Shown here in pieces: positions 1-64,000 of a stretch of 64,000 nt of DNA; position 1 is the stretch's first letter; each line of letters opens with the position of its first letter. Location: the NCBI RefSeq assembly GCF_002980595.1, contig NZ_PVLQ01000064.1:1-64000 (forward strand). Direction: 5' to 3'. The position numbers were made by a program, and so were the translations under genes. Source of the stretch: Malikia granosa (GTDB lineage Bacteria > Pseudomonadota > Gammaproteobacteria > Burkholderiales > Burkholderiaceae_C). Below the pieces are notes generated by a model. It was given only the letters and a program-made list of their open reading frames with translations, had not been told where the DNA came from and searched no databases.

Positions 1-21
1 TACCAATTCCGCCACCTGGGC
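1..21 (-). tRNA. leuU-like: tRNA-Leu(CAG), partial, 5' end only
   Basis: These 21 bases match exactly the 5' end (acceptor strand and D-arm start) of the two complete tRNA-Leu copies at 275-359 and 418-502, read on the minus strand. The rest of the gene lies outside the window. A conserved leader of about 13 bases precedes both this copy and the 418-502 copy, and a -10-like TAGAAT (38-43, minus) sits the same 17 bp from the mature 5' end as the -10 of the other promoter. The gene symbol is only a guess at class. Confidence 0.85.
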
Positions 22-37
22 ATCTCAGGAAGCCACT

Positions 38-43
38 ATTCTA
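38..43 (-). promoter_or_regulatory. Putative -10 box of the window-edge tRNA-Leu copy
   Basis: The minus strand reads TAGAAT here, at the same distance from the tRNA 5' end as the -10 box of the complete array (519-524). No good -35 hexamer is visible; the nearest resemblance lies around 62-68 with a long spacer. Assignment rests mainly on positional equivalence between the duplicated copies. Confidence 0.4.
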
Positions 44-95
44 TCCCGGATTTTTCGGATTTTTGACAGCACCGAAAAAAGTTTGAAAATTTCTT

Positions 96-160
96 GCGGT
101 GCGGTGCGGTGCGGTGCGGTGCGGTGCGGTGCGGTGCGGTGCGGTGCGGTGCGGTGCGGC
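96..160. repeat. Pentanucleotide tandem repeat, 12 GCGGT units plus a variant
   Basis: Twelve perfect GCGGT units run from 96 to 155, followed by GCGGC at 156-160. The tract lies between the terminator of the tRNA-Leu array (235-268) and the region upstream of the window-edge tRNA-Leu copy. Open frames across it encode only RTAPH-type or CGAVR-type low-complexity peptides and are not genes. Perfect short repeats of this length are prone to slippage, but no coding frame is controlled here. Confidence 0.95.
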
Positions 161-234
161 GTCTGGCTGCCGGGCAGTTGCTGCCCTGGGCTGGTGTGCC
201 GGCGGTGAGTAGGAATGAAAGTGTGGCGAAAACG

Positions 235-268
235 AAAAACCCTGCAGACCGTGAGATCTGCAGGGTTT
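235..268 (-). terminator. Rho-independent terminator of the tRNA-Leu array
   Basis: A 12-bp perfect stem (237-248 with 257-268) closes an 8-nt loop. On the minus strand it is followed by a T-rich run. It lies just downstream of the tRNA-Leu copy at 275-359, as expected for the end of the two-gene tRNA transcript. Confidence 0.85.
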
Positions 269-274
269 CATGTA

Positions 275-359
<85 letters not shown>

Positions 360-417
360 TTTCAGGGTTTGTTTCTTGAGATATGCCCAAAGCGCAGCAA
401 ATGAGTGCTACAGTCTT

Positions 418-502
<85 letters not shown>

Positions 503-518
503 ATCTCAGGAAGCCGCT

Positions 519-546
519 AGTATAGCGCGGAATATTGCGAGTACAA
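519..546 (-). promoter_or_regulatory. Sigma-70 promoter of the tRNA-Leu array
   Basis: On the minus strand the -35 reads TTGTAC (541-546) and the -10 reads TATACT (519-524), with a 16-bp spacer. The -10 lies 17 bp from the mature tRNA 5' end. The -35 is only 7 bp from the rnr start codon on the other strand, so the two transcription units share this compact region. Confidence 0.75.
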
Positions 547-553
547 AAGCCGA

Positions 554-2827
554 GTGAAAGAAAAACCTATCTTACTGACTGAATTCGAGGGCCAGGTCAA
601 TGGCCACCGCGACGGCCACGGTTTCGTGGTGCGTGACGACGGCCAGCCCGATGTCTACCTGCCGCCCAACGAGATGCGTGCCGTGCTGCACCGCGACCGG
701 GTCCGGGCCCAGGTGGTGCGGCAGGACCGCCGCGGCCGACCCGAGGGCCGGGTGACCGAGATCATCGGACGATCGAGCGCCCCGATCATCGGGCGCCTGC
801 TGCAGGAGTCCGGCGTCTGGCTGGTCGCGCCCGAGGACAAGCGCTATGGCCAGGACGTGCTGATCCCCAAGGGCGGCATGGGCAAGGCCCAGCCGGGCCA
901 GGTGGTGGTGGTCGAGCTGACCGAGCCGCCCGCGCTCTATGGCCAGCCGGTCGGCCGCATCAAGGAGGTGCTCGGCGAGATCGACGACCCGGGCATGGAG
1001 ATCGAGATCGCAGTGCGCAAGTACGGCGTGCCGCACGAGTTCTCCGATGCCGCGCTGGCGCAGGCCAGGGCGCTGCCCGACAAGGTCAGGTCAGCCGACA
1101 AGAAGCACCGCATCGACCTGACCGACGTGCCGCTGGTGACGATAGACGGCGAGGACGCGCGCGACTTCGACGACGCGGTCTACTGCGAGCCGGCCAAGGT
1201 CGGGCGCGGCAAGGGCTGGCGGCTGCTGGTCGCGATCGCCGACGTCAGCCACTATGTCGAGACCGGTGCCGCCATCGACATCGATGCCTACGACCGTGCG
1301 ACCAGCGTCTACTTCCCGCGCCGCGTGATCCCGATGCTGCCCGAGAAGCTCTCGAACGGCCTGTGTTCGCTCAATCCGGAGGTCGAGCGCCTGTGCATGG
1401 TCTGCGACATGCTGATCAACGCCCAGGGCGACATCCACGCCTACCAGTTCTACCCGGCGGTGATGTTCAGCCATGGCCGCCTGACCTATACCGAGGTCGC
1501 GGCCATCCTGCAGAACACGCGCGGTCATGAGGCGCAGCAGCGTGAGGCCCTGGTGCCGCACCTGCTCAATCTGCACGATGTCTACCGGGCCCTGCTGTCG
1601 GCGCGCCAGCGCCGTGGTGCGGTCGATTTCGAGACCACCGAGACCCAGATCGTTTGCAACGAGGTCGGCCAGATCGAGAAGATCATCCCGCGCACGCGCA
1701 ACGACGCGCACCGGCTGATCGAGGAGGCGATGCTGGCGGCCAACGTCTGCTCGGCCGAGTTCATCCAGCATGGCAAGCACCCGGGCCTGTTCCGCGTCCA
1801 CGAGGGGCCGACCCCGCTCAAGATCGACGTGCTGCGCCAGTACCTCAAGGCGCTGGCCGTGCCCTACCAGGTCAGCGACGAGCCGTCGCCGCTCGAGTTC
1901 CAGCAGATCGCCGCCGCCACCAGCGAGCGACCCGATGCGCCGCAGATCCACCAGATGCTGCTGCGCTCGATGTCGCAGGCGATCTACTCGCCCAACAACG
2001 AGGGCCATTTCGGCCTGGCCTTCGAGGCCTATACCCATTTCACCAGTCCGATCCGGCGCTATCCCGACTTGCTGGTGCACCGCGTGATCAAGTGCATCCT
2101 GGGCGAGCGCAAGTATTCGCTGCCCAACCTGCCGACGCCGGGCGAGGCCCAGCTCAAGCTGGCCAAGCGGCTGGCCGACCGGGTCAAGCCGCCGGCTCCG
2201 GGTGACAAGCCGGTGCGGGCCAGGAAGCCCAATGCCGAGCTGCTGGCCTGGCAGGCCGCCGGCCTGCATTGCAGCGCCAACGAGCGCCGGGCCGACGAGG
2301 CCAGCCGCGATGTCGAGGCCTGGCTCAAGTGCAAGTACATGCGCGAGCACCTGGGCGAGGAGTTCAGCGGCAAGGTCAGCGCGGCGACCAGCTTCGGCCT
2401 GTTCGTCACGCTCGACAGCCTGTATGTCGAGGGCCTGGTGCATATCACCGAGCTCGGCGGCGAGTACTACCGCTTCGACGAGGCGCGCCAGGAGCTGCGC
2501 GGCGAGCGCACCGGCATCCGCTACGCGCTCGGCACCCCGGTGCGGGTGCAGGTCAGCCGGGTCGACCTCGATGGCCGACGCATCGACTTCCGCCTGGTGC
2601 GCGAGGGCGAGGAGTTGGTGGCGCGTGCGCTGCGCGACAAGAAGGGCAGCGCTGCGCCTGAGGGCGAGGGCGGATCGACCCGGGTGGCGCGCAAGCGCAA
2701 GCCCAGGGCGGGTGAAGCCGGTCAAGCGGCCCCGTCGGGCAGCTGGTCGGGTGGCAAGTTCGCAGGCAAGTCGGCGGGTCGCGGTGCATCTTCGCCGGCG
2801 GGCAAGTCGCGCAAGGGCAAGCGTTGA
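554..2827 (+). CDS. rnr: Ribonuclease R
   Basis: This 3'-to-5' exoribonuclease degrades structured RNA, including rRNA and mRNA fragments. The 757-residue product has N-terminal cold-shock-like domains (about 12-150), the RNB catalytic domain with the metal-binding motif DGEDARDFDD (Asp198, Asp204, Asp206 and Asp207), a C-terminal S1 domain (about 590-675) and a Lys/Arg-rich tail. Compared with the 813-residue E. coli enzyme it lacks the N-terminal helix-turn-helix extension, as I recall for related Burkholderiales proteins. The start is GTG with no visible Shine-Dalgarno. No ATG, GTG or TTG lies in frame between it and the upstream stop at 518, and the next Met (residue 41) would remove conserved sequence. 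The yggT gene follows after one base. Confidence 0.96.
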   Translation: MKEKPILLTEFEGQVNGHRDGHGFVVRDDGQPDVYLPPNEMRAVLHRDRVRAQVVRQDRRGRPEGRVTEIIGRSSAPIIGRLLQESGVWLVAPEDKRYGQDVLIPKGGMGKAQPGQVVVVELTEPPALYGQPVGRIKEVLGEIDDPGMEIEIAVRKYGVPHEFSDAALAQARALPDKVRSADKKHRIDLTDVPLVTIDGEDARDFDDAVYCEPAKVGRGKGWRLLVAIADVSHYVETGAAIDIDAYDRATSVYFPRRVIPMLPEKLSNGLCSLNPEVERLCMVCDMLINAQGDIHAYQFYPAVMFSHGRLTYTEVAAILQNTRGHEAQQREALVPHLLNLHDVYRALLSARQRRGAVDFETTETQIVCNEVGQIEKIIPRTRNDAHRLIEEAMLAANVCSAEFIQHGKHPGLFRVHEGPTPLKIDVLRQYLKALAVPYQVSDEPSPLEFQQIAAATSERPDAPQIHQMLLRSMSQAIYSPNNEGHFGLAFEAYTHFTSPIRRYPDLLVHRVIKCILGERKYSLPNLPTPGEAQLKLAKRLADRVKPPAPGDKPVRARKPNAELLAWQAAGLHCSANERRADEASRDVEAWLKCKYMREHLGEEFSGKVSAATSFGLFVTLDSLYVEGLVHITELGGEYYRFDEARQELRGERTGIRYALGTPVRVQVSRVDLDGRRIDFRLVREGEELVARALRDKKGSAAPEGEGGSTRVARKRKPRAGEAGQAAPSGSWSGGKFAGKSAGRGASSPAGKSRKGKR

Positions 2828-2828
2828 G

Positions 2829-3377
2829 ATGCAGATACTCGTCTTTCTGATCGACAACCTGTTCTTCCTGCTGGTCGGCGCGGCACTGCTGCGCGCCTGG
2901 ATGAACCAGTGCCGGCTGCGCATGACCGAGCAGCCCGGCCGCTTCGTGATGGCGGTCAGCGACTGGCTGGTCAAGCCGCTGCGCCGCGCCCTGCCCAATG
3001 GCTTGCGCCAGGCTCGCCTGGACTGGGCCAGCCTGGCGGCGGCTGCGTTGCTGGCGCTGGGCCATGCCCTGTTGCTGCATCTGCTGGCGCTGCTCCTGCT
3101 GCCGGATGTCGATCTGCTGTCCTGGGTCTGGACCCTGCCGGCGCAGGCCCTGCTGTTCCTGCTGCGCACCGTGCTGCAGGGCTTGCTGGTGATGACGCTG
3201 GTCTATGCGCTGATGAGCTGGGTCCAGCCCTTCTCGCCGATCGGCGGCGTGCTGGGTCGCCTGCTCGCGCCCTTGCTGCAGCCGCTGCGCCGCCGCCTGC
3301 CCCTGGTCGGCGGCGTGGACCTGTCGGCCTTGGTGCTGGTCGTGCTGCTCCAGGTGCTGTTGCTGGCGCTGGGCTGA
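2829..3377 (+). CDS. yggT: YggT family integral membrane protein
   Basis: This 182-residue hydrophobic protein has membrane segments near residues 1-22, 60-82, 95-130 and 160-182. The basic stretches between them suggest cytoplasmic loops. The repeated hydrophobic pattern and the motif SWVQPFSPIGG match the YggT family, whose biochemical role is not settled; members have been linked to osmotic tolerance and to cell division or membrane-protein contexts. The ATG is one base after the rnr stop, so the two genes are translationally close and probably cotranscribed. It converges with nnrD, with only about 60 bp between the stop codons and no clear terminator. Confidence 0.85.
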   Translation: MQILVFLIDNLFFLLVGAALLRAWMNQCRLRMTEQPGRFVMAVSDWLVKPLRRALPNGLRQARLDWASLAAAALLALGHALLLHLLALLLLPDVDLLSWVWTLPAQALLFLLRTVLQGLLVMTLVYALMSWVQPFSPIGGVLGRLLAPLLQPLRRRLPLVGGVDLSALVLVVLLQVLLLALG

Positions 3378-3440
3378 GTTCGCTGGCGCTTCTGGGCGCT
3401 GGCCGATCTTGATGGCCTTGGCCCATCCTTGCGTGATGCG

Positions 3441-5042
3441 TCAGCCCGGCCAGGGTGTGAGGTCGGCGAGCAGGTCGCCAGCGCGCAGGCCGCGTCCTTG
3501 CGGCCAGCGGTCGGCCAGCGTGCCATGCTGCCAGGCCGCCTGGCAGGCGGCCTGCAGCGCCAGCAGCAGGCCGCTGTCCTGATTGCTGTCCAGGCCATGA
3601 AATGGCATGACAGCCACCGTCCTGTCCGGTCGCTGGGCCTGTGCGTTCTGGGCCCAGTAGGCGCCCACCATGCCGGCGAGCACATCGCCGGTGCCGGCGG
3701 TCGCGAGCAGGGCGTTGCCGGTCGGGTTGATGAAGGGGCTCTGTCCCGGTACCGCGATCACGCTGCCCGAGCCCTTGAGCACGACCACGCACTGGAACTG
3801 CTGCGCCAGCTGACGTGCCGCCTGCAGCCGGTTGGCCTGGACCTGGGTGCTGCTGTAGCCCAGCAGCCTCGCTGCCTCGAGCGGATGAGGCGTCAGGATG
3901 CTGTACTGGCCGCGCGCCAGCCGTTGGCTCAGCTGCGCGCGCCAGTCGGCTTGTTGCGCCAGCGCGTTCAGCGCGTCGGCATCTAGCACCAGGCGTGGCG
4001 ACTGCTCGAGCAGGGCCGGCAGCACCGCGCGCACCGATTGGCCGCCGCCGCAGCCGCAGACGGTCGTCGCCTGGCGCGCCAGCTCGCCCTCGGCGCTGGC
4101 TTGCGCCGGGCGGAACATCAGTTCCGGCCAGAGCGGATCGAGCGCCGGCGTGGCCGGTCCGGCTCCAAGCAGGCCCAGATAGACCCGGCCCGCGCCGGCC
4201 TGCAGGCCGGCGCGGGCGGCCAGCAGCGCCGCGCCGCTCATGCCGTTGCCGTCGACCGAGACATCCTGGCCGCCGAGCACGAGCAGGTCGCCATGGCTGC
4301 CCTTGTGCGCGCCATGGCGCTGCTGGCGCGTCGGTCCAGGCTCGGTGCCCGTGTTCAGCCAGGCGTCGGGTAGTGCCAGGTCGCAAGCGACGCCGAGCCG
4401 GTCGAGCCAGACCTGTCCGGCCGCGTCCCGGCCGTCGGCGGTGAACAGGCCGGGCTTGAGCGTGAGCAGCGACAGGGTATGGCGCGGCCCCATCGGCCTG
4501 GCCTCGAAGGGGTTGAGCCAGGCGCCGCTGTCGCAGTCCAGCCCGCTGGGCAGGTCCACGCACAGCACGGTGGCGCGGGTCCGTTGCAGCACCCGCATCC
4601 AGTCGGCCATCGGGCCTGCTCCCAGGCCACGCCCGCCCAGCCCCAGCAGCGCGTCGATGCCGAGGTCGAAGTCCTCGGGCGGCTGGGCGCAGAATTCCAG
4701 CCCGGCGGCGCGCGCCTGCTGCAGCGCATGGCGGGCGTCGTCGGGCAGTCGGGCCGCGTCGCCCTGCCAGCTGACCGTCACCTGTGTCTGCGGCAGTTGC
4801 GTCCGCAGCAGGGCCGCTGCCAGCAGGCCGTCGCCGCCATTGTTGCCCGGCCCGCAGGCGACCCAGACCCGGCGCGCATGGGGCTGCAGCGCCCGGGCCA
4901 GGGCGGCGACCGAATGGGCGGCGCGCTGCATCAAGTGGTGCGGCGGCAGGCCGGCGAGCGCGGCCTGTTCTATCGTCCGGCTCGCGGCGCTGCCGTGCAG
5001 CGGGAGTGGGGGCAGGCAGCAGGCGGGATCTAGACGCAGCAT
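3441..5042 (-). CDS. nnrD: Bifunctional NAD(P)H-hydrate epimerase and ADP-dependent dehydratase
   Basis: This enzyme repairs NAD(P)H hydrates that form by damage to NADH and NADPH. The 533-residue protein fuses an N-terminal YjeF_N epimerase domain, with the glycine motif GPGNNGGDG near residue 60, to a C-terminal carbohydrate-kinase-like dehydratase domain. The latter shows GGQDVSVDGNGMSGAAL near residue 255 and the nucleotide-binding ATAGTGDVLAGM near residue 450. E. coli NnrD is 515 residues with the same two-domain order. I chose the ATG at 5042 because homology begins there; the frame stays open upstream but runs into the rpsB leader. It is divergent from rpsB and convergent with yggT. 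Candidate rpsB promoter elements lie just upstream of the start. Confidence 0.93.
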   Translation of the reverse strand: MLRLDPACCLPPLPLHGSAASRTIEQAALAGLPPHHLMQRAAHSVAALARALQPHARRVWVACGPGNNGGDGLLAAALLRTQLPQTQVTVSWQGDAARLPDDARHALQQARAAGLEFCAQPPEDFDLGIDALLGLGGRGLGAGPMADWMRVLQRTRATVLCVDLPSGLDCDSGAWLNPFEARPMGPRHTLSLLTLKPGLFTADGRDAAGQVWLDRLGVACDLALPDAWLNTGTEPGPTRQQRHGAHKGSHGDLLVLGGQDVSVDGNGMSGAALLAARAGLQAGAGRVYLGLLGAGPATPALDPLWPELMFRPAQASAEGELARQATTVCGCGGGQSVRAVLPALLEQSPRLVLDADALNALAQQADWRAQLSQRLARGQYSILTPHPLEAARLLGYSSTQVQANRLQAARQLAQQFQCVVVLKGSGSVIAVPGQSPFINPTGNALLATAGTGDVLAGMVGAYWAQNAQAQRPDRTVAVMPFHGLDSNQDSGLLLALQAACQAAWQHGTLADRWPQGRGLRAGDLLADLTPWPG

Positions 5043-5203
5043 CGGTGGCTCTGGAGGTGTTACAATCGTCGGGTTTTGCAAATTGTGGCGCATCCGGCGT
5101 CGCATGAAGCAGGACTCAACCGCAAACAGGCCCGACCAGGTGTCGCCGGCATCCAGCCGCGATGATGGGCCTGATTTAAGCCCCAACCTCAGGAAATTAA
5201 ACC

Positions 5204-5947
5204 ATGTCTATCTCCATGCGCGAAATGCTGGAAGCCGGTGTCCATTTCGGTCACCAAACCCGCTTCTGGAACCCCAAGATGGCTCCGTTCATCTTCGGTC
5301 ACCGCAACAAGATCCACATCATCAACCTGGAAAAGACCCTCCCGCTGTTCGAGGAGGCTGCCAAGTTCGTGCGCCAGCTGACCGCCAACGGCGGCACCGT
5401 GCTGATGGTCGGTACCAAGCGCACCTCGCGCGACATCGTGTCCCTCGAAGCAGACCGCGCTGGCGTGCCCTACGTCGAGCAGCGCTGGCTCGGCGGCATG
5501 CTGACCAACTTCAAGACCGTCAAGACCTCGATCAAGCGCCTGAAGGACATGCAAGCCCAGAAGGAAGCCGGTCTGGAAAGCATGTCCAAGAAGGAACAGC
5601 TGACCTTCACCCGCGAGATCGAGAAGCTCGAGAAGGACATCGGCGGCATCCAGGACATGGCTGCCCTGCCGGACGCCATCTTCATCGTCGACGTCGGCTA
5701 TCACAAGATCGCCGTGTCCGAAGCCAAGAAGCTGGGCATCCCGCTGATCGGCGTGGTTGACACCAACCATAACCCCGAAGGCATCGACTACGTGATCCCG
5801 GGCAACGACGACTCGGCCAAGGCCGTCGCCCTGTACGCTCGTGGCATCGCCGACGCGATCATCGAAGGCCGCAATGCTGCCGGCGCTGAAGTCGTCAAGG
5901 CCGCACCGGCTGGCGACGAGTTCGTCGAAGTGCAAGACGCTGCCTGA
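5204..5947 (+). CDS. rpsB: 30S ribosomal protein S2
   Basis: S2 is a structural protein of the small ribosomal subunit that helps recruit S1. The 247-residue product starts [17 protein letters not shown] and carries the family signature [15 protein letters not shown] near residue 92, with full-length homology. A Shine-Dalgarno AGGAAA precedes the ATG. The leader from nnrD is about 160 bp and contains a -10-like TACAAT (5061-5066) without a convincing -35. tsf follows after 109 bp containing a strong terminator-like palindrome, an arrangement also found in E. coli, where rpsB and tsf are cotranscribed with partial termination between them. Confidence 0.98.
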
Positions 5948-5965
5948 TCACGGGCACCCACTCAG

Positions 5966-5991
5966 AAAAGGGGCTCGCGAGCCCCTTTTTT
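5966..5991 (+). terminator. rpsB-tsf intercistronic terminator or attenuator
   Basis: A perfect 24-bp palindrome (5966-5989) forms a GC-rich hairpin followed by a run of six T. It lies 18 bp after the rpsB stop and about 65 bp before tsf. Since tsf belongs to the same transcription unit in most proteobacteria, partial termination that lowers tsf relative to rpsB is the likely role, unless tsf has its own promoter in the AT-rich stretch that follows. Confidence 0.85.
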
Positions 5992-6056
5992 GCAAGCAAA
6001 TTTTCATCTGACAGTGCAACACTGGGTTCCATCACGGACCCGAACGGAGAAACAAG

Positions 6057-6956
6057 ATGGCTGCAATCACCGCTAGCATGGTCGCCGAACTGCGCGCCAA
6101 GACCGACGCCCCGATGATGGAGTGCAAGAAGGCCCTGACCGAAGCCGAAGGCAACATGGACAAGGCCGAAGAGATCCTGCGCGTCAAGCTCGGCAACAAG
6201 GCCGGCAAGGCTGCCAGCCGCGTGACCGCCGAAGGCGTCATCGCCAGCTTCATCGACGGCAACACCGGTGCCCTGGTCGAGATCAACTGCGAAACCGACT
6301 TCGTCTCCAAGAACGACCTGTTCCTGGCCTTCTGCAACCAGGTCGCCGAGCTGGTCGTCAAGCACAACCCGGCTGACGTCGCTGCCATCGCCGAGCTGCC
6401 GCTGACCCTGGAGAGCTTCGGCCCGACCGTGGAAGAAGTCCGCAAGGGCCTGATCGGCAAGATCGGCGAGAACATGTCGATCCGCCGCTTCAAGCGCTAC
6501 GCCGACGGTGGACAGCTGGCTGCCTACCTGCACGGCGTGCGCATCGGCGTGATGGTCGAGTTCGACGGCGACGCCACCGCCGCCAAGGACACCGCGATGC
6601 ACATCGCCGCCATGAAGCCGGTCTCGCTGTCCTCCGCCGACGTGCCGGCCGAGCTGGTCGCCAAGGAGCGTTCGGTCGCCGAAGCCAAGGCTGCCGAGTC
6701 CGGCAAGCCGGCCGAGATCGTCGCCAAGATGATCGAAGGTTCGATCCAGAAGTACCTGAAGGAAGTCTCGCTGCTGGACCAGGTCTTCGTCAAGGCCGCC
6801 GATGGCAAGCAGACCGTGGCTGCCTACCTGAAGTCCGCCAACACCACCGTCAAGGGCTTCACCATGTTCGTGGTCGGCGAGGGCATCGAGAAGAAGGTCG
6901 ACGACTTCGCGGCTGAAGTCGCGGCCCAGGTCGCTGCTGCCACCCAGGGCGCCTGA
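6057..6956 (+). CDS. tsf: Translation elongation factor Ts
   Basis: EF-Ts is the cytoplasmic nucleotide exchange factor that releases GDP from EF-Tu. The 299-residue product has the N-terminal UBA-like region with the signature [12 protein letters not shown] (about 19-30) and the core motif [12 protein letters not shown] near residue 80, followed by the dimerisation and coiled-coil parts. The length is usual for betaproteobacteria. The Shine-Dalgarno GGAGAAA lies just upstream of the ATG. It follows rpsB through an attenuator and is separated from pyrH by 144 bp that contain a GC-rich hairpin. Confidence 0.98.
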
Positions 6957-7021
6957 TCCCCTCCTGCCCGGTTCCATGGCAGCTGCCGGCGCAATGCCGG
7001 CCGGCCAGACCGGGAAAATGC

Positions 7022-7049
7022 ACGGCCGGCCCTTCGCGGGGTCGGCCGT
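7022..7049 (+). other. GC-rich hairpin between tsf and pyrH
   Basis: An 11-bp stem (7022-7032 with 7039-7049, one G-U pair) closes a 6-nt loop. No T-run follows, so it is not a canonical terminator. It could be a processing or stability element, or a weak pause site. A -10-like TAAAAT lies downstream at 7066-7071 but lacks a good -35. Confidence 0.5.
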
Positions 7050-7100
7050 TGTCGCGCTGAAGCCCTAAAATCCACCGGATATCAACCAGATCCCAAGCCT

Positions 7101-7811
7101 ATGCCAGCCTACAAGCGCATCCTCCTGAAACTCTCCGGCGAAGCCCTGATGGGCGATGACGCCTTCGGCATCAACCGCTCGACCATCGTGCGCATCGTCG
7201 AGGAGGTGGCCGAGGTCACCCGGCTCGGCGTGGAGGTGGCGGTGGTCATTGGCGGCGGCAACATCTTCCGCGGCGTGGCGGGCGGCTCGGTTGGCATGGA
7301 CCGTGCCACGGCCGACTACATGGGCATGCTGGCCACCGTGATGAACTCGCTCGCGCTCGGCGATGCGTTCGAGAAGGTCGGCGTCAAGGCGCGCGTGATG
7401 TCCGCGATCGCGATCGACCAGGTGGTCGAGCCCTATGTGCGTCCGAAGGCGCTGCAGTACCTCGAGGAGGGCAAGGTGGTGGTCTTCGCGGCCGGCACCG
7501 GCAACCCCTTCTTCACCACCGATACCGCCGCCGCGCTGCGCGGTGCCGAGATCGGTGCCGCCATCGTGCTGAAGGCGACCAAGGTCGACGGCATCTATAC
7601 CGCCGACCCGAAGAAGGACCCGGCTGCCACGCTGTACTCGAGCATCAGCTTCGACGAGGCGATCACGCGCCAGCTCGAGGTCATGGACGCGACCGCATTT
7701 GCGCTCTGCCGCGACCAGAAGCTGCCGATCAAGGTCTTCAGCATCTTCAAGCCGGGCGCGCTGCGTCGGGTCGTGATGGGCGCCGACGAAGGCACGCTGG
7801 TCCACGTCTGA
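7101..7811 (+). CDS. pyrH: Uridylate kinase (UMP kinase)
   Basis: PyrH phosphorylates UMP to UDP in pyrimidine nucleotide synthesis and acts as a cytoplasmic hexamer. The 236-residue protein belongs to the amino acid kinase fold family. It shows the N-terminal phosphate-binding KLSGEALMG (about 10-18), the glycine-rich IGGGNIFRG near residue 52, [12 protein letters not shown] near residue 134 and the late motif [14 protein letters not shown]. The order tsf-pyrH-frr-uppS is widespread in bacteria and supports the call. It is followed by frr after 29 bp, consistent with one transcript. Product length equals the family norm. Confidence 0.98.
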
Positions 7812-7840
7812 TCCAGCAACACAGTAGCAAGAGGTGCAAG

Positions 7841-8401
7841 ATGGCATTGTCTGAAATCAAGAAGAACGCCGAACACAAGATGAACGCTTCGCTCGAGGCG
7901 CTCAAGCACAACCTGGCCAAGGTCCGTACCGGCCGCGCCAATCCGCAGTTGCTCGACACCATCCAGGTCGAGTACTGGGGCTCGATGGTGCCGATGTCGC
8001 AGGTCGCCAACCTGACCCTGCTCGACGCGCGCACCATCGGCGTCGCGCCCTGGGAAAAGGGCATGGGCGCCAAGATCGAGAAGGCGATCCGCGAGTCCGA
8101 CCTGGGGCTGAACCCGTCCTCGCAGGGCGACCTGATCCGGGTGCCGATTCCCGCCATGACCGAGGAGCGCCGCAAGGAGCTGACCAAGGTCGTGCGCGCC
8201 GAGGGCGAGCATGCCAAGGTGGCCGTGCGCAACCTGCGCCGCGATGCCAACGAGGCGGTCAAGAAGCTGGTCAAGGACAAGCTGGCCTCCGAGGATGACG
8301 AGCGCCGCAGCACCGACGAGATCCAGAAGCTGACCGACCGCATGATCGCCGAGATCGACAAGGTCGTCGCGGCCAAGGAACAGGACCTGATGGCCTTCTG
8401 A
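7841..8401 (+). CDS. frr: Ribosome recycling factor
   Basis: RRF splits post-termination ribosomes together with EF-G. The 186-residue product is nearly the standard 185 and opens with [19 protein letters not shown], followed by the conserved [13 protein letters not shown]. It ends in the long-helix region rich in charged residues ([15 protein letters not shown]), which forms the three-helix bundle. The start ATG is preceded by AAGAGGTG. It lies between pyrH and uppS in the usual operon order, with short spacers on both sides. Confidence 0.98.
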
Positions 8402-8438
8402 GGCCGTTTCCGGCCAGCCCCCGACCAGACCCCGCTGC

Positions 8439-9179
8439 ATGTTCAAGCCAAAAGCCGTCAAGTCTCCCGCCGCCATGCCCCGGCATGTCGCCATCGTCAT
8501 GGACGGCAACGGCCGTTGGGCCAAGAAGCGCTTCCTGCCCAGGCTGGCAGGTCACAGGCAGGGCTACGAGTCGCTGCGCCGCATGGTCGAGCTGTGCCTG
8601 CAGCGCGGCATCGCGGTGCTGACGGTGTTCGCCTTCTCGTCCGAGAACTGGAAGCGTCCGGTCGAGGAGGTCTCGGGCCTGATGGACCTGCTGGTCAAGG
8701 GCCTGATGCGCGAAGTGCCCAAGCTCGGCGAGCAGGGCGTGCGCATGGAGTTCCCGGGCGAGCGCCAGGGCTTGTCCGAGCTGGTACGCTCCAGCCTCGA
8801 GCAGGCGCGCGCGCAGACTGCGCATAATGACAAGCTGGTGCTCAACATCTGCTTCAACTACGGCGGACGCTGGGACATCGTGCAGGCCGCGCAGCAGCTG
8901 GCCCTGCGCGGCGAGGCCATCACCGAAGACTCGTTGTCGGGTGCGCTGTCGCTGGCCCATGTGCCGGACCCCGATCTCGTGATCCGCACCGGCGGCGAGC
9001 AGCGCATCAGCAACTTCCTGCTCTGGCAGTCGGCCTATTCCGAATTCTTCTTTTCCGACAAGCTCTGGCCCGACTTCGATGCGGCCGAGTTCGACCGCGC
9101 GCTGGCCTGCTATGCCGGCCGCGAGCGCCGCTTCGGCCTGATCTCGGAGCAGCTCGCTGCTTCATCCGACGCGGCCTGA
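8439..9179 (+). CDS. uppS: Undecaprenyl diphosphate synthase (cis-prenyltransferase)
   Basis: UppS condenses isopentenyl diphosphate onto farnesyl diphosphate to make the C55 carrier for peptidoglycan and O-antigen. The 246-residue protein has the catalytic motif MDGNGRWAKKR with Asp22, the FSSENWKRP motif near residue 70 and the substrate-binding RTGGEQRISNFLLWQ near residue 190. All are diagnostic of the Z-isoprenyl synthase family. cdsA starts 4 bp after its stop, which indicates translational coupling. The isoprenoid gene dxr is two genes downstream. Confidence 0.98.
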   Translation: MFKPKAVKSPAAMPRHVAIVMDGNGRWAKKRFLPRLAGHRQGYESLRRMVELCLQRGIAVLTVFAFSSENWKRPVEEVSGLMDLLVKGLMREVPKLGEQGVRMEFPGERQGLSELVRSSLEQARAQTAHNDKLVLNICFNYGGRWDIVQAAQQLALRGEAITEDSLSGALSLAHVPDPDLVIRTGGEQRISNFLLWQSAYSEFFFSDKLWPDFDAAEFDRALACYAGRERRFGLISEQLAASSDAA

Positions 9180-9183
9180 TCCC

Positions 9184-10017
9184 ATGCTCAAGCAAAGAAT
9201 CATCACCGCCTTGCTGTTGCTGGCGGTCCTGCTGCCGGCGCTGTTTCATTCCGACCCGCGGCCGTTCTGCCTGCTCACGCTGCTGCTGATCGTCGCCGGC
9301 GGCTGGGAATGGGGTCGGCTCAATGGCCTGGCCTTTGGCAAGGCGCTGGCCTGCGGCCTGGGCCTGGGCGGCTTGCTCGGCCTGGCCTGGTGGCAGTTCG
9401 GCCTGGAGCGCCAGCAGCCTTGGCTGTGGCAGCTCACGGGCGTTTCCTGGCTGCTGGCCACGCCGCTGCTGCTGCGCGCCGGTGTCGCTGGCTGGCCGCG
9501 CATTCCGCAGGCCTTGCGCCTGGGCACCGGACTGCTCCTGATCGGGCTGGCCTGGTGGGCGATGGCGCAGGCGCGCGTCCAGGGCGTCGCGCTGCTGCTC
9601 TCCATCATGGCCCTGGTCTGGACCGCCGACATCGCGGCCTATTTCGGCGGCAAGGCCTTTGGCCGGCGCAAGCTCGCGCCGACCATCAGTCCGGGCAAGA
9701 GCTGGGCTGGCGTCTACAGCGGCGCGGCCGGCGTGCTGCTGCTGGCGGCCGGCTGGACCTGGTTCGAGCTGCACTACGGCATCCCGGGTGCCAGCCTCTA
9801 CGGCCGGCTCTGGGCCATCGGGCCGCTGGCCATGCTCGGCGGCCTGCTGTTGCTGACCGCGATGAGCGTCTGCGGCGACCTGATCGAGTCGCTGGTCAAG
9901 CGCAGCGCGGGCGCCAAGGATTCCAGCCAGCTGCTGCCGGGCCATGGCGGCGTGCTCGACCGGGTCGATGCGTTGCTGCCGGTGCTGCCGCTGGGCATGA
10001 TGCTGGCCACCCTCTAA
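9184..10017 (+). CDS. cdsA: Phosphatidate cytidylyltransferase (CDP-diacylglycerol synthase)
   Basis: CdsA makes CDP-diacylglycerol from phosphatidic acid and CTP at the inner membrane, the branch point of phospholipid synthesis. The 277-residue protein is strongly hydrophobic, with about eight predicted membrane segments. Its C-terminal family signature reads KRSAGAKDSSQLLPGHGG followed by VLDR. It sits 4 bp after uppS and 18 bp before dxr, so it is within one tight operon. The start ATG follows directly on the uppS stop region, and the product begins MLKQRIITALLLLAV. Confidence 0.97.
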   Translation: MLKQRIITALLLLAVLLPALFHSDPRPFCLLTLLLIVAGGWEWGRLNGLAFGKALACGLGLGGLLGLAWWQFGLERQQPWLWQLTGVSWLLATPLLLRAGVAGWPRIPQALRLGTGLLLIGLAWWAMAQARVQGVALLLSIMALVWTADIAAYFGGKAFGRRKLAPTISPGKSWAGVYSGAAGVLLLAAGWTWFELHYGIPGASLYGRLWAIGPLAMLGGLLLLTAMSVCGDLIESLVKRSAGAKDSSQLLPGHGGVLDRVDALLPVLPLGMMLATL

Positions 10018-10035
10018 TCCTTCCGGAATCCGTCC

Positions 10036-11232
10036 ATGCAACTGACTCAACCGCCGCTGCGCCAGCGCCTGACCGTGCTCGGCTCGACCGGCTCCATTGG
10101 CAAGAACACCCTGGACGTGGCGGCGCGCCATCCGGAACGCTTCGAGGTCTATGCGCTCAGCGCCTCGACCCAGGTCGAGCTGCTGCTGGCGCAATGCGCG
10201 CAGTTCAAGCCGCGCTATGCCGTCATGGCTTCGCCCGCCCATGCCGCGCAGCTGCGCCAGCGCATGGCGGCCGAGGGGCTGGCGACCGAGGTGCTGTCGG
10301 GCCCGGCCGCGCTGTCCGAGGTCAGCTCGCTGCCCGAGGTCGATGCGGTGATGGCGGCCATCGTCGGCGCGGCCGGCCTCGAGCCCTGCCTGGCCGCCGC
10401 GCGTGCCGGCAAGAAGCTGCTGCTGGCCAACAAGGAGGCGCTGGTCGTCGGCGGCGAGCTGTTCATGCAGGCGGTGCGCCAGGGTGGCGCCACGCTGCTG
10501 CCGATCGACAGCGAGCACTCGGCCATCTTCCAGTCACTGCCCGAGGATGCCTCGACCTGGGACTTGCGGGTCGAGAAGATCATCCTGACCGCCTCGGGCG
10601 GACCGTTCCGCAGCCGCGACCCGCTGACGCTGGCCAAGGTCACGCCGGACGAGGCCTGCGCCCACCCGAACTGGGTCATGGGGCGCAAGATCTCGGTCGA
10701 CTCGGCGACCATGATGAACAAGGCGCTCGAGGTGATCGAGGCGCGCTACCTGTTCGGCCTGCCGCCCGAGCGCATCGAGGTCGTGATCCACCCGCAGAGC
10801 GTGCTGCATTCGATGGTGCAGTACCGCGACCGCTCGGTCGTGGCCCAGCTCGGCACGCCCGACATGCGGGTGCCGATCGCCTATGGCCTGAGCTGGCCGC
10901 AGCGCATCGAGTCGGGCGCCGAGGCGCTGGACTTCGCGCGCCTGAGCGCGCTGACCTTCGAGCCGGCCGATCCGGCCCGCTTTCCCGGCCTGTTCCTGGC
11001 CTGGGAGGCGCTCAAGGCCGTGCCGGGCACGACGGCGGTGCTCAATGCCGCCAACGAGATCGCGGTGGCGGCCTTCCTGGATGGCCGGCTGCGCTTCGAC
11101 CAGATCCACCAGGTCAATCGCGCCACGCTCGAGCATTACCAGCCGGCTGCGCCGCATGGCCTCGACGACCTGCTTGCGATCGACGCCCGGGCCCGCGCCC
11201 TGGCGGCCGAGCGCGTGGCCCGTTGCCACTGA
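10036..11232 (+). CDS. dxr: 1-deoxy-D-xylulose 5-phosphate reductoisomerase
   Basis: Dxr carries out the NADPH-dependent conversion of DXP to MEP, the first committed step of the MEP isoprenoid pathway. The 398-residue protein shows the N-terminal dinucleotide-binding [13 protein letters not shown] (about 15-27), [12 protein letters not shown] near residue 132, the metal and substrate site motifs DSEHSAIFQ and TASGGPFR, and [13 protein letters not shown] in the central domain. ispG, a later pathway enzyme, is also in this window at 57.8 kb. It is 9 bp upstream of rseP and part of the cdsA-dxr-rseP-bamA run. Confidence 0.98.
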
Positions 11233-11241
11233 GCGGCGGCG

Positions 11242-12603
11242 ATGCTGACCCTGCTCGCCTTTGTCGCGGCCCTGGCGCTGCTGATCGCCGTCCATGAATG
11301 GGGCCACTACCGGATGGCACTGGCTTGCGGCGTCAAGGTGCTGCGCTTCTCGATCGGCTTCGGGCCGGTCGTGCTGCGCCGGCAGGGGCGCAGCGGCACC
11401 GAGTTCACGCTCTGCCTGCTGCCGCTGGGCGGCTATGTGCGCATGCTCGACGAGCGCGAGGCCGAGGTAAAGGCCCCGGAGCGCCACCTGGCCTTCAACA
11501 ACCAGCCGCTGCGCGCGCGCGCAGCCATCGTCGCGGCCGGTCCGCTGGCCAATCTGGGCTTGGCCGTGCTGCTCTATGCCGCGGTGTCCTGGATCGGACT
11601 GCCCCAGGCCCGCGCCGTGCTGTCCGAGCCGGCGGCCGGCACGCTGGCGGCCCAGGCCGGCCTGCGCAGCGGCCAGTGGGTGCAGCGCCTGAGCCTCGAT
11701 GGCGAGCCGGAGCAGGAGGTCGAATCCTTCGAGCAGTTGCGCTGGGCGCTGACCGAAGCTGCGCTGTCAGGCCAGGACCTGACGCTCTGGGCCGGTTCGG
11801 CGCCGCAGTCGGCAACGGACGAATACCGCCTGCCCCTGTCTGTGCTGAGGCCGGCCGATGCCGATGCCGAGCTGTTGGCCCGCATCGGCATCGTCGCACC
11901 CTGGTCGGCGCCGGTGCTGGGCGAACTGCTCGAGCAGGGTGCTGCGGCCCGTGCAGGCCTGCGGGCCGGCGACCTGGTGCTGAGCGTCGATGGCCAGGTC
12001 GTGCACGATGCGCAGCAGCTGCGCCAGCTCATCAGGACCGGCCTGGACCGCCAAGGCAATGGCCTGGTGCAGGCCTGGGTGCTCGAGCGCCAGGGCAACC
12101 GGCTGGAACTGACGGTGCGCCCAGAACCGCAAGGCGAGGGCGAGCAGCGGGTCGGGCGCATCGGCGCCTTCGTCGGTGCGCCGCCCGAGATGGTGACCTT
12201 GCAGGAGGATTTCCTCGGCGGCCTGCTGCAGGGCCTGCGCCGCACCGGCGAGGTCGCCGGCCTGAGCCTGGGCATGATGGGGCGCATGGTGCTGGGCCAG
12301 GCCTCGCTCGACAACCTCAGCGGCCCGCTCTCGATCGCCGAATATGCCGGCAAGTCGGCCAGCCTGGGCGGGGTGGCCTACCTGTCCTTCCTGGCCCTGG
12401 TCAGCGTCAGCCTGGGCGTGCTCAACCTGCTGCCGCTGCCGGTCCTTGACGGTGGTCACCTGTTGTATTATCTGATCGAGGGCGTGACCGGCCGTCCCAT
12501 TCCTGATCCATGGCTGGAACGGCTGCAACGCGCCGGAATGGCCATACTGCTGGCGCTCATGAGCGTGGCCGTTTTCAATGACATCGCCCGACTGTTGGGC
12601 TGA
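11242..12603 (+). CDS. rseP: RIP metalloprotease RseP
   Basis: RseP is an inner-membrane site-2 protease that cleaves the anti-sigma factor RseA in the sigma-E envelope stress response and clears signal-peptide remnants. The 453-residue protein has the zinc motif HEWGH (His18, Glu19, His22) in its first membrane helix. Two PDZ regions occupy the middle (about 115-300), and the second active-site motif LNLLPLPVLDGGHLL is near residue 395. The C-terminal helix closes the protein. It is embedded between dxr and bamA, a conserved arrangement that ties protease and outer-membrane assembly together. Confidence 0.97.
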   Translation: MLTLLAFVAALALLIAVHEWGHYRMALACGVKVLRFSIGFGPVVLRRQGRSGTEFTLCLLPLGGYVRMLDEREAEVKAPERHLAFNNQPLRARAAIVAAGPLANLGLAVLLYAAVSWIGLPQARAVLSEPAAGTLAAQAGLRSGQWVQRLSLDGEPEQEVESFEQLRWALTEAALSGQDLTLWAGSAPQSATDEYRLPLSVLRPADADAELLARIGIVAPWSAPVLGELLEQGAAARAGLRAGDLVLSVDGQVVHDAQQLRQLIRTGLDRQGNGLVQAWVLERQGNRLELTVRPEPQGEGEQRVGRIGAFVGAPPEMVTLQEDFLGGLLQGLRRTGEVAGLSLGMMGRMVLGQASLDNLSGPLSIAEYAGKSASLGGVAYLSFLALVSVSLGVLNLLPLPVLDGGHLLYYLIEGVTGRPIPDPWLERLQRAGMAILLALMSVAVFNDIARLLG

Positions 12604-12615
12604 AATCCTGTTTCC

Positions 12616-14943
12616 ATGAAGAACTCCCTTTTCCGCATGCGCTCGGTTGCCATGGGCGCGCTCGCCTCCACCCTGCTGGCCGCCTTGCCGGCCTGGGCCG
12701 TCGCCCCGTTCCAGCTGCGCGACATCCGCCTCGAGGGCCTGCAGCGGGTCGAGCCCGGCACCGTGTTCGCTTCGCTGCCGTTCCGCGTCGGTGACCAGTA
12801 CAGCGACGACAAGGGCACGGCCGCGATCCGCGCCCTGTTCGGCCTGGGCCTGTTCTCCGACGTGCGGCTGCAGGTCAACGGCGACGAGCTGGTGGTGATC
12901 GTCGAGGAGCGCCCGACCGTGGCCGAGGTCGGCTTCACCGGCGTCAAGGAGTTCGATGCCGAGGTGCTCAAGAAGGCGCTGCGCGACATCGGCCTGGCCG
13001 ATGGCCGTCCCTTCGACCGCGCGCTGGCCGACCGCGCCGAGCAGGAGCTCAAGCGCCAGTACCTGACGCGCAGCCTCTATGGCGCCCAGGTCACGGCGAC
13101 CGCCACGCCGATCGAGCGCAACCGCGTCAACGTCAACTTCAACGTGGTCGAGGGCGATGTCGCCAAGATCAAGGAAATCCGCATCGTCGGCAACAAGGCC
13201 TTCAGCGAGAGCACCCTGCGCGGCCTGTTCGACCTCGATACCGGCGGCTGGCTGAGCTGGTACACCAAGAGCGACCGTTACTCGCGCAGCAAGCTCAATG
13301 CCGACCTCGAGACCCTGCGCAGCTACTACCTGTCGCGCGGCTACCTCGAGTTCCGCATCGACTCGACCCAGGTTGCGATCGCGCCCGACAAGGACGCGAT
13401 GTCGATCACGATCAACCTGACCGAGGGCCAGCGCTACGTGGTCTCGAGCGTCGAGCTCGAGGGCGACTACCTCGGCAAGCAGGACGAGTTCAAGTCCCTG
13501 GTCGCGATCAAGGCCGGCCAGCCCTACAACGCCGAGGACGTGGCGCAGACCACCAAGGCCTTCACCGAGTATTTCGGCGGCTTCGGCTACGCCTTTGCCC
13601 GTGTCGAGGCCAAGCCGCAGATCGATCGCGCCAGCAACCGGGTCACGCTGGTGCTCAGCGCCCAGCCGTCGCGCCGCGCCTATGTGCGCCGCATCAGCGT
13701 CGAGGGCAACAACCGCACCCGCGACGAGGTGATCCGGCGCGAGTTCCGCCAGCTCGAGTCGGCCTGGTACGACAGCGACCGCATCAAGCTTTCGCGCGAC
13801 CGCGTCGACCGCCTGGGCTTCTTCACCCAGGTCGCGGTCGACACGGTCGAGGTGCCGGACGCGCCGGACCAGGTCGATCTGGTGGTCAGCGTGATGGAGA
13901 AGCCGACCGGCAACCTGACGCTGGGTGCCGGTTTCTCGCAGGCCGAGAAGCTGTCGCTGATCGCGGGCATCCAGCAGGAAAACCTGTTCGGTTCGGGCAA
14001 CTACCTGGGCCTGAACATCAACACCAGCAAGTACAACCGCCAGCTCTCGCTGAGCACGACCGACCCGTACTTCACGCCCGAGGGCATCTCGCGCACCTTC
14101 GATCTCTACTACCGGACCAGCCAGCCGCTCGACACCCAGGAGGGCAACTACAAGCTGACCACGCCGGGCATCGCGATGCGCTTCGGCGTGCCGTTCTCCG
14201 AGACCGACACGGTCTACTTCGGCGCCGGCATCGAGCAGACCAAGATCGATCCGGGCACCGGCATGCCGAGCGCCTACAACGAGTACATCCGCAATTTCGG
14301 CGATTCGCCGACCTCGGTGCCGCTGACCGTGGGCTGGGGCCGCGACACGCGCGACAGCGCACTGGTGCCGACCATGGGCCGCCTGCAGCGCGTCAACGGC
14401 GAGCTGGGCGTCGCTGGCGATACCCGCTATGCCAAGGCCAACTACCAGTTCCAGCAGTACATTCCGCTGAACAAGAAGTTCACGCTGGCCTTCAATGCCG
14501 AGGCCGGCTGGGGCGAGGGCCTGAGCGGCAAGCCGTTCCCGATGTTCAAGAACTTCTACGGCGGCGGCCTGGGTTCGGTGCGCGGCTTCGAGCAGGGCAC
14601 GCTGGGCGGCAAGTCCTGCATCCTGGATGCCACTGGCAAGTGCAACGGCACCTTCGCCAACATCGGCGGCGCCAAGAAGATGGTGCTCAACACCGAGGTG
14701 GTCGCGCCGTTCCCGGGCGCCGGCAACGACCGCACGCTGCGCATGTACGGCTTCTTCGACATCGGCAACGTCTATGGCGAGGACGAGAGCGTCGACTTCA
14801 CCAACTTGCGCGCCTCGACCGGCGTCGGCATCAGCTGGATTTCGCCCATCGGCCCGCTTAGAATCGCCTATGCCCGTCCGGTGCGCAAGCAGGACGGCGA
14901 CAAGACCCAGAGCATCCAATTCCAGATCGGGACTTCTTTCTGA
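12616..14943 (+). CDS. bamA: Outer membrane protein assembly factor BamA
   Basis: BamA is the central barrel of the BAM complex that inserts beta-barrel proteins into the outer membrane. The 775-residue precursor has a signal peptide (about 1-29, ending near LPAWA). Five POTRA repeats follow (about 32-430), then a C-terminal 16-strand barrel with the conserved loop motif GGLGSVRGFEQGTLG and a terminal Phe in QFQIGTSF, the signature of BAM substrates. Partner lipoproteins bamD (50.4 kb) and bamB (61.2 kb) are in the same window. skp follows with a one-base stop/start overlap. Confidence 0.98.
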   Translation: MKNSLFRMRSVAMGALASTLLAALPAWAVAPFQLRDIRLEGLQRVEPGTVFASLPFRVGDQYSDDKGTAAIRALFGLGLFSDVRLQVNGDELVVIVEERPTVAEVGFTGVKEFDAEVLKKALRDIGLADGRPFDRALADRAEQELKRQYLTRSLYGAQVTATATPIERNRVNVNFNVVEGDVAKIKEIRIVGNKAFSESTLRGLFDLDTGGWLSWYTKSDRYSRSKLNADLETLRSYYLSRGYLEFRIDSTQVAIAPDKDAMSITINLTEGQRYVVSSVELEGDYLGKQDEFKSLVAIKAGQPYNAEDVAQTTKAFTEYFGGFGYAFARVEAKPQIDRASNRVTLVLSAQPSRRAYVRRISVEGNNRTRDEVIRREFRQLESAWYDSDRIKLSRDRVDRLGFFTQVAVDTVEVPDAPDQVDLVVSVMEKPTGNLTLGAGFSQAEKLSLIAGIQQENLFGSGNYLGLNINTSKYNRQLSLSTTDPYFTPEGISRTFDLYYRTSQPLDTQEGNYKLTTPGIAMRFGVPFSETDTVYFGAGIEQTKIDPGTGMPSAYNEYIRNFGDSPTSVPLTVGWGRDTRDSALVPTMGRLQRVNGELGVAGDTRYAKANYQFQQYIPLNKKFTLAFNAEAGWGEGLSGKPFPMFKNFYGGGLGSVRGFEQGTLGGKSCILDATGKCNGTFANIGGAKKMVLNTEVVAPFPGAGNDRTLRMYGFFDIGNVYGEDESVDFTNLRASTGVGISWISPIGPLRIAYARPVRKQDGDKTQSIQFQIGTSF

Positions 14944-15458
14944 TGAAATCGTTCAAGCGCGTTTTTTCGCATCACGCCATTGCGGCGCTGGCGCTCGGCT
15001 GTACCACTCTGGCCTCGGCGGCCGAGCTGCGCATAGGCTTCGTCAACACCGATCGCATCTTCAAGGAAGCGGCGACGGCCAAGGCCGCGCAGTCCAAGCT
15101 CGAGCAGGAATTCTCGCGCCGCGAGCGCGAGGTCGAGGGCCTGGGCGCCCAGCTCAAGAGCGCCTCCGAGAAGCTCGAGAAGGACGCTCCGACCCTGTCC
15201 GACAGCCAGCGCGCGGCACGCCAGCGCCAGCTGGTCGAGCTCGACCGCGACTTCCAGCGCAAGCGCCGCGAGTTCCAGGAAGACCTGGCGCAGCGCAAGA
15301 ACGAGGAGCTGCAGCTGGTGCTCGAGCGCGCCAACCGCGTCATCAAGCAGGTTGCCGAGACCGAGAAGTACGACCTGATCATGCAGGAAGCGGTCTACGT
15401 CAATCCCAAGCTCGACATCACCGACAAGGTGCTGAGCGGGCTCAACAACGCCAAGTGA
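14943..15458 (+). CDS. skp: Periplasmic chaperone Skp (OmpH family)
   Basis: Skp holds unfolded outer-membrane proteins in the periplasm on their way to BAM. The 171-residue precursor has a signal peptide (about 1-27, ending LASAA). It is followed by the beta-strand [15 protein letters not shown], and long charged coiled-coil helices make up the tentacles. The order bamA-skp-lpxD is classic for proteobacteria. Its ATG overlaps the bamA stop by one base (TGATG), which suggests coupled translation. Confidence 0.96.
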
Positions 15459-15468
15459 TGGCCAGGCC

Positions 15469-16500
15469 GTGAGCGCCACGCTGGCCGAGATCTGCGCCGC
15501 CCTGGGCGGCGTTTTACATGGTGAGCCGGGCTTGTCGATCACCCGCCTGGCCTCGCTCGAGGCCGCAGAGGCGGACTCGCTGTCCTTCGTCGCGCAGGCG
15601 CGCTATGCGTCGCAGATCGCGAGCACCCGAGCCGGTGCGCTGATCGTGCCGCCTGCGCTGCTGGATCAGGCCGCTGCCCGCGGTGCCTGCATCGAGACGC
15701 CGGATGCCTACCTCTATTTCGCGCGACTGACGCAGTGGTGGCAGGCCAGGCGCGCGGCGGCCGAGCAGGCCGAAGGCGAGGCGATCCACCCGAGCGCCGT
15801 GATCCATCCCAAGGCGCAGCTGGGCGAAGGCGTTACGGTCGGGGCTTTTGCCGTGATCGAGGCCGGCGTGGTGGTGGAGCCGAGCGCGTCCATCGGAGCG
15901 CACTGCGTGCTCGAGCGGCGTGCCCATGTCGGGGCCCGCACCCGCCTGGCCGCGCGCGTGACGCTGGGCCATGACTGCAGCGTCGGCTCGGACTGCATCC
16001 TGCATGGCGGTGTCGTGATCGGCGCCGACGGCTTCGGCTTCGCGCAGCACCAGGGCGAGTGGATCAAGATCGAGCAGCTCGGCGCGGTGCGCATCGGCGA
16101 CCGGGTCGAGATCGGCGCCAACAGCTGCATCGACCGCGGCGCGCTCGAGGACACCGTGCTCGAGGACGGCGTCAAGCTCGACAACCTGATCCAGATCGGC
16201 CACAACGTGCAGGTCGGCCGCAACACCGCGATGGCCGGCTGCGTCGGCGTCGCCGGCAGCGCGAAGATCGGCGCCAACTGCACGGTCGGCGGCGGCGCCG
16301 TCGTGCTGGGTCACCTGACGCTGGCCGATGGCGTGCACATCTCGGCCGCCTCGGTCGTGATGCGCTCGATCCACCAGCCGGGCCAGTACAGCGGCGTGTT
16401 CCCGCTCGACGACAACCGCTCCTGGGAAAAGAACGCGGCCACGCTCAGGCAACTGCATCGCCTGCGCGACCGCATCAAAGCATTGGAAAAACAATCATGA
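15469..16500 (+). CDS. lpxD: UDP-3-O-acylglucosamine N-acyltransferase
   Basis: LpxD adds the second 3-hydroxyacyl chain in lipid A synthesis. The 343-residue protein has an N-terminal uridine-binding domain (about 1-100) and then a left-handed beta-helix of hexapeptide repeats (about 105-310). The catalytic-histidine region reads [20 protein letters not shown]-terminal helix ends the chain. The start is GTG after a 10-bp gap from skp. The stop overlaps the fabZ start as ATGA. The full lpxD-fabZ-lpxA-lpxB order follows. Confidence 0.97.
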
Positions 16501-16940
16501 CGATGGACATCCACAAGATCCTCAAGCAACTCCCGCACCGCTACCCCTTCCTGCTCGTCGACCGCGTGCTCGAGGTGGAAAAGGGCAAGTCCATCAAGGC
16601 GCTCAAGAACGTCAGCGTCAACGAGCCGCAGTTCACCGGCCATTTCCCGCACCGTCCGGTGTTCCCGGGCGTGCTGCAGCTCGAAGCGCTGGCGCAGGCC
16701 GCCGCGCTGCTGGCCTTCGACACCCTGGGCACCTCGCCCGACGACAACACGGTCTACTACTTCGCCGGCATCGATGGCGCGCGCTTCAAGCGTCCGGTCG
16801 AGCCGGGCGACCAGCTCATCCTCGAGGTCTCGCTCGAACGCATGAAGGCCGGCATGTTCAAGTTCAAGGGCGTGAGCCGGGTCGATGGCGAAGTCGCCTG
16901 CGAGGCCGAGCTGATGTGCGCCATGCGCAAGATCGCCTGA
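16497..16940 (+). CDS. fabZ: 3-hydroxyacyl-ACP dehydratase FabZ
   Basis: FabZ dehydrates 3-hydroxyacyl-ACP in fatty acid elongation and competes with LpxA and LpxD for that substrate. The 147-residue hot-dog-fold protein shows [15 protein letters not shown] near its start and the active-site segment [17 protein letters not shown] with His49 and Glu63. I chose the ATG at 16497, which overlaps the lpxD stop and has GGA nine bases upstream. The ATG at 16503 (MDIHK) is an alternative and would shorten it by two residues. It is part of the coupled lpx operon. Confidence 0.97.
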
Positions 16941-16951
16941 GGCTGGCGGGC

Positions 16952-17746
16952 GTGAGCAACATCCACCCCAGCGCCGTGGTCGATCCCGCGGCCGAGCTCG
17001 ACAGCTCGGTCACGGTCGGCCCCTACACGGTGATCGGTCCGCATGTGAAGGTCGGCGCCGGCACCACGATCGGCCCGCATTGCGTGATCGAGGGTCACAC
17101 CACCATCGGCCGCGACAACCGCATCTTCCAGTTCAACTCGCTCGGCGCGATCCCGCAGGACAAGAAGTACGCGGGCGAGCCCTGCGAGCTCGTGATCGGC
17201 GACCGCAACACGATCCGCGAGTTCTGCACCTTCAACATCGGCTCGCCCGGCGATGCCGGAGTCACCCGCGTCGGCGACGACAACTGGATCATGGCCTATG
17301 TCCATCTGGCGCATGACGTGCAGGTCGGCAACCACACCATCTTCGCCAACAATTCGCAGCTCGCCGGCCATGTGCAGATCGGCGACTGGGTGATCCTGGG
17401 CGGCTTCACGGTGGTGCACCAGTTCGTGCGCATCGGTGCCCATGCGATGACCGCGATGTGCTCGCTGCTGTTCGGCGACCTGCCGCCATTCGTGATGTGC
17501 CAGGGCCAGCCCGCTGGCGCGCGCTCGATGAACTATGAAGGCCTGCGCCGGCGCGGCTTCGGTCCCGAGCGCCTCGCGGCCGTCAAGGCCATGCACAAGG
17601 CGCTGTACCGCGACAACCTGACGATCGAGCAGGCCAAGGCGCGCATCGCCGAGCTGCCGCAGCGCTTCGAGGGCAGTGCGCCCGATGTCGCGCTGATGCA
17701 GCAATTCCTGGCCGGTCTGTCCGAGCACCGGGGCATCGTGCGCTGA
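16952..17746 (+). CDS. lpxA: Acyl-ACP--UDP-N-acetylglucosamine O-acyltransferase
   Basis: LpxA performs the first acylation of UDP-GlcNAc in lipid A synthesis. The 264-residue product is close to the usual 262. It has hexapeptide repeats in the N-terminal two thirds (starting [14 protein letters not shown]), the catalytic-histidine segment [13 protein letters not shown], and a C-terminal helical domain. I chose the GTG at 16952 because homologues begin there. An upstream in-frame ATG exists but lies within fabZ. The stop overlaps the lpxB start by one base. Confidence 0.97.
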
Positions 17747-18903
17747 TGGCCGCTGCCCTGAAGGCCGTCGCCCTGGTAGCCGGCGAGGCGTCCGGCGACC
17801 TGCTCGCGGCCGAGCTGCTGCGCGGGCTGCAGGCGCGCTGGCCGGGCCTGCAGGCCGGCGGCATCGGCGGGCCCAAGCTAGAGGCGACCGGCTTCCAGTG
17901 CTGGTGGCCGAGCGAGAAGCTGGCCGTGCGCGGCTATGTCGAGGTGCTGCGCCACTACCGCGAGATCGTCGGCATCCGGCGCCAGCTGAAAGCCCGCCTG
18001 CTGGCCGACCAGCCGGGGCTGTTCATCGGCGTCGATGCGCCCGACTTCAATCTCGACCTGGAAGGCGACCTGCGCGCGGCCGGCATCAGGACGGTGCATT
18101 TCGTTGCCCCCGCGGTCTGGGCCTGGCGGCCCGAGCGGGTCGAGCAGATCCGCCGCTGCACCGACCATGTGCTGTGCATCTTCCCGTTCGAGCCCGAGCT
18201 GCTGGCGCGCCACGGCATTGCCGCCACCTATGTCGGCCATCCGCTGGCGCCGCTGATCCCGCTCGAGCCGGACCAAGCCACGGCGCGTGCCGGGCTTGGC
18301 CTGGCGCCGGACGCGCGCGTGGTCGCGCTGCTGCCGGGCAGCCGCAGCGCCGAGATCGAGCATCTGTTGCCGCGCTTCCTGCAGGCCGCGCGCCTGATGC
18401 TGCGCGAGCAGCCCGGGCTGCGCTTCGTGTTGCCGGCGGTGCCGGCGCAGTTCGCGCGCATCGAGCAGCTGGTCACGCGCGCCGGCCTGGGCGAAGCGCT
18501 GCAGCTCACGCGCGGCGGCTCGCACGCGGCGCTGGCTGCCTGCGACGCCACGCTGATTGCCAGCGGCACCGCGACGCTGGAGGCCGCGCTGTTCAAGCGC
18601 CCGATGGTGATCGCGTATCACATGAACTGGCTGTCCTGGAAGCTGCACCAGCGCAAGATGCTGCAGCCCTGGGTCGGCCTGCCCAATATCCTGGCCGGCG
18701 AGTTCCTGGTGCCCGAGCTGCTGCAAGAAGCGGCCACGCCGGCCGCGCTGGCACGCGAAACCCTGGCCTGGCTCGCCGATGACCAGGCGACGCAGGCCCG
18801 GCGCGAGGCGCTGCGCCAGCGCTTCGTCCGCCTGCACGGTGAACTGAGCCGCGACACGGTCCGGCTGGCCTGCGATGCGATCGAGCAAGTCCTTGCCGCT
18901 TGA
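17746..18903 (+). CDS. lpxB: Lipid-A-disaccharide synthase
   Basis: LpxB joins UDP-2,3-diacylglucosamine and lipid X into the lipid A disaccharide at the inner membrane. The 385-residue GT19 glycosyltransferase begins [18 protein letters not shown], a family hallmark. Further motifs include [14 protein letters not shown], the segment [13 protein letters not shown] and the donor-site [15 protein letters not shown]. It overlaps lpxA by one base upstream and rnhB by 29 bases downstream, so the six genes lpxD to the SpoU methylase are all overlapping or nearly so. Confidence 0.98.
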
Positions 18904-19546
18904 ACAGGCCGCCTTCGACTGGGAGCAGCCCGCGCTGGTCGCCGGCGTGGACGAGGCCGGCCGCGGCCCGCTCGCCGGTCCGGTGGTGGCGGCTGCCGTG
19001 ATCCTGGACGAGCGCCAGCCGATCGCCGGCCTGGCCGACTCCAAGAAGCTCAGTGCCGCGCGGCGCGACCAGCTCTACGACGAGATCCGGGCCAAGGCGC
19101 TGTGCTGCTGCGTGGCCCAGGCCAGCGTCGAGGAGATCGACCGCCTCAACATCCTGCAGGCGACCCTGCTTGCGATGCAGCGCGCGGTCGCCGGGCTGCG
19201 CCTCAAGCCCGGCCTGGTGCTGGTCGACGGCAACCGGCTGCCGCTGCTCGAGATGCGGGCCGAGGCCATCGTCAAGGGCGACGCCAAGGTGGCGTCGATC
19301 TCGGCCGCCTCGATCCTGGCCAAGGTCACGCGCGACCGCGGGCTGGAACTGCTCGACCAGCGCTATCCGCAGTACGGCTTCGCCCGCCACAAGGGCTATG
19401 GCACGGCCGAGCATCTGCAGGCGCTGCGCGTGCACGGCCCCTGTCCCGAGCATCGGCGCAGCTTTGCCCCCGTGGCCCAGGCCGAGCGCAGCCCGCTGGG
19501 CATCAATCCCTTTCACGCCGTGGCGATCGCCACCCTGCTCACATGA
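18875..19546 (+). CDS. rnhB: Ribonuclease HII
   Basis: RNase HII removes ribonucleotides from DNA and RNA-DNA hybrids. The 223-residue protein has the active-site motif [16 protein letters not shown] near residue 23, the conserved DSKKLS, the VDGNRLP motif and the basic [12 protein letters not shown]. The ATG at 18875 lies inside the end of lpxB. The stop overlaps the start of the next methyltransferase gene as ATGA. The lpxB-rnhB adjacency is common in proteobacteria. Confidence 0.97.
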
Positions 19547-20310
19547 ACCCCGAGATCATCAGCTCGCGCGACAACGCGTGGGTCAAGAAGTTGCGCGCCT
19601 TGGCGCAGGACGGCGCGGCCTACCGCAAGCTGGGCCAGGTCTGGCTCGAGGGCGACCATCTGTGCCGTGCCCTGCTCGCGCGCGGCCTGCAGCCGCAGGC
19701 GGTGGTGCTGGCGCAGTCGGCGCAGGCCCAGGTGGCGCAATGGGAGCTCGACCCCTCGGTGCGGCGCGTGGTGCTGGCCGACGGTCTGATGGCGCAGATC
19801 AGCTCGCTCGAGTCGCCGGCCGCGATGGGCTTCGTCTACGCCTTGCCGGCGGCCACGCCGCTCGAGCCCGGGCTGCCCAGCGTCGTGCTCGACCGGCTGC
19901 AGGACCCGGGCAATGTCGGCTCCATCCTGCGCAGCGCGGCGGCGATGGGCTTCAGGCAGGTGCTTGCGCTCAAGGGCACGGCAGCGCTGTGGTCGCCCAA
20001 GGTGCTGCGCGCCGGCATGGGCGCGCATTTCGCGCTGCAGTTGCGCGAGGGCCTGTCCGAGCTCGACCTCGAGGCCTTGCAGGTGCCGCTGCTGGCGACC
20101 AGCCCGCACCGGGGCGAATTCCTGCATCGCGCCGAGCTGCCCTGGCCCTGCGCCTGGCTGCTCGGCCATGAAGGGCAGGGCGTCAGCGATGCGTTGCTCG
20201 CGCGCGCCGCCATGACCTTGCGCATCGTTCAGCCCGGTGGCGAGGAGTCGCTCAATGCCGCGGCGGCGGCAGCGGTCTGCCTGCACGCCAGCGCCGCCCG
20301 CATCGCCTGA
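19543..20310 (+). CDS. TrmH/SpoU family RNA 2'-O-methyltransferase
   Basis: This is a SAM-dependent RNA ribose methyltransferase of the SPOUT class. The 255-residue product starts [20 protein letters not shown] and carries the three SpoU motifs: [20 protein letters not shown] (motif 1), [11 protein letters not shown] (motif 2) and [19 protein letters not shown] (motif 3). The N-terminal substrate-binding region resembles RlmB-type enzymes, but the exact rRNA or tRNA target cannot be told from sequence. It overlaps rnhB by four bases and ends the long operon; about 200 bp of leader for carA follow. Confidence 0.93.
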
Positions 20311-20399
20311 GCGAGGCGCGCAGCGCGGACTGCAGACAGCCTGCTGTCATGTAGATCTGCTAGGAAAATTTTTGCGCTGCCCAGGCCATGGCCCCGAGG

Positions 20400-20405
20400 T
20401 ATAAT
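20400..20405 (+). promoter_or_regulatory. Putative -10 box upstream of carA
   Basis: A consensus TATAAT lies 111 bp before the carA start. At a 17-bp spacing the -35 position reads CTGCCC, which is weak. A TTGCGC is at 20372-20377 but too far. The site is in the only sizeable non-coding gap (20311-20515) between the lpx-rnhB run and carAB, so it is a plausible start of the carAB transcript that needs an activator or extended contacts. Confidence 0.4.
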
Positions 20406-20515
20406 CATCAGGTTTACCCTAACCTCGCGCACCTGTCGGCAAACCCTTGCCAGCCTCCCTGGAAAAGACGTCGTTGCACTCCCCGGGCATAGGTGCGTCC
20501 AAACTGGAGAATCCC

Positions 20516-21683
20516 GTGTTTACCGTCCCAGCAAAAGCCATCCTCGCGCTCGCAGACGGCACGGTCTTTATAGGCGCCTCCATCGGCGCCACCGGCCAGA
20601 CCGTCGGTGAAGTGGTGTTCAACACCTCGATCACCGGCTATCAGGAAATCCTCACCGACCCCAGCTACCGCCAGCAGATCGTGACCCTCACGTATCCGCA
20701 TATCGGCAACTATGGCGTCAACGAGGAAGACGTGGAGGCCAAGGCCGTCCACGCTGCCGGCCTGATCATCAAAGACCTGCCCCTGCTCTCGTCCAACTTC
20801 CGTCAGACCCTGACCCTGGGCGACTACCTCAAGCGCGAAGGCACGGTGGCGATTGCCGACATCGACACGCGCCAGCTGACCCGCATCCTGCGCGAGAAGG
20901 GCGCCCAGAACGGCGCCATCATCGGCCTGGAAGCCGGTGTCGAGGTGACCGAGGCGATCAAGGCCCAGGCCGTGGCCGCCGCCCAGGCCGCCCCCGACAT
21001 GAAGGGTCAGGACCTGGCCCAGGTCGTGACCACGCAGCAGCCCTATGTCTGGACCCAGACCGAGTGGCAGCTGGCGCGGGCAGACGGCACCCCGGGCTAC
21101 GGCGAGCAGACCGCGCCTAAGTTCCATGTCGTGGCCTATGACTTCGGCGTCAAGCTCAACATCCTGCGCATGCTGGCCTCGCGCGGCTGCAAGGTCACCG
21201 TGGTGCCGGCCAAGACGCCGGCGGCCGAGGTGCTCAAGCACAAGCCCGACGGCATCTTCCTGTCCAACGGCCCTGGCGACCCGCAGCCCTGCGACTACGC
21301 GATCGCCGCCACGCAAGAGCTGATCGAGACCGGCATCCCGCTGTTCGGCATCTGCCTGGGCCACCAGATCATGGCCTTGGCCTCGGGCGCCAAGACCTTC
21401 AAGATGGTCAACAGCCACCATGGCGCCAACCATCCGGTCAAGGATCTCGATACCGGCCGGGTCAGCATCACGAGCCAGAACCACGGCTTCGCGGTCGAGC
21501 TCGACTCGCTGCCGGCCAACCTGCGCCCGACCCACATCAGCCTGTTCGACGGCACGCTGCAGGGCCTCGAGCGCACCGACAAGCCGGCCTTCTGCTTCCA
21601 GGGCCACCCGGAAGCCTCGCCCGGCCCGCACGACATCGCCTACCTGTTCGACCGCTTCACGGCACTGATGGAGAAGAACAAAA

Positions 21684-21691
<8 letters not shown>
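20516..21691 (+). CDS. carA: Carbamoyl-phosphate synthase small (glutaminase) subunit
   Basis: CarA hydrolyses glutamine and channels ammonia to CarB for carbamoyl phosphate, a precursor of arginine and pyrimidines. The 391-residue protein has the N-terminal CPSase small domain ([17 protein letters not shown]) and a class I glutamine amidotransferase domain. The nucleophile motif there is [17 protein letters not shown], and the His-Glu pair is in [13 protein letters not shown]. The GTG at 20516 is preceded by GGAGAA at good spacing. The reading frame continues upstream to a TTG without conserved sequence. The stop overlaps the carB start by 8 bases. Confidence 0.96.
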
Positions 21692-24941
<3,250 letters not shown>

Positions 24942-25004
24942 GCGGTTTTCCGCGTCGTCCGGCAGCCTCGGTCCCGCGGGATTGAGGCATAATTGCTGCA
25001 TCAC

Positions 25005-25040
25005 ACCGCCGACCGGCAACGTTCGGCGGTTTCTCTTTGT
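25005..25040 (+). promoter_or_regulatory. Hairpin with T-rich tail in the greA leader
   Basis: An 8-bp stem (25005-25012 with 25023-25030) closes a 10-nt loop and is followed by TTCTCTTTG. It lies between a -10-like CATAAT (24988-24993) and the greA ATG. The placement looks like premature termination in a 5' leader, as known for E. coli greA, where leader transcripts end early as the GraL RNAs. It may instead terminate carAB. Sequence alone cannot separate these. Confidence 0.55.
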
Positions 25041-25056
25041 CTGGAGCAATAACAAT

Positions 25057-25533
25057 ATGGCCACCTATCCCGTCACCAAGCGCGGCGCAGAGAAGCTCAA
25101 GGCGGAGCTGCAGCGCCTCAAGAGCGTCGAGCGTCCTGCCGTCATCACCGCGATTGCCGAGGCGCGGGCCCAGGGCGACCTGAGCGAGAACGCCGACTAC
25201 GATGCCGCCAAGGAGCGCCAGGGCTTCATCGAGGGCCGCATCGCCGAGATCGAGGGCAAGCTGTCGGCGGCCCAGATCATCGATCCGTCCGAGGTCGATG
25301 CGGGCGGCCGCGTGGTGTTCGGCGCCACGGTCGAGCTCGAGGACGAGGACAGCGGTGATGCCGTGACCTACCAGATCGTCGGCGAGGACGAGGCCGACAT
25401 CAAGCTCGGCCTGGTCAACATCTCGAGCCCGATCGCGCGCGCGCTGATCGGCAAGGAGGAGGGCGACACGGCCCAGGTCCAGGCGCCGGGTGGCGTCAAG
25501 CGCTTCGAGATCGTCGCGGTCCGCTACCTCTGA
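25057..25533 (+). CDS. greA: Transcription elongation factor GreA
   Basis: GreA enters the RNA polymerase secondary channel and stimulates cleavage of backtracked RNA. The 158-residue product is standard length. It has an N-terminal coiled coil (about 1-75) with the tip acidic motif [14 protein letters not shown] and a C-terminal FKBP-like domain ([19 protein letters not shown]). The ATG at 25057 has GGAG upstream. An earlier in-frame start at 24982 lies inside the leader hairpin region and is not conserved. It is followed by a DUF4149 gene 10 bp downstream. Confidence 0.98.
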
Positions 25534-25543
25534 GTCTGGCCCC

Positions 25544-25972
25544 ATGCTCCGGCAATGGCCCCAGCTGCTGGCCGCCCTGTGGTGGGGCGGCTTGACTGCC
25601 TTGAGCTTCGTGGCGGTGCCGCTGGCCTTCGCGCATTTCGGCAGTCCGGCCCTGGCCGGACCCTATGCGGCGCGGTTGTTCCAGCTCCAGTCCTGGTTCA
25701 GCCTGTTCGCGGCCTTGGGGCTGCTGCTCTGGGCGCGCGCGCAGGACCGGCAGGCGCCAGCTGCTGGCAGGCTGGCGTTGCTGCTGCTGCCATGGCTGCT
25801 GCTGGCGGCGCTGGCCGCGCTGCTGCAGGAGTTCGGCGTCGCCCAGCGCATCGTGAACGCGCGCAGCAGTGGCGGCGACCTCAGGTTCTGGCATGGTGCA
25901 GGCACCATGCTGGTGCTGTTGCAATGGATTGGTGCCCTGCGCGTGTTCACGCGGCTGGCAAGCCGCCCTTGA
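25544..25972 (+). CDS. DUF4149 domain-containing membrane protein
   Basis: This 142-residue hydrophobic protein has about four predicted membrane helices (near residues 5-30, 45-65, 75-100 and 115-138). The pattern WWGGLTALSFVAVPLAFAHF matches DUF4149 (TMEM205-like) proteins, whose function is unknown. It starts 10 bp after greA and probably shares its transcript; in Burkholderiales I recall this family lying near greA or carB. A bidirectional terminator at 26015-26049 separates it from the convergent substrate-binding protein gene. Confidence 0.75.
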   Translation: MLRQWPQLLAALWWGGLTALSFVAVPLAFAHFGSPALAGPYAARLFQLQSWFSLFAALGLLLWARAQDRQAPAAGRLALLLLPWLLLAALAALLQEFGVAQRIVNARSSGGDLRFWHGAGTMLVLLQWIGALRVFTRLASRP

Positions 25973-26014
25973 GGCGGGCCTGAACCGCACTCTTCACCGC
26001 AAGGCCGAATCGAC

Positions 26015-26049
26015 AAAGGCCGCCCACTCTGGCGAGCGGGCGGCCTTTT
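26015..26049. terminator. Bidirectional terminator between greA-DUF4149 and the livK-like gene
   Basis: An 11-bp perfect stem (26015-26025 with 26038-26048) closes a 12-nt loop, with A-runs and T-runs on both flanks so that it can end transcription in either direction. It sits between two convergent genes, 43 bp after one stop and 26 bp from the other. Confidence 0.85.
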
Positions 26050-26074
26050 CAATTGCCGGTGCTGGTCGAGCGGC

Positions 26075-27214
26075 TCAGCGGATCACGGCGATCGCGTCGC
26101 GCTTGCCACCCTTGTAGGTGTAGAGGGTCAGCGCGCCGTTCTTGATGTCACCCTTCTCGTCGAAGCTGATTGGGCCCATCACGCCGGCAAAGCCCTGGGT
26201 CTTGGCCAGCTCGGGCAGGTACTTGGCCGGCTGGGCCGAGCCGGCACGCACCATGGCGTCGACCATCACGTTGACGGAGTCGTAGACATAGGGCGCGTAC
26301 AGCTTGACGTCGTCGTTGAAGCGCTTCTGGAAGCGGGCGTTGAAGTCGTCGGCCGATTTCTTCTGTGCGCCTTCGACGCCGCCGGCTTCGGCGCAGACCA
26401 CCTGGCCGTCGGCCATGGCGTCGCCCGCGAGCTTGGGCAGCTCGGCGGTGCAGATGCCGTCGCCGCCCATGAACTTGGCATTGATGCCGAGCGACTTCAT
26501 CTGCTTGAGCATCGGGCCGCCGACCGAGTCCATGCCGCCGAAGAACACGACATCGGGCTTCTTGCTCTTGAGGGTGGTCAGGATGGCCATGAAGTCGGTC
26601 GCCTTGTCGGAGGTGAACTCGCGTCCGACGATGGTGGCACCGGCAGCCTTGACCGCCTTCTCGAACTCGTTGGCCACGCCCTGGCCATAGGCCGTGCGGT
26701 CGTCGATCACGGCGACGGTCTTGCCCTTGAGCTGGTTGACCGCGTAGCGGCCCAGCGTGCCGCCCAGGTGGACGTCGTCGGCCACGACGCGGAAGGCGGT
26801 CTTGTAGCCCTGGCGGGTGTATTTCGGGTTGGTCGAGGAGGGCGAGATCTGCGGGATGCCGGCGTCGCTGTAGATCTTGGAGGCCGGGATCGTGGTGCCC
26901 GAGTTCAGATGGCCGATCACGCCATTGACCTTGGAGTCGACCAGCTTCTGCGCCGCCGCGGTGGCCTGCTTGGGGTCGGCGCCATCGTCCTCGGCGATCA
27001 GCTCGAACTTGACAGCCTTGCCGCCGATCTTGACACCCTTGGCGTTGAGCTCCTCGATCGCCAGTCGGGCACCATTCTCGTTGTCCTTGCCCAGGTGGGC
27101 AATGGCACCACTGGACGGGCCGACATGGCCGATCCTGACGACTTCCTGGGCGCTGACCGCGCCGAAGGCGGCGGCCATGGCAGCGAGAACGGTGAGTTTC
27201 ATCTTCATTTGCAT
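26075..27214 (-). CDS. livK-like: Branched-chain amino acid ABC transporter substrate-binding protein
   Basis: This periplasmic binding protein (Peripla_BP_6 family) delivers branched-chain amino acids or related compounds to an ABC permease. The 379-residue precursor has a signal peptide ending AVSA before QEVVRIGHVGPSSG. It has the type I fold motifs GHLNSGTTIPASKIY and PDVVFFGGMDSVGGP. The start at 27214 has AGGAG four bases upstream. The ATG at 27208 is an alternative with ten-base spacing. No permease or ATPase genes are nearby, so it is an orphan component here and its exact ligand cannot be assigned. Confidence 0.9.
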   Translation of the reverse strand: MQMKMKLTVLAAMAAAFGAVSAQEVVRIGHVGPSSGAIAHLGKDNENGARLAIEELNAKGVKIGGKAVKFELIAEDDGADPKQATAAAQKLVDSKVNGVIGHLNSGTTIPASKIYSDAGIPQISPSSTNPKYTRQGYKTAFRVVADDVHLGGTLGRYAVNQLKGKTVAVIDDRTAYGQGVANEFEKAVKAAGATIVGREFTSDKATDFMAILTTLKSKKPDVVFFGGMDSVGGPMLKQMKSLGINAKFMGGDGICTAELPKLAGDAMADGQVVCAEAGGVEGAQKKSADDFNARFQKRFNDDVKLYAPYVYDSVNVMVDAMVRAGSAQPAKYLPELAKTQGFAGVMGPISFDEKGDIKNGALTLYTYKGGKRDAIAVIR

Positions 27215-27354
27215 CGCGACTCCTGTTGCAGCTAAGGGCGGCACTGGATAGCTCCAGGCCAGGTCCTTACCTTACATGCAATTTCCGGGCCTACGCGACC
27301 GTCCGGATCGGGGTTTACCCGGGGCCAGGTCCGCCAGCCGCGCACCGGCCATGC

Positions 27355-27388
27355 AAAAACGGCACCCGATCCTGCGATCGGGTGCCGT
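27355..27388 (-). terminator. Rho-independent terminator of folD
   Basis: A 13-bp perfect stem (27359-27371 with 27376-27388) closes a 4-nt loop CTGC. On the minus strand it is followed by TTTTT (27355-27359). It lies about 40 bp after the folD stop and ends the minus-strand unit of the histidine kinase, response regulator and folD. Confidence 0.9.
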
Positions 27389-27426
27389 CAGTCGGCTGGC
27401 CCAAGCCGGGCCTGGACAGGAGTGGA

Positions 27427-28281
27427 TCAGACCGCCAGCGCGCGCTCGGCGGATTCGAGCGTGTTGACCATCAGCATGGTGATGGTCATCGGGCCGACGC
27501 CGCCCGGCACCGGGGTGATCCAGCTCGCCACCTCCTTGACGCCGTCGAAATCGACGTCGCCGCAGAGCTTGCCTGCCTCGTTGCGGTTCATGCCGACGTC
27601 GAGCACGACGGCGCCGGGCTTGACCATGTCGGCGGTCAGCACATTGCGCTTGCCGACCGCGGCGACGATCACGTCGGCCTGCAGCGTCATCGCCTTGAGG
27701 TCGGGCGTCGCGCTGTGGCAGATCGTCACGGTGGCATTCTGCTGCAGCAGCATCAGCGCCATCGGCTTGCCGACGATGTTGCTGCGGCCGATCACGACCG
27801 CATGCTTGCCCTTGAGGTCATAGCCGATGCTTTCGAGCATCTTCATGCAGCCGTAGGGCGTGCAGGGCCAGAAGCCGGCCATGCCGGTCATCAGCGCGCC
27901 GGCGCTGGCGATGTGGAAGCCGTCGACATCCTTGGCCGGGCTGATCGCCTCGATCACCTTCTGCGCGTCCATGTGGGCCGGCAGCGGCAACTGGACCAGG
28001 ATGCCGTGGATGGTCGGGTCGCTGTTGAGCGCCTCGACGCGCGCGAGCAGCTCTGCCTCGCTCATGCTGGCGTCGTACTTCTCGAGCACCGAATGCATGC
28101 CGGTGTCCTCGCAGGCCTTGACCTTGTTGCGGACATAGACCTGGCTGGCCGGGTTCTCGCCGACCAGGATCACGGCCAGGCCGGGGGTCAGGCCCTTGGC
28201 CTTGAGGGCGCTCACGCGCTCGGAAACCTCGGTGCGCAGCTGGCGCGAAAGGGCGTTGCCGTCTATCAGTTGTGCCGTCAT
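27427..28281 (-). CDS. folD: Bifunctional methylenetetrahydrofolate dehydrogenase/cyclohydrolase
   Basis: FolD interconverts 5,10-methylene-THF and 10-formyl-THF with NADP+, supplying one-carbon units in the cytoplasm. The 284-residue product (E. coli 288) has the catalytic [14 protein letters not shown] near residue 52, the VQLPLP motif, DVDGFH near residue 120 and the NADP-binding [13 protein letters not shown]. It lies 14 bp after the response regulator on the same strand, so it may be cotranscribed with the two-component genes, and it is followed by a strong terminator. The Shine-Dalgarno is weak. Confidence 0.97.
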
Positions 28282-28295
28282 TTCTTGGGGGACTT

Positions 28296-28922
28296 TCAGT
28301 TCTTGGCGGGAGCCTGGCCGAGCGCGATCTTGAGCAGATCGGCCACGGTGGCGGCGTTGAGCTTTTCCATGATGTTGGCGCGATGCGCCTCGACCGTCTT
28401 GATGCTGATGCCGAGGTCGTCGGCGATCTGCTTGTTGAGCCGTCCGGCCACGATGCGCTCGAGCACCTGGGCCTCGCGCGAGGTCAGCTTGGCGATCAGC
28501 GCCTCGCGGTTGGCCACCACCTGCTGCGCCGCGAAGGACTCGCGCGCCCGCTCCAGCATGCGCTCGACCAGCGGCAGCAGGTGCTCCTCGTTGAAGGGCT
28601 TCTGGATGAAGTCCAGCGCGCCCTTCTTCATCGTCTCGACTGCCATCGGCACGTCGCCGTGGCCGGTGATGAAGACGATCGGCAGCGGGGACTGGCGCTC
28701 GATCAGGCGGTCCTGCAGCTCCATGCCGCTCATGCCGTCCATGCGGATGTCGGCGATCAGGCAGGCGACCTCGCGCGGGTCGAAGCGGCTCAGGAAGGAC
28801 TCGGCCGACTCGAAGCAGCGCACTCGGTAATCCTTGCCTTCGAGCAGCCATTGCAGCGAATCGCGCACGGCCTCGTCGTCGTCCACGACATAGACCGTGC
28901 CCTTTTTCGGGATCAAACTCAT
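28296..28922 (-). CDS. FixJ/NarL-type response regulator
   Basis: This 208-residue transcriptional regulator has an N-terminal receiver domain (about 8-125), with acidic residues DDDE at 14-17, the phosphorylation site Asp58 in LIADIRMDG and the conserved Lys in IQKPF near 108. A C-terminal LuxR-type helix-turn-helix follows (about 140-200; [20 protein letters not shown]). It begins one base after the kinase stop, so the two are translationally linked and form a cognate pair. The subfamily is FixJ/TtrR-like. Targets are unknown; the pair is divergent from aceE, which suggests but does not prove control of that operon. Confidence 0.93.
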
Positions 28923-28923
28923 C

Positions 28924-31482
28924 TTATTCTTTCGCTATCGGGCCGGCATTGAGGGAGACCGGCGTTGTCGTTTCAGCATCGCTCCGAGGGGGTTCGGTGA
29001 CCGGGATCCAGAAGCTGAACTCGCAGCCCACGATACCGTCGGGATTGTAGAGGTTTCGCGCCTGCAGCCGGCCGTGATGGGCCTCGACGATCGAGCGGCA
29101 CAGCTTGAGCCCGATGCCCATGCCCTCGGCCTTGGTGCTGTAGAAGGCCTCGTAGATGCGCTCGAGGATCTCGGGCGGCACGCCCTGGCCGGTGTCCTGC
29201 ACGCAGAACTCGACCACCGGGTGCTGCTCGATCAGGCGCTGGCTCACGCGCAGCTCGACCTGGCGCTGGACCGGCGGGCGCTGTGCCTGCTGGATCGACT
29301 CGCCGCCGTTCTTGATCAGGTTGATCAGCACCTGCTCGATCAGGATCGGATCGACCATCAGCGGCGGCAGCCTGGCGGCCAGGTAGCTGTTGAGCCGGAT
29401 CTGGTGCCGGCGCAGCTCGATCTCGGCCAGCTCGGTCGCGTTGCTCACCATCTGCGCGACATCGGACAGCGTCACATTCGGTTCGCTGCGCTTGACGAAG
29501 GCACGGATGCGCTGGATGATCTGGCCAGCCCGCTGGGCCTGCTTCATGGTCTTCTCGAGCGCGCCGAGCAACTCCTCCTCGTTGATCTGCTGGCGCTTGA
29601 CGCGCGAGATCATGCCGCTGCAGTAGTTGTTGATCGCGGTCAGCGGCTGGTTGAGCTCATGCGCGACGCTCGAGGCCATCTCGCCCATCGTGATCAGGCG
29701 GCTGGCGGTCTGGGCGCGCTCGGCCTGCTGCGCGCCGAGCTCCTCGGCATGGCGGCGCGCCGTGATGTCGCTCGCGATCACCATCTGCGCCATGCGGCCG
29801 TCGACCCAGGTCAGGTAGCGGGTGCGCACTTCCAGCCATTTCTCCAGCTCGGGCAGCCAGATCTCGGCGCTGCCGCCATTGCTGCCGGCAGCCAGGGCCT
29901 CGTCGCCCGCCTCGGCCTCGGCTTCGGCCACCGCGGCCTTGCGCTGCGCCTGCGCCGGCCGGGGAGCGATGCAGGCCAGGTCGAGCAGCTGGCGGTGGCC
30001 GTCGCCGCGCTGGCCGAGCCAGTTGCGGTACATCTTGTTGGCGAACAGCAGCTCGACGCTGCCGAGCGGGGCGACCGAGATCGCCGTGTCCAGGCTGTCG
30101 AGCACGGTGGCGAAGCGCTCGTAGGAGGCACTGAGTTCCTCGCGCACCCGCTTGGGCTCGGTGATGTCGGTGATCGAGGTCATCCAGCCGGTCTGATGGC
30201 CGTCGGGCGCGATCAGCGGCGAGATGTACATGCGCGCATTGAACAGGCTGCCGTCCTTGCGCAGCAGGCGCATCTCGAAGCCGCTCGGTGAATAGCGCCC
30301 GTGCAGCTCCTCGTACAGGATCTTCCACAGCGCCTCGTGGTCCTCTTCCGGCCAGTAGCAGTAGGGCGGCCCGCTGTTGACCAGGTCCTCCTCGGTCCAG
30401 CCCGTCATGCGGCAGAACGCCGGGTTGACGTAGGTGATGCGGCCCTCGAGGTCGAGCGCGCGCATGCCGGTCAGCATCGAGTTCTCCATCGCGCGCCGGA
30501 AATTGGTCTCGGTCAGCAGCGCCTGCTGGGCCTGGATGCGGCGCCGCGAGTGGCGCCAGTTGGCCAGCAGCATCCAGACCGTCAGCAGGCTCAGCGCGCC
30601 CAGGGTCCAGAACAGCGCCCGTCCCGGACCGTCCTGCGAGGTGCGGTAGACCTGGGCCTGCAGCGTCAGCCGGCCGTCCTGCGGGGCCAGCGTCACGCGG
30701 TAGGCCGGCGGGTCCATCGCCCAGGGCAGGCGGTGCAGCATGGCGCGCCGGCTGTCTTGCTTGACGCCAGCCAGCAGTTCGCCGCGCTCGTCGATCAGGG
30801 CCACCGCATAGCGCGCCAGCGTCGCTTTCGGCACGGCCTGGCGCAGCAGTTCCTCGTAGGAGAACTCGGCCAGCACCATGCCCAGGAACAGGTTGCGCCG
30901 CGCCAGCGGCAGCGCCAGCAGCAGCGCCGGATCTTCCTGGAGGCCGAATTCGCGGTGCAGGAAGACCGGCGCCAGTTGCCGCCTGGCCTGCTCGAAAGCT
31001 GCCAGCCGGGCCGGGTGGCTCAGGTGGTTGCGCAGCTCGTGGTCGGCCGTCTCGGTAGCGTCCGGTGCCAGCCGGGAGGCGATCACTTCGCCTTGCGGAC
31101 CGATCCAGCTCAGCGCGGTCAGCTCGGGATACTGGCTGATCAGGATCTCGCTCTGGAACTCGAACTCGAAGGCGCCGCTCTTGCGCTGCGACAGGTCCTG
31201 GGTGATCGCCAGCAACTGCTGCCGGCGGTCCTGCAGCCGCTGGCGCAGCTGCAGCTGCGCGTACTCGACATCGCGCATCACGGCTTCGCGCTCGCGCTCG
31301 TATTCCTCGAGCTGGAAATAGACCATGGCGGCCGCGATCGCCGCCAGGAAGACGATCACCGAGACGGCGGGCCCGAAGGTGGCGATGCGGTCCTGGCGCA
31401 GCGGCGGCAGGCTGCGCCACCAGCGCCGCCAGCGGGCCAGCAGGCCGGGCGCTGCAGGGGTGGGGTTGTTGGCAATTGACAT
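28924..31482 (-). CDS. PAS-domain sensor histidine kinase (FixL-like)
   Basis: This 852-residue inner-membrane kinase senses an unknown signal and phosphorylates the adjacent regulator. Domains in order: membrane helix 1 (about 33-55), a periplasmic or extracytoplasmic sensor region (about 56-288), membrane helix 2 (about 289-307), PAS (about 325-445, with MRALDLEGRITYVNPAFCRM), a second PAS-like domain (about 450-575) with an Ala/Glu-rich insert at about 510-535, HisKA with His608 in VAHELNQPLTAINNY, and an ATPase domain with the DTGQGV and GMGIGL boxes. No haem-binding FixL signature is certain. The gene is divergent from aceE across 159 AT-rich bases. Confidence 0.93.
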   Translation of the reverse strand: MSIANNPTPAAPGLLARWRRWWRSLPPLRQDRIATFGPAVSVIVFLAAIAAAMVYFQLEEYEREREAVMRDVEYAQLQLRQRLQDRRQQLLAITQDLSQRKSGAFEFEFQSEILISQYPELTALSWIGPQGEVIASRLAPDATETADHELRNHLSHPARLAAFEQARRQLAPVFLHREFGLQEDPALLLALPLARRNLFLGMVLAEFSYEELLRQAVPKATLARYAVALIDERGELLAGVKQDSRRAMLHRLPWAMDPPAYRVTLAPQDGRLTLQAQVYRTSQDGPGRALFWTLGALSLLTVWMLLANWRHSRRRIQAQQALLTETNFRRAMENSMLTGMRALDLEGRITYVNPAFCRMTGWTEEDLVNSGPPYCYWPEEDHEALWKILYEELHGRYSPSGFEMRLLRKDGSLFNARMYISPLIAPDGHQTGWMTSITDITEPKRVREELSASYERFATVLDSLDTAISVAPLGSVELLFANKMYRNWLGQRGDGHRQLLDLACIAPRPAQAQRKAAVAEAEAEAGDEALAAGSNGGSAEIWLPELEKWLEVRTRYLTWVDGRMAQMVIASDITARRHAEELGAQQAERAQTASRLITMGEMASSVAHELNQPLTAINNYCSGMISRVKRQQINEEELLGALEKTMKQAQRAGQIIQRIRAFVKRSEPNVTLSDVAQMVSNATELAEIELRRHQIRLNSYLAARLPPLMVDPILIEQVLINLIKNGGESIQQAQRPPVQRQVELRVSQRLIEQHPVVEFCVQDTGQGVPPEILERIYEAFYSTKAEGMGIGLKLCRSIVEAHHGRLQARNLYNPDGIVGCEFSFWIPVTEPPRSDAETTTPVSLNAGPIAKE

Positions 31483-31543
31483 CGATCCCGAGTCTAAGCG
31501 AGGCTGGCAGCAGGAGGGCGGTCACGCCTCCCTGTTTTTCATG

Positions 31544-31562
31544 ATGCAAAATCGTTATGCAT
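31544..31562. promoter_or_regulatory. Inverted repeat in the kinase-aceE divergent region
   Basis: ATGCA (31544-31548) and TGCAT (31558-31562) form a dyad with 9 bases between the arms, so the centres are about 14 bases or 1.3 turns apart. It ends 3 bp before the predicted -35 of aceE. The position is what one expects of an activator or repressor site. Which protein binds is unknown; the adjacent FixJ-type regulator is one candidate. Confidence 0.4.
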
Positions 31563-31565
31563 TAC

Positions 31566-31594
31566 TTGAAAAATCGGGGAAAGAATGTGAGAAT
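31566..31594 (+). promoter_or_regulatory. Putative sigma-70 promoter of aceE-aceF-lpdA
   Basis: TTGAAA (31566-31571) and GAGAAT (31589-31594) are separated by 17 bp, followed by an AT-rich leader of about 40 bases and the Shine-Dalgarno AAGGAGA before the aceE ATG. It is the best promoter match in the intergenic region. Confidence 0.6.
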
Positions 31595-31641
31595 CTGAAA
31601 CAATCAAAATTCAAACCCCCTTTCTCAACCAAGGAGACACC

Positions 31642-34347
<2,706 letters not shown>

Positions 34348-34361
34348 ATCCGTGACCTGAC

Positions 34362-34385
34362 GGGACGGGGCAGCTGCCCTGTCCC
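34362..34385 (+). other. Intercistronic hairpin, aceE-aceF junction
   Basis: Complementary 11-base arms (34362-34372 and 34375-34385, one G-U pair) form a GC-rich hairpin with an AGCU-type tetraloop when the innermost pair opens. No T-run follows. It starts 14 bases after the aceE stop and ends upstream of the aceF ribosome-binding site. Confidence 0.7.
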
Positions 34386-34409
34386 CAACTGATATCAGAG
34401 AGACACAAA

Positions 34410-36080
34410 ATGGCAATCATTGAAATCAAGGTCCCGGACATCGGCGACTTCGACGAAGTGGCGGTGATCGAGCTGCTGGTCAAGCCGGGCGACAGCGTGC
34501 AGGCCGAGCAGAGCCTGATCACGGTCGAGAGCGACAAGGCCTCGATGGAGATCCCGTCCTCGGCCGCTGGCGTGGTCAAGGAGCTCAAGGTCGCGCTGGG
34601 CGACAAGGTCAAGGAAGGCTCGCTGGTGCTGCTGCTCGAAGTCGCTGGCGCAGCCGCCGTCGCCGCTCCGGCCACTGCCGCTGCCCCCGCTGCCGCTCCG
34701 GCTCCCGCCGCCGCAGCGGCCGCTCCGGTGGCTGCCGCGCCCGTGGCGGCCACGGCTGCGGTCGCCGGCCCGGTCGAGGTGCGCGTGCCCGACATCGGCG
34801 ACTTCAAGGATGTCGCGGTGATCGAGGTCTTCGTCAAGCCCGGCGACGCCATCAAGGTCGAGCAGAGCCTGATCACGGTCGAGTCCGACAAGGCCTCGAT
34901 GGAGATCCCGTCGAGCCACGCTGGCGTACTCAAGGAGCTCAAGGTCAAGGTCGGCGACACCGTCAACATCGGCGACCTGCTGGCGATCCTGGAAGGCGCA
35001 GCTGCCCCGGTCGCCGCTCCCGCTGCTGCCGCTCCGGCGGCTGCACCGGCCCCGGCCGCTGCTCCCGCAGTGACTCCGGTCGCCGCTGCCGCAGCCGTGG
35101 CCGCCGCTCCGGCGCACAATCCCACCGCCACCCCGGCGCTCGGTCTGCCGCATGCCAGTCCCTCGGTGCGCAAGTTCGCGCGCGAGCTCGGCGTGCCGCT
35201 CGACGAGGTCAAGGGCAGCGGCGCCAAGGGCCGCATCACCCAGGAAGACGTCCAGGCCTTCACCAAGGCCGTGATGGCCGGCAGCGCGCAGACCAAGGCC
35301 ATCGCGGCGGCAGCGCCCAAGGCAGCTGCGGCCGGCGGCGGCTCCGAGCTCGGCCTGATCCCCTGGCCCAAGGTCGACTTCGCCAAGTTTGGTCCGATCG
35401 AGCGCAAGGAACTGGGCCGCATCAAGAAGATCAGCGGTGCCAACCTGCTGCGCAACGCCGTCATGATCCCGGCCGTCACCAACCATGACGACGCCGACAT
35501 CACCGACCTCGAAGCCTTCCGCGTCTCGACCAACAAGGAAAACGAGAAGTCGGGCGTCAAGGTCACGATGCTGGCCTTCCTGATCAAGGCCTGCGTGGCC
35601 GCACTCAAGAAGTTCCCCGAGTTCAACTCGAGCCTGGACGGCGACGCGCTGGTCTACAAGCAGTACTACCACATCGGCTTTGCCGCCGACACCCCGAACG
35701 GCCTGGTGGTTCCGGTCATCAAGGACGCCGACAAGAAGGGCGTGCTGCAGATCAGCCAGGAAATGGGCGAGCTGGCCAAGAAGGCACGCGACGGCAAGCT
35801 GGGTCCGGCCGACATGTCGGGCGCCACCTTCACCATCTCGAGCCTGGGCGGCATCGGTGGCCGCTACTTCACGCCCATCATCAACGCGCCTGAAGTCGCG
35901 ATCCTGGGCGTTTGCAAGAGCCAGATGGAGCCCAAGTGGGACGGCAAGGCCTTCCAGCCGCGCCTGATGCTCCCGCTGTCCCTGACCTGGGACCACCGCG
36001 TGATCGACGGCGCCGCCGCCGCCCGCTTCAACGCCTTCCTGGGCCAGATCCTGGCGGATTTCCGCCGCGTGCTGCTCTGA
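34410..36080 (+). CDS. aceF: Pyruvate dehydrogenase E2, dihydrolipoamide acetyltransferase
   Basis: AceF forms the core of the pyruvate dehydrogenase complex and transfers acetyl groups to CoA. The 556-residue protein has two lipoyl domains (about 1-78 and 121-197) with lipoyl lysines Lys43 and Lys161 in VESDKASME. Ala/Pro linkers follow each, then a peripheral subunit-binding domain (about 247-285, [13 protein letters not shown]) and the catalytic domain, ending with [16 protein letters not shown], which supplies the active-site His and Asp. The two lipoyl domains are almost identical in DNA over 53 bases (34506-34558 and 34860-34912). E. coli has three lipoyl domains here; two is usual for this order. 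Confidence 0.98.
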
Positions 36081-36089
36081 TGTGTCACA

Positions 36090-36117
36090 GGGCAGGGCGG
36101 CTCAATCCGTCCTGCCC
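36090..36117 (+). other. Intercistronic hairpin, aceF-lpdA junction
   Basis: An 11-bp stem (36090-36100 with 36107-36117, one G-U pair) closes a 6-nt loop CTCAAT. No T-run follows. It lies 9 bases after the aceF stop and 21 bases before the lpdA ATG, equivalent to the hairpin at the previous junction. Confidence 0.75.
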
Positions 36118-36138
36118 GGCAAGAAATAGGAACAAGAA

Positions 36139-37965
<1,827 letters not shown>

Positions 37966-37988
37966 GCGCGCCAGCGCCTGCAAAGCAG

Positions 37989-38023
37989 AAAAGCCCGGAC
38001 CGGCAACGGTTCGGGCTTTTTTT
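37989..38023 (+). terminator. Terminator of the aceE-aceF-lpdA operon
   Basis: A GC-rich stem (37992-38001 with 38008-38017, one G-U pair) closes a 6-nt loop and is followed by seven T. It lies 24 bases after the lpdA stop. A-rich sequence on the other side gives a shorter T-run on the minus strand, so it may also end transcription of the convergent universal stress protein gene. Confidence 0.9.
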
Positions 38024-38040
38024 CCTGCGGGCTCAGCGCA

Positions 38041-38463
38041 TCAGCGCACCAGCAAGACCGGCACCTGGCAGCGTGCCAGCACCTGGGTCGCCACCGACCC
38101 CAGCACCAGGTTGGCCAACGCGCCGTGGCCGTGCGAGCCCATCAGCACCAGGTCGAACCCGCCCTCGCTGGCGGCCCTGGCGATCAGCTCGCCGGCCGGT
38201 CCGACCTGGTGCATGACTTCGGGCCTGATGCCATGGCCTGCCAGGTAGGCCAGCACCGGGCCATCGACCTTGGCGGCTTCCTCCTCGTAGTAGCCATGGG
38301 CCACCTCATGGCTGACCGCAGCCCTGGCACGCGGGGGCAGGGCGGCCACTGCGGTAAAGACCGTGAATTGGTTGTGCGGCCCGAACAGCTCAGGGTGGGT
38401 CGTCAGGTAGGCCAGCATCTTCTGGGTGAACGGGCTGCCGTCAACGGCAAGCAGGATCTTCAT
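38041..38463 (-). CDS. Universal stress protein, UspA family
   Basis: This 140-residue single-domain cytoplasmic protein begins MKILLAVDGSPFTQKML. It has the ATP-binding pattern G-2x-G-9x-GS in MGSHGHGALANLVLGSVATQ near residues 108-127, so it belongs to the nucleotide-binding Usp group. Such proteins are induced under stress; the precise function varies. It lies 48 bp downstream of the terC-like gene on the same strand and may be cotranscribed, placing it under the same metal-responsive leader. It converges with lpdA. Confidence 0.92.
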   Translation of the reverse strand: MKILLAVDGSPFTQKMLAYLTTHPELFGPHNQFTVFTAVAALPPRARAAVSHEVAHGYYEEEAAKVDGPVLAYLAGHGIRPEVMHQVGPAGELIARAASEGGFDLVLMGSHGHGALANLVLGSVATQVLARCQVPVLLVR

Positions 38464-38511
38464 GACAGTGCTCCGGTAAGGTGGACGGGGGCGGCTGGAT
38501 CGGCCAGGCCG

Positions 38512-39462
38512 TCAGGTGTTGGGAGCGGTCTTGGCGCTCCAGACCATGGTGATGGCCAGGATGCCGAGCACCACGCCCAGCGACACGGCCACCGGGATCT
38601 TGTAGATGTCGATCAGCAGCATCTTGCCGCCGATGAAGACCAGGATCACGGCCAGGCCATAGTTGAGCAGGTGGAAGCGGCTGGCCGCGGCCTGCAGCAG
38701 GAAGAACATGGCGCGCAGGCCCAGGATGGCGAACACATTGCTGGTCAGCACGATGAACGGGTCCTTGGTGATGGCAAAGATGGCCGGGATCGAGTCGACC
38801 GCGAAGATCACGTCGGTCAGGCCGACCAGGGCCACCACCATCAGCAGCGGGGTGGCGATCTTCTTGCCGTTCTCGACCGTCCAGAACTTCTCGCCGTCAT
38901 ACTGCTGGCTGACTGGCAGCAGCTTGCGCAGCAGCTTGAGCGCCGGGTTGTCCTCCAGGTCGGATTCCTTGCCGGCGGCCCACCACATCTTGAGGCCGGT
39001 CAGGACCAGGAAGGCGCCGAACAGGTAAAGGATCCAGTGGAACTGGGCCAGCAGCCAGCCGCCAACCAGGATCATGATCGTGCGCAGCACGATGGCGCCG
39101 ATGATGCCTATCATCAGCACCCGCTTCTGGAAGGCCGGTGGCACTGCAAAGTAGCTGAAGATCAGCAGGAAGACGAAGATGTTGTCGACCGCCAGGCTTT
39201 TCTCGATCAGGTAGCCAGTCAGGAACTCGAGCGACTTCTCGTTGGCCAGCGCCACCGAGCCGGTGCTGTCCTTCACTGCCCACCAGAGCAGGCCGTTGAA
39301 CAGGACGCTCAGGGCCACCCAGATCAGCGACCACTTGAGCGCCTCGCGCACGCCCACCACATGGGCGCCCTGCTTGTTGAGGACGATGAAATCGACGAAC
39401 AGCGACACCAGCACGAAGCCGGCGAATGCCAGCCAGAGCCAGAGGGGAGCGATGGTTTCCAT
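38512..39462 (-). CDS. terC-like: TerC family integral membrane protein
   Basis: This 316-residue protein has about eight to nine membrane helices. It carries the acidic motifs typical of TerC, including EKSLAVDNIFVFLLIF near residue 70 and LTDVIFAVDSIPAIF near residue 195, which could coordinate a metal ion. TerC and Alx relatives have been implicated in manganese export. I chose the ATG at 39462 because it has AAGGAA seven bases upstream and begins METIAPLWLW. A start 17 codons earlier would lie within the riboswitch expression platform. The 5' leader is a predicted yybP-ykoY element, which strengthens a manganese-related role. Confidence 0.93.
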   Translation of the reverse strand: METIAPLWLWLAFAGFVLVSLFVDFIVLNKQGAHVVGVREALKWSLIWVALSVLFNGLLWWAVKDSTGSVALANEKSLEFLTGYLIEKSLAVDNIFVFLLIFSYFAVPPAFQKRVLMIGIIGAIVLRTIMILVGGWLLAQFHWILYLFGAFLVLTGLKMWWAAGKESDLEDNPALKLLRKLLPVSQQYDGEKFWTVENGKKIATPLLMVVALVGLTDVIFAVDSIPAIFAITKDPFIVLTSNVFAILGLRAMFFLLQAAASRFHLLNYGLAVILVFIGGKMLLIDIYKIPVAVSLGVVLGILAITMVWSAKTAPNT

Positions 39463-39470
39463 GATGAATT

Positions 39471-39505
39471 CCTTGCAGCAAAGGTGTTGGACAACACCCG
39501 CAAGG
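39471..39505 (-). promoter_or_regulatory. Riboswitch expression platform, Shine-Dalgarno sequestering helix
   Basis: On the minus strand CCTTGC (39505-39500), the 3' arm of the aptamer P1 helix, is exactly complementary to GCAAGG (39476-39471), which contains the terC Shine-Dalgarno. Between them is a 6-bp hairpin (39493-39498 with 39483-39488, 4-nt loop). Forming P1 would therefore free the ribosome-binding site, and losing P1 would hide it. This predicts ligand-dependent activation of translation. Confidence 0.7.
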
Positions 39506-39640
39506 TCTTGCAACCGTCGGCCGATCAGCCTGGCGGGACAGCTCCGGCGTCCGCCTGATCGACGGGCCGCGTCTTGACGGAAACTGTCGCCAGCACAGCC
39601 GCTGCAGGCGGCCGGGCTGGCTTGCTACTCCCCTCTTGGG
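39497..39640 (-). promoter_or_regulatory. yybP-ykoY (manganese) riboswitch aptamer upstream of terC
   Basis: Read on the minus strand, this 144-nt leader has the conserved loop GGGGAGTAGC (39633-39624), an internal CCGTCAAGACG resembling the family's CGUCAA segment, and the 3' hallmark GCAAGACCTTGC (39511-39500). Helices can be drawn: a P1 from the outer CCCAAGAG and CCTTGCGGG arms, a GCCAGC...GCTGGC arm, and a GACAG...CTGTC arm, consistent with the family's junction. The downstream gene is TerC-like, a usual partner of this class. Based on remembered consensus, not a covariance search. Confidence 0.82.
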
Positions 39641-39647
39641 AATCTGC

Positions 39648-39676
39648 ATTGTCAGCCTGCTGCCAGGCTGTGGCAA
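39648..39676 (-). promoter_or_regulatory. Sigma-70 promoter of the terC leader
   Basis: On the minus strand TTGCCA (39676-39671) and GACAAT (39653-39648) are 17 bp apart. Transcription would start around 39640-39642, which is the first base of the predicted riboswitch. Between this promoter and the terminator at 39747-39779 (39677-39746) I see nothing else. Confidence 0.65.
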
Positions 39677-39746
39677 GCTGAGGGACCTTCCGGAAAAAAC
39701 TCAGGGTCGCGCGGGTCGTCCCTGTGCCGGCGGGCTTGGCAGGCAA

Positions 39747-39779
39747 GAAAAAACCGCCTGCGGGCTGGCCGGAGGCGGT
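39747..39779 (-). terminator. Terminator of the NlpC/P60 hydrolase gene
   Basis: A 7-bp stem (39753-39759 with 39773-39779) with a GC-rich loop is followed on the minus strand by TTTTTTCTTG. It lies about 38 bp after the stop of the hydrolase gene and insulates the terC promoter from it. Confidence 0.8.
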
Positions 39780-39816
39780 GATTCGGTGGCTGCTGCCGAC
39801 TCGAGGAGTCGGGCCG

Positions 39817-40374
39817 TCAGCGCGGCGAGGGCAGGGGGATGCTGCCGGCGCCAGCCTCGACCCGGCGCGCGCCGTTGAAGCGCTTGACCCAGTAGCTCTG
39901 GCGCATGTCCTCGACCCGCACCTGCGCGCCGCTGCGCGGGGCATGGATGAACTTGTTGTCGCCGATGTAGATGCCGACATGGCTGAAGGCCGAACGCATG
40001 GTGTTGAAGAACACCAGGTCGCCGGGCTTGAGCTCGTCCTGGCTGATGGTCTGGGTCGCGCGCGCCTGTTCGGCGGCGCGGCGCGGCAGCACCATGCCCA
40101 GGGTCTGCTCGTAGATGGCGCGCACGAAGCCGCTGCAGTCCACGCCATCTTCGAGGTCGTTGCCGCCGTACTTGTAGCGCACGCCCAGGAAACCCATGGC
40201 ATTGACGACCAGCTCGGAAGCGACCGAGCTCATGTTCTGGCGCACGCCTTCGAGGCGCGAGATCAGCCCCTTGCTGGCGACCAGTTCGCCCACCGGGTCG
40301 GCCTGGCTGGCGGGCTCGGCAGCAGCGAAGCCGCAGACCGAGGCGAGAGCGATGGCAATGATCAATGAACGCAT
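39817..40374 (-). CDS. NlpC/P60 family C40 cysteine peptidase, secreted
   Basis: This is a periplasmic cell-wall hydrolase expected to cleave gamma-D-glutamyl-meso-diaminopimelate type bonds in peptidoglycan. The 185-residue precursor has a signal peptide (about 1-19, CGFAAA). The NlpC/P60 domain (about 52-170) has a complete catalytic triad: Cys80 in GVDCSGFV, His132 in SHVGIYIG and His144 in FIHAPR. No lipobox Cys is convincing; Cys14 is within the signal peptide but the following residues do not fit well. It is divergent from the isochorismatase-like gene and has its own terminator. Confidence 0.93.
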   Translation of the reverse strand: MRSLIIAIALASVCGFAAAEPASQADPVGELVASKGLISRLEGVRQNMSSVASELVVNAMGFLGVRYKYGGNDLEDGVDCSGFVRAIYEQTLGMVLPRRAAEQARATQTISQDELKPGDLVFFNTMRSAFSHVGIYIGDNKFIHAPRSGAQVRVEDMRQSYWVKRFNGARRVEAGAGSIPLPSPR

Positions 40375-40453
40375 CTCTAGATTCTAACTGGTGGACATGA
40401 CAGCATGGTTAAATCACGCCTCTTGAACCACCCGTGATAACCCGGAGAAAAAC

Positions 40454-41062
40454 ATGTTGTTGGACGCTGATGACAGTCAATTGCTGCTGGTCGATTACCA
40501 GCCGCGCATGCTCAAGGCCCTGCACCAGGGCGAGGAGGCGCTGGCGCGCGCCTTGCTGCTGGCCAAGGTCGCCCGGATGCTGGGCGTGCCAGCCTGGGGC
40601 ACCGAGCAGAACCCCGAGGGCCTGGGCGCCATGACGCCCGAGCTGCAGCCCTTGCTGCAGGCCAGCTTTCCCAAGATGGCCTTCGATGCCACCCAGTCCG
40701 ACCTGGTCCAGGCGCTGCGTCCGCCGGCCAAGCCCCAGCGCAGCGGCGGCAATGCGCGCAGCCTGCCCAAGCATCTGCAAAAGCCGCAGCAGGAGGCTCC
40801 TGGCCGCAACACCATCGTGCTGGCCGGCTGCGAGGCGCATATCTGCCTGCTGCAGACTGCGCTCGGCCTGCTCGAGCAGGAGTTCGATGTCTGGGTCGTG
40901 ACCGATGCCTGTGCCTCGCGCCGTGAGCGCGACCGCGATGCCGCCTTCGACCGCCTGGCCGGCAACGGCATCGAGCTCGTCACCAGCGAGATGGTCATCT
41001 ATGAATGGCTGGGCGACGCCGACCACCCCGATTTCCGCTCCATCCTGCAACTGGTCAAGTAA
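40454..41062 (+). CDS. Isochorismatase-family cysteine hydrolase (YcaC-like)
   Basis: This 202-residue cytoplasmic hydrolase has the candidate triad Asp14 (LLLVDYQPRM), Lys74 (ASFPKMAF) and Cys131 (GCEAHICLLQTA). It resembles YcaC-type members whose substrates are mostly unknown. Residues 89-117 form a basic, Pro-rich insertion before the Cys-bearing strand that many relatives lack. It is divergent from the NlpC/P60 gene across 79 bp and 154 bp upstream of prpE. No siderophore or phenazine genes accompany it, so true isochorismatase activity is unlikely. Confidence 0.88.
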   Translation: MLLDADDSQLLLVDYQPRMLKALHQGEEALARALLLAKVARMLGVPAWGTEQNPEGLGAMTPELQPLLQASFPKMAFDATQSDLVQALRPPAKPQRSGGNARSLPKHLQKPQQEAPGRNTIVLAGCEAHICLLQTALGLLEQEFDVWVVTDACASRRERDRDAAFDRLAGNGIELVTSEMVIYEWLGDADHPDFRSILQLVK

Positions 41063-41155
41063 GCTTGCCTGGCTCGGTCGGGGCCAGCCGAGCCGGTCCC
41101 TGTCGCCTCGGGACTGATCGGCCGGAGCCGGCTTGTCAGCCCGCTGCAAGCAGGG

Positions 41156-41173
41156 GATTCATAATTATGAATC
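41156..41173. promoter_or_regulatory. 18-bp perfect palindrome upstream of prpE
   Basis: The sequence GATTCATAATTATGAATC is a perfect 18-bp palindrome in an AT-rich island 43 bp before the prpE start. It contains a CATAAT on each strand, so it may be an operator overlapping a promoter. A TTGTCA lies at 41133-41138 but at non-optimal spacing. The binding protein is unknown. Confidence 0.5.
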
Positions 41174-41216
41174 TATTATTTTTCATTCCGCGCTGCGGAA
41201 ACTGCTGGAGACTGAC

Positions 41217-43118
41217 ATGCCTGCTTCCCAAAACTATGAAGCGTTCTTCCGCCGCTCGATCGATGATCGGGATGCCTTCTGGGCCGAGCAGGCGCAGGGC
41301 GTCGACTGGCACCAGCCCTACGACCGGGTCTGCAACTACGACCGTCCGCCGTTCGCACGCTGGTTCGAGGGCGGCCTGACCAACCTTTGCCACAACGCGG
41401 TCGACCGTCACCTGAAGGGCCGCGCCGAGCAGAACGCGCTGATCTTCGTCTCGACCGAGACCAACACCGAGAAGGCCTACAGCTTCAAGGAGCTGCAGCA
41501 GGAAGTGCAGCGCTTCGCCGCCATCTACCAGTCGCTCGGCGTCAAGAAGGGCGACCGCGTGCTGATCTACATGCCGATGATCGCCGAGGCCTGCTTCGCG
41601 ATGCTGGCGGCGGTGCGCCTGGGCGCGGTCCACACCGTGGTGTTCGGCGGCTTCGCCAGCCATGCGCTGGCGAGCCGGATCGACGACGCCACCCCGACCG
41701 TGATCGTGAGCGCCGATGCCGGCATGCGCGGCGGCAAGGTCGTGCCCTACAAGCACCTGCTCGACGAGGCGATCGAGCTGGCCGGACACAAGCCCGCCAG
41801 CGTGGTGATGGTCAACCGCGGCCTGGCCGACCTGGCGCCGGTGGCCGGCCGCGATGTCGACTACGCGGCCCTGCGCGAGCAGTTCCTCGACGCCCAGGTG
41901 CCCTGCGAATGGGTCGACTCGACCCATCCGAGCTACATCCTCTACACTTCGGGCACCACCGGCAAGCCCAAGGGCGTGCAGCGCGACACCGGCGGCTATT
42001 GCGTGGCGCTGGCCGCCTCGATGAAGCATATCTACCAGGGCGAGCCGGGCGAGACCTTCTTCTCGACCTCGGACATCGGCTGGGTGGTGGGTCACAGCTA
42101 CATCATCTACGGCCCGCTGATCAACGGCATGGCCACCATCATGTACGAAGGCCTGCCGACCCGTCCCGACGCCGGCATCTGGTGGAGCCTGGTCGAGAAG
42201 TACAAGGTCTCGGTCATGTTCAGCGCCCCGACCGCCGCCCGCGTGCTCAAAAAACAGGATCCGGCCTACCTGACCCAGTACGACCTGTCCAGCTTGAAGG
42301 CGCTGTTCCTGGCCGGCGAGCCGCTCGACGAGCCGACCGCGACCTGGATGGCCGACGCGATCAAGAAGCCGATCATCGACAACTACTGGCAGACCGAGAC
42401 CGGCTGGCCGATCATGGCGATCTGCAACGGCGTCGAGCCGGCGCCGACCAAGTTCGGTTCGCCCGGCAAGGCAGTCTACGGCTTCGACGTGCGACTGATC
42501 GACGAGACGACCGGCGAGGAAATCACCGAGCCGAACAGGAAGGGCGTGATCGCAGCCGAGGGCCCGCTGCCGCCGGGCTGCCTGCAGACGATCTGGGGCG
42601 ATGACGCGCGCTACGTCAAGACCTACTGGAGCAGCATCCACGGCCGCACCATGTACAGCACCTTCGACTGGGGCGTGAAGGATGCCGACGGCTATTTCTT
42701 CATCCTGGGCCGCACCGACGACGTGATCAACGTCGCCGGCCACCGCCTGGGCACGCGCGAGATCGAGGAGAGCATCTCCAGCCACCCGAACGTGGCCGAG
42801 GTCGCGGTGGTCGGCATGGCCGACCAGCTCAAGGGCCAGGTGGCGGTGGCCTTCGTGGTGCTCAAGGACGCCTCGCGCGCGGCCGATCCGGCCTCGGCAC
42901 GCGAGCAGGAGCAGGCCATCATGAAGACGGTCGACGAGCAGCTCGGCGCGGTCGCCCGTCCGGCCATGGTGCGCTTCGTCGGCACCCTGCCCAAGACGCG
43001 CTCGGGCAAGCTGCTGCGCCGCGCGATCCAGGCGGTCTGCGAAGGGCGCGATCCGGGTGACCTGACCACCATGGACGATCCGGCTGCGCTGCAGCAGATC
43101 CGGGACCAGTTGGCCTGA
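41217..43118 (+). CDS. prpE: Propionyl-CoA synthetase (acyl-CoA ligase)
   Basis: PrpE activates propionate to propionyl-CoA through an acyl-adenylate; acetate is a poorer alternative substrate. The 633-residue protein matches PrpE/ACS length. It has the AMP-binding P-loop YILYTSGTTGKPKGVQRD, the motif DNYWQTETGWPI, and a C-terminal domain with the A8 hinge and catalytic lysine in TRSGKLLRRAIQ. The start YEAFFRRSIDDRDAFWAEQA is characteristic of PrpE rather than ArgJ-type ligases. The ATG at 41217 follows GGAG. No methylcitrate cycle genes are adjacent, so an Acs-like role is the main alternative. Confidence 0.9.
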   Translation: MPASQNYEAFFRRSIDDRDAFWAEQAQGVDWHQPYDRVCNYDRPPFARWFEGGLTNLCHNAVDRHLKGRAEQNALIFVSTETNTEKAYSFKELQQEVQRFAAIYQSLGVKKGDRVLIYMPMIAEACFAMLAAVRLGAVHTVVFGGFASHALASRIDDATPTVIVSADAGMRGGKVVPYKHLLDEAIELAGHKPASVVMVNRGLADLAPVAGRDVDYAALREQFLDAQVPCEWVDSTHPSYILYTSGTTGKPKGVQRDTGGYCVALAASMKHIYQGEPGETFFSTSDIGWVVGHSYIIYGPLINGMATIMYEGLPTRPDAGIWWSLVEKYKVSVMFSAPTAARVLKKQDPAYLTQYDLSSLKALFLAGEPLDEPTATWMADAIKKPIIDNYWQTETGWPIMAICNGVEPAPTKFGSPGKAVYGFDVRLIDETTGEEITEPNRKGVIAAEGPLPPGCLQTIWGDDARYVKTYWSSIHGRTMYSTFDWGVKDADGYFFILGRTDDVINVAGHRLGTREIEESISSHPNVAEVAVVGMADQLKGQVAVAFVVLKDASRAADPASAREQEQAIMKTVDEQLGAVARPAMVRFVGTLPKTRSGKLLRRAIQAVCEGRDPGDLTTMDDPAALQQIRDQLA

Positions 43119-43159
43119 TCCCGCGGGTCTGTCCACCCGTACAAACCACGAGGACCGAG

Positions 43160-43179
43160 GCCGGTTCGCGACCGGCTTT
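43160..43179 (+). terminator. Weak terminator-like hairpin after prpE
   Basis: A 6-bp GC stem (43160-43165 with 43171-43176) with a 5-nt loop is followed by only three T. It lies 42 bp after the prpE stop and could terminate transcription weakly. Confidence 0.4.
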
Positions 43180-43196
43180 CATGCTATTGTCAAGGG

Positions 43197-43224
43197 CTGG
43201 ACGTACCGATCAAGGTACGTCCAG
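43197..43224. promoter_or_regulatory. 11-bp inverted repeat upstream of sucA
   Basis: CTGGACGTACC (43197-43207) and GGTACGTCCAG (43214-43224) are perfectly complementary around a 6-nt centre. No T-run follows, so it is not a standard terminator. A -10-like CACAAT is at 43238-43243, so the right arm would overlap its -35 region. An operator for a dimeric regulator of the suc operon is the simplest reading. Confidence 0.5.
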
Positions 43225-43328
43225 TGGCGAACAGTGGCACAATCCGGGGTTGCTTCAGTTCCTTCCAGTCACTGTCGCATCCGCCAACCGGTCCAGCCGT
43301 GTCGCGGAAGGTTTTTTTACCAGCTAAT

Positions 43329-43345
43329 GTTTCCCCGAGGGAAAC
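43329..43345 (+). promoter_or_regulatory. Hairpin adjoining the sucA ribosome-binding site
   Basis: GTTTCCC (43329-43335) pairs with GGGAAAC (43339-43345) around a CGA loop, and GGAGG (43346-43350) follows at once. It could stabilise the 5' end or tune ribosome access to sucA. Confidence 0.5.
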
Positions 43346-43361
43346 GGAGGTCAGCGAATCC

Positions 43362-46238
43362 ATGAGCCAGACGAACGACGTCTACGCCGCCTATAGCGGA
43401 AACACCTATCTCTTCGGCGGCAACGCGCCCTATGTCGAGGAGATGTACGAAAACTATCTGGCCGACCCGACCAGCGTGCCCGAGAACTGGCGCGAGTATT
43501 TCGACGCTCTGCAGCATGTCCCCGCCGCCGATGGCAGCGACGCCCGCGACGTGCCGCACCTGCCGGTCATCAATGCCTTCGCCGAGCGCGCCAAGAGCGG
43601 CGTGACCCAGACCGTGGTCGCCAGCGTCGACGCCGAGATGGGTCGCAAGCGCACCTCCGCCCAGCAGCTGATCGCCGCCTACCGCAACGTCGGCCAGCGC
43701 TTCGCCGACCTCGACCCGCTCAAGCGCACCGAGCGCCCCAGCATCCCCGAGCTCGACCCGGCTTTCTACGGCTTCAACAGCGCCGACCAGGAAACCGTCT
43801 TCGACGTCAGCAACACCTTCTTCGGCAAGGACAAGATGTCGCTGCGCGAGCTGCTCAATGCGCTGCGCGAGACCTACTGCAGCTCGATCGGCATCGAGTT
43901 CATGCACACCACCAACCAGGAGCAAAAGCGCTGGTGGCAGCAGAAGCTCGAGAGCGTGCGCGCCAAGCCGGCCTTCACGGCCGAGAAGAAGCGCCATATC
44001 CTGGACCGCCTGACCGCGGCCGAAGGCCTCGAGCGCTACCTGCACACCAAGTATGTCGGCCAGAAGCGCTTCTCGCTCGAAGGCGGCGAGAGCTTCATCG
44101 CCTCGATGGACGAGCTGATCCAGCAAGCCGGCGCCAAGGGCGTGCAGGAAATCGTCATCGGCATGGCCCACCGCGGTCGCCTGAACGTGCTGGTCAACAC
44201 CCTGGGCAAGATGCCCAAGGACCTGTTCGCCGAATTCGACCACACCGCACCGGAAGACCTGCCGGCCGGTGACGTCAAGTACCACCAGGGCTTCAGCTCG
44301 GACATCAGCACCCCCGGCGGTCCGGTCCACCTGAGCCTGGCCTTCAACCCATCCCACCTCGAGATCGTCAACCCGGTGGTCGAGGGCTCGGTGCGCGCGC
44401 GCATGGACCGTCGCGGCGACAAGGTCGGCGCCCAGGTGCTGCCGGTGCTGGTGCACGGCGACTCCGCCTTCGGTGGCCAGGGCGTGAACCAGGAGACGCT
44501 GGCGCTGTCCGAGACCCGTGGCTACACCACGGGCGGCACCGTCCACATCATCATCAACAACCAGATCGGCTTCACGACCTCGGACCCGCGCGACCTGCGC
44601 TCGACCCTGTACTGCACCGACATCGTCAAGATGATCGAGGCGCCGGTGCTGCACGTCAACGGCGATGATCCGGAAGCCGTGGTGCTGGCGACCCAGCTGG
44701 CACTCGAGTACCGCCTGGAATTCCGCAAGGATGTCGTGATCGACATCATCTGCTTCCGCAAGCTCGGCCACAACGAGCAGGACACCCCGGCGCTGACCCA
44801 GCCGCTGATGTACAAGAAGATCGCTGCCCACCCCGGCACGCGTCGCCTGTACGCCGACAAGCTGGCGGCCCAGGGCCTGGGCGAGACGCTGGGCGACGAC
44901 ATGGTCAAGGCCTACCGCGCCGCGATGGACGAAGGCCGCCACACCGTCAACCCGGTCATCAGCAACTTCAAGAGCAAGTACGCGGTCGACTGGACCCCGT
45001 TCCTGGGCAAGAAGTGGACCGATGCCGGCGACACCGCGATCCCGCTGACCGAGTGGAAGCGCCTGGCCGAGAAGCTCACCACGATTCCCGCCAGCGTCAA
45101 CCCGCACCAGCTGGTCAAGAAGGTCTACGACGACCGCGCTGCCATGGGCCGCGGCGAGATCAACGTCGACTGGGGCATGGGCGAGCATATGGCTTTCGCC
45201 TCGCTGGTCGCTTCCGGCTATCCGGTCCGCCTGTCGGGCGAGGACTGCGGCCGCGGCACCTTCACCCACCGCCACGCCGTCATCCATGACCAGAAGCGCG
45301 AGAAGTGGGACGAAGGCACCTACATCCCGCTGCAGAACGTCGCCGACAACCAGGCCAGCTTCACCGTCATCGACTCGATCCTGTCGGAAGAGGCGGTGCT
45401 GGGCTTCGAATACGGCTACGCCGGCTCCGAGCCCAACAGCCTGGTGATCTGGGAAGCCCAGTTCGGCGACTTCGCCAACGGCGCCCAGGTCGTGATCGAC
45501 CAGTTCATCGCCTCCGGCGAGGTCAAGTGGGGCCGTGCCAACGGCCTGGTCATGATGCTGCCGCACGGCTACGAAGGCCAGGGCCCCGAGCACAGCTCGG
45601 CCCGCCTCGAGCGCTTCATGCAGCTGGCTGCCGACACCAACATGCAGATTGTGCAGCCGACCACGGCCAGCCAGATCTTCCACGTGCTGCGTCGCCAGAT
45701 GGTGCGCAACCTGCGCAAGCCGCTGGTGCTGTTCACGCCGAAGTCGCTGCTGCGCAACAAGGACGCGACCTCGCCGCTGTCCGAGTTCACCAAGGGCAGC
45801 TTCCAGACCGTGATCGGCGAGCAGAACGCCGACGTGGTGGCCAATGCCGCCAAGGTCAAGCGCGTGATTGCCTGTTCGGGCAAGGTCTACTACGACCTGG
45901 TCAAGAAGCGCGCCGAGAAGGGTTCCGACGACGTGGCCATCATCCGCGTCGAGCAGCTCTATCCCTTCCCGCACAAGGCCTTTGGCTCCGAGCTCAAGAA
46001 GTACCCGAACGCGACCGACCTCGTGTGGTGCCAGGACGAGCCGCAGAACCAGGGCGCCTGGTTCTTCGTGCAGCACTACATCCACGAGAACATGCTGTCG
46101 GGCCAGAAGCTGGGTTACTCCGGCCGTGCCGCCTCGGCTTCGCCGGCCGTGGGCTACTCGCACCTGCACCAGGACCAGCAGAAGGCCCTGATCGAAGGTG
46201 CCTTCGCCAAGCTCAAGGGCTTCGTGCTGACCAAGTGA
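43362..46238 (+). CDS. sucA: 2-oxoglutarate dehydrogenase E1 component
   Basis: SucA decarboxylates 2-oxoglutarate with thiamine diphosphate in the TCA cycle. The 958-residue protein starts MSQTNDVYAAYSGNTYLFGG, including the N-terminal E2-binding segment. It has the motifs GMAHRGRLNVLVNTLGKMP near residue 268 and GDSAFGGQGVNQETLALSE, then NNQIGFTTSDPRD for TPP and Mg binding, and the C-terminal transketolase domain. I chose the ATG at 43362, with GGAGG upstream and family homology beginning there. The frame is open upstream to 43224 but lacks conserved sequence. It heads sucA-odhB-lpd-zapE. Confidence 0.97.
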   Translation: MSQTNDVYAAYSGNTYLFGGNAPYVEEMYENYLADPTSVPENWREYFDALQHVPAADGSDARDVPHLPVINAFAERAKSGVTQTVVASVDAEMGRKRTSAQQLIAAYRNVGQRFADLDPLKRTERPSIPELDPAFYGFNSADQETVFDVSNTFFGKDKMSLRELLNALRETYCSSIGIEFMHTTNQEQKRWWQQKLESVRAKPAFTAEKKRHILDRLTAAEGLERYLHTKYVGQKRFSLEGGESFIASMDELIQQAGAKGVQEIVIGMAHRGRLNVLVNTLGKMPKDLFAEFDHTAPEDLPAGDVKYHQGFSSDISTPGGPVHLSLAFNPSHLEIVNPVVEGSVRARMDRRGDKVGAQVLPVLVHGDSAFGGQGVNQETLALSETRGYTTGGTVHIIINNQIGFTTSDPRDLRSTLYCTDIVKMIEAPVLHVNGDDPEAVVLATQLALEYRLEFRKDVVIDIICFRKLGHNEQDTPALTQPLMYKKIAAHPGTRRLYADKLAAQGLGETLGDDMVKAYRAAMDEGRHTVNPVISNFKSKYAVDWTPFLGKKWTDAGDTAIPLTEWKRLAEKLTTIPASVNPHQLVKKVYDDRAAMGRGEINVDWGMGEHMAFASLVASGYPVRLSGEDCGRGTFTHRHAVIHDQKREKWDEGTYIPLQNVADNQASFTVIDSILSEEAVLGFEYGYAGSEPNSLVIWEAQFGDFANGAQVVIDQFIASGEVKWGRANGLVMMLPHGYEGQGPEHSSARLERFMQLAADTNMQIVQPTTASQIFHVLRRQMVRNLRKPLVLFTPKSLLRNKDATSPLSEFTKGSFQTVIGEQNADVVANAAKVKRVIACSGKVYYDLVKKRAEKGSDDVAIIRVEQLYPFPHKAFGSELKKYPNATDLVWCQDEPQNQGAWFFVQHYIHENMLSGQKLGYSGRAASASPAVGYSHLHQDQQKALIEGAFAKLKGFVLTK

Positions 46239-46244
46239 TCCAGC

Positions 46245-46265
46245 GAGCGCCCCAGGCGGGCGCTC
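46245..46265 (+). other. Intercistronic hairpin, sucA-odhB junction
   Basis: A perfect 8-bp stem (46245-46252 with 46258-46265) closes a 5-nt loop CAGGC. It begins 6 bases after the sucA stop and ends 31 bases before the odhB ATG. No T-run follows. Confidence 0.75.
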
Positions 46266-46296
46266 CTTCGCATACCTACAAGAGGAAGAATACAAA

Positions 46297-47544
46297 ATGG
46301 CTATCGTAGAAGTCAAAGTCCCGCAACTGTCCGAGTCCGTGGCTGAAGCCACCATGCTGCAGTGGAAGAAGAAGCCGGGCGAGGCCGTCGCGGCTGACGA
46401 GATCCTGATCGAGATCGAGACCGACAAGGTCGTGCTCGAAGTGCCGGCGCCTTCGGCTGGCGTGCTGGCCGAGCTGGTCGTCGGCGACGGCGGCACCGTG
46501 GTCTCCGACCAGGTCATCGCCCGCATCGACACCGAAGGCAAGGCTGGCGCCGCTGCCCCGGCAGCTGCCGCCGCCCCGGCCGCCGCTCCCGCAGCCGCAC
46601 CGGTCGCCGCTGCTGCCGCTCCGGCTTCCACCTCGATGGCTGGCGTCGCGATGCCGGCTGCTGCCAAGCTGATGGCTGACGCCGGCATGGCTGCTGGCTC
46701 GGTCGCCGGCACCGGCAAGGACGGCCGCGTGACCAAGGGTGACGTGCTGGCTGCCGCCGCGGCACCGAAGGCAGCTCCGGCCCCGGCCGCTGCTCCGAAG
46801 GCCCCGCTGGCCCAGGTCGCCGCTCCGGCCATCGCGCTGGGCGATCGTCCCGAGCAGCGCGTGCCGATGAGCCGCCTGCGCGCCCGCGTCGCCGAGCGCC
46901 TGCTGCAGTCGCAGTCGACCAACGCCATCCTGACCACCTTCAACGAAGTCAACATGGCTCCGGTGATGGCGATGCGTTCTAAGTTCCAGGACCAGTTCAC
47001 CAAGGAGCATGGCTGCAAGCTGGGCTTCATGAGCTTCTTCGTCAAGGCTGCCGTGCACGCCCTGAAGAAGTTCCCGGTGCTCAACGCCTCGGTCGACGGC
47101 AACGACATCGTCTACCACGGCTACTTCGACATCGGCATCGCGGTCGGTTCGCCGCGCGGCCTGGTGGTGCCGATCCTGCGCAACGCCGACCAGATGAGCT
47201 TCGCCGACATCGAGAAGAAGATCGCCGAGTTCGGCAAGAAGGCCGCTGAAGGCAAGCTGGGCATCGAGGAGATGACCGGCGGTACCTTCTCGATCTCCAA
47301 CGGCGGCACCTTCGGCTCCATGCTGTCGACCCCGATCATCAACCCGCCGCAGTCGGCCATCCTGGGCGTGCACGCGACCAAGGACCGCGCCGTGGTGGAG
47401 AACGGCCAGATCGTGATCCGTCCGATCAACTACCTGGCGATGTCCTACGACCACCGCATCATCGACGGCCGCGAAGCCGTGCTGGGCCTGGTCGCCATGA
47501 AGGAAGCGCTGGAAGATCCGGCCCGTCTGCTGTTCAACATCTGA
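46297..47544 (+). CDS. odhB: 2-oxoglutarate dehydrogenase E2, dihydrolipoamide succinyltransferase
   Basis: OdhB (SucB) forms the core of the 2-oxoglutarate dehydrogenase complex and transfers succinyl groups to CoA. The 415-residue protein has one lipoyl domain (about 1-77, Lys44 in IETDKVVLE), an Ala/Pro linker and a subunit-binding domain (about 122-158, AAAKLMADAGMAAGSVAGTG). The catalytic domain ends with MSYDHRIIDGREAV. It has a single lipoyl domain, unlike AceF in this window, and distinct lipoyl flanking residues, so the two E2s are old paralogues. A hairpin and a terminator follow before lpd. Confidence 0.98.
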   Translation: MAIVEVKVPQLSESVAEATMLQWKKKPGEAVAADEILIEIETDKVVLEVPAPSAGVLAELVVGDGGTVVSDQVIARIDTEGKAGAAAPAAAAAPAAAPAAAPVAAAAAPASTSMAGVAMPAAAKLMADAGMAAGSVAGTGKDGRVTKGDVLAAAAAPKAAPAPAAAPKAPLAQVAAPAIALGDRPEQRVPMSRLRARVAERLLQSQSTNAILTTFNEVNMAPVMAMRSKFQDQFTKEHGCKLGFMSFFVKAAVHALKKFPVLNASVDGNDIVYHGYFDIGIAVGSPRGLVVPILRNADQMSFADIEKKIAEFGKKAAEGKLGIEEMTGGTFSISNGGTFGSMLSTPIINPPQSAILGVHATKDRAVVENGQIVIRPINYLAMSYDHRIIDGREAVLGLVAMKEALEDPARLLFNI

Positions 47545-47559
47545 TCCAGCTGAACCTGC

Positions 47560-47580
47560 GGGACGGCCTTGCGCCGTCCC
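47560..47580 (+). other. Intercistronic hairpin after odhB
   Basis: A perfect 8-bp stem (47560-47567 with 47573-47580) closes a 5-nt loop CTTGC. It has the same stem and loop sizes as the sucA-odhB hairpin, and both follow the same TGATCCAGC stop context. No T-run follows. Confidence 0.75.
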
Positions 47581-47593
47581 TCACTGAATCGTC

Positions 47594-47646
47594 AAAAGCC
47601 CACCTGTCAGGCCCGGTCCTCCGGTCAGCCCCTTGGTGGGCTTTTT
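47594..47646 (+). terminator. Terminator-like structure between odhB and lpd
   Basis: An 11-bp perfect stem (47594-47604 with 47635-47645) closes a 30-nt loop containing a small CCGG-CCGG helix and is followed by a T-run. It would end or reduce transcription before the second E3 gene, so lpd may depend on read-through or on a separate promoter in 47647-47714, where I see no clear consensus. Confidence 0.75.
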
Positions 47647-47714
47647 GCCAGTCCGAATAGATTTAACGGCAGTCGCCCGCAGCAGCGCGCGCTGCCCGAT
47701 AGAAAGAGCACATC

Positions 47715-49154
<1,440 letters not shown>

Positions 49155-49170
49155 TCGGGGTAGCGGGTTG

Positions 49171-50298
49171 ATGAACGACAAGAACGCTTCGACGGGCTTC
49201 GGCCCGGTGCGACTGGCCTACGAGGCCGAACTCCAGGCGCGCGGCTACCAGAGCGATCCGGCCCAGCTGCGCGCGGTCGAGGCGCTCGAGCGCTGCGCGG
49301 CCGAATGGTCGCACTTCAAGCAGCGCCGCTCGAACGCGCTCAAGAAGTTCATCAACCGCCTGTCGATCCCGAAGGGGGTCTACATGTTCGGCGGGGTCGG
49401 GCGGGGCAAGAGCTTCCTGATGGACTGCTTCTACAACGCCGTCCCGCTGCGGCGCAAGACGCGGCTGCATTTCCACGAGTTCATGCGCGAGGTGCACCGC
49501 GAGCTGGCCGACCTGCAGGGCACGGTCAATCCGCTCGACGCGCTGGGCCAGCGCATGGCCAAGCGCTACCGCCTGATCTGCTTCGACGAGTTCCACGTCG
49601 CCGACGTGACCGACGCGATGATCCTGTATCGGCTGCTGGAAGCGATGCGCAAGTACGGCATCGGCATGGTCACGACGAGCAACTTCCATCCCGACGGGCT
49701 ATACCCGAACGGACTGCACCGCGACCGCATCCTGCCCGCGATCGAGCTGCTCAAGGCCGACCACGAGGTCATCAACGTCGATAACGGCACCGACTACCGG
49801 CGCCGCACGCTCGAGCATGTCAAGCTCTACCACTGCCCGCTCGGAGTCGAGGCTGACGCTGAGATGAAGCAGGCCTTCGAGGAGCTGGCCGAGGCGCATG
49901 ACGAGAGCCCGGTGCTGCACATCGAGGCGCGCGAGATCCGCGCGCTGCGCCGCGCCGGCGGCGTGGTCTGGTTCGACTTCAAGGAACTGTGCGGCGGGCC
50001 GCGCTCGCAGAGCGACTACCTCGAGATCGCGAGCCAGTTCCACACCGTGCTGCTGAGCAACGTGCCCTACATGCCGGTCAACATGGCTTCGGCCGCGCGG
50101 CGCTTCACCTGGCTGGTCGACGTGCTGTACGACCGCCGGGTCAAGTTCGTGCTGTCGGCGGCGGTGGCGGCGGAAGCGCTCTACACCGAGGGCCCGCTGT
50201 CGCACGAGTTCCCGCGCACGGTCTCGCGCCTCAACGAGATGCAGTCCAAGGAATACCTGGACATGGAATACCGCGAGGTCGATACCTCGCTGAGCTGA
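49171..50298 (+). CDS. zapE: Cell division protein ZapE (AFG1-like ATPase)
   Basis: ZapE is a cytoplasmic ATPase that acts on the FtsZ ring. Mitochondrial AFG1/LACE1 relatives handle respiratory proteins. The 375-residue product has Walker A GGVGRGKS (residues 74-81) and Walker B ICFDEFHVADVTDAM near residue 145. The sensor-like VTTSNFHPDGLYPNGLHRDR follows. I chose the ATG at 49171; a TTG one codon earlier is possible. In Burkholderiales it typically follows the suc-lpd genes. It ends before bamD, which is on the opposite strand. Confidence 0.95.
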   Translation: MNDKNASTGFGPVRLAYEAELQARGYQSDPAQLRAVEALERCAAEWSHFKQRRSNALKKFINRLSIPKGVYMFGGVGRGKSFLMDCFYNAVPLRRKTRLHFHEFMREVHRELADLQGTVNPLDALGQRMAKRYRLICFDEFHVADVTDAMILYRLLEAMRKYGIGMVTTSNFHPDGLYPNGLHRDRILPAIELLKADHEVINVDNGTDYRRRTLEHVKLYHCPLGVEADAEMKQAFEELAEAHDESPVLHIEAREIRALRRAGGVVWFDFKELCGGPRSQSDYLEIASQFHTVLLSNVPYMPVNMASAARRFTWLVDVLYDRRVKFVLSAAVAAEALYTEGPLSHEFPRTVSRLNEMQSKEYLDMEYREVDTSLS

Positions 50299-50375
50299 AG
50301 CCGGCCAGCTTGTGGCCGCTGGCGCGCGCCGCGCGCCAATCCATGCTGATGCGCGGCTGTTTCAGCCGCCCCGCC

Positions 50376-51191
50376 TCAGAACAGCTTCCACCAAGGGGCC
50401 TTGCGCGGCTGGCCGGCTCCGGCCGCGTTGCTCGGGTAGTTCTTCTCGAGCACGCGGCGCGCATCGGCTGCCAGGTCTGGCATGCCCATCGCCTCGTAGG
50501 ACTTGACCAGCAGGGTCAGGGCTTCCTGCGCCGCGGGCACGCCCTGGTATTCGGTCAGCGCGAGCTGGGCCCGGTTGACCGCCGCCACATAGGCGCCGCG
50601 CTGGTAGTAGTAGCGCGCCACGTTGACCTCGGACTCGGCCAGCGAGTTGATCACATAGGTCATGCGCAGCCGGGCATCGGGCGCGTACTTGGAATCCGGG
50701 AAGCGCTGCACCAGCTCGCGGAAGGACTCGAACGAGACCTTGGCCGCCTTCTGGTCGCGCTCGGACAGGTTCTGCTCAGACAGGCTGCTGAACAGGCCCA
50801 GGTTGTCGTTGAAGTTGACGATGCCCTTGAGATAGAGCGCATAGTCCAGCGCCGGGCTGACCGGGTGCAGCTTCATGAAGCGGTCGAGCGTCGCGACCGC
50901 CTGCACCTGCTCGCCGTTGCGGTAATGCGAGTAGGCCTTCTCGAGCTGCGCCTGCTGGGCCAGCGGCGTGCCGGCGGCCCGGCCTTCGAGTTTCTCGAAC
51001 TGCTGGATCGCCTTCTCGTACAGACCGTTGTTGCGGTTGTCCATCGCTTCGGCGTAGATCTTCTCCGGGCTCCAGTTCGCCGTCTCGTCGATCGGCTTCG
51101 GGCTGGCGCAGGCGCTCAGCAGCGCGGCAGCCAGCAGAACCGCCAGGCCCGGGCGCAACGGAGACACAGCGGATAATCGGGGCAGAAACAT
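50376..51191 (-). CDS. bamD: Outer membrane assembly lipoprotein BamD (ComL)
   Basis: BamD is the essential lipoprotein partner of BamA, facing the periplasm. The 271-residue precursor has a lipoprotein signal peptide with lipobox LLSAC (Cys28). Five TPR-like repeats follow (about 40-250), including EKIYAEAMDNRNNGLYEKAI and VNVARYYYQRGAYVAAVNRA. The C-terminal tail ends PWWKLF. It is divergent from rluD across 35 bp, an arrangement conserved in many proteobacteria (comL-rluD). bamA and bamB are elsewhere in the window. Confidence 0.97.
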   Translation of the reverse strand: MFLPRLSAVSPLRPGLAVLLAAALLSACASPKPIDETANWSPEKIYAEAMDNRNNGLYEKAIQQFEKLEGRAAGTPLAQQAQLEKAYSHYRNGEQVQAVATLDRFMKLHPVSPALDYALYLKGIVNFNDNLGLFSSLSEQNLSERDQKAAKVSFESFRELVQRFPDSKYAPDARLRMTYVINSLAESEVNVARYYYQRGAYVAAVNRAQLALTEYQGVPAAQEALTLLVKSYEAMGMPDLAADARRVLEKNYPSNAAGAGQPRKAPWWKLF

Positions 51192-51226
51192 CGTGCGTAC
51201 ACCTTTGCAGCAGCAGGAAAATCGGA

Positions 51227-52273
51227 TTGACTCAGGAAATTATATCGACCCCCCCACAGCAGCCGGGCTTGCCGGCCTGGAGCCCGAGCGACGAGGTCGA
51301 CGAGCTCGAGCAGGCGCCCGAGCGGCGCTGCTTCAGCGTCGAGGCGCATGAGCATGGACTCAGGATAGACAAGCTGCTGGCCCTGCGCTGCCCGGAGTTC
51401 TCGCGCGGCTATTTCCAGCAGCTGCTGCAGGACGGTGCGGTGCAACTGGCCGGGCGCGTGCTGTCCAAGGCCGCAGCCAAGGTCAAGGCCGGCGAGCCGG
51501 TCGAGGTCGAGCTCAGGCCCACGGCCCAGGCCATGGCCTTCCTGCCCGAGGCGATGGAGTTGCAGGTGGTCTACGAGGACGAGCATCTGCTGGTGATCGA
51601 CAAGCCCGCGGGACTGGTGGTGCACCCGGCCGCCGGCAACTGGACCGGCACCCTGCTCAACGGCCTGCTGGCCTACCATGAGGCCGCCGCGCGGCTGCCG
51701 CGTGCGGGCATCGTGCACCGGCTCGACAAGGACACCAGCGGCTTGATGCTGGTCGGCAAGACGCTGCCGGCCTGCGAGGCGCTGGTGCGCCTGATCGCGC
51801 AGCGCAGCGTGCACCGGATCTATGTCGCGCTCGCGCATGGCGCCTGGCGCGGCGGCGACGAGGTCGAGGTCGAGCGTTGGATCGGCCGCGACCCGCGCAA
51901 CCGGCTGCGCATGGCGGTGCTGGCGCCCCAGAGCAGCGGCGCCAAGGAGGCCAGGACCACGATCCGCCGCCTCGATGCCAACGGCGACTACTGCTGGGTC
52001 GGCTGCAAGCTGCATACCGGCCGCACGCACCAGATCCGGGTCCACATGGCCAGCCTGAACCATGCCCTGGTCGGTGATGTCACCTATGGCGGCCGTGCGC
52101 TGCTCGGGCTGCAGCGCCAGGCGCTGCACGCGCACCGGCTCGCGCTGCCGCATCCGGTCACGGGCCAGGCGCTGAGCTTCGAGTGCGCGCTGCCCGCCGA
52201 TCTGGCGCAGGCGGTGGAAAATGCTGGACTGCACTATAATCTCGATCATCTATGGCAGGTGAGCGCCACCTGA
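51227..52273 (+). CDS. rluD: 23S rRNA pseudouridine synthase RluD
   Basis: RluD makes pseudouridines at positions 1911, 1915 and 1917 (E. coli numbering) in helix 69 of 23S rRNA. The 348-residue protein has an N-terminal S4 domain (about 45-100, LRIDKLLALRCPEFSRGYFQ) and the catalytic domain with Asp167 in HRLDKDTSGLML, followed by HTGRTHQIRVHM. The start appears to be TTG at 51227, with AGGAAA upstream at 8-nt spacing. The next ATG would delete the S4 domain, so a non-standard start is required. It is divergent from bamD. Confidence 0.95.
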   Translation: MTQEIISTPPQQPGLPAWSPSDEVDELEQAPERRCFSVEAHEHGLRIDKLLALRCPEFSRGYFQQLLQDGAVQLAGRVLSKAAAKVKAGEPVEVELRPTAQAMAFLPEAMELQVVYEDEHLLVIDKPAGLVVHPAAGNWTGTLLNGLLAYHEAAARLPRAGIVHRLDKDTSGLMLVGKTLPACEALVRLIAQRSVHRIYVALAHGAWRGGDEVEVERWIGRDPRNRLRMAVLAPQSSGAKEARTTIRRLDANGDYCWVGCKLHTGRTHQIRVHMASLNHALVGDVTYGGRALLGLQRQALHAHRLALPHPVTGQALSFECALPADLAQAVENAGLHYNLDHLWQVSAT

Positions 52274-52369
52274 CCGACCCAATACTTCCTAAGCCGCCTC
52301 GCCGGCCTGCAGTCCCGGACCCGTCCCGGTTGACCTTCCTACCAGTTCCGGACCTTCGGACCCAGCACC

Positions 52370-53008
52370 ATGAACACCGCGGATGCGCGTCGCATCCTCG
52401 AAACCGCATTGATCTGCGCCCAGGAGCCTCTGAGCCTGCGCGAGATGGCTGCGCTTTTCGAGGGCGCGCTGTCATATGACACCTTGCGCCGGCTACTCGC
52501 CGAGCTGCAGCGCGCCTGGGACAATCGCGGCCTGGAGTTGGTCTGTCTGGCCAGCGGCTGGCGCTTCCAGAGCCGGCCCGAGCTGCGGCCTTTCCTCGAG
52601 CGGCTGCATCCCGAGAAACCGCCGAAGTACAGCCGGGCCGTGCTCGAGACGCTGGCGATCATCGCCTATCGCCAGCCGGTCACCCGCGGCGACATGGAGG
52701 AGATCCGGGGCGTGACGATCAACTCGGCCATCATCAAGCAGCTCGAGGACCGCGGCTGGATCGAGGTCATCGGCTACCGCGAGACCGTCGGCCGGCCGGC
52801 GCTGTTTGCCACCACCCGGACCTTCCTCGACGACCTGGGACTGGCTTCGCTGGATGCCCTGCCGCCGCTGGAAGCGGTGCAGGCGCCCGCCGATGCCCTG
52901 GCCGCGCTGAGCGAGCCGGTTGCTGCCGAGGCCGCTGCCGCACTGGCACCGGCCCTTACCCCCATGCCCAACGAAGGCCTGCCAAGGCCTGCAGAATCAG
53001 AATCATGA
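52370..53008 (+). CDS. scpB: Segregation and condensation protein B
   Basis: ScpB is a winged-helix partner of SMC and ScpA in chromosome condensation. The 212-residue protein has two winged-helix parts (about 8-70 and 85-150). The conserved segment is [20 protein letters not shown] with [18 protein letters not shown]. An Ala/Pro-rich C-terminal tail follows. scpA is not in this window next to it. The stop overlaps the rluB start by four bases (ATGA), which couples it to the pseudouridine synthase gene, an order found widely in bacteria. Confidence 0.95.
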
Positions 53009-54339
53009 ACCAGATGCCACAAGCCCCCTCCGACGCCGAACCTTCGGTTGCCCATGCCGCCGCGCCCGCCGAGGGTCGGTTCGACCTCGTGCAGGAGCAG
53101 CAGCTGTTTGCCGACCTGGTCTCGGGCGAATTCGATGCCGCGCAGGACGCCGAGCTGCCTGACGAGGGCAAGCGGGTGCTGCTGCCGCAGGCTGATGCGC
53201 CCAAGCTGCACAAGGTGCTGGCCCAGGCCGGTCTGGGCTCGCGCCTCGAGATGGAGCGCCTGATCCAGGAGGGCCGGATCTCGGTCAACAACGAGCCGGC
53301 CCATGTCGGCCAGCGCATCCAGCACGGCGACCAGATCAAGATCAACGGCAAGCCGGTGCGCGTGCGCATCGCGCCGCCGCCGCCGCGCGTGCTGGCCTAT
53401 CACAAGCCCGCCGGCGAGGTCGTCACCCACGACGACCCGCAGAACCGCCCGACCGTGTTCCGCCGCCTGCCGCGCCTCTACAACGGCAAATGGCAGTCGG
53501 TGGGCCGGCTCGACTTGAACACCGAGGGCCTGCTGCTGTTCACCGATTCGGGCGAACTGGCCAACAAGCTGATGCACCCGCGTTTCGGCCTGCAGCGCGA
53601 ATATGCGGTGCGCGTGCTCGGCGCGCTGAGCAACGAGGAGAAGGATCGCCTGCTCGAGGGCGTGCGCCTCGATGACGGCATGGCGCAGTTCCAGAGCATC
53701 GAGGACGGCGGCGGCGACGGCGCCAACTGCTGGTACCGCGTGACGATCGCCGAGGGCCGCAACCGCGAGGTGCGCCGCATGTTCGAGGCGGTCGGCCACG
53801 CCGTCAGCCGCCTGATCCGCATCCGCTATGGCGCCGTCGTGCTGCCGCGCGGCCTGCGCCGCGGCGTCTGGACCGAACTCGACTACCGCGACATCGAGCG
53901 CCTGACCCTGGCCGCCGGCATGCGCCGCACCGACGAGCAGGCGCAGGACTCGGCGCGCAAGGCCGCCAGCCGCAATCCGACGCCGCGCCGCAACAAGGGG
54001 CAGGGCCCGCGCCCGAGCGCACCCAAGCTGGTCGAAGGTCCGGCGATCTCGCGCAGCAGCGGGCGCGCCATCCGCGAGCCGCGCTACGGCCACGACGAGC
54101 CGGGCTTTGGCGAGCAGGCGCCGTTCGGCCGCCAGGCTGAGCCGCGCGATCAGCGTGCCCCGCGCGACATGCGCGGCCGCGCGGCCGGTCAGCCCGACCC
54201 GACGCAGAATGCCTATGGCTACATCGGCGCCGAGGCCGGCCAGAAGCGCAAGGGCCCCGGCCTCTACGCCGGCGGCAAGAGCGGCCGTCCGGGTTCGCCG
54301 GGCGGGCAGGGCGGCCCGCGCAAGGGCCCGCGCCGCTGA
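53005..54339 (+). CDS. rluB: 23S rRNA pseudouridine synthase RluB
   Basis: RluB modifies U2605 (E. coli numbering) in 23S rRNA. The 444-residue protein has an acidic N-terminal extension (about 1-65), an S4 domain (about 68-115) and the RsuA/RluB-type catalytic domain, with [20 protein letters not shown] supplying the Asp. The REYAVRVLG and [19 protein letters not shown] motifs follow. The last about 130 residues are a low-complexity Gly/Arg/Pro tail, longer than in E. coli and probably disordered and RNA-binding. It overlaps scpB by four bases. Confidence 0.95.
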
Positions 54340-54396
54340 GCAGGCGCGGCCCGAATGCCTGGCCCCGCGCGGCCGGGCGCCGTCATGACTAGCAGT

Positions 54397-54402
54397 TAGA
54401 AT
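54397..54402 (+). promoter_or_regulatory. Putative -10 box of ndk
   Basis: TAGAAT lies 36 bp before the ndk start. The -35 position at 17-bp spacing is GC-rich and poor. The 98-bp rluB-ndk gap is the only place for a promoter of the ndk-rlmN-pilW-rodZ-ispG run. Confidence 0.35.
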
Positions 54403-54437
54403 CAGCGACTTTCCAAACCAACCTCCAAGGTAAAAAA

Positions 54438-54863
54438 ATGGCCATCGAACGCACCCTGTCCATCATCAAGCCCGACGCCGTCGCCAAGAACGTGATCGGC
54501 CAAATCGTCAGCCGCTTCGAGAACGCCGGCCTGAAGATCGCCGCCGCCAAGCTGGTCCAGCTGTCGCGCGCCGAAGCCGAAGGCTTCTACGCCGTCCACG
54601 CTGCACGTCCCTTCTTCAACGACCTGGTCAACTTCATGATCTCGGGTCCGGTCTTCGTGCAAGTGCTCGAAGGCGAAGGCGCGATCCTGAAGAACCGCGA
54701 ACTGATGGGCGCCACCGACCCGAAGAAGGCTGAAGCCGGCACCATCCGCGCCGATTTCGCCGAGTCGATCGATGCCAACGCCGTGCACGGCTCCGACGCT
54801 CCGGAAACCGCAGCCGTCGAGATCGCCTACTTCTTCCCGACCCTGAACGTCTACGCACGTTGA
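54438..54863 (+). CDS. ndk: Nucleoside diphosphate kinase
   Basis: Ndk balances nucleoside triphosphate pools by transferring a phosphate through a phosphohistidine. The 141-residue product is the family length. It begins [18 protein letters not shown] and has the catalytic NAVHGSD with His117. Its GC content and codon use match neighbours. A Shine-Dalgarno AAGG is upstream. rlmN follows 7 bp after the stop, so the two are probably cotranscribed, as in many gammaproteobacteria and betaproteobacteria. Confidence 0.98.
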
Positions 54864-54870
54864 TTGGCAC

Positions 54871-56004
54871 ATGACGGCCAATCTGCTCGACTACGACCTC
54901 GAGGGCTTGGCCGCCTTCTGTGAGCGGCTCGGAGAGAAACGTTTCCGAGCCGTCCAGCTTTACCGCTGGATCCACCAGAAAGGCGTGGCCCGCTTCGAGG
55001 ACATGACTGACCTGGCGCGCAGCCTGCGGGAAAAGCTCCCCGGGGTGTGCGAAGTGCGCGGCCTGCCCGTGCTGACGCAACAGATCTCGACCGACGGCAC
55101 GATCAAGTGGCTGTTCGATGTCGGTGGCGGCAATGCCGTCGAAACCGTATTCATTCCAGAAGATGACCGCGGCACGCTGTGCGTGTCCTCGCAGGCCGGC
55201 TGCGCCGTCGGCTGTCGCTTCTGTTCCACCGGCCACCAGGGTTTTTCCCGCAACCTGGGATCGGGCGAGATCATCGCCCAGCTCTGGTATGCCGAGCATT
55301 TCCTGCGCAAGCGCTTCAACACCAATGAGCGAGTGATCTCGAACGTGGTGATGATGGGCATGGGCGAGCCGCTGCAGAACTATTCGGCCCTGGTGCCCGC
55401 GCTCAAGACCATGCTCGACGACCATGGCTACGGCCTGTCGCGCCGGCGCCTGACGGTCTCGACCTCGGGCGTGGTGCCGATGATGGACCGCCTGAGCCAG
55501 GACTGTCCGGTTGCGCTCGCGGTCTCGCTGCACGCGCCCAACGACCCGCTGCGCGACCACCTGGTGCCGCTGAACCGCAAGTACCCGCTGGCCGAGCTGA
55601 TGGCGGCCTGCAAGCGCTACCTGCCGGCGGCACCGCGCGACTTCATCACCTTCGAGTACTGCATGCTCGAGGGCGTCAACGACCAGCCCGAGCACGCCCA
55701 GCAGCTGATCGCGCTGGTGCGCGAGCATGGCGTGCCGTGCAAGTTCAACCTGATCCCGTTCAACCCCTTCCCGGACTCGGGCCTCAAGTGCTCGGGCAAG
55801 GCGGTGGTCAAGGCCTTTGCCGAGCAGCTCAACGCGGCCGGCATCGTGACCACGGTGCGCAAGACCCGTGGCGACGACATCGATGCCGCCTGCGGTCAGC
55901 TCGCAGGCGACGTGCTCGACCGCACCAATGCGGCCGAGCGCATGGCGCAGCGCCGTGGCCAGGTCGAGCAGGCCGTGGTCTGGCAACCCCGGGAGAAGTC
56001 CTGA
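54871..56004 (+). CDS. rlmN: Dual-specificity RNA methyltransferase RlmN
   Basis: RlmN is a radical SAM enzyme that makes 2-methyladenosine in 23S rRNA (A2503) and some tRNAs. The 377-residue protein has the radical SAM cluster motif CAVGCRFC (Cys111, Cys115, Cys118) and the N-terminal accessory domain ([15 protein letters not shown]). The [10 protein letters not shown] motif and a C-terminal region with the second catalytic Cys ([13 protein letters not shown]) follow. The TGA overlaps the pilW ATG by one base. The order ndk-rlmN-pilW-rodZ-ispG is conserved in proteobacteria. Confidence 0.98.
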
Positions 56005-56804
56005 TGAAGCCCCTGTTGAGCTGTCTGCTGCTGGCTGGCACCGCCGGTCTGTTCGGCTGTGCCTCCGCTCCGAGCGCGCCTGAAGTGGCCGCCAGCGGCA
56101 AGGAATGGGTCACCGAGTCGGACGAGCCCGAGGCGCAGCGGCGCGCGCGCCTGCGGGTCGAGCTCGCCTCGGGCTACTTCGAGAAGGGCCAGGTCACGGT
56201 CGCGCTCGACGAGGTCAAGCAGGCGCTGGCGGCCGATCCCAGCTATGCCCCGGCGCACAATCTGCGCGGCCTGATCTACCTGCGGCTCAAGGAGCCCAGG
56301 CTGGCCGAGGCCAGCTTCCTGCAGGCGATCAAGCTGGCGCCGCGCGACGGCGACAGCTGGCACAACCTGGGCTGGATGCATTGCGAGGCCGGCAAGTATG
56401 CCGATGCGGTCGCTGCCTTCGGCAAGGCCTTGCAGACGCCGCAATATGCCGCGGCGTCCCGCACCTGGATGAGCCAGGGCATCTGCCAGGCCCGCGCCGG
56501 CCAGCCGCTGGAGGCCGAGCGCAGCCTGCTGCGCGCCTTCGAGCTCGATCCGGCCAATCCCATCGTCAGCTACAACCTGGCGTCCCTGCTGATGCAGCGC
56601 GGCGACTACGCGCGCGCCCAGTTCTACATCCGGCGCCTGAACAATTCCGAGCTCGCCAATGCCGAGTCGCTCTGGCTCGGCGCCCGGGTCGAGCACAAGC
56701 TCAAGCAGTCCGAGACGGCGCGCCAGATCGGCGAGCAATTGCGCAGCCGCTATCCCGAATCCCAGGAGGCCGCGGCCTACGAGCGCGGCGCTTTCGATGA
56801 CTGA
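56004..56804 (+). CDS. pilW: Type IV pilus biogenesis/stability lipoprotein PilW (PilF)
   Basis: PilW/PilF is an outer-membrane lipoprotein pilotin needed for assembly of the PilQ secretin. The 266-residue precursor has a lipobox LFGC (Cys19) and about six TPR repeats (about 50-250; for example PSYAPAHNLRGLIYLRLKE and NPIVSYNLASLLMQRGDYA). It overlaps rlmN by one base and the next gene by eight. No other pilus genes are in the window, so its assignment rests on the TPR pattern and conserved gene order. A general TPR lipoprotein is the alternative. Confidence 0.9.
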   Translation: MKPLLSCLLLAGTAGLFGCASAPSAPEVAASGKEWVTESDEPEAQRRARLRVELASGYFEKGQVTVALDEVKQALAADPSYAPAHNLRGLIYLRLKEPRLAEASFLQAIKLAPRDGDSWHNLGWMHCEAGKYADAVAAFGKALQTPQYAAASRTWMSQGICQARAGQPLEAERSLLRAFELDPANPIVSYNLASLLMQRGDYARAQFYIRRLNNSELANAESLWLGARVEHKLKQSETARQIGEQLRSRYPESQEAAAYERGAFDD

Positions 56805-57768
56805 AGATTCCTCCCCATCGTCCGCCTCCCAGACCGCAGCGGCTGAGCGGCCGCAGACCACGCCGCCGTCCCAGTTGCTGCGCGAGGCGCGCGAGGCCGC
56901 CGGCCTGCAGCTGGCCTCGCTGTCGGCCACGCTCAAGGTCCCGGTCGAGCGCCTGCAGGCGCTCGAGGAGGGCCGCTACCAGGACCTGCCCAACCTGACC
57001 TTCGCACGCGCGCTGGCCTCGAGCGTCTGCCGTGCGCTGAAGATCGATCCGGCGCCGGTGTTGCAGGGTCTGCCGCAGGGCGGCGAGGTCAAGCTCGGCT
57101 CCGACCGGCCGGTCCAGGCCAGCGCCATCGTCCCGAGCCGCCAGGGCATGTTCCGGCTGCCGGCGGCGTTCCAGCTCGGCGCGCCGCTGCTGTTGTCCCT
57201 GCTGGTGCTGGTGCTCGCGGTCGCGCTTTGGTGGTGGTTGCCGCAGCGCGACGCCGAGATGGCGTCCGAGGGCGAGGCCGATGCCGCGGCCAGCGAGCCG
57301 CCGGTCCCGACGCTGGTGTCCGAGGAGCCGGTACCAGTGCCTGCTGCAGCCGGCAGCCCGCTGGCTGCCCCGCCAGTCGTGGTCGAGCCCGTCGCTGCCC
57401 CGGTCCCGGCTGCACCCCTTGTCCCTGCAGCCCCTGCCACACCTGCTGCGCCTGCTGCGCCTGCCGCGCCGGTTTCGTCTGCGCCTGCAGCGTCCATCAC
57501 GCCCGTGGCTACCGCACAGTCTGCCCAAGCCCAGCCCCGGCTCCAGCTGCGCGCGCGCGCCACCACCTGGGTCCAGCTCAAGGATGGCGCCGGCAAGGAA
57601 TTGCAGCAGCGCACGCTGCAGCCCGGCCAGACCCTGGACTATGACGGCGAACTGCCGCTGCAGGTCGTGCTGGGTCGCGCCAGCGGAGTCGATGTGATCG
57701 TGCGAGGCCAGGTCTTCGATACCTCGGCCTATGCTCCCAACAAGGTCGCGCGTTTCGAGGTCAAGTGA
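56797..57768 (+). CDS. rodZ: RodZ-like helix-turn-helix membrane protein
   Basis: RodZ links the MreB cytoskeleton to the membrane in rod-shape control. The 323-residue protein has a cytoplasmic Cro-like helix-turn-helix (about 25-90, LLREAREAAGLQLASLSATL). A membrane helix (about 128-148) is followed by a Pro/Ala-rich periplasmic linker (about 165-250) and a C-terminal beta domain of the DUF4115 type (about 255-320). This architecture matches RodZ. It starts inside the pilW end and is 3 bp from ispG, an order seen in many proteobacteria. Confidence 0.9.
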   Translation: MTEDSSPSSASQTAAAERPQTTPPSQLLREAREAAGLQLASLSATLKVPVERLQALEEGRYQDLPNLTFARALASSVCRALKIDPAPVLQGLPQGGEVKLGSDRPVQASAIVPSRQGMFRLPAAFQLGAPLLLSLLVLVLAVALWWWLPQRDAEMASEGEADAAASEPPVPTLVSEEPVPVPAAAGSPLAAPPVVVEPVAAPVPAAPLVPAAPATPAAPAAPAAPVSSAPAASITPVATAQSAQAQPRLQLRARATTWVQLKDGAGKELQQRTLQPGQTLDYDGELPLQVVLGRASGVDVIVRGQVFDTSAYAPNKVARFEVK

Positions 57769-57771
57769 AGC

Positions 57772-59049
57772 ATGAGCGAATTCCATACCGCGGCTGAGCC
57801 GCAGCCCCCGGTCCTGTCGGGCATCCCGCCGCGCAAGTCGCGCCAGGGCGTGGTCGCCTGGGGCGAGAACCGGGTCACGGTCGGTGGCGACGCGCCGGTG
57901 CGCGTGCAGTCGATGACCAACACCGACACCGCCGACGTGATCGGCACCGCGATCCAGGTCAAGGAACTGGCGCAGGCCGGCTCCGAGCTGGTCCGGATCA
58001 CGGTCAACAACGAGGATGCCGCGCGCGCCGTGCCGCATATCCGCGAGCAGCTCGACCGCATGGGCATCCATGTGCCGCTGATCGGCGACTTCCACTACAA
58101 CGGCCACACCCTGCTGAGCGAGTTCCCGGACATGGCGCAGGCCCTGTCCAAGTACCGCATCAACCCCGGCAACGTCGGGCGCGGCGACAAGAAGGACCGC
58201 CAGTTCGCGCAGATGGTCGAGGCCGCCGTGCGCTGGAACAAGCCGGTGCGCATCGGCGTCAACTGGGGCAGCCTGGACCAGGACCTGCTGGCTGGCATGA
58301 TGGACGAGAACGCGCGTCGCGCTGTCCCTTGGGACGGCAAGCAGGTGATGTACGAGGCCTTGATCGCCTCCGCGCTCGGCTCGGCCCGGCGCGCCGAGGA
58401 GCTCGGCCTGGCGCCCGAGAACATCGTGCTGTCGTGCAAGGTCAGCGGCGTGCAGGACCTGATCGCGGTCTACCAGCAGCTGAACCAGCGCTGCGACTAT
58501 CCGCTGCACCTGGGGCTGACCGAGGCCGGCATGGGCACCAAGGGCACGGTCGCATCGGCGGCCGCGTTGTCGGTGCTGCTGCAACAGGGCATCGGCGACA
58601 CGATCCGCGTCTCGCTGACCCCGCAGCCGGGCGAGGCCCGCACGCAGGAAGTGGTGGTCGCGATGGAGATCCTGCAGGCGCTTGGCCTGCGCAGCTTCGT
58701 GCCCAGCGTGACGGCCTGCCCGGGGTGCGGGCGCACCACCAGCACCACCTTCCAGGAACTGGCCAAGCAGATCGACGACTACCTGCGCGGCTCGATGCCG
58801 GTCTGGCGCGAGCGCTATCCCGGGGTCGAGAACCTCAAGGTCGCGGTCATGGGCTGCATCGTCAATGGTCCGGGCGAGAGCAAGCATGCCGACATCGGCA
58901 TCAGCCTGCCCGGCACCGGCGAGGCCCCGGCGGCGCCGGTCTTCATCGACGGCGAGAAGGCGATGACCTTGCGTGGCGAGGCCATCGCGGCCGAGTTCCA
59001 GCAGGTCGTCGAGCAGTACATCCAGAAGAAATTCGGCGTTCCGGCCTGA
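57772..59049 (+). CDS. ispG: 4-hydroxy-3-methylbut-2-en-1-yl diphosphate synthase
   Basis: IspG (GcpE) is an iron-sulphur enzyme converting MEcPP to HMBPP, the penultimate step of the MEP pathway. The 425-residue protein has an N-terminal TIM barrel ([13 protein letters not shown] near residue 43) and the C-terminal 4Fe-4S domain with Cys ligands in [12 protein letters not shown] and [10 protein letters not shown]. It is longer than the E. coli protein (372) because of insertions typical of this phylum. It lies 3 bp after rodZ. dxr at 10 kb serves the same pathway. Confidence 0.97.
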
Positions 59050-59062
59050 TCCGGCGCCTAAC

Positions 59063-59100
59063 GCAAGCAGCTGATGCAAGGCAGCTGATGCAAGCAGCAT
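59063..59100. repeat. Short tandem direct repeats in the ispG-hisS spacer
   Basis: Two near-identical units, GCAAGCAGCTGAT (59063-59075) and GCAAGGCAGCTGAT (59076-59089), are followed by a partial third GCAAGCAGCAT (59090-59100). The array fills most of the 61-bp spacer just upstream of the hisS ribosome-binding region. Confidence 0.8.
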
Positions 59101-59110
59101 AGAAGAGCAA

Positions 59111-60406
59111 ATGGCAGAAAAACTCAGTGCCGTCAAAGGCATGAACGACATCGCGGCGCCCGAATCGGCGCATTGGGAATGGCTGGAGGCCAAGGTGCGC
59201 GCGCTGATGGGCCGCTACGGCTACCGCAACATCCGCACCCCGATCGTCGAGCCGACCGCGCTGTTCGTGCGCGGCCTGGGCGAGGTGACCGACATCGTCG
59301 AGAAGGAGATGTACTCCTTCGAGGACCGCCTGAACGGCGAGCAGCTCACGCTGCGCCCCGAGGGCACGGCCGGCGTGGTGCGCGCCGTGGTCGAGCAGAA
59401 CCTGATCTACGACGGTCCGAAGCGGCTCTACTACATGGGTCCGATGTTCCGCCACGAGCGTCCGCAGCGCGGCCGCTACCGCCAGTTCCACCAGGTCGGC
59501 GCCGAGGCACTGGGCTTTGCCGGCCCCGATGTCGATGCCGAGCAGATCGCCATGGCCTGCGATCTCTGGGCGGAGCTGGGCTTGAAGGACATCGCGCTCG
59601 AGATCAACAGCCTGGGCCAGCCGGCCGAGCGCCAGCAGCACCGCGCCGCGCTGATCGCCTACCTGGAACAGCACCAGGACCAGCTCGACGAGGACGCCAA
59701 GCGCCGCCTCTACAGCAATCCGCTGCGCATCCTCGACACCAAGAACCCGGCGATGCAGGCCCTGGTCGAAGGCGCACCGAAGCTGATGGACTACCTCGGC
59801 GAGCAGTCGCTGGCGCATTTCGACGGCCTGCGCGCGCTGCTCGATGCGCAGGGCATCGCCTACCGCATCAACCCGCGCCTGGTGCGCGGCATGGACTACT
59901 ACAACCTGAGCGTGTTCGAGTTCGTCACGACCGCGCTCGGCTCGCAGGGCACGGTCTGCGCCGGCGGCCGCTACGACGGCCTGATCGCCCAGGTCGGCGG
60001 CAAGCCGGCACCGGCGGTCGGCTGGGCGCTGGGCGTCGAGCGCATCCTCGAGCTGCTCAAGGAGCAGGGCCTGCTGCCGGCCGTGCCGGTGCCCGACTGC
60101 TACGCGGTGGTGCCGCAGGTCGCGGCCATGCCGCAGGTGATGCCGGTGCTGCGCGCGCTGCGCGCGGCCGGGGTCTCGGTGCAGATGCATGCCGGCGGCT
60201 CGGAAGGTCATGGCAGCATGAAGTCGCAGTTCAAGAAGGCCGACGGCAGCGGCGCGCGCTACGCGCTGATCTTCGGCGAGAGCGAACTCGCCGCCGGCCA
60301 GGTCGCGGTCAAGCCGCTGCGCGAGGGCGTTGGCGCCATCACCGAGCAGACCCTGTTCGAGCTCGCGCAGGCCACGCAATGGGCGGCGCAGCTGCGCCAG
60401 GCCTGA
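59111..60406 (+). CDS. hisS: Histidyl-tRNA synthetase
   Basis: HisS charges tRNA-His. The 431-residue class II synthetase starts [15 protein letters not shown] and has motif 2 ([20 protein letters not shown]). The histidine-specific [15 protein letters not shown] and the glycine-rich CAGGRYDGL lie near residue 285, with motif 3 in [13 protein letters not shown]. The C-terminal anticodon-binding domain follows. It is separated from ispG by a short repeat array. hisS-yfgM-bamB-der is a conserved order. Confidence 0.98.
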
Positions 60407-60447
60407 GCGCGGCCGCAGTCCGGCTGCATCGGCCTACAATGCCCGTC

Positions 60448-60470
60448 GAGGGTCCGCCTGGCGGGCCCTC
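60448..60470 (+). other. Hairpin in the hisS-yfgM spacer
   Basis: A 9-bp stem (60448-60456 with 60462-60470, one U-G pair) closes a 5-nt loop CCTGG. A -10-like TACAAT lies just upstream (60435-60440) without a good -35. No T-run follows, so termination is unlikely. Confidence 0.55.
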
Positions 60471-60496
60471 CCATACCACCCCTTTCGATTGAGCCC

Positions 60497-61162
60497 ATGG
60501 CCTCCCATCTCGACCTGGAAGAGCAGGAACAGCTCGCCAACTTCAAACATTTCTGGTCCCAGTACGGCAACCTGATCAGCTGGCTGCTGATCGCCGCCCT
60601 GGCGGGCCTGGCTGCCTTCAATGGCTGGCAGTACTGGCAGCGCAAGTCGGCCCAGGAAGCCGCCGCGCTCTACGACGAGCTCGAGCGCGCGGTCCAGGCG
60701 GGCGAGGCCGACAAGGTCCAGCGCGTCTGGGCCGACGTGCAGGCCAAGGCCGCTCGTGCCCAGCAGGGTCAGCAGGCCGGCTTGCTGGCGGCCAGCTCCT
60801 TGCATGGCGCCGGCAAGAGCGACGAGGCGCGCCAGGCGCTGGCCTGGGTCATCGACCAGTCGTCCGACTCGGCCTTGATCGCGGTCGCACGCCTGCGCCT
60901 GGCCGGCCTCGAGCTCGAGGCCAAGGACTACGCGCGCGCCCTCAAGACGCTGGACTTCAAGGCCAGCCCCGAGTTCGCTCCGCTGCTGGCCGATCGCCGT
61001 GGCGACGTGCTGCAGGCCCAGGGCCAGTCCGATGCCGCGCGCACCGAATACCGCAGCGCCTGGGACGGGCTGTCGGAAGCACCCGAATACCGTCGCATCG
61101 TCCAGGCCAAGCTCAATGCGCTGGGCTTCGACCCCCAGTCGGCTGCCAACCCGAAGGAGTAA
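60497..61162 (+). CDS. yfgM: YfgM family TPR-like membrane protein
   Basis: YfgM is an inner-membrane protein with a periplasmic TPR-like domain; in E. coli it associates with the SecYEG-PpiD chaperone network. The 221-residue product has a short cytoplasmic N-terminus, one membrane helix (about 28-48, SWLLIAALAGLAAFNGWQYW), an Ala-rich coiled region and helical repeats, ending GFDPQSAANPKE. The motif DLEEQEQLANFKHFWSQYGN is typical. It is between hisS and bamB, as in E. coli. Confidence 0.93.
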   Translation: MASHLDLEEQEQLANFKHFWSQYGNLISWLLIAALAGLAAFNGWQYWQRKSAQEAAALYDELERAVQAGEADKVQRVWADVQAKAARAQQGQQAGLLAASSLHGAGKSDEARQALAWVIDQSSDSALIAVARLRLAGLELEAKDYARALKTLDFKASPEFAPLLADRRGDVLQAQGQSDAARTEYRSAWDGLSEAPEYRRIVQAKLNALGFDPQSAANPKE

Positions 61163-61167
61163 GTTCC

Positions 61168-62307
61168 GTGACCTTCCTCAGTCGCGCCACCCCGCGCCTT
61201 GCCGCCGCTGCCGCGGCGGTCCTGCTGGCCCTGGCCGGCTGTTCCTCCACTCCGAGCAAGCCCAAGCCCGCGGCGCTGCAGTCCTTCAGTGCGAGCCTGC
61301 CGGCGCGCCAGGCCTGGAAGGTCCAGCTCGGCGAGCCCGCACCGCAATCGGTGCCGGTCCTGGTCGGGCGCGAGCTGGCGCTGGCAAGCGCCGACGGCCG
61401 GGTGCTGGTGCTCGACGCCGACAGCGGCAGCGAGCGCTGGCGCGCCGAGCTCAAGGCTGCGGTGTCGGCTGGCGTCGGCTATGACGGCGAGACCGCGGCT
61501 GTCGTGACCCAGGACAACGAGCTCGTCGCGCTGGCGCAGGGCAAGGTGCAGTGGCGCGTGCGTCTGCCCGCGCGTGCCTTCAGCGCACCGCTGGTCGCAG
61601 GCCGTCGCGTCTTCGTGCTGGCCGGCGACCGCAGCGTCTCGGCCTATGACGCGCGCAACGGCGCCAAGCTCTGGACCCAGGCCGCGCGCGGCACCGAGCC
61701 GCTGGTGCTGCAGCAGCCCGGCGTGCTGCTGGCGGTCGGCGACACCCTGGTCGCCGGCATGGGCGCTCGCCTGAGCGGCCTCAATCCCGGCAACGGGGCG
61801 CCGCGCTGGGAAGTCCCGGTCGCGTCCACCCGCGGCGTCAACGAGATCGAGCGCCTGATCGACCTGGTCGGTCCGGCCGCCCGCGTCCAAGGCCAGGTCT
61901 GCGTGCGCGCCTTCCAGGCTGCCGTCGGCTGCATCGATGCCCAGCGCGGCGCGCTGCGCTGGACCAAGCCGGCCAACGGTGCCGTCGGCCTGGCCGCCGA
62001 TGGCGAGCGGGTCTACGGCACCGAGAGCAATGGCCGCCTGCTGGCCTGGAAGCTCGACGGCGGCGAACTGCAGTGGCAATCCGACCTGCTGCTCAATCGC
62101 GGCCTGAGCGCCCCGCTGGTGGCTGGCCGCTCGATCGCGATCGGCGACGCCCAGGGCTTCGTCCATGTGCTCGCACGCGAGGATGGCAAGCTGCTGAATC
62201 GACTGGAGACCGATGGCTCGGCCATCGTCTCCGCCCCCCTGCTGGCGGGTCAAAACCTGCTGGCCCTGACACGCAAGGGCGTTCTCTACGCCTGGCGCCC
62301 CGAATGA
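61168..62307 (+). CDS. bamB: Outer membrane assembly lipoprotein BamB
   Basis: BamB is a periplasm-facing BAM lipoprotein. The 379-residue precursor has a lipobox LAGC (Cys25). It is followed by an eight-bladed beta-propeller of PQQ-like repeats (for example [20 protein letters not shown] and [18 protein letters not shown]). The start is GTG at 61168, five bases after the yfgM stop. Its stop overlaps the der ATG by four bases (ATGA). The yfgM-bamB-der order is the same as in E. coli. Confidence 0.97.
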
Positions 62308-63632
62308 AACCTGTGATCGCCCTGGTGGGCCGACCCAACGTCGGCAAGTCCACCCTTTTCAACCGCCTGACCAAGACGCGCGACGCCATCGTCGCCGACT
62401 TTCCCGGCCTGACGCGCGACCGCCACTACGGCAACGCGCGCCTGGGCAAGCGCGAGTTCATCGTCATCGACACCGGCGGCTTCGAGCCCGACGCCGGCAG
62501 CGGCATCTTCAAGGAGATGGCCAAGCAGACCCAGCAGGCGGTCGCCGAGTCCGATGTTGTCATCTTCGTGCTCGATGCCCGTGGCGGCCTGAGCGCGCAG
62601 GACCACGACATCGCCAACTACCTGCGCCGCCTCAACAAGCCCACGCTGCTGGTGGCCAACAAGGCCGAAGGCATGAAGGAGGGCAGCCAGCTGGTCGAGT
62701 TCTACGAGCTCGGCCTGGGCGAGGTGCTGCCGGTCTCGGCCGCGCATGGCCAGGGCGTGCGCTCGATGATCGAGGCCGCGCTCGACAAGCTGGTCTGGCC
62801 CGACGAGCTGGAAACCCCCGAACCCGAGGAGAGCGTGATCAAGCTCGCCGTCGCCGGTCGGCCCAACGTCGGCAAGTCGACGCTGATCAATGCCTGGCTC
62901 GGCGAGGAGCGCCTGGTCGCCTTCGACATGCCGGGCACGACGCGCGACGCGATCTCGGTGCCGTTCGAGCGCAACGGCCAGAAGTTCGAGCTGATCGACA
63001 CCGCCGGCCTGCGCCGCAAGGGCCGTGTCTTCGAGGCGATCGAGAAGTTCTCGGTCGTCAAGACGCTGCAGGCGATCGAGAACGCCCATGTCGTGCTGCT
63101 GCTGCTCGACGCGACCGAGGGCGTGACCGACCAGGACGCGCATATCGCGGGCTTCGCGCTCGAGAGCGGCCGCGCCGTGGTGCTGGCGATCAACAAGTGG
63201 GACGCGATCGACAGCTACCAGCGCGAGACCCTGCAGCGCTCGATCGAGAGCCGGCTCGGCTTCCTGAAGTTCGCGCCGCTGCACATGATCTCGGCCAAGA
63301 AGCGCCAGGGCATAGCCCCGCTGTGGACCTCGATCGCCAAGGCCTACGCCTCGGCCATGGTCAAGATGCCGACCCCGCTGCTGACCCGGCTGCTGCAGGA
63401 GTCGATCGTGCTGCAGGCGCCCAAGCGCGGCGGCATGTACCGGCCCAAGATGCGCTACGCCCACCAGGGCGGCATGAACCCGCCGGTGATCGTGATCCAC
63501 GGCAACTCGCTCGACAACGTCGACAACGCCTACAAGCGCTTCCTCGAGGGGCGCTTCCGCAAGGCCTTCGACCTGGTCGGCACGCCGCTGCGCATCGAGT
63601 TCAAGACCTCGGCCAACCCCTACGACGAATGA
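62304..63632 (+). CDS. der: Ribosome biogenesis GTPase Der (EngA)
   Basis: Der is a double-domain GTPase essential for 50S subunit maturation. The 442-residue protein has two Ras-like GTPase domains, with P-loops [12 protein letters not shown] (about 6-17) and [12 protein letters not shown] (about 180-191). The other G boxes are present ([27 protein letters not shown]). A C-terminal KH-like domain ends in [11 protein letters not shown]. The start overlaps the bamB stop. hfq follows after 82 bp, the usual Burkholderiales order (der-hfq-hflX). Confidence 0.98.
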
Positions 63633-63714
63633 ACTCGCCGCCGCCCGCCCGGATTGGAGCGGCGGGCTGTGGTATGGTCGCTTTCCCTCAACTCTCTTGA
63701 ACACGGAGCATATC

Positions 63715-63966
63715 GTGAGCAATAACAAAGGCCAACTCTTGCAAGATCCTTTCCTGAACCAGCTGCGCCGCGAGCATGTGCCGGTGTCGATCTACCTGGT
63801 CAACGGTATCAAGCTGCAAGGCCAGATCGAGTCCTTCGACCAGTACGTCGTCCTGCTGCGCAACACCGTGACCCAGATGGTCTACAAGCACGCGATCTCC
63901 ACCATCGTTCCGGGCCGTCCGGTCCAGTTCAGCGCTGCCGCGCCCGAGCAGCCTGCCGCTGCCTGA
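63715..63966 (+). CDS. hfq: RNA chaperone Hfq
   Basis: Hfq is a hexameric RNA chaperone that pairs small RNAs with mRNAs. The 83-residue product has the Sm1 motif ([20 protein letters not shown] then [15 protein letters not shown]) and the Sm2 motif [10 protein letters not shown], with a short Ala/Pro tail. I chose the GTG at 63715, which has GGAG six bases upstream and matches family N-termini. A TTG six codons earlier is in frame but not conserved. It follows der and would precede hflX beyond the window edge. Confidence 0.96.
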
Positions 63967-63973
63967 TTCCTCC

Positions 63974-64000
63974 TTGAACGACAGTCAGAAATCCCTTTCC
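63974..64000 (+). CDS. Possible 5' end of hflX, cut by the window edge
   Basis: From a TTG at 63974 the frame is open to the window end (nine codons, LNDSQKSLS). HflX, a ribosome-associated GTPase, follows hfq in this order, and the 7-bp spacing would suit coupled translation. There is too little sequence to identify it; the true start may be further on. Confidence 0.25.

Follow-up and report, generated by a model that had tools for sequence, protein, structure and literature searches.

Two leaders of E. coli, those of alx and mntP, carry Mn-responsive riboswitches of the yybP-ykoY class (PMC9603457). A survey describing 232 yybP-ykoY sites across lineages, including Burkholderia and Ralstonia, reports that many of the associated genes are tellurium-resistance transporters (PMC3766115), and the link of this RNA to transporters of the tellurium-resistance type is therefore not new. 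Suddala et al. 2019 (PMC6754395) give the L3 loop as ACA48U49ACU52 in X. oryzae and UCA41AU43UC in L. lactis, both forms being described as using the same phosphates and an invariable adenosine; our statements on L3 and the metal site also draw on PMC9190785. On the protein side, the TerC proteins of B. subtilis are reported to have Mn efflux activity and to metalate secreted enzymes; one of them, MeeY/YkoY, is controlled by a Mn riboswitch. The same source implicates E. coli Alx in Mn efflux (PMC10550928). V. parahaemolyticus mneA and terC are each predicted to lie 3' of a yybP-ykoY riboswitch, a pair that resembles the gene pairing in the genome studied here (PMC13274385).

We analyzed the terC leader (39642-39463, minus strand) of the window, a stretch of 64,000 nt of Malikia granosa DNA. 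Judged by sequence comparison, with a probability of roughly 0.8, this leader would be a Mn2+-sensing yybP-ykoY riboswitch of the L. lactis/alx-like L3 sub-type that acts as a translational on-switch for terC. The riboswitch class itself is already known, and a preliminary description of the locus, which had named the class and the on-switch logic, was right in substance. The two hallmark loops that it had reported were located at 39633-39624 (GGGGAGTAGC, loop 1) and at 39511-39500 (GCAAGACCTTGC) of the minus strand, the four-helix aptamer fold of the class is possible, and the gene downstream, previously called TerC-like, does belong to the TerC family, as expected of a class that precedes Mn homeostasis genes. 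Malikia spinosa has the same leader arrangement, with a TerC identity of 93%. The features of the locus are listed in Table 1.

Table 1. Features of the terC locus of the window (all on the minus strand)
Feature	Positions	Strand	Basis or detail
Sigma-70-like promoter	39648..39676	-	-35 TTGCCA 39676-39671, spacer 17, -10 GACAAT 39653-39648; 9/12
P1 5' strand CCCAAGAGG	39632..39640	-	GAGG 39635-39632 pairs with CCTT; constrained fold
L1 5' strand GGAGUA and start of P1.2 (GC)	39624..39631	-	Sequence, fold
P2 hairpin, 13 pairs	39589..39621	-	Constrained folds of the window and relatives (40 printed)
P3 hairpin	39537..39588	-	P3.1 39588-39578/39546-39537, P3.2 39570-39561/39555-39547; fold, covariation, strand-swap control
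L3 bulge UCAAGAC, 7 nt, L. lactis type	39571..39577	-	Fold; L3 sequences given in PMC6754395
P4 hairpin	39514..39536	-	Constrained fold
P1.2 and L1 3' strand UUGCAAGACCUU, closing the aptamer	39502..39513	-	Sequence, fold
Switch strand CCUUGC	39500..39505	-	Partner: P1 5' strand (via CCUU) or Shine-Dalgarno; folds, covariation
Spacer hairpin GGUGUUGUCCAACACC, switch strand to Shine-Dalgarno	39483..39498	-	Similar stretches in several short-leader relatives
Shine-Dalgarno GCAAGG	39471..39476	-	Sequence
terC, 316 aa, TerC family, Alx-like length	38512..39462	-	ORF; PF03741 E 7.7e-51
Universal stress protein (Usp) gene	38041..38463	-	PF00582; 48 nt past the terC stop

L1 of the class is represented by GGGGAGUAGC as the 5' strand (39633-39624) and AAGACC as the 3' strand (39509-39504). 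Imposing P1, L1, and L3 on the window leader yields P2, P3, and P4, and the relatives with an L. lactis-type L3 (L type, as opposed to the X type of X. oryzae and the RF00080 consensus) form the same kind of junction in the constrained folds that were printed. At L3, UCAAGAC (39577-39571) stands against UCA41AUUC of L. lactis, and by this analogy its third base, A (39575), is the expected Mn2+-binding adenosine. P1 of the window leader is predicted to be weak, with four pairs (GAGG/CCUU), one of them G.U, and a possible CCC/GGG continuation past a 2x2 mismatch. The unconstrained minimum-energy fold of 39440-39690 differs in that L1 is paired with the first terC codons, which we think is a by-product of the Ala-Pro-Leu codons.

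Both P1 and P3 covary in relatives. Among 43 leaders from other genera, in which GGGGAGTAG is invariant but which were selected by that same motif, the P1 columns 8-172 hold AU in 27, GC in 9, and CG in 5 leaders. Position -4 of P3.1, counted over 117 leaders (three of them X type), is GC in 42, CG in 26, TA in 12, TG in 10, AT in 9, and GT in 7. The mean compatibility of the P3.1 strands of 114 L-type leaders is 10.72 with their own partners and 9.85 after swapping (sd 0.11, highest 10.15 in 300 swaps), a statistic that, like that for the switch helix given below, takes no account of relatedness. RNAalifold proposed a CGU/ACG hairpin inside L3 from a MAFFT alignment of the 43 leaders; we rejected it, since no sequence varies there and P3 is misaligned. 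Because the alignment misplaced P3, the covariance model built from these 43 leaders was given the P1 and P1.2 pairs only, and P3 was tested by strand swapping.

Three described systems can be set beside this leader. E. coli alx (locus L159) shares with it L1 (GGGGAGUAAC), a 7-nt L3 bulge (UCAUUAC) between P3.1 and P3.2, the P1 3' strand (GACCUUGC), and a TerC gene downstream. The alx leader is longer, however. On inspection, GGCGAGGUC is a possible partner of its P1 3' strand, in a hairpin that lies apart from the start codon; the corresponding strand of the window leader has the Shine-Dalgarno sequence itself as its partner. The L. lactis yoaB riboswitch (4Y1I) has an L3 of the same kind with its Mn-binding adenosine (PMC6754395), and five Hydrogenophaga loci (L194, L195, L198, L206, and L213) have the L. 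lactis form UCAAUUC in the place of L3 ahead of terC. It differs from the window leader in the gene that it is reported to control, yoaB (PMC9190785), and in its described mode of action, transcriptional antitermination (PMC11087558). The X type, which includes E. coli mntP, has L1, the overall junction, and the Mn-sensing class in common with the window leader but differs in an L3 of UCAACAUACU with a 3' AUGG strand, in being found by RF00080, and in the GDT1/UPF0016 genes downstream in the loci examined. One such X-type aptamer occurs elsewhere in the genome of M. granosa itself (C72), ahead of a GDT1 (PF01169) gene, where RF00080 scores 100.4 bits.

The terC leader, on the other hand, gave no match to RF00080 in cmscan, the check proposed in the preliminary description, even at an E value of ≤10 (521 nt scanned; Rfam 15, gathering cut-off of 45 bits). 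By the criterion set in that description the call would thereby be refuted, but this failure is a false negative, and its cause is the more useful result. The RF00080 consensus L3 is GUCAACAUACUUG..CAUGGC, i.e., a UCAACAUACU..AUGG loop, as in E. coli mntP, while the corresponding region of the window is CCG-UCAAGAC-GCG..CGG with its 7-nt bulge. The control genome, that of E. coli K-12, behaved accordingly: alx was unmatched by RF00080 at E ≤0.01, and even mntP (L160), of the other loop type, scored 41.6, below the cut-off. The test is thus invalid for this sub-type, and we take its outcome as a limit of the model, not as part of the definition of the class. RF00080 reached its cut-off in 0 of the 36 L-type loci tested (of 114 instances), two of which scored below it at 30.5 and 26.4 bits, and matched 4/4 X-type loci at 67-75 bits. 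RF00080 seems to be blind to the L. lactis-type L3, which would explain the missing match. The blind spot may not be absolute, since RF00080 was matched in the L. lactis control genome (5 of 14 controls matched, 2 of them above the cut-off), with no match under stricter filters.

Other Rfam families account for nothing in the leader: scanned against all of them at E ≤10, it gave three chance-level matches to eukaryotic families only. Rfam also names a family of RNAs found upstream of terC. No match to such a family was present in the leader among the Rfam 15 families, and a literature search for "terC RNA" returned unrelated papers only. Over the whole window, cmscan gave three matches to two families, none of them in the terC leader. 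Elsewhere in the window, a sucA RNA motif (RF01070, 84.3 bits) lies at 43275-43356 of the plus strand, directly ahead of the sucA/odhA start codon, and two tandem tRNA-Leu (CAG) genes with equal Rfam scores and the same anticodon lie at 275-359 and 418-502 of the minus strand.

The covariance model from other genera recovers what RF00080 misses. Searched with this model at E ≤1, the M. granosa genome gives the window leader (50.8 bits, E 8.4e-9) and nothing else. The model also detects E. coli alx, at 23.5 bits and E 5.6e-4. It matches an X-type locus (L001) at E 0.051 only and gives no match on E. coli mntP at E ≤1. A decayed or chance look-alike with no function, to which the absent RF00080 match and the weak P1 of the window might point, is scarcely credible against this sole genome match of a held-out model, the covariation of P1 and P3 in relatives, and the arrangement shared with M. 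spinosa.

The preliminary description had also expected the two hallmark loops to recur in related genomes, and they do recur together in the leaders of related TerC genes. GGGGAGT is found in the leader of 52 of the 80 closest named TerC homologues (the best 80 of 346) and is absent from the 300 nt upstream of the other 28. The motif GTCANNRC follows 30 to 95 nt past GGGGAGT in 46 of these 52; of the remaining six, five carry the L. lactis sequence GTCAATTC and the sixth carries CGCCAATAC. By comparison, GTCANNRC was present in 2/52 leaders in the same-sized stretch before GGGGAGT and anywhere in 300 nt in 7 of the 28 leaders without GGGGAGT. A strict pattern matched 32 of the 80 named leaders, and the further ones printed were mostly variants, such as GGGGAGTAAC and CAGACC. 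Leaders printed without L1 came from Limnohabitans, Rhodoferax, and some Polaromonas contigs. Several TerC homologues (L210, L215, L225, L235, L240, and others, from Limnohabitans, Rhodoferax, and other contigs) show no sign of an aptamer in the leader, suggesting that the switch was lost or never gained there.

A three-block pattern that admits both loop types was found in 126 of 399 genomes of the same family, or 60 of 141 genera, more often than chance would give, with no match seen in the control columns; leaders gathered in this way have the L3 adenosine by construction. The loop type goes with the gene. Among the 108 pattern loci that were fetched, 102/104 L-type instances lie ahead of a TerC-family gene and 5/5 X-type instances ahead of a GDT1 exporter gene, the two L-type exceptions (L081 and L113) having neither a TerC nor a GDT1 gene within 1.2 kb. 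Over all loci, the L type stands with TerC in 112 cases and with none in 2, and the X type stands with GDT1 in 14 and with neither in 1; as the loci were partly chosen by hand, the ratio of L to X is meaningless, but the gene linkage is still meaningful. The TerC label takes in proteins of the Alx-like form as well as shorter ones (about 250 aa); four of the shorter ones were run, and all matched PF03741. At L117 and L155 (in genomes G239 and G308), two L-type aptamers stand back to back on opposite strands, separated by about 97 nt, and a TerC-family gene follows each of them. At another (L003), an X-type aptamer precedes an open reading frame that matches neither GDT1 nor TerC and by eye resembles a cation exchanger (compare B. 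pertussis BP3410). A strict pattern search across the class matched 5 of 229 genomes, three of them from the family of M. granosa and two from outside, both X type, so that no L-type instance was found outside the family under the strict pattern in this sample; the control of the search gave one match (genome G155).

Transcription of the leader was previously proposed to start on the first aptamer base. The promoter-like site is present, and a scan of 37900-40450 found it (TTGCCA-17-GACAAT) as the sole site against 0.3 expected. As estimated from the -10 box, the start is likely at about 39643-39641, 1 to 3 nt before the first P1 base. A TAtaaT-like hexamer occurs 19 to 22 nt ahead of GGGGAGTAG in 59 of 114 L-type leaders, whereas each of two control distances gives one such leader among the 114. 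In the interval that separates the terC promoter from the upstream NlpC/P60 gene, a terminator-like hairpin with a T-run lies at 39730-39790 of the minus strand; it is absent from the terminator-scan list. Given this hairpin, terC probably has its own transcript. The Usp gene is probably cotranscribed with terC, but the proposal that the riboswitch also controls it is poorly supported, since only 6 of the 90 related loci have a Usp gene 3' of terC, two of the six being the same M. spinosa locus.

CCTTGC (39505-39500) and GCAAGG (39476-39471) are perfect complements. The preliminary description had this strand pairing either within P1 or with the Shine-Dalgarno sequence; the Shine-Dalgarno helix holds for all six bases, but the two that follow CCUU do not clearly pair in P1. 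Comparison of relatives argues for the helix with the Shine-Dalgarno sequence. In the 32 leaders whose start codon lies at most 50 nt from the aptamer, pairing of the P1 3' strand with the Shine-Dalgarno region of the same leader comes to -9.99 kcal/mol, compared with -8.41 kcal/mol for swapped regions (sd 0.31; 0/500 shuffles), whereas 23 longer leaders show no difference (-5.84 versus -5.86). When the set was enlarged by named relatives, the short leaders (up to 62 nt, 69 in number) gave -10.89 versus -9.82 (0/1000 shuffles), and the 22 longer leaders of the enlarged set gave no pairing signal (743/1000 shuffles). Position by position, in the 48 of the 69 short leaders that have a CCTT strand and a RAGG Shine-Dalgarno sequence, switch position 5 is paired in 38 (GC 26, TA 7, GT 3, TG 2) and unpaired in ten, and position 6 is paired in 30 (CG 12, GC 7, GT 5, TA 3, TG 2, AT 1) and unpaired in eighteen. 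Matched pairs include CCUUGC/GCAAGG in the window, CCUUGU/ACAAGG (L023), and CCUUUC/GAAAGG (L117).

The computed energies, which omit tertiary contacts and metal, are -84.8 kcal/mol with the Shine-Dalgarno helix forced and -73.7 kcal/mol with the aptamer closed, placing the off state about 11 kcal/mol lower. The off state would thus be the default, as is expected of an on-switch. In the forced off fold, P3/P4 are rearranged as well. The free energy minimum (-85.3) blocks the Shine-Dalgarno sequence in part by a different pairing, and closure of the aptamer still leaves the final two bases of GCAAGG only about 0.34 unpaired.

We propose that at low Mn2+ the switch strand CCUUGC would pair with GCAAGG and block the ribosome. 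At high Mn2+, the metal would clamp L1 to L3 and stabilize P1, which would then take CCUU from the Shine-Dalgarno sequence and allow terC to be translated. TerC would in turn move Mn2+ out of the cytosol. The class assignment and the on-switch logic of the preliminary description are both borne out, as far as comparison of sequences can tell, by the match of the other-genus model and by the covariation with the Shine-Dalgarno sequence in short leaders.

The same Mn2+ aptamer could instead act mainly on transcription, which at low Mn2+ would end prematurely within the leader by an intrinsic or a Rho-dependent route. Intrinsic termination is described for L. lactis (PMC11087558), transcription of B. 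pertussis BP3410 is interpreted as ending within the riboswitch when Mn is absent (PMC8546581), and Rho- and riboswitch-dependent regulation of mntP is named in the title of PMC11647493; the long-leader relatives, which have no Shine-Dalgarno pairing signal, are also consistent with such control. In the window, however, the terminator scan lists no site in the roughly 40 nt between the aptamer and the terC start codon, and the covarying complement of the switch strand is the Shine-Dalgarno sequence, which together favor translational control. RNA-seq over the riboswitch-led mneA and terC of V. parahaemolyticus is likewise described as showing no drop-off at the riboswitch (PMC13274385). We therefore regard mainly transcriptional control as unlikely in this leader; since the L. 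lactis and B. pertussis switches are described as transcriptional, the translational step here is one that we infer.

Less probable still, and by a clear step, is that the architecture is the same but the ligand has changed, or that alkaline pH or another metal is the main signal. The leader of E. coli alx, which shares the loop type of the window and precedes a gene of the same family, is reported to respond to alkaline pH as well as to Mn (PMC9603457), and L3 positions 43-44 are GA in the window compared with UU in L. lactis. Yet the window leader retains the L3 adenosine and the L1 sequence, and phosphates together with that adenosine are described as holding the metal in both of two solved structures whose L3 sequences differ (PMC6754395).

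Sensing of Mn2+ by a translational on-switch thus remains our preferred reading, and this short leader, in which a P1 strand and the Shine-Dalgarno sequence are in direct competition, offers a compact test system for Mn switching at the level of translation. Our literature search found no paper on yybP-ykoY together with Comamonadaceae or with TerC and Betaproteobacteria. A tentative possibility is that in this beta-proteobacterial family the 7-nt-bulge class of aptamer drives TerC and the other class drives GDT1 exporters, perhaps tuned to different Mn2+ levels or pH, and that the former makes up a large unannotated set unseen by the reference model. In every case tested, and E. coli alx is one of them, the L-type sub-type is missed by the manganese model of Rfam 15. 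This suggests that annotation relying on RF00080 may undercount Mn-regulated TerC genes.
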